This document shows, piece by piece, positions 1 through 16,468 of a stretch of DNA of 16,468 nucleotides. The notes beneath the pieces are model-generated. The model was not told the DNA's origin and searched no databases. It saw only the letters and a program-made list of their open reading frames with translations. Within the stretch, counting starts at the first letter, position 1. The number at the start of each line of letters is the position of its first letter. The stretch spans positions 1 to 16,468 of the forward strand of contig CAAGMX010000033.1 of the NCBI GenBank assembly GCA_900771165.1, written 5' to 3'. The translations under genes were made by a program, and so were the position numbers. Source of the DNA: Victivallales bacterium. Its GTDB lineage: Bacteria > Verrucomicrobiota > Lentisphaeria > Oligosphaerales > Oligosphaeraceae.

Positions 1-80
1 AAGACCCGAAAAAGGGGAGATGTGAAAAATTTGTTGTGCCTGTTTAGCCTCAAAACACCCCCCGAAGTGCGAAAGATGGG
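1..80. other. Left-edge noncoding stretch
   Basis: This AT-richer stretch precedes the repeat cluster. No open frame with recognisable protein content runs in from the left edge on either strand, and there is no clear promoter or hairpin. It is probably intergenic. Confidence 0.4.
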
Positions 81-138
81 CTAGACGGGGGTGGAGCGGA
101 GCGGGAACCCCCGGGAGCGGGAACCCCCGGGGGGACAG
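81..138 (+). repeat. GC-rich intergenic repeat, partial copy A1
   Basis: Bases 81-130 are repeated at 237-286 with a single difference (G at 94, A at 250). The unit starts CTAGACGGGGG and contains the palindromic element CGGGAACCCCCGGG in tandem. It ends in an ACAGGA box (about 134-139) that recurs, as ACAGGAT, at the end of the other copies. This copy lacks the upstream ACCCC/GGGGT hairpin, so it looks truncated or is an internal module of a longer composite element. It lies outside any convincing gene. Confidence 0.8.
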
Positions 139-170
139 GACGCAGCCCGGGAAACCCTTGGCGGAACACA

Positions 171-327
171 TTCCCCCGCTGGCGGGGCACACAGGGGGCA
201 TCCTTATGAACCCCGCCCTGCGGGGTGGCAGGATCGCTAGACGGGGGTGAAGCGGAGCGGGAACCCCCGGGAGCGGGAACCCCCGGCGGGTTTATCCCGG
301 CTGGGAACCCCCGGGGGTACAGGATTG
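171..327 (+). repeat. GC-rich intergenic repeat, full copy A2
   Basis: In order: a CCCCCGCTGGCGGGG hairpin (about 173-187), the box GGGGGCATCCTTATGAA (194-210), a hairpin of ACCCCGC (210-216) and GCGGGGT (220-226), the box CAGGATCGCTAGACGGGGG, two CGGGAACCCCCGG palindromes, a third AACCCCCGGGGG, and a terminal ACAGGAT. The same order recurs at 3029-3164 and, inverted, at 2804-2905. The hairpin sequence differs between copies while pairing is kept. I infer a REP/BIME-like dispersed element; no transposase is seen. Confidence 0.8.
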
Positions 328-418
328 CAAACAACACAACCTGTTGATTATCAAATACTTACAAAGACACAGCCATGAGGGGCACCCGTCATGGCTGTGT
401 GTGTTCTTCGGATTCCGT
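328..418. other. Short spacer between repeat A2 and GH20-like gene
   Basis: This spacer is AT-richer than its surroundings. Its only notable structure is the perfect 12-bp hairpin annotated separately at 367-400. Confidence 0.4.
367..400 (-). terminator. Hairpin terminator after the GH20-like gene
   Basis: ACACAGCCATGA (367-378) and TCATGGCTGTGT (389-400) form a perfect 12-bp stem with a 10-nt loop. On the minus strand the hairpin starts about 18 nt after the stop codon at 419, and the 3' arm is followed by a U-rich but interrupted run (CTTTGTAAGTATTT). This fits an intrinsic terminator with a weak U tract. It could also serve as a 3'-end stabilising hairpin. Confidence 0.65.
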
Positions 419-2548
419 CTATTCCTGGGGGGCTTCCCAGTTCACGGGGAGGGTCCAGGGGAGTTTTTCCACGGGAGTCTTCTTCTGGAGGGCTTCCAGG
501 AGTCCCTCCAGCACCAGCTTCATATAGCCCAGGTGCTGCATGGTAAACCACATGAGGGAGTCGGACATATTCTCCTCGATCCCCTTCATGCGCTCCACCA
601 GCTGGGGAATTTGCGCCTCAAGCAGCTTCTTGGCGGCGGCGGAACCGCCCTTCTTGTCCAGAGCCTCCTGAAGTTTGCCCAGGGTCTGGAAGAATTCCAG
701 CTGGATGCGCAGCCGCTGGGCACTCCCCAGAAGACTCTGCAGGGAAGCCTTGTGCAGGGTGGGCCACTGGGAGGCCCCCAGCAGGGAAGCCGCCTGGTCC
801 ACCAGGGCACCGGCCGTCTCCGCCGCATTCTGCAGACGAGAGGCCGCCCCCGAGGGCAGCTGGGAAAGAGCCTTGGTGGGGAAGGGAATCACCGCATGAT
901 CCCTGGCCTCCGTCTCCACATGCCAGGTGGGAAGAATCAGACGGCAGAGATCCGACTCCGCCAATTCCGTAAGCTTATCCAGCAGAGAAAGATAGGAATC
1001 CGCCACGCTTCCCCACTGCAGCTCGGCCCAGCGGTGGCGCAGATTCGGCACCGTATCCTCCTCCCAATCCGGGGTTTCCCAGCAGCGGACGCCCAGCAGG
1101 GCCAGCTGTTCCCAGTATCCGGGATCGAACTGTCCCCGGGCCAGCACCGCCTCGCCCTGGCGCTCCAGCACCTCTTTCAGGCTGGCATCCAGATTGTCCA
1201 GATTGCGGTTGAACCAGGTGTGGTTGCCCTGGTTCATCCAGGGACCGCTCCAGCTGCTGGCCTTGGCCAGGGCGCCCTTCCGGGCGAAGGCGGGCACACT
1301 CCCCTGCCAATGCACCACCACCTTGGCGGCGAAATCCTCGTCCCGGAACAGGGCTTCCAGTTCGGGGCCCAGCAGTTTGCTGCCCTGGCAGAGTTCCTCT
1401 CCGAAGAAGAGGACCCGTTTCACCCCGTGGGCGGTCAGGAAATCCACCATCCACTTCAAGTAGGAGGCCAGGAGAGCGGCCTGCCCCGCCTTCCGGCACT
1501 TGGGGCAGCGGCACCAGATGCTCTCCGTCTCCCCGTCGTTCTCATGGAGAGGAACGGGCTCCAGATCATCCAATCCGATGTGGAAGAACTCCACCCCCGT
1601 GGGGAAATGCCGTCTCAGGAAGCTGTCCAGCACCTTCTCCATCTCCTGGCGGGCCGCGGAGGAAGAGAGGCACAGGCCCTGCCCCGTGGGGCGCCCCTTC
1701 TCGTCACAGGCGGAAAGGGAGGGCAGCAGCCGGGGCAGCAGGGTGGAATGGCCCAGCAGTTCCATGTAGGGGAAAATGGTCACCCCCCGCTCCTTGCCGT
1801 AGGTGAGCACCTCGGAAAAAGCATCCCCCTCCGCCAAGGCGGGCACCGCCTCCCGGTCATACCAGCGGTCGTACTTCACATTGTAGTAGCGATAGCGGTT
1901 CCGGGAAACCAGGGAGGAAGGCACCCCCTCCTCCTCCATGGGGGCCAGCAGAAACTCCGAGGGACGGCTGGCCTGGAAGGGACGCACGTCGGGACGGCAG
2001 TCGTAGACCCCCAGGCCGAAGAGGTTCAAATGCAAAGCGCTCATGCAATCCAGCATCTGATTCCAAGCCACGGGATCCATCCGCTCCGTCCCCCAGTCCG
2101 CCCCCGCCAGAATTCCCCGGAGGGGCACCAGAGGCCAGTCGTGGATCACCAGATTGGGAACCGCACGCCCATGGAACATCATGGCAAAGAGGCTGGACAA
2201 CGTCTGGGCCGCCCAGACCATGCCCTCCTGGTGGGGAGTCCGGATAAACACCTCGCTTCCCCGGATCTCCAGGGAATAGTAGTCCTGCCGCACCGCCTCC
2301 GGCACCCGGGAAAGATCAAACTCCGACTCCTCCAGCACCTGGGCGTCCACCACATACTTCTTCTTGTTGGCCACCACCCGGACCCCCGCCAGATTCAAAA
2401 TGGAACGCAGCGCCTTGCGCTGGATCGGCAGCACATTGGAAGTGGAAAGGCGGACGTCCTTGGCAAGCTCGCTGATGCCCTCCCCCAGAATGACCTCCTT
2501 GGGCTGAGGGAAAAGCTCCGCAATCTCAAATCGACGGCTGGCAACCAT
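419..2548 (-). CDS. GH20-like glycoside hydrolase (beta-hexosaminidase family)
   Basis: 709 residues. The N-terminus (LFPQPKEV, residues 12-19) and residues to about 130 resemble the small alpha/beta domain (GH20b) before GH20 barrels. The barrel opens with IHDWPLVPLRGILAGADW (135-152) and includes YMELLGHSTL (261-270), FHIGLDDLEP (322-331) and a Cys cluster WCRCPKC (345-351). GH20 enzymes remove terminal GlcNAc or GalNAc by substrate-assisted catalysis using an Asp-Glu pair in HxGGDE. Here the equivalent is H323-I-G-L-D327-D328, so the acid/base Glu is apparently Asp. Residues from about 480 are helical and of unknown role. No signal peptide is visible, suggesting a cytosolic enzyme. The start at 2548 has AAGGA eight bases upstream. 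The open frame continues 134 codons further upstream, but that part is Gly/Pro-rich translated repeat DNA and was rejected. The family call is good; the substrate is unknown. Confidence 0.8.
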   Translation of the reverse strand: MVASRRFEIAELFPQPKEVILGEGISELAKDVRLSTSNVLPIQRKALRSILNLAGVRVVANKKKYVVDAQVLEESEFDLSRVPEAVRQDYYSLEIRGSEVFIRTPHQEGMVWAAQTLSSLFAMMFHGRAVPNLVIHDWPLVPLRGILAGADWGTERMDPVAWNQMLDCMSALHLNLFGLGVYDCRPDVRPFQASRPSEFLLAPMEEEGVPSSLVSRNRYRYYNVKYDRWYDREAVPALAEGDAFSEVLTYGKERGVTIFPYMELLGHSTLLPRLLPSLSACDEKGRPTGQGLCLSSSAARQEMEKVLDSFLRRHFPTGVEFFHIGLDDLEPVPLHENDGETESIWCRCPKCRKAGQAALLASYLKWMVDFLTAHGVKRVLFFGEELCQGSKLLGPELEALFRDEDFAAKVVVHWQGSVPAFARKGALAKASSWSGPWMNQGNHTWFNRNLDNLDASLKEVLERQGEAVLARGQFDPGYWEQLALLGVRCWETPDWEEDTVPNLRHRWAELQWGSVADSYLSLLDKLTELAESDLCRLILPTWHVETEARDHAVIPFPTKALSQLPSGAASRLQNAAETAGALVDQAASLLGASQWPTLHKASLQSLLGSAQRLRIQLEFFQTLGKLQEALDKKGGSAAAKKLLEAQIPQLVERMKGIEENMSDSLMWFTMQHLGYMKLVLEGLLEALQKKTPVEKLPWTLPVNWEAPQE

Positions 2549-2803
2549 AATGGATTTCCTTGACTCCCTGATTCCGCCTGAGGCCTCCGCCAGGAAAAGA
2601 GGAGGGCGGCTCTCCCCTGCCCCCCTCGCTTCCCGGCCAAAAAGGCTTGGCAATGATACAAATCCTGTAAGCACGAAAACCCGCCCGGCACGGCTTCCGG
2701 ACAGGCGCAAAAGAACAGGGCATACTATAATCCCTGCTCCGCTCTCCGCCTGCCCGCCCCTAGGGAGATTCCCACCACCCCCATACCCCGGTAAATCCTG
2801 GCC
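2549..2803. other. Upstream region of the GH20-like gene
   Basis: About 255 nt without a supported gene. It holds the Shine-Dalgarno of the GH20-like gene just above 2548. A TATAAT at 2726-2731 on the plus strand has no good -35 partner and no plus-strand gene to serve. On the minus strand, TATCAT-like sequence near 2653-2660 could be a -10 element for the GH20-like gene, but the match is weak. Confidence 0.3.
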
Positions 2804-2905
2804 GAAACCCCACCCCCGGGGGTTCCCGGCCGCCCCCCCGTCTAGCGATCCTGTCACCCCTCCGGGGTTCAAGAGGAATTCCCCCCGTCCCCCGCCAGCG
2901 GGGGT
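2804..2905 (-). repeat. GC-rich intergenic repeat, inverted copy B
   Basis: On the minus strand this reads in the same order as A2: CCCCCGCTGGCGGGGG (2889-2904), a poorly conserved middle, hairpin ACCCC/GGGGT (2856-2860 with 2864-2868, 3-nt loop), then TGACAGGATCGCTAGACGGGGG and a GGGAACCCCCGGGGG palindrome (about 2812-2826). It is inverted relative to copies A and C. The reading frame of the GH20-like gene runs open through this element, which explains the artificial N-terminal extension. Confidence 0.75.
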
Positions 2906-3028
2906 GGAGGTAGCGCCAAGGGGGTTCCCCGGGGAATGATGCTCGTACACCGTAGTTGCGTAGCTTGATGGCGGCGTCAGAATGTTCCTTAGGCGGGGGA
3001 ACGGGGGATCGGGGGTGTCCCCCGCCTT
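2906..3028. other. Spacer between inverted repeat copies
   Basis: Contains a GGGGTTCCCCGGGG palindrome (about 2920-2935) resembling the repeat modules. A less GC-rich patch at about 2940-2990 lacks repeat character and could be a gene remnant, though I cannot name one. A GGGGGTGTCCCCC hairpin follows at about 3011-3023. Confidence 0.35.
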
Positions 3029-3164
3029 GGCGGAACCCCTCTGGGGGGAGGGGGCATCCTTATGAACCCCGTTTACGGGGTGACAGGATCAATAGACGGG
3101 GTTTCCGGCCGGGATAATCCGGCCGAGAACCCCCGGGGAGCGGGAACCCCTGGGGGCACAGGAT
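3029..3164 (+). repeat. GC-rich intergenic repeat, copy C
   Basis: The box GGGGGCATCCTTATGAA (from 3050) matches copy A2. It is followed by a hairpin of ACCCCGT (3066-3072) and ACGGGGT (3075-3081), the box TGACAGGATCAATAGACGGGG, a TTCCGGCCGGGATAATCCGGCCG palindromic block, AACCCCCGGGG, AACCCCTGGGGG and a terminal CACAGGAT. In A2 the equivalent stem is ACCCCGC/GCGGGGT, so the last pair has changed from C-G to T-A with pairing preserved. Confidence 0.75.
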
Positions 3165-3217
3165 GTATTCCAGGAAAGATTGCCGTCACCTCCCCCCCCC
3201 CACGAATCTGTTTATCC
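3165..3217. other. 3' flank of the CYTH gene with a poly-C tract
   Basis: A run of ten C (3192-3201) lies just beyond the CYTH stop codon on the minus strand. No intrinsic terminator is seen here. Transcripts of the CYTH gene would run into repeat copy C, whose hairpins may act as terminators. The homopolymer is a place where length could vary or be mis-sequenced. Confidence 0.45.
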
Positions 3218-3697
3218 TTATCCTTCGGGCCAGCGTCCGGCCTGGGCCAGGGCGGCGTTGGCGAAGCGTCCATCCAGAGTTTTCTCCTCCCCCAGCCATG
3301 GGGGGCGAACGAAGGGGAAATCCTCCCGGGGGACCTCCAATTCCGCGGTGAAATGTCCTTCCAGGGGGCCGTGGTAGGCATCGATTTCCCATTGGCATCC
3401 CGGTTCTGCCGCAGGCACGAAATACCGGGTTTTGGCCACCATGCGGTTTTGGCAGAAGAAAGCCAGCAATTCCCGGGCGTCCTCCACGGGAATGGGATAC
3501 TCGAATTCCCGGCGGCTCATTCCCTGGGCCTTTCCCTTGATGTTCAAGTTTGCCTGGTCTCCGATGATGCGCACCCGGAAGGAGCCCTCTCCGGCCACGG
3601 CAAAATATCCCTGGAGGATTTCCACGGACTGCCGGGCCTGGCTGCGCCAGGAATCGTTCTTCACCAGGAACTTTCTTTCCCTCTCCACCATCGCCAT
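3218..3697 (-). CDS. CYTH-domain protein (triphosphate tunnel enzyme family)
   Basis: 159 residues, the usual size for a single CYTH domain. The signature ExExK is visible as ERERKF (residues 5-10). The beta strands of the tunnel follow with alternating charged residues: FRVRI, LNIKG, RREFEYPI, KTRYFV, QWEIDAY and AELEV. CYTH proteins bind triphosphates with divalent metal inside a beta-barrel tunnel. Bacterial members of this length are mostly inorganic triphosphatases; some are class IV adenylate cyclases. Sequence alone does not separate these. The start at 3697 has GAGGAG nine bases upstream; an in-frame ATG two codons later is less well placed. It is transcribed away from the polysaccharide operon and toward repeat C, with no functional partner next to it. 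Confidence 0.88.
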   Translation of the reverse strand: MAMVERERKFLVKNDSWRSQARQSVEILQGYFAVAGEGSFRVRIIGDQANLNIKGKAQGMSRREFEYPIPVEDARELLAFFCQNRMVAKTRYFVPAAEPGCQWEIDAYHGPLEGHFTAELEVPREDFPFVRPPWLGEEKTLDGRFANAALAQAGRWPEG

Positions 3698-3853
3698 AGG
3701 GCAAATCTCCTCGCCGGCCTGGATTCCAGCAGTCCAGGGAACGTGCTATATTTTGGGCCACGAACACCCGTGAATGAACCCCCTGCTGGAAACCTGTCCC
3801 GCCCCAGGGCGGGAGCGAAGGGGGCATGACGGGATACTGTAGCACACCACGCC
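3698..3853. promoter_or_regulatory. Divergent intergenic region, likely promoters of CYTH gene and sugar operon
   Basis: This 156-nt gap separates two divergent genes, so it should hold a promoter for each. TATATT (3747-3752) is a possible -10 element for the plus strand, with TTCCAG 17 bp upstream as a poor -35. The AT island lies between two perfect inverted 9-mers, TTCCAGCAG (3724-3732) and CTGCTGGAA (3783-3791), which might be an operator or cruciform. A CCCGCC/GGCGGG hairpin (about 3798-3813) and GGGGGCATGACGGG hint at a decayed fragment of the nearby repeat family. Confidence 0.35.
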
Positions 3854-4828
3854 ATGCCCTCCCCCAAACGCATCCTCGTCACCGGCGGCGCCGGATTTTT
3901 GGGTTCCCATTTGACGGAAGCCCTGCTGAAGGAGGGGCATGCCGTCTTTGTGGTGGACAATCTGTGGACCGGACGAAAGGAGAATCTGGAGCCCCTCCGG
4001 AAAGAATATGGGGAGAGGCTCACGTTCCTTTGCCAGGATGTGCGGGAGATGGACTTTTGCCAGGAGGTGCAGGAGATTTACAATCTGGCCTGTCCCGCCT
4101 CCCCTCCCGCTTACCAGCAGGATCCCCTGGCCACCACCCTGACCTGCGTCCAAGGGGCGCTGAAGGTGCTGGAGCTGGCGGATCGCTGGCATGCCCGGGT
4201 TCTTCAGGCCTCCACCAGCGAAGTCTACGGCGACGCCCTCCAGCACCCCCAGAACGAGGAATACTGGGGCAATGTGAATCCCCACGGCCCCCGCTCCTGC
4301 TATGACGAGGGAAAGCGGGTGGCGGAAAGTCTCTTCTTCGACTATCGGCGCACCCGGGGCACCGCCATCAAGGTGGCCAGAATCTTCAACAGCTACGGGC
4401 CTCAGATGGATCCCCAGGACGGCCGGGTGGTCTCCAACTTCATCCTCCAGGCCCTCCGTCAGGAACCCATCACCCTCTATGGAGACGGCTCCCAGACCCG
4501 CTCCTTCTGCTATTGCCAGGACACCATCCGAGGGCTAATGGCCCTCATGGCCACGCCGGAGGAGTTCACGGGGCCCGTGAACATCGGCAATCCCGTGGAA
4601 TACACCATCCGGGAGCTGGCGGAGAAGATCCTGGCCCTGACCGGCAGCGCCAGCCCCCTGGTCTATCGTCCCCTGCCCGTGGACGATCCTAAGAAGCGCC
4701 GGCCCGACATTTCCCTGGCCCGCCAGGCTCTCCCGTGGGAACCTCGTCTTTCCCTGGACCAGGGGCTTCCCCCCACGGTGCATTACTTTCAATCCCTTCT
4801 GTCCAACTCTCCTTGCCCCACCCCATGA
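3854..4828 (+). CDS. UDP-glucuronic acid decarboxylase (UDP-xylose synthase), extended SDR
   Basis: 324 residues. The Rossmann motif GGAGFLG (11-17) binds NAD. The stretch [13 protein letters not shown] (76-88) is characteristic of UDP-glucuronate decarboxylases. The catalytic set is T121 and E123 in STSEVYG, plus Y150 and K154 in YDEGK; R216 in GSQTRSF fits the conserved substrate-binding arginine. The known reaction is oxidation of UDP-glucuronate to a 4-keto intermediate, loss of CO2 and reduction to UDP-xylose, in the cytosol. It heads the plus-strand run and overlaps the next gene by ATGA. No Shine-Dalgarno precedes 3854, but the Rossmann motif begins within ten residues, so this start is reasonable. 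The 20-residue C-terminal tail looks non-conserved. The product could be another 4-keto pentose if the final reduction is lost. Confidence 0.93.
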
Positions 4829-5613
4829 AACAGCTTGCCGCCCAACTGTATACCGTCCGCGACTTCACCAAGACCGCCAAGGACTTCGCCAAAACCTGCC
4901 AGAAAATCCGCAAGATGGGATACGAGGGGGTGCAGCTTTCGGCGGTAGGCCCCATTCCTCCCCAGGAGATCCAGAAGATTTTGGAAGGAGAGGGCTTGGC
5001 CTGCGTCGCCACCCACGTGAGCCTGGATCGCATTGAGAAGGAGACCCAGGCGGTCATCGAGGAGCATCTCCTCTGGAACTGCCCCCACATCGCCATCGGC
5101 GGCTTCTTCCCCGGGGAAACGGAGGAGAGCAAGGCCAAGACCTGGAAGGATTTCTCCCTGCGCTTCTCCAAGATCGCCAAGGTTCTGGCCAAGGCTGGCC
5201 TCGTCCTGGGATACCACAACCACTTCCATGAGTTCATCCAGACCTCCGACGGGCTGACGGGATACGAGCACTTGATCCGGGAGCTGGATCCCGCCAACAC
5301 CTGGTTCGAGGTGGACACTTACTGGGTGGCCGCCGCCGGCAAATCCCCCGCCACCCTCCTGCGCCGCCTGGCCCATCGCGTCCCCTGCCTCCACCTGAAA
5401 GACGCCAAGATTGTCCGGCAGAAGGAGGGATTCGCCCCCCAGCATCTGATCACCGAGGTGGGTGACGGCAACCTGGACTGGCCCGAAATCCTGGATGCCG
5501 CCCAATACGCCGGCGTCCAGTGGTATATCGTGGAACGGGACAATGGCGAGCTGGAGCCCTTCCGCAGCCTGGAACGCTCCTTCCATAACCTCCGCTTCAC
5601 CATGGGCCTCTAG
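4825..5613 (+). CDS. Sugar phosphate isomerase/epimerase, xylose-isomerase-like TIM barrel
   Basis: 262 residues, typical of AP-endonuclease-2-like TIM barrels. Metal and substrate residues appear in expected order: GYHNHFHEF (129-137), FEVD (161-164), HLKD (190-193), GDGNLDW (213-219) and a terminal-strand Glu in YIVERD (234-239). Family members isomerise, epimerise or dehydrate sugars and inositols with a divalent metal; the substrate cannot be read from sequence. The ATG at 4825 overlaps the upstream stop (ATGA), indicating translational coupling; a 30-codon in-frame extension inside the upstream gene was rejected. It is a paralogue of the gene at 15455, sharing the QLYxVR start. No signal peptide is visible. 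Its place after UDP-xylose synthase suggests, but does not prove, a sugar-nucleotide-related substrate. Confidence 0.87.
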
Positions 5614-5625
5614 CCTGCCTCTCCC

Positions 5626-6426
5626 ATGACCCGACTCCTCTTCTGCGGAGCCGGCAAGATGGCCACCGCCATCGCCGCCGGCGCCATCGCCCACCGCCTC
5701 CTTTCCCCCGAAGAGGTGGCCGCCTTCGACCCCGTCCCCCAGGCCCGGGAGGCCTTTGCCCAGGCCACCGGCGCCACGGTCCATCCCCAGGCTACCCCGG
5801 AGCTCATGGCTTGGGCGGATGTCCTGGTGCTGGCGGTCAAGCCCCAAAGCGCACCGGAAGCCTTTGCCGCCCTCCCTCCTCCGAAACCCGGCGCCCTGAT
5901 CCTCTCCATCTGCGCAGGACTCTCCCTGGCCAAATTGCGCCAGTGGTTCGGGGATGTGCGCATGGTGCGGGTCATGCCCAACACTCCCCTCATGGCAGGA
6001 GTGGGCGCCAGTGCCTACGCCCTCTCCCGTCCGGAGGACGAGGAAGCCGACGCCTTCGCCGCCCGGCTGCTGGGCGCCCTGGGCAAGGCCTGGCGCGTCC
6101 CGGAAGAGCAGCTGGATGCGGTCACGGCCTTGTCTGGCTCCGGTCCAGCCTACTTCTTCGCCTTCATTGAGGCCTTGCGGCAAGGGGGCGAGGCCCTGGG
6201 GCTTCCCGCCGAACTGGCCCAGGCACTGGCCATCCAGACCATGGCCGGCGCCACCGCCATGCTCCAGCAGGGCAAGGGCACCCCGGAAGAGCTGCGCATT
6301 GCCGTGACCTCCAAGGGAGGCACCACCGCCGCCGCCCTGAAGGTCATGGAAGACCAGGGCTTCCCTCGTATGGTTCAGGATCTCCTGCGGGCCGCCCGGG
6401 ATCGCTCCCAGGAACTGGGACGCTGA
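5626..6426 (+). CDS. proC: Pyrroline-5-carboxylate reductase
   Basis: 266 residues, full length. It catalyses the last step of proline synthesis, NAD(P)H-dependent reduction of pyrroline-5-carboxylate, in the cytosol. Visible motifs: FCGAGKMATAI (6-16) for dinucleotide binding, VRVMPNTP (114-121), SGSGPAYFFAFIEAL (170-184), and TSKGGTTAAAL (228-238) near the active site. Most family members have Pro where this has Lys230 in TSPGGTT, a small deviation. It starts 12 nt after the isomerase stop in a pyrimidine-rich stretch without Shine-Dalgarno. Its presence in a polysaccharide-like operon is not functionally obvious and probably reflects housekeeping genes sharing a transcript. Confidence 0.96.
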   Translation: MTRLLFCGAGKMATAIAAGAIAHRLLSPEEVAAFDPVPQAREAFAQATGATVHPQATPELMAWADVLVLAVKPQSAPEAFAALPPPKPGALILSICAGLSLAKLRQWFGDVRMVRVMPNTPLMAGVGASAYALSRPEDEEADAFAARLLGALGKAWRVPEEQLDAVTALSGSGPAYFFAFIEALRQGGEALGLPAELAQALAIQTMAGATAMLQQGKGTPEELRIAVTSKGGTTAAALKVMEDQGFPRMVQDLLRAARDRSQELGR

Positions 6427-6469
6427 CTCTCCTCCCCTTCCCTCCACTCCCTCCCTCCCCTCCACCTCT

Positions 6470-7441
6470 ATGCGCATCCTGGTCACCGGCGGCGCCGGCT
6501 TCATCGGTTCCCATCTCTGCCAAGCCCTGCTGGGACAGGGACACCAGGTGGAGGTCCTGGACGACCTCTCCACCGGCTCCCTGGAGAATCTGGAGGGCCT
6601 CCAGGGCGGGCGCAACCTCTCCCTCCATGTGGGCTCCGTCAACGACGCCGCCCTGGTGGAGCGTCTGGTCTCCCGAGCGCAATACGTCTATCATCTGGCC
6701 AGTGCCGTGGGGGTGCGCCTGATCATCGACCAGCCTGTCCGCACCATTGAGAGCATCGTGGGAGGCACCACCGTGGTTCTGGAAGCCTGCCACCGCCATG
6801 GAACCCCCTTCCTTCTCACCAGCACCTCCGAGGTCTACGGCAAGGGCTCCCGGGTTCCCTTCTGCGAGGAGGATGACACGGTGATGGGGCCCACCTCCAC
6901 CCGGCGGTGGAGCTATGCCTGCGCCAAGGCCCTGGACGAATTCCTGGCCCTGGCCTACTGGGTGGAAAGCCGGCTGCCCGTGACGGTGGTGCGGCTCTTC
7001 AACACGGTGGGTCCCCGGCAGACCGGCCAATATGGCATGGTCATCCCCACCCTGGTGGAGCAGGCCCTCCGGGGACGCCCCGTCACCGTCTACGGCGACG
7101 GCACCCAGACCCGGTGCTTCACCCACGTGGCCGACATTGTGGAGGCCCTTCTGGCCATTCCCTCCCATCCCGAGACCTGCGGCCAGGTCATCAACCTGGG
7201 CAACGACCAGGAAATCTCCATTCTCCAGCTGGCCCAGGAGATTCTGAAGGCCACGGGTTCTTCCTCGCCCCTGGAGATTATTCCCTACGAGAAGGCCTAC
7301 GGTCCCGGCTTCGAGGACATGCACCGCCGGGTTCCCTCCCTCCAGAAGGCCGGCCGGCTGCTGGGCTATCGTCCCCGCCACGGTCTCCAGGATATTCTCC
7401 GGGACGTTGTGGAGGAGAAGCGGCGCAAGCTGGCCCGCTGA
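6470..7441 (+). CDS. NAD-dependent nucleotide-sugar epimerase/dehydratase (extended SDR)
   Basis: 323 residues. Rossmann motif GGAGFIG (7-13), catalytic TSTSEVYG (117-124) with T119 and E121, and YACAK (149-153) give a complete SDR active site. GPRQTGQYGMVIP and VYGDGTQTRCFTHVADIV (207-224) are the usual sugar-binding segments. It is similar in plan to the UDP-glucuronate decarboxylase at 3854 but has ASAVGVRLIIDQP in place of [10 protein letters not shown], so the substrate differs. A UDP-hexose or hexosamine 4-epimerase, a dehydratase or a second UXS-like enzyme are all possible. It follows proC after 43 nt of almost pure C/T with no Shine-Dalgarno, and ends 4 nt before the RicT-like gene. 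Confidence 0.88.
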   Translation: MRILVTGGAGFIGSHLCQALLGQGHQVEVLDDLSTGSLENLEGLQGGRNLSLHVGSVNDAALVERLVSRAQYVYHLASAVGVRLIIDQPVRTIESIVGGTTVVLEACHRHGTPFLLTSTSEVYGKGSRVPFCEEDDTVMGPTSTRRWSYACAKALDEFLALAYWVESRLPVTVVRLFNTVGPRQTGQYGMVIPTLVEQALRGRPVTVYGDGTQTRCFTHVADIVEALLAIPSHPETCGQVINLGNDQEISILQLAQEILKATGSSSPLEIIPYEKAYGPGFEDMHRRVPSLQKAGRLLGYRPRHGLQDILRDVVEEKRRKLAR

Positions 7442-7445
7442 TTCC

Positions 7446-8165
7446 ATGCTGCGTCTCTACCGCCAGCAGATTCTCCCCGGGCTTTCCTTCGAGTGCGCCG
7501 TCCCCGAGGGGGAAGGCTATGGGCCGGGGACCTGGGTGGTGCTGCAGTGCGAGCGGTTTCAGGAGGTGGGGCGTCTGCAGGCGCCCTGTCCCTGCGCTCC
7601 GGCGGAGGACATAGCCGTCTGGGAGCGGCAGCGTTCGGAGCGCGGGGCCCGGCGGATGGAGGGGGCGAAGATTCCCCTGGTGCTCCGGAAGGCCACAGAG
7701 GAGGACCGGCAGAGGCGGCGGGAGAACCGGGAGCTGGCCCAGAGCATGACTCCCCTGGTGGAGGAGAAGCTCCGGGAGTGTCACCTGGCCCATCTTCGCC
7801 TCACCACCCTCCATCTCACCCTGGACCGGAAATATCTGGTCTGCCTCTATACCGCCCAGGGACGGGTGGACTTCCGAAGCTTCCTCCATAGCATGGCCAC
7901 CGCCGTTTCCCAGCGGCTGGAGATGCGGCAGATCGGCCCCCGGGAGGAGGCGGCCATCCTGGGAGGCCTGGGCATCTGCGGACGCCCCCTCTGCTGCCAT
8001 GGCTTCCTCTCCCTGATGCTTCCCCCCGCCCAGACGCCCACCCCCTGGCGCTCCTCCTCCAAGCTGGGGCTGTGCAACCAGTCCCGCTGCTGCCTCCGGT
8101 TCACCCCCGAAGAGCCCAGAAAATCCCCGCCCTCCCCGCCACCCCCGGAGGAGAAGACACCGTGA
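7446..8165 (+). CDS. ricT: RicT/PSP1-domain iron-sulfur protein
   Basis: 239 residues. The PSP1 C-terminal domain covers about 70-220. RicT hallmarks are GPREEAAILGGLGICGRPLCC (164-184) and GLCNQSRCCLRF (208-219), giving two CxxxxCC clusters: C178/C183/C184 and C210/C215/C216. In Bacillus, RicT with RicA and RicF carries [4Fe-4S] clusters and acts with RNase Y in mRNA maturation and in phosphorelay control. The role in PVC-type bacteria is not established. The Pro-rich C-terminal tail (223-239) looks disordered. ATG 7446 lies 4 nt after the previous stop; a 13-codon extension overlapping that gene is not needed. The 3' end overlaps the O-antigen ligase start (GTGA). In Bacillus the gene lies near thymidylate kinase (tmk); here guanylate kinase is two genes away. 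Confidence 0.9.
   Translation: MLRLYRQQILPGLSFECAVPEGEGYGPGTWVVLQCERFQEVGRLQAPCPCAPAEDIAVWERQRSERGARRMEGAKIPLVLRKATEEDRQRRRENRELAQSMTPLVEEKLRECHLAHLRLTTLHLTLDRKYLVCLYTAQGRVDFRSFLHSMATAVSQRLEMRQIGPREEAAILGGLGICGRPLCCHGFLSLMLPPAQTPTPWRSSSKLGLCNQSRCCLRFTPEEPRKSPPSPPPPEEKTP
8147..8153 (+). promoter_or_regulatory. Shine-Dalgarno deciding the GTG start at 8162
   Basis: GGAGGAG sits inside the end of ricT, eight bases before GTG at 8162. It supports this GTG over the 30-codon longer in-frame option at 8072, and explains translation of the overlapped downstream gene. Confidence 0.75.
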
Positions 8166-10165
8166 CTCCCCGCCGCGCCCCCAGTATTCCCCAGGTTCCC
8201 CAGGCCGCCCCCAACCCGCTGGCCACCTTGCTGCGCCTGCTCTGGTGCCTCCTGGTCCTCCTGCTCCCCTTCCGCTGGAACTACGCCACTGGCTACCAGG
8301 AGATGGCCACCTATCCCATGGACCTCTGGCAGTGGCTCTTCTTCACCTTCCAGCCCCACTTTCTCCTGACCACCCTGGGGGGACTCCTGCTGCTGGCCAG
8401 CCTGGCCATCCACCGCGGCCTTCCTCTCCGCTCCCCCTCTCTGGCCATCCCCCTCCTGACCCTCCTGCCCCTCCTGGCGGGCCTGGCAGGGTGGGTCCAC
8501 ACCACGGAAACCGCCTACGCCCTCCGCTGGTTCTGGCACTTCTTCACCATCTCCCTGGTGGCCTGGGGCGTCTGGTGGACCGCCCAGCATGACGCCAAAC
8601 TCCTTCCCTGGCTGGGATTCTCCCTGGCCCTGGGAGGACTCCTGGCCGCCTTCCAGGGATGGAGCCAGCATTTTGGCGGTCTGGAGGAGACCCTGCGGCT
8701 TCAGCAGGAATATGCCAGGAGTACCGGACAGCCCCTCAGCGAGCTGATGGAAGCCAAGATGCGGCAGACCCGGTCCCTGGGATCCTTCGGCGATCCCAAT
8801 ACCTACGGCGCCCAGCTTCTGCTGGCCTGCCCCTTCCTCCTCTGGGCGGCCCTCCAGATCGGCAGGCGCTGCGGCTCCCCCAGGGCCGCCTGCGGGATTC
8901 TGGGGGGGGCGGCGGCCCTGCTCTCCGGAGGCGCCCTTCTGTTCAGCGGAAGCCGGGGAGCCATCCTCGGGGCGCTGGCAGGCGGCCTCCTGGCCGCCCT
9001 GGCCGCCTGGGGAAACCGCCTTTCCCGCCGGGGCATCCTGATTCTCCTCCTGGGCACCCTCCTGGCGGGCGCCGGCATGACGGCCCTCCTCAACCATCTC
9101 TCCCACAGAAAGATGGAGACCGTCACCGTCCGCCTGGAATACTACCGCACCGCCCTGGAAATCTTCCGGCATCATCCCTGGACCGGCGCCGGACTGGGAG
9201 AATTCTTCCCCTGGCATCTCCGCCTGAAGGGATGGGAAGGGGACGAGGCACGGGACGCCCACTCCCTCTTCTTCGCCCAGCTGGCCCAGTGCGGAATCCC
9301 CGGCGCCGCCGAAGCCCTCCTCCGCCTTCTGGCCCCCCTGCTCCTGGCCCTCTGGCTGCTCCGACGACACCCCGAAGGACTGCCGGGACTGGCCATCGCC
9401 GCCCTGGGGGCCTGGGGCGCCTGGACCGCCCATGCCCTGGTCCAGTTCAACGACATGATCGTCTCCACCGCCACCCTGGCGGGCTTCCTGGGATTGCTGG
9501 CCTTCTCCCCTCCCCCCAAGAATTCCGCCCCACCCATCCCCCGTTTCCTCCCCTGGGGGCTGATGGTTCTGGGGCTGTTTGCCCTGACCAGCCTGGGGCA
9601 GGCCCCGGGAGAGAAGGCCTACCAGGAGGGGGAGGATTCCCTCACCCAGCCGGGCATGCCCTACGCCTCCCAAAAGGCACGTCTGGAAGAGGCCATCCGA
9701 CGCGCCCCCCGACTTCCCGCCCCGGCCCAGACTTTGACGGACCTGGCGTTGGCCTGGGAGGATTTTCCGGTGGCCCGCCAGGCCCTGGCTCAGCTGCAGG
9801 CCACCAGCCCCCACCGGGGCTCCACTGCCTACCGGTGCTGGCGTCTGGCCATGCTGGAGGGAAATCTGCAGGAAGCGGAGACCCATCTCCAGACCCTCGC
9901 CGTTTGGAATCCCACCAGTCTGCGCTGGTGGCTGATCTACGCGTTGCGGGAGAAGGGGGTGGACCTTTCCCCCTCCCAGCTGGTCCGCCTGGTGAGCCTT
10001 CCCCTGGAGAAGAAATCCGTCACGGAGGAGGAGATCCTGGTGGAGATCACCCTCTCCCGCCTGGCCAGCCGGCATCAGGACGCCCTTCTTCTGGCGCCTC
10101 TGGCGGAAGGCCTCCAGGAACCCCTTTCCCACCGAACCCTGAAATTCCAGTGCAGAACCCCATGA
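8162..10165 (+). CDS. O-antigen ligase/polymerase family membrane protein with TPR-like tail
   Basis: 667 residues from a GTG start. About 10-12 hydrophobic segments lie between residues 20 and 480 (for example 22-36, 66-83, 95-110, 125-140, 150-164, 215-232, 246-262, 268-284, 290-310, 383-400, 408-424, 435-448, 462-478). Wzy_C/WaaL marks are GSFGDPNTYGAQLL (207-220), LFSGSRGA (260-267), RLEYYRTALEIFRHHPWTGAGLGEF (324-348) and DAHSLFFAQLAQCGIPG (365-381). The family joins or polymerises lipid-linked glycans on the periplasmic face of the inner membrane. Residues 485-667 are soluble, helix-pair-rich and TPR-like, a fusion seen in other Wzy_C proteins. With the two nucleotide-sugar enzymes upstream it supports surface-glycan assembly. 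Ligase, polymerase and protein glycosyltransferase roles cannot be told apart by sequence. Confidence 0.88.
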   Translation: MTPRRAPSIPQVPQAAPNPLATLLRLLWCLLVLLLPFRWNYATGYQEMATYPMDLWQWLFFTFQPHFLLTTLGGLLLLASLAIHRGLPLRSPSLAIPLLTLLPLLAGLAGWVHTTETAYALRWFWHFFTISLVAWGVWWTAQHDAKLLPWLGFSLALGGLLAAFQGWSQHFGGLEETLRLQQEYARSTGQPLSELMEAKMRQTRSLGSFGDPNTYGAQLLLACPFLLWAALQIGRRCGSPRAACGILGGAAALLSGGALLFSGSRGAILGALAGGLLAALAAWGNRLSRRGILILLLGTLLAGAGMTALLNHLSHRKMETVTVRLEYYRTALEIFRHHPWTGAGLGEFFPWHLRLKGWEGDEARDAHSLFFAQLAQCGIPGAAEALLRLLAPLLLALWLLRRHPEGLPGLAIAALGAWGAWTAHALVQFNDMIVSTATLAGFLGLLAFSPPPKNSAPPIPRFLPWGLMVLGLFALTSLGQAPGEKAYQEGEDSLTQPGMPYASQKARLEEAIRRAPRLPAPAQTLTDLALAWEDFPVARQALAQLQATSPHRGSTAYRCWRLAMLEGNLQEAETHLQTLAVWNPTSLRWWLIYALREKGVDLSPSQLVRLVSLPLEKKSVTEEEILVEITLSRLASRHQDALLLAPLAEGLQEPLSHRTLKFQCRTP

Positions 10166-10767
10166 GCCACGGATTCGCCATCGTCCTCTCCGGCCCCAGC
10201 GGCGCCGGAAAATCCTCCCTCTTCCACCGCATCCGGGAGGATTTCCCCCAGCTGCTCTTCTCCATCTCCTGCACCACCCGGGCGCCACGCCCCGGGGAAC
10301 AGGACGGGGTGGATTACCATTTCTACTCCCAGGAACTCTTCCATCAGGGCATCCAGCGGGGGGATTTCCTGGAATTCGCCAATGTCCACGGAAATTTCTA
10401 CGGCACCCCCAAGGCCCCGCTGCTGCACGCCATCCAGAAGGGGCACATCATGGTGCTGGACATTGACGTCCAGGGCGCCCGGCAAGTCCGGAGTGTCCTC
10501 CCCCCGGAGTTCGTCCAGGAGCATCTGGAATTCGTCTTTGTGGCCCCGCCCTCTCTGGAAACCCTGGAGGAACGCCTGCGAAAGCGAGGCACGGAAACCC
10601 CGGAATCCCTGAAACGACGCCTGGAAAACGCCCGAAAAGAGCTGGAAGCCTGGCAGGAATATCAGTATCTGGTGGTCAACGACCAGCTGGAGAAGGCGGC
10701 GGCGGAACTGAAGGCCATTCTCCTGGCCGCCTCCTGCAAGACCCAACGGCGCTCCTGGCCGGCATAA
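10162..10767 (+). CDS. gmk: Guanylate kinase
   Basis: 201 residues, normal length. It phosphorylates GMP to GDP with ATP in the cytosol. Motifs: P-loop GPSGAGKSS (11-19), GMP-binding TTRAPRPGE (38-46) and DYHFYS (51-56), FLEFANVHGNFYGTP (69-83), MVLDIDVQGA (97-106), lid RLRKRGTET (138-146), and VVNDQLEKA (171-179). The start ATG overlaps the ligase stop (ATGA) and no Shine-Dalgarno is visible, so translation probably depends on coupling. The much longer in-frame extension across the ligase gene is spurious. It is the last gene of the plus-strand run. Its end faces the TonB gene across 30 nt with no hairpin terminator. Confidence 0.97.
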   Translation: MSHGFAIVLSGPSGAGKSSLFHRIREDFPQLLFSISCTTRAPRPGEQDGVDYHFYSQELFHQGIQRGDFLEFANVHGNFYGTPKAPLLHAIQKGHIMVLDIDVQGARQVRSVLPPEFVQEHLEFVFVAPPSLETLEERLRKRGTETPESLKRRLENARKELEAWQEYQYLVVNDQLEKAAAELKAILLAASCKTQRRSWPA

Positions 10768-10797
10768 CCATATAACTCCTTTATACAGAATAAGTTA

Positions 10798-11550
10798 CTA
10801 CTTAAGTCGGAATTCCAGGGGCAGACGAAGCCGACAGGGAACCGCCCTGCCCCCTCGCCAGGCGGGCTGGAACCGGCATCCTTCCACCGCTTCCCGGGCC
10901 GCCTCCTCAAAATATCCGGGAGGAGAGGCGGAGACCACCCGAATCTGCTCCGGGATTCCCTGGGGGCTGACCACAAATTCCACCACCGCCTGGCCGGAAA
11001 CCCCCTGACGTCTCGCCCGGGCAGGGAAGCGGGCGGAAATTCCTCCCTGGGGCACCGGAAGCCGATCCACCTGGCTGGCGTCGTAGGGAGTGTCGGGAGA
11101 GACTTCCGCCTCGGGGGAGACGGATTCTTCAGAGGGAGCCGGCGGGGGGACGGGCACTATCTCCTGAGGGGGGGGCGCCACTTCCTCCCTGGGAGGAGCC
11201 GGGGGTAAGGGCAAAGAGGACTCGGCGGGAAGAGGCAGGGGAGGCAGGGGCAGAAGAGCCGGTTGCGGCGGAGGCGGCGGCAAAGGAGCGGGGGGCGTTT
11301 CCCGTCTGGGAGGCGTCGTCTGGGGGAGCGGCGTTTCCGGGGGAGGCGGAAGGAGCGTTGCCGGAGGCGGAGGAGAGGCAGGCACTAGTTCCACGGGAAG
11401 GGGGACTGCCCCGGCAGGGGCGGGGGAAACGGCCTCCCGGGGGGAGAGACGGAGGGCAAAAAGGAGGCCAGCCAGCAGGGCCAAGGAAAGCAGGCCGAAC
11501 AGCCCCAGCCTTCCCCAGGACCGGGCTGCCGCTGACTCCTCCTGAAACAC
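10798..11550 (-). CDS. TonB-family energy transducer
   Basis: 250 residues. A short cytoplasmic N-terminus is followed by one transmembrane helix (about 14-34). A long Pro-rich periplasmic spacer with acidic and Ser patches runs to about 155, then a TonB C-terminal domain (about 165-250) with FPARARRQGVSGQAVVEFVVSPQG and EAVEGCRFQPAWRGGRAVPCRLRLPLEF. TonB proteins couple the inner-membrane proton gradient to outer-membrane receptors. The usual partners ExbB and ExbD are not in the window. The C-terminal domain has two cysteines (in GCRF and VPCRL) that could form a disulfide. The GTG start at 11550 is supported by AAGGAGG eight bases upstream. It is convergent with gmk and divergent from trxB. 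Confidence 0.87.
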   Translation of the reverse strand: MFQEESAAARSWGRLGLFGLLSLALLAGLLFALRLSPREAVSPAPAGAVPLPVELVPASPPPPATLLPPPPETPLPQTTPPRRETPPAPLPPPPPQPALLPLPPLPLPAESSLPLPPAPPREEVAPPPQEIVPVPPPAPSEESVSPEAEVSPDTPYDASQVDRLPVPQGGISARFPARARRQGVSGQAVVEFVVSPQGIPEQIRVVSASPPGYFEEAAREAVEGCRFQPAWRGGRAVPCRLRLPLEFRLK

Positions 11551-11558
11551 GGAAAAAA

Positions 11559-11565
11559 CCTCCTT
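11559..11565 (-). promoter_or_regulatory. Strong Shine-Dalgarno for the TonB gene
   Basis: AAGGAGG on the minus strand, eight bases before GTG 11550. It is one of the strongest ribosome-binding sites in the window and fixes the non-ATG start. Confidence 0.8.
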
Positions 11566-11709
11566 ACCCTGCCGAAACTCGTCTACGCTCCCTAAAAACG
11601 GGGGAAGCCGGGATATTTTAACGCCAGATGCCGCCGAAATCCCCCAGGCCCACGCCGTTCCGGGCGACGACGGGCGTACTATACCGACACCCCCTACCTC
11701 TGCACCACG
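11566..11709. promoter_or_regulatory. Divergent tonB/trxB promoter region
   Basis: The gap must contain a promoter for each direction. TTAAAATAT on the minus strand (plus positions about 11612-11620) and TACTATACC on the plus strand (about 11677-11685) are the only -10-like patches. Neither has a recognisable -35 at the proper distance, so the exact sites are uncertain. The trxB start has no Shine-Dalgarno. Confidence 0.3.
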
Positions 11710-12654
11710 ATGGAAGACCTAGTCATCCTTGGCTCCGGCCCCGCCGGCTGCACCGCCGCCATCTATGCCGCCCGGGCCGGATACCGCCCGGTGATTCTGG
11801 CGGGAAGCCTCCCAGGGGGGCTCCTCACCCAGACGCCGAAGATCGAGAACTACCCGGGCTTCCCGGAGCCCGTCTCCGGCTTCGACCTGATGGATGCCAT
11901 GCTCCAGCAGGCGGAACGCCTGGGGGCCCGGCTCCTCTTCCACACCGCCCGGGAACTGATCCTGGACGCCCCTGTGAAAACCCTCACCCTGGATGACGGC
12001 TCCACCCTCCAGGCCAAGGCCGTCATCCTCGCCACCGGAGCCCGCCACCGCCAGCCGGAAAACCGGGGCAAGCTCCAAGGGAAAAATGTCTCCTTCTGCG
12101 CCACCTGCGACGGCCATTTCTACAAGGGAAAGATCATCGCCCTGGCCGGCAACGGCAGCGCCGCCCTCAACGAGGCCCTCTTCCTCTGCGGCCTGGCGGA
12201 ACGCCTCCATCTCCTGGTGCCCGCCGGGGAACTCAAAGGCCCCCAGGTCCTCCGGGATCGCCTGCTTTCCCATCCCGCCCTGGAACTCCACCTCCATACC
12301 CGGGTGCAGGAAACCCGGGAGGACGAGGCGGGGCACATGACGGCCCTTCTCCTCCAGGACACCCAGACCGGGGAATCCTCCACCCTTCCCGTCCAGGGAC
12401 TCTTCCTGGCCCTGGGCTTCGAGCCGGACACCGCCCTCCTGGAGAAGACCGGGGTCGCCCTCACCCCAGACGGATATATTAAGCGCACTTCTCCCCAGAA
12501 GACCTCCACCAACCTGCCAGGCGTCTTTGCGGCGGGAGACTGCACCGATCCCCACTATAAACAGGCGGTCATCGCCGCAGGAACGGGAGCCATGGCCGGC
12601 ATGGATGCCGCGGAATATCTCCGCTCCCAGCCCCCCGAGGCCCCTCTTCCCTGA
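11710..12654 (+). CDS. trxB: Thioredoxin-reductase-like flavoprotein
   Basis: 314 residues, normal for low-molecular-weight TrxR. FAD motif GSGPAG (8-13), GGLLTQTPKIENYPGFP (36-52), redox disulfide FCATCDG (C130, C133), second nucleotide site AGNGSAALNEAL (146-157) and FAD motif GVFAAGDCTD (271-280). Standard enzymes read NADPH through HRRxxxR just after the second site; here that place is LVPAGELKG (169-177), with no such arginines. Reduction of thioredoxin is expected from the adjacent trxA, but the electron donor may be NADH, ferredoxin or flavodoxin. The call as a TrxR-family protein is strong; the cofactor is open. It starts the trxB-trxA-CpXC-SUI1 run. Confidence 0.92.
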   Translation: MEDLVILGSGPAGCTAAIYAARAGYRPVILAGSLPGGLLTQTPKIENYPGFPEPVSGFDLMDAMLQQAERLGARLLFHTARELILDAPVKTLTLDDGSTLQAKAVILATGARHRQPENRGKLQGKNVSFCATCDGHFYKGKIIALAGNGSAALNEALFLCGLAERLHLLVPAGELKGPQVLRDRLLSHPALELHLHTRVQETREDEAGHMTALLLQDTQTGESSTLPVQGLFLALGFEPDTALLEKTGVALTPDGYIKRTSPQKTSTNLPGVFAAGDCTDPHYKQAVIAAGTGAMAGMDAAEYLRSQPPEAPLP

Positions 12655-12704
12655 ATCCCCCCCCTCTTTTCCCGCTCCCCCCTTATAATTAGGAGAAACC
12701 ACAC

Positions 12705-13016
12705 ATGGCCGAAATTCAGCATCTCACCGCAGAAAAATTCCAGGAAACCATTGCCAAGGGCACCTGGCTGGTGGACTTCTGGGCCACCTGGTGCGGCCCC
12801 TGCCGGATGCAGGGCAAAATCCTGGACGACGGTCTGGAGGCCCTGGCCGCCACCGGAGCCCAGATCGCCAAGGTCAACGTGGACGAGCAGGCGGGCCTGG
12901 CCATGCGCTTCAATGTCCTCTCCATCCCCACCCTCCTGGTCTTCCGGGACGGACAGAAGGTGAAGGAGTTTGTGGGGGTGCAGCAGCTCTCCACCCTCCT
13001 GGACGCCCTGAAATAG
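12705..13016 (+). CDS. trxA: Thioredoxin
   Basis: 103 residues, the usual size. Active site WCGPC (C30, C33) within VDFWATWCGPC, cis-proline in SIPTLLVF (P75), and the D-Q-A-G-L-A-M-R-F-NV segment complete the fold. It is a general cytosolic protein-disulfide reductant, probably recharged by the flavoprotein encoded 50 nt upstream. Start 12705 has AGGAG nine bases before it. The charged site residue after CGPC is Arg34-Met35 where many thioredoxins have Lys, a normal variation. A CpXC gene follows after 22 nt. Confidence 0.96.
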   Translation: MAEIQHLTAEKFQETIAKGTWLVDFWATWCGPCRMQGKILDDGLEALAATGAQIAKVNVDEQAGLAMRFNVLSIPTLLVFRDGQKVKEFVGVQQLSTLLDALK

Positions 13017-13038
13017 AGTCTCTCCCCTGCCCCCCTCC

Positions 13039-13728
13039 ATGCCAGTCGCCACCCTCCAGTGCCCCCATTGCGGGCATCGCTTTGACTTCACCCCCGTCAC
13101 CTCCCTGACTCCGGGGGACGCCCATGAGGAGGCCTTGCTGCGGGGCACCTTGAACTGCGCCCCCTGCCCCCAGTGCCAGAAGACACTGAACGTGCCGGTG
13201 CGCCTGGTCTACCGGGATTCCCAGCGCCCCTTCATCCTCACCCAGGAGCCCCGGCCTCTGCCGGAGAAGGAGGCCAATGCCCTGGCCCTGCAGTTTGACG
13301 AGGCCGTCACGGAGGTGGCCCATGGCCAGAATGTGCAGCGCCCCGTGGCCCGTCTGGTCTTCACCCGCCAGGATTTCCTGGAGAAGATCTTCCTCCACAA
13401 GAAGAACCTCGACGACCGGGTGGTGGAATATGCCAAGTATCAGCTCTTCCAGGGAGGCGCGGGGGAGGATGCCCAGCTGAGCCCGTCCCGCCACCGGCTT
13501 CTCTTCGACTTTGGCCAGAAGGAGGAGGACCGGCTGGTGTTCCTGGTCTATGACCGGAAGCTGGGAAGGCCCATCCGCCTCCTTCAGGTGCCCCGCCGGG
13601 AATTTGACGCCCTGGAGGAGGAAATCCGCATCAATCCCTCCCTTCAGCGGGAATTGGAGCGGTGCTTCCCCGGATGCCGGGTGGATGTGGATCTGCTCTG
13701 CCAGACCCTTGCCCAGGAAAAGCCATGA
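13039..13728 (+). CDS. CpXC-domain zinc-ribbon protein of unknown function
   Basis: 229 residues. The N-terminal 50 residues hold two CPxC knuckles, CPHCG (8-12) and CPQCQ (43-47), matching the CpXC domain, a presumed zinc-binding module. The rest (about 65-229) is predicted mixed alpha/beta without signal peptide or membrane segment. It has motifs such as LLFDFGQKEEDRLVFLVYDRKLGRPIRLLQVP that I do not recognise. The biochemical role of CpXC proteins is unknown. Its position after trxA and its translational overlap (ATGA) with an SUI1 factor suggest a link to redox or translation, which is inference only. The start is preceded by a C/T-rich stretch without Shine-Dalgarno. Confidence 0.8.
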   Translation: MPVATLQCPHCGHRFDFTPVTSLTPGDAHEEALLRGTLNCAPCPQCQKTLNVPVRLVYRDSQRPFILTQEPRPLPEKEANALALQFDEAVTEVAHGQNVQRPVARLVFTRQDFLEKIFLHKKNLDDRVVEYAKYQLFQGGAGEDAQLSPSRHRLLFDFGQKEEDRLVFLVYDRKLGRPIRLLQVPRREFDALEEEIRINPSLQRELERCFPGCRVDVDLLCQTLAQEKP

Positions 13729-14207
13729 AACGGAAGAAATCACAAAACGGGGAAGCCCAGCCCGCCCTGACCGAACAGAACTGGAACAATCCCTTCCTGG
13801 ATCTGAAACTGGATCTGCCGGAACCCGTCAAGCCCCCGCCGCCACCCCCGCCCTCCCCGGAGGAACTGCGGAAACAGGCCCTCTCCCCGGAAGACCAGGC
13901 CCTGCTGAAGGTCTTCGGCGAGGGAGAATCCATCACCCTGGGCGGCGGATCCCCCCAGGGAAACACCCCGCCCAGACGCCATAAACTCTCCTTCCAGCTG
14001 CGGAGAAAGGGACGGGGCGGCAAAACCGTCACCTGCGTCCAGGGGCTCCAGAGCCTGGAACTGGCCGAGCAGATGGCCCTGTGCTCCCAGGTGAAGGAAG
14101 CCCTGGGCATCGGCGCCCGGTTCGTGGAGGGAATTCTGGAACTCCAGGGAGACCAGATCCAGCGGGCAGCCCAATGGTTTTCCCAGGAAGGCTTCCCCTG
14201 TTCGTAG
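13725..14207 (+). CDS. SUI1/YciH-family translation initiation factor-like protein
   Basis: 160 residues. The C-terminal part (about 85-157) carries the SUI1 fold signature: LSFQLRRKGRGGKTVTCVQGL (88-108), then ALGIGARFVEGILELQGDQIQRAAQWFSQEGF (126-157), matching the G-x-G, EGILELQGD and final helix of eIF1/YciH. The factor is expected to act at the ribosomal P site in start selection. Residues 1-84 form a charged, Pro-rich (PPPPPPPSP) extension not present in short YciH proteins, with a DLKLDLPEP segment. ATG 13725 overlaps the previous stop and has AGGA six bases upstream. An earlier in-frame start inside the CpXC gene was rejected. It ends the trxB-led run; no clear terminator follows. Confidence 0.85.
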   Translation: MKRKKSQNGEAQPALTEQNWNNPFLDLKLDLPEPVKPPPPPPPSPEELRKQALSPEDQALLKVFGEGESITLGGGSPQGNTPPRRHKLSFQLRRKGRGGKTVTCVQGLQSLELAEQMALCSQVKEALGIGARFVEGILELQGDQIQRAAQWFSQEGFPCS

Positions 14208-14408
14208 CCACCGCCATCCGCGAGAGAAGTTGTCCTATCCTGTCCTAAATCGGCAGTAAGGATGGGGGAATTTTCGGGGCTTTTGTCCGATGGATTTTGT
14301 CTCATTATCTGGGGAGATTCGGGGCGGGTGCCAGGGAACAGATTTATGTCGCCCCCAATGAGTTGCAAGATTTTTTTCAGGGAAAATGGATTTTTTTTGC
14401 GGGGGATC
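14208..14408. other. AT-richer spacer after the SUI1 gene
   Basis: This 200-nt spacer has no supported gene. It contains two T runs (about 14370-14376 and 14391-14398) flanking AGGGAAAATGG, but no stable stem precedes either, so I do not call a terminator. It leads directly into the promoter at 14409. Confidence 0.4.
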
Positions 14409-14436
14409 TTGAAATCTCCTTCGATTTTGGTATAAT
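14409..14436 (+). promoter_or_regulatory. Sigma-70-type promoter of the RRM gene
   Basis: TTGAAA (14409-14414) and a perfect TATAAT (14431-14436) are separated by 16 bp, in the most AT-rich part of the window. It is the best promoter seen here. The start point would be near 14443, about 330 nt before the RRM start codon. Confidence 0.75.
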
Positions 14437-14442
14437 TTGTTG

Positions 14443-14773
14443 TGTTAGTCGAAAGAACTCCCGCTAGAGGGAAAAGAGAATCCGACGTGTCTTTCCTGGC
14501 CTGTCCCCGCCTCCTTCTCTCCGCCATGTTCTCCCGATTGGGCCACAAGGCTCCTTTCCTCCTACCATTGTCCCCGGGAAAGATCAACCACTCCTGACAC
14601 CCAGGGTGCAGGGATTCCCCGGCTGGCCGGCTGATGGGAAGGCGAAGACCCCGTTTTGTCCTCGTCTTCTCCCCAGTCCTCCCCGCCAGGCCTCCCCGTC
14701 GCCCTCCTTGAAGGGAGGACCAGAAAGCATTTGGGACAAGAGAACCTGATCCGGAGCAATCCAAAGAAATCAC
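14443..14773 (+). promoter_or_regulatory. Long structured 5' leader of the RRM gene (or a separate small RNA)
   Basis: About 330 nt of transcript is predicted before the ATG. The first 30 nt include a CCC/GGG hairpin (CTCCCGCTAGAGGG, 14459-14472). A C/T-rich single-strand-like segment follows (about 14490-14570). Near the 3' end GTCCTCCC (14676-14683) pairs with GGGAGGAC (14713-14720). No known riboswitch or RNA family was recognised, and no convincing small open frame is present. Long leaders often regulate RNA-binding and cold-shock genes, so autoregulation is plausible. Confidence 0.45.
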
Positions 14774-15067
14774 ATGGGCAAAAATCTTTACGTTGGCAAC
14801 CTGAGCTACGCGGTCACCGACGCCGAACTCAATGAAATCTTCTCCCAGTTCGGCAAGGTGGATTCCGCGCGGGTCATCACGGACCGCGACACCGGCCGCT
14901 CCAAGGGCTTCGGCTTTGTGGAGATGGCGGATGACGCGGAAGCCCAGGCCGCCATCGACGGGATGAACGGCAAGGAAGACCACGGCCGCACCCTCACCGT
15001 CAACGAGGCGAAACCCCGGGAACCCCGCGGTCCCCGTCCTCACGGCGGAATGGGCTACAACCGGTAA
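14774..15067 (+). CDS. RRM-domain RNA-binding protein
   Basis: 97 residues: one RNA recognition motif and a short tail. RNP2 is LYVGNL (5-10) and RNP1 is KGFGFVEM (44-51), with the TDRDTGRSKG turn (36-45) typical of bacterial single-RRM proteins. The tail (80-97) is basic and Gly-rich (PREPRGPRPHGGMGYNR). Such proteins bind single-stranded RNA and are often cold-induced; cyanobacteria and PVC bacteria have several. The gene is monocistronic by layout, with its own promoter at 14409, a long leader and a downstream terminator at 15390. The ribosome-binding site is weak (AAAGAAA before ATG). Family assignment is very secure; the target RNA is unknown. Confidence 0.95.
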   Translation: MGKNLYVGNLSYAVTDAELNEIFSQFGKVDSARVITDRDTGRSKGFGFVEMADDAEAQAAIDGMNGKEDHGRTLTVNEAKPREPRGPRPHGGMGYNR

Positions 15068-15389
15068 CCACCCCCTGAGTCCCGGGCGCCTGCCCCCGCC
15101 TCCCCCTAGGAGCGGAAAGATGGCGGGCGCCTGACGGGACACCTTCCTGCCAGAGAACTCCGTCGCTCTTATCCCAGCAGCGAAACCAGGAATCTGACTG
15201 GCTTCCCCAGGCCTGTCGCCTTCTCCCTTCTCTCCCCCCCCCGGGGCGAAGTTGGGAAACGCGGCGGGCCTTCTTGTTTTTCCCCGGAAACCCTCCCCAA
15301 GTCCTCCGGGATTTTCGGGGGAAATGAGGGCAGATTTCCTCCGGGAGCGGAGGGAAAAAAGGCGGATGCCGCTTACAGTACCCGGCGTT
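15068..15389. other. Noncoding 3' region after the RRM gene
   Basis: This 320-nt stretch has no supported gene. It carries a 9-bp direct repeat GGGCGCCTG (15084-15092 and 15125-15133) and a CCCGCC/GGCGGG stem (15095-15100 with 15122-15127). A nine-C homopolymer lies at about 15234-15242, and a CCTCC/GGAGG hairpin followed by GGGAAAAAAGG at about 15336-15358. No tRNA or named RNA was recognised. It may be a long 3' UTR or encode a small RNA ending at the terminator at 15390. Confidence 0.4.
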
Positions 15390-15412
15390 CTCCCTCGTAG
15401 AGGGAGTTTTTT
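15390..15412 (+). terminator. Rho-independent terminator
   Basis: CTCCCTC (15390-15396) and GAGGGAG (15400-15406) form a perfect 7-bp stem with loop GTA, followed directly by TTTTTT (15407-15412). It is the only textbook intrinsic terminator in the window. It lies 320 nt after the RRM stop and 42 nt before the next start, so it either ends the RRM transcript or acts as a leader attenuator for the gene at 15455. Confidence 0.85.
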
Positions 15413-15454
15413 GTCGTCCCCACTCTTTTCTCACTTTCACCAGGAACCTCTGCC

Positions 15455-16270
15455 ATGACTCCCAAACCCCTTGGTGTTCAGCTGTATTCTGTCCGTGAGC
15501 ATTCGGCCAAAGACTTTGACGCCGTCCTCAAGAGAATTGCCGGAATCGGCTTCATGCTGGTGGAGCCTGCCGGTCTCTTTGACATTCGTCCCCGGGAGTT
15601 CCGGAAGCGGATCCAGGATCTGGGCATGGACATGGTCTCCAGCCACACTCCCTGGTGCGCCGGCATCCACAATGTGGGCGAGTGCATGGACATCGCCGAT
15701 GAACTGGGCATGAAGCGCATTGTCTGCGGCTATGGCACCGCCGACTTCAAGGACGAGGACGCCATCAAGGCCACCGCCGAGAACACCACCCGGATCTACG
15801 AAGTCCTCTCCCGCAACGGCTTCGAGCTCTTCCAGCACAATCACTGGTTCGAGTTCGCCCGGATGGCCGACGGACGCCTCGCCTACGAACACTATCGGGA
15901 TCTCATCCCCGCCGGGGTGAAGTTCCAGATCGACTGCTTCTGGTCCACCAACTACGGCAAGGAAGACGCCGTGGAAATGCTGAACAAATTCGCCGACCGC
16001 ACCGTGCTGCTGCACATGAAGGACGGCATCTGCCAGCAGCAGCAGGCTTCGGGGGACACGGGCTATAAGAACGGCCTGCTGGATCAGCCCATCGAACTGC
16101 TGCCTCTGGGCACCGGCACCCTGCCCATCCCCGCCCTGGTGAAGGCCGCCCCCGAACAGGTGGAGGCCGTCATCGTGGAGCTGGACTACTGCTCCGTGGA
16201 GATGTGGAAGGCTCTGGAGCAGAGCTACGAATACATGACCCGGAACGGCCTGGCTCTGGGCACCCGCTAG
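15455..16270 (+). CDS. Sugar phosphate isomerase/epimerase, xylose-isomerase-like TIM barrel
   Basis: 271 residues. Conserved metal/substrate motifs appear in order: SSHTPWCAG (62-70), FQHNHWFEF (126-134), FQIDCFW (157-163), LLHMKDG (185-191), LGTGTLPI (218-225) and VELDY (241-245). It is a paralogue of the product at 4825 (shared QLYxVRE start) but differs along most of its length. It has a WCAG-containing loop and a Q-rich insert (CQQQQASGDTGYKNG, 193-207) before LGTG. It probably acts on a sugar or inositol in the cytosol; the substrate is unknown. Start 15455 has AGGA nine bases upstream. No promoter was found between the terminator at 15390-15412 and the ATG. It is followed by a stable hairpin before recN. 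Confidence 0.88.
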   Translation: MTPKPLGVQLYSVREHSAKDFDAVLKRIAGIGFMLVEPAGLFDIRPREFRKRIQDLGMDMVSSHTPWCAGIHNVGECMDIADELGMKRIVCGYGTADFKDEDAIKATAENTTRIYEVLSRNGFELFQHNHWFEFARMADGRLAYEHYRDLIPAGVKFQIDCFWSTNYGKEDAVEMLNKFADRTVLLHMKDGICQQQQASGDTGYKNGLLDQPIELLPLGTGTLPIPALVKAAPEQVEAVIVELDYCSVEMWKALEQSYEYMTRNGLALGTR

Positions 16271-16280
16271 TCTCTCCCTC

Positions 16281-16342
16281 CCTCCCCGGAGGCCCTCCCC
16301 TGCGCCTCCTGATCCGGGAGGCGGGAAGGGCCTCCGGGGAGG
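16281..16342. repeat. Long imperfect hairpin between the isomerase gene and recN
   Basis: CCTCCCCGGAGGCCC (16281-16295) pairs perfectly with GGGCCTCCGGGGAGG (16328-16342). TCCC (16296-16299) continues with GGGA (16323-16326) past one bulged A, and an inner stem CGCCTCC/GGAGGCG (16303-16309 with 16317-16323) forms the tip. There is no T run after it, so it is not a standard terminator. Its 3' arm contains the only Shine-Dalgarno-like GGGGAGG near recN. Confidence 0.85.
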
Positions 16343-16361
16343 CATGCGCCCCTGGTTTCCC

Positions 16362-16468
16362 ATGCTGGAATCCCTCTACATCCGCAATCTGGTGCTTGTC
16401 CCCCAGCTGCAGCTGGAATTCGGGGCGGGGTTGCTGGCGGTCACCGGGGAGACCGGTGCGGGAAAATC
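16362..16468 (+). CDS. recN: DNA repair protein RecN, 5' fragment
   Basis: The first 35 codons are present; the gene runs off the right edge. The sequence MLESLYIRNLVLVPQLQLEF is followed by LLAVTGETGAGK, ending in the Walker A motif. This is the standard RecN opening: an SMC-like ATPase that holds DNA ends together in double-strand-break repair. An in-frame ATG at 16344 would add six residues (MRPWFP), but GGGGAGG is then only one base away; for 16362 it is about 20 bases away. The 16362 start matches the family N-terminus better. Expression may be controlled by the hairpin that holds the purine-rich site. Confidence 0.88.
   Translation, partial: MLESLYIRNLVLVPQLQLEFGAGLLAVTGETGAGK

Follow-up and report, generated by a model that had tools for sequence, protein, structure and literature searches.

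A dispersed two-hairpin REP-like repeat in Lentisphaeria and its likely trans-mobiliser, a Y1 transposase of subclass 1.2 type

Repeat copies between genes in the window

The window (the whole stretch of 16,468 nucleotides analysed here, part of an Oligosphaeraceae-type Lentisphaeria contig) comprises three full repeat copies, termed A, B, and C, and a 5'-truncated copy, D, all of them located between genes and oriented both ways relative to these (Table 1). Re-reading of the sequence recovers the copies and their ordered boxes at the places given by an earlier note on this DNA, including (i) CATCCTTATGAA, which copies A and C carry in exact form, copy B being degenerate here; (ii) [GA]CAGGATC, found in copies A, B, and C; and (iii) TAGACGGGG, present four times in the window and absent from all of 60 loci of relatives (L076-L135). 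The alignment discloses in addition CCTTGGCG and a first GC hairpin common to A, B, and C, starting about 15 bases before position 171, at which the earlier note had begun copy A; this upstream part is the window copies' own and lies outside the unit modelled in relatives. Copy D displays 96% identity to copy A over 55 nt, and local alignment places all six pairs of copies above all 500 dinucleotide shuffles, the narrowest being B-D, with a score of 44 against 43 for the best shuffle. The window is GC-rich, and the number of modules differs among its copies.

Table 1. Coordinates of the repeat copies, their parts, and the intergenic gap in the window.
Feature	Position	Strand	Evidence or remark
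Copy A, full unit with upstream hairpin	155..326	+	R2 match 204-294, 35.2 bits, E 2.9e-8
Copy A, small hairpin, ACCCCGC/GCGGGGT	210..226	+	sequence; aligns to R2 small hairpin
Copy A, linker GGCAGGATCGCTAGA, including CTAG foot	227..241	+	sequence; family linker in relatives' alignment
Copy A, large hairpin, CGGGGGT...ACCCCCG	242..269	+	sequence; R2 alignment
Copy A, further GGGAACCCCCGG modules, 3' of large hairpin	to about 318	+	sequence
Copy B, inverted	2796..2922	-	R2 match 2808-2874 (-), 29.9 bits, E 7e-7
Copy B, hairpins	small 2856-2868, large 2817-2840	-	
Copy C	3024..3166	+	R2 match 3060-3144 (+), 23.8 bits, E 2.8e-5
Copy C, hairpins	small 3066-3081, large 3097-3135	+	
Copy D, 5'-truncated: foot, large hairpin (86-113), following modules	about 80..138	+	R2 match 41-138, E 0.0041
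GH20-CYTH intergenic gap holding copies B and C	2549..3217	.	669 bp

The ACCCC/GGGGT hairpin had been read as one in which pairing is kept while bases change, a reading that the window itself does not sustain: the two-hairpin structure is equalled by 183 of 500 shuffles, five of the six pairs of this hairpin are invariant in the window copies, and the remaining one is disrupted in copy B. The seventh pair is C-G in copy A and T-A in copy C, in which it would close a two-base loop, so that the difference between A and C mostly concerns stem and loop length. Folded as single-stranded DNA, copies A (z -2.6) and C (z -3.2) perform better than shuffles and copy B no better (z -0.25), the corresponding RNA folding z-scores being -2.0, -3.4, and -1.8 for A, C, and B, respectively.

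The family in related genomes

The family was traced in the genomes of relatives, not in the window species' own genome, by means of two covariance models: R1, built from the window copies only, which found one homologous array, in G050, among the 197 class genomes searched; and R2, built from 47 copies of relatives with no window row. The family-wide covariance search advocated in the earlier note thereby returned homologous copies in related genomes, with R2 matching in 50 of the 197 class genomes versus one of 50 genomes of mixed groups, and with many copies per genome in some relatives, five genomes containing at least 23 matches each. In G046, 23 of 23 scored candidates match the family; one copy passes R2 in each of G054 and G055, and two in G056. 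Tandem arrays of near-identical units are present in relatives, and a seven-base tandem run lies near 9 of 54 copies.

Searches of other kinds gave the following results. An exact-box scan of genome contigs produced 75 loci, every one of which was put down to chance once read, and the pattern RCAGGATCNNTAGACGGGG, with at most one mismatch, matched in four of the 197 genomes, again all judged chance, its reversed control pattern matching in two. Copy C compared by blastn with seven relatives yielded 30 short matches (E 0.2-5), with no box order in the eight that were read; viral contigs returned one chance match, then none and again none, while plasmids (query copy A) and phages (query copy C) returned no match. 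Translated repeat frames searched against 5.8 billion proteins revealed no spurious ORFs over other copies.

The unit comprises (i) a small hairpin, (ii) a linker of consensus ACAGGA followed by [TC]AG, and (iii) a large hairpin. The foot, columns 30-33 of the 47-row family alignment, reads ATAG in 18 rows, ACAG in 8, CCAG, CTAG, and TTAG in 5 each, and otherwise in 6, thus following [ACT][TC]AG in 41 of 47 rows and starting with G in none; in the window it is CTAG in copies A, B, and D and ATAG in copy C, an A following. The canonical REP 5' tetranucleotide GT[AG]G (or CGTC) was not found at the hairpin foot. Selection on the hairpin, as the earlier note had proposed, is supported by the relatives: across the 47 copies, 10 of 18 pairs display two-sided change, amounting to 54 such cells and reached by 0 of 500 shuffles, with 94.7% of cells paired, as scored on the same alignment from which the structure was derived; slid control structures give one to four pairs with two-sided change.

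The window copies might instead be independent GC-rich hairpins that resemble the family by convergence, in keeping with the GC-richness of the window, the differing module number, the upstream part absent from the relatives' model, and the folding of copy B. This is most improbable, given that R2, devoid of window rows, ranks the four copies above every other match in the window (next match, E 0.054), that small hairpin, G[GA]CAGGA linker, TAG foot, and large hairpin follow in the same order in window and family, and that the copies in G040 (L261) are close to those of the window in sequence. As members of the family, the window copies are probably older and diverged.

Relatives show a lean towards extragenic location, clear in G044-G048, G050, G051, and G053, where the best copies lie outside ORFs of at least 100 aa in 8 of 8 cases, and weaker elsewhere, 13 copies in the other 27 genomes overlapping such an ORF by over half, with the caveat that long ORFs in GC-rich DNA are possibly spurious. 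Copies are less overlapped by ORFs than the surrounding DNA. At five orthologous intergenic sites in close relatives, the unit is absent in seven of nine comparisons, a type of data that by itself does not distinguish insertion from deletion. The proposal that the GH20 gene forms part of a mobile unit is not supported by such a comparison: in G054 and G055 the gene keeps the same neighbours, a CYTH gene and an epimerase, R2 finds no copy around it, and the gap orthologous to the GH20-CYTH gap measures 196 and 359 bp, respectively, with no copy found. GH20 as cargo was therefore dropped, and the gene is probably a bystander. A further relative has a GH20 (P0003) 85% identical to that of the window.

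Association with a Y1 transposase type

An nhmmer search with six seeds, none of them from a Y1 locus, located 32 of its 96 matches in 30 Y1 loci (90.5 kb) and two in 361.6 kb of other contigs. In the main set of one Y1 type, referred to here as flanked, R2 places copies within 700 bp of the gene at 9 of 11 loci, with 43 of 44 copies pointing at the gene; 14 of the 47 R2 rows come from Y1 loci, so these counts are partly circular, whereas 24 further loci of the same type, none represented in the model, are unaffected and present copies within 700 bp at 15 of 24, with 24 of 30 copies pointing at the gene and 6 away. Inverted copies occupy both sides of the gene at 8 of 11 main and 4 of 24 further loci, and in such pairs the large hairpin is often the part nearest the gene. 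By comparison, copies occur at 3 of 19 other Y1 loci and at 4 of 30 GH20 loci, the latter counted over the whole locus. Across genomes, a gene of the flanked type is present in 31 of 50 with the family versus 23 of 147 without it (Fisher p 1.3e-9, kinship ignored). The association is incomplete, with no copy within 700 bp at 11 of 35 flanked-type genes and no such gene in 19 of the 50 family-bearing genomes, G046 among them; G054 gives no Y1 match, and in G055, a near relative of the window species, the flanked gene looks frame-broken.

The earlier note had pointed to a TnpA_REP (RAYT) partner; a Y1 transposase partner is supported in relatives, but it is not a RAYT of NCBIfam type, six flanked proteins scoring 16-27 bits with REP_Tyr_transpos against a cut-off of 80 bits, and that candidate was dropped. 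With transpos_IS200 (cut-off 55) the six score 32-45 bits and a seventh, L205, reaches 56.2. Judged by sequence, the proteins of the flanked type carry the signature of TnpA_Y1 subclass 1.2, with motifs Y---Q--HH (35 of 35 loci), DH[IV]H, and WQ (also present in 32 of 35), the HUH motif further occurring as DHLH, NHLH, EHVH, NHIH, DHAH, and DHCH; the Y1 protein of L213, to which that of L206 is related, has 151 aa. In the 2018 classification this subclass is given no associated hairpin structures and is mostly described from Cyanobacteria and Bacteroidetes (PMC6006769).

The window repeats are copies of a dispersed REP-like element made up of two hairpins, for which a Y1 (HUH) transposase of subclass 1.2 type is the likely mobiliser in trans. 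Since copies point inward in inverted pairs around Y1 genes, the transposase likely copies or moves the unit, transposition being deduced from evidence in relatives. By analogy with IS200/IS605 and TnpA_REP, the enzyme would bind single-stranded DNA folded into the hairpin, the foot beside the large hairpin would guide the choice of cut site, and the unit would be copied or moved during replication or repair.

Two other accounts bear on the same evidence. Spread through ordinary recombination and slipped replication between palindromes, with Y1 genes as neighbours through shared permissive sites, would accommodate the variable module number, the tandem arrays of near-identical units, the seven-base runs, and the family genomes devoid of the gene; it is nevertheless very unlikely, as it predicts neither inverted, gene-pointing copies that flank one Y1 type on either side nor the scarcity of copies near other Y1 loci. 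A cis-acting RNA or DNA structure selected at gene ends and immobile, such as an attenuator, a terminator, or an mRNA-stabilising hairpin, is in line with the conserved, covarying stems and the reduced ORF overlap, yet appears quite unlikely in view of window copies facing both ways relative to genes, the frequent absence of the unit at orthologous sites, and the clustering of inverted pairs around Y1 genes. Further against it, inspection by eye shows no run of T after the window hairpins, and the window and five loci of relatives gave no Rfam match above the gathering score, 13 matches at a loose threshold all lying far under it.

Relation to known repeat systems

The two-hairpin element resembles REP/BIME sequences with their TnpA_REP (RAYT, "REPtron") in comprising short palindromes with a lean to extragenic sites, in many copies, some adjoining a low-copy Y1 gene, and in the short foot that precedes the hairpin on its 5' side (PMC8266576, PMC6006769). 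It differs in its two dissimilar hairpins per unit, in a foot other than the GT[AG]G of REPs, and in the Y---Q--HH motif of the protein, for which TnpA_REP has the class-2 motif Y---NP. The GTAG-tagged REPs of PVC bacteria such as Opitutus terrae and Rhodopirellula baltica share the superphylum and 5' tetranucleotide palindromes, and some of their families are degenerate (GYAG, GYRG), but their tag starts with G, unlike the foot described here; the main text of that report does not contain the word Lentisphaer (PMC3733652). The genes of the flanked type agree with published subclass 1.2 in DH[IV]H, WQ, Y---Q--HH, a length of about 150 aa, and low copy number, and depart from it in being often flanked by hairpin units (PMC6006769). 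On balance, subclass 1.2 seems to be the mobiliser of a separate REP system, defined by a two-hairpin unit and a [TC]AG foot, occurring in Lentisphaeria, other Verrucomicrobiota, and perhaps Bacteroidota, and inserting partly beside heptamer tandem repeats.

Such a system would provide a candidate substrate for a class of single-strand transposases to which the published classification assigns none, and would add to the REP-like systems one whose foot is different and whose unit has two hairpins, and which would escape searches for GT[AG]G. Because close relatives differ in whether a unit occupies an orthologous site, and because the protein has about 150 aa, both cut-site choice and spread without gene movement are directly testable. 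IS200/IS605 elements (TnpA subclass 1.1) likewise belong to the HUH/Y1 family with hairpins adjoining the gene, but are complete insertion sequences bounded by hairpins, whereas the units here are also dispersed without a gene.

BOX elements of Streptococcus pneumoniae, which are not known to have a Y1 partner, resemble the units described here as modular intergenic elements whose central modules vary in number, and differ from them in sequence and host. The differences in module number between copies of the present family probably arise by slippage or recombination between small palindromes.

Repeat copies in the window and their relatives

A homologous structured unit, composed of a small hairpin, a linker ending in the foot [TC]AG and a large hairpin, is dispersed among relatives of the window's source, stands in inverted placement at genes for Y1 (HUH single-strand DNA) transposases, and is present or absent at orthologous sites. 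In the window, the boxes follow a common order across full copies A, B and C and the 5'-truncated copy D, and all six copy pairs align above 500/500 dinucleotide shuffles, the margin being narrow for B-D. Each full copy comprises (i) CCTTGGCG, a first GC hairpin and the GAACCCC...GGGGT small hairpin, followed by (ii) G[GA]CAGGATCnnTAGA, the CGGGG...CCCCG large hairpin, and extra GGGAACCCCCGG modules. Copies A and D differ by one whole module and copy C displays a similar module at a different position, indicating that the unit is modular.

Repeat copies of the window, and loci of relatives with heptamer runs beside element sites
Feature	Position or locus	Strand
Copy A	155-326	+
Copy B	2796-2922	-
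Copy C	3024-3166	+
Copy D, truncated	about 80-138	+
Heptamer runs	L153, L166, L168, L289, L294, L297, L298, L302	

The GH20 protein of the window (419-2548, minus strand) shows 85% identity to P0003, an Oligosphaeraceae-named protein; judged by sequence, the source is an Oligosphaeraceae-type bacterium. The GH20 frame (419-2950, minus strand) continues upstream without a stop across copy B until a GTG codon at position 2950; gene-calling software could therefore put the start of GH20 within the repeat or past it. By eye, GH20 may have its terminator in a strong hairpin at about 372-412, in the stretch that separates it from copy A; Rfam matches there are weak and attributable to chance. Two ORFs overlap on the minus strand at 3186-3845 and 3218-3697; the real gene is the latter, which carries a CYTH domain (PF01928), and the longer ORF matched no Pfam family.

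The search for relatives covered 197 genomes of the class to which a named Lentisphaerae genome (L001) belongs; exact-pattern scans for the window boxes returned only matches judged to be chance. A covariance model built from the three window cores (R1) found a single match, in G050, with a one-genome E of 0.0027, so that about 0.5 such matches are expected over 197 genomes. Read in sequence, this match is a tandem array of units of about 91 bp, in which the linker GACAGGATCCTAGAC joins a window-like small hairpin to a GTGGGT...ACCCAC large hairpin. As a blastn query, the array disclosed related DNA in 9/197 genomes, G050 counted, and a six-seed nhmmer search, one seed being window copy A, gave 96 matches in the collected loci, 3 of them within the window. 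The alignment of 47 copies (A3), which excludes window matches, partials, duplicates and some near-identical array copies, provided a second covariance model (R2) with zero window rows. Scanning the whole window with filters off, R2 ranked A (2.9e-8), B (7e-7), C (2.8e-5) and D (0.0041) first, with the fifth match at 0.054. By eye, the units of G040 (L261), GAACCCCGAAGGGGTGACAGG and CAGCCGGGGGTGAAGCGAAGCGGAACCCCCGG on their own strand, are near the window sequence. A further subfamily is suggested by the G049 copy at L149, whose large hairpin reads CCCAGGGC...GCCCTGGG, and a partial family member by G040 DNA (L118, about 1490-1530) in which ACTATAGCCG comes after a GTCACCCCGTC...GACGGGGTGACAGG hairpin and R1 had no match.

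Distribution, placement and paired structure

At E 1e-4, R2 matched 50/197 class genomes, 42/387 phylum-sampled genomes (class members among them), and 1/50 genomes of mixed groups, the latter taken from 50 of 74 loci picked for diversity and including one Verrucomicrobia genome, which gave no match. The lone positive comes from Bacteroidetes (3 rows, 2 places); a similar hairpin pair occurs in its DNA, so it may be genuinely related. Five class genomes contain at least 23 copies each (23/23 scored candidates match), copy numbers being lower bounds as at most 23 candidates per genome were scored in the class and at most 11 in the phylum set. Across the loci around the best copy in 35 genomes, ORFs of 100 aa or more cover on average 36% of the copy length versus 81% of the remainder. 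The proposed intergenic preference is clear for G044-G048, G050, G051 and G053, where copies lie outside such ORFs in 8/8, and weaker for the remaining 27 genomes, where more than half of the copy falls inside one in 13/27; many of these ORFs may be spurious, the DNA being GC-rich.

The earlier note also claimed that pairing is kept while bases change, suggesting selection on the hairpin. The window alone does not bear this out: 5/6 pairs of the named ACCCC/GGGGT hairpin are invariant, one is broken in B, and the observed covariation score is equalled by 183/500 shuffles. The relatives do: in A3, 94.7% of cells are paired and two-sided changes occur in 10/18 pairs (54 cells), all three values being reached by 0/500 shuffles, and one measure, further pair types, by 54/500. 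Slid structures gave 1 to 4 pairs with two-sided change, a control biased in favour of the structure, since this was derived from A3 itself with pair counts inspected beforehand. Covariation is clearest in the small hairpin (4/5 pairs) and affects just 1/8 pairs of the outer stem of the large hairpin. The four letters 5' of the large hairpin are ATAG in 18 of the 47 copies, ACAG in 8, CCAG, CTAG and TTAG in 5 each, and others in 6. GTAG-tagged REPs are known in PVC bacteria, according to passages of PMC3733652; full-text searches for Lentisphaeria REP-like or Y1-associated repeats, with most subscription papers outside their scope, yielded no account of this family among the papers listed.

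Association with Y1 transposase genes

Searching 12 genomes for PF01797 (Y1_Tnp) yielded 30 loci. These loci (90.5 kb) hold 32/96 nhmmer matches, no seed having been drawn from a Y1 locus, and the other contigs, 361.6 kb in all, hold 2; R2 gave 54 rows (51 places) versus 5 rows (4 places). The DNA outside Y1 loci comes from five contigs, four picked for a GH20 gene and the fifth, G047:C49, source of both nhmmer matches, for copies further along. Eleven of the 30 loci encode one protein type, defined by similarity to the L213 protein at 1e-12, and 9/11 have copies within 700 bp (44 in total), with flanking on both sides at 8 loci and the large hairpin gene-side and the small hairpin outward in 43/44 copies. 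The other Y1 loci have copies in 3/19, L200 and L212 being flanked on both sides. Because 14/47 R2 model rows originate from Y1 loci, a cleaner test is provided by 24 further L213-type loci, none used in R2, from a class-wide search in which 30 of the matches were accompanied by locus DNA: 15/24 contain copies, 24/30 copies are aimed at the gene, and 4 loci are flanked on both sides. Thirty GH20 control loci of the same class gave 6 R2 rows, anywhere within the locus, in 4 loci. The transposase partner that had been sought is found in relatives, the L213-type gene occurring in 31/50 family genomes versus 23/147 without the family (Fisher p 1.3e-9, kinship ignored).

By NCBIfam scores, the partner is not of the RAYT (TnpA-REP) type anticipated: six flanked proteins score 16-27 bits for REP_Tyr_transpos (cut-off 80) and 32-45 bits for NCBIfam IS200, below the cut-off of 55, which a seventh, L205, passes with 56.2 bits. 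All 35/35 L213-type loci encode Y---Q--HH, the pattern that marks TnpA_Y1 subclass 1.2 in PMC6006769; the subclass entry there lists zero associated hairpins. The automatic REP search of that paper targeted feet of the form GT[AG]G, and for other subclasses atypical structures were hand-added. By sequence, no close solved-structure relative of the Y1 protein was found, IS200-type chains reaching just E 0.9. By analogy with IS200/IS605 and TnpA_REP enzymes, which cut and join single-stranded DNA with the foot as guide (passages of PMC8266576), we infer that the Y1 protein would cleave and join single-stranded unit DNA, guided by the foot.

Occupied and empty sites

G054 and G055 share with the window the gene order GH20, CYTH gene, epimerase; G055 is near the window's lineage, its GH20 protein being 58% identical to that of the window. 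The CYTH-GH20 gap, which in the window measures 669 bp and holds B and C, is shorter in both relatives (G054, 196 bp; G055, 359 bp), neither with an R2 match; the gaps were compared unaligned and therefore fall short of a clean empty site. A Y1 gene of G055 lies between inverted copies (L200, 1360-1432 plus and 1987-2059 minus); its 3' part, with YIANQREHH, is in a different frame from the remainder, so that the gene looks decayed. By eye, near-identical stretches of about 50 bp (L200, 1190-1240 and 2122-2175) bracket this gene and its copies, and may be duplicated neighbouring sequence.

Clearer comparisons come from G050, G051 and G053, which are 85-87% identical over the compared contigs and have orthologous flanks at 5/6 element sites queried. 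At these five sites the full unit is present in 2/9 comparisons and absent in 7/9, one of the seven retaining the small hairpin alone; in G053 about 234 bp of copies occupy a site that spans 27 bp in G051. Seven-base tandem runs (TTAGTGG, ATTAATG) adjoin element sites in these genomes, and 9/54 copies have a period-7 run no more than about 125 bp away, versus 7/2000 random positions, drawn from the whole DNA, genic and intergenic.
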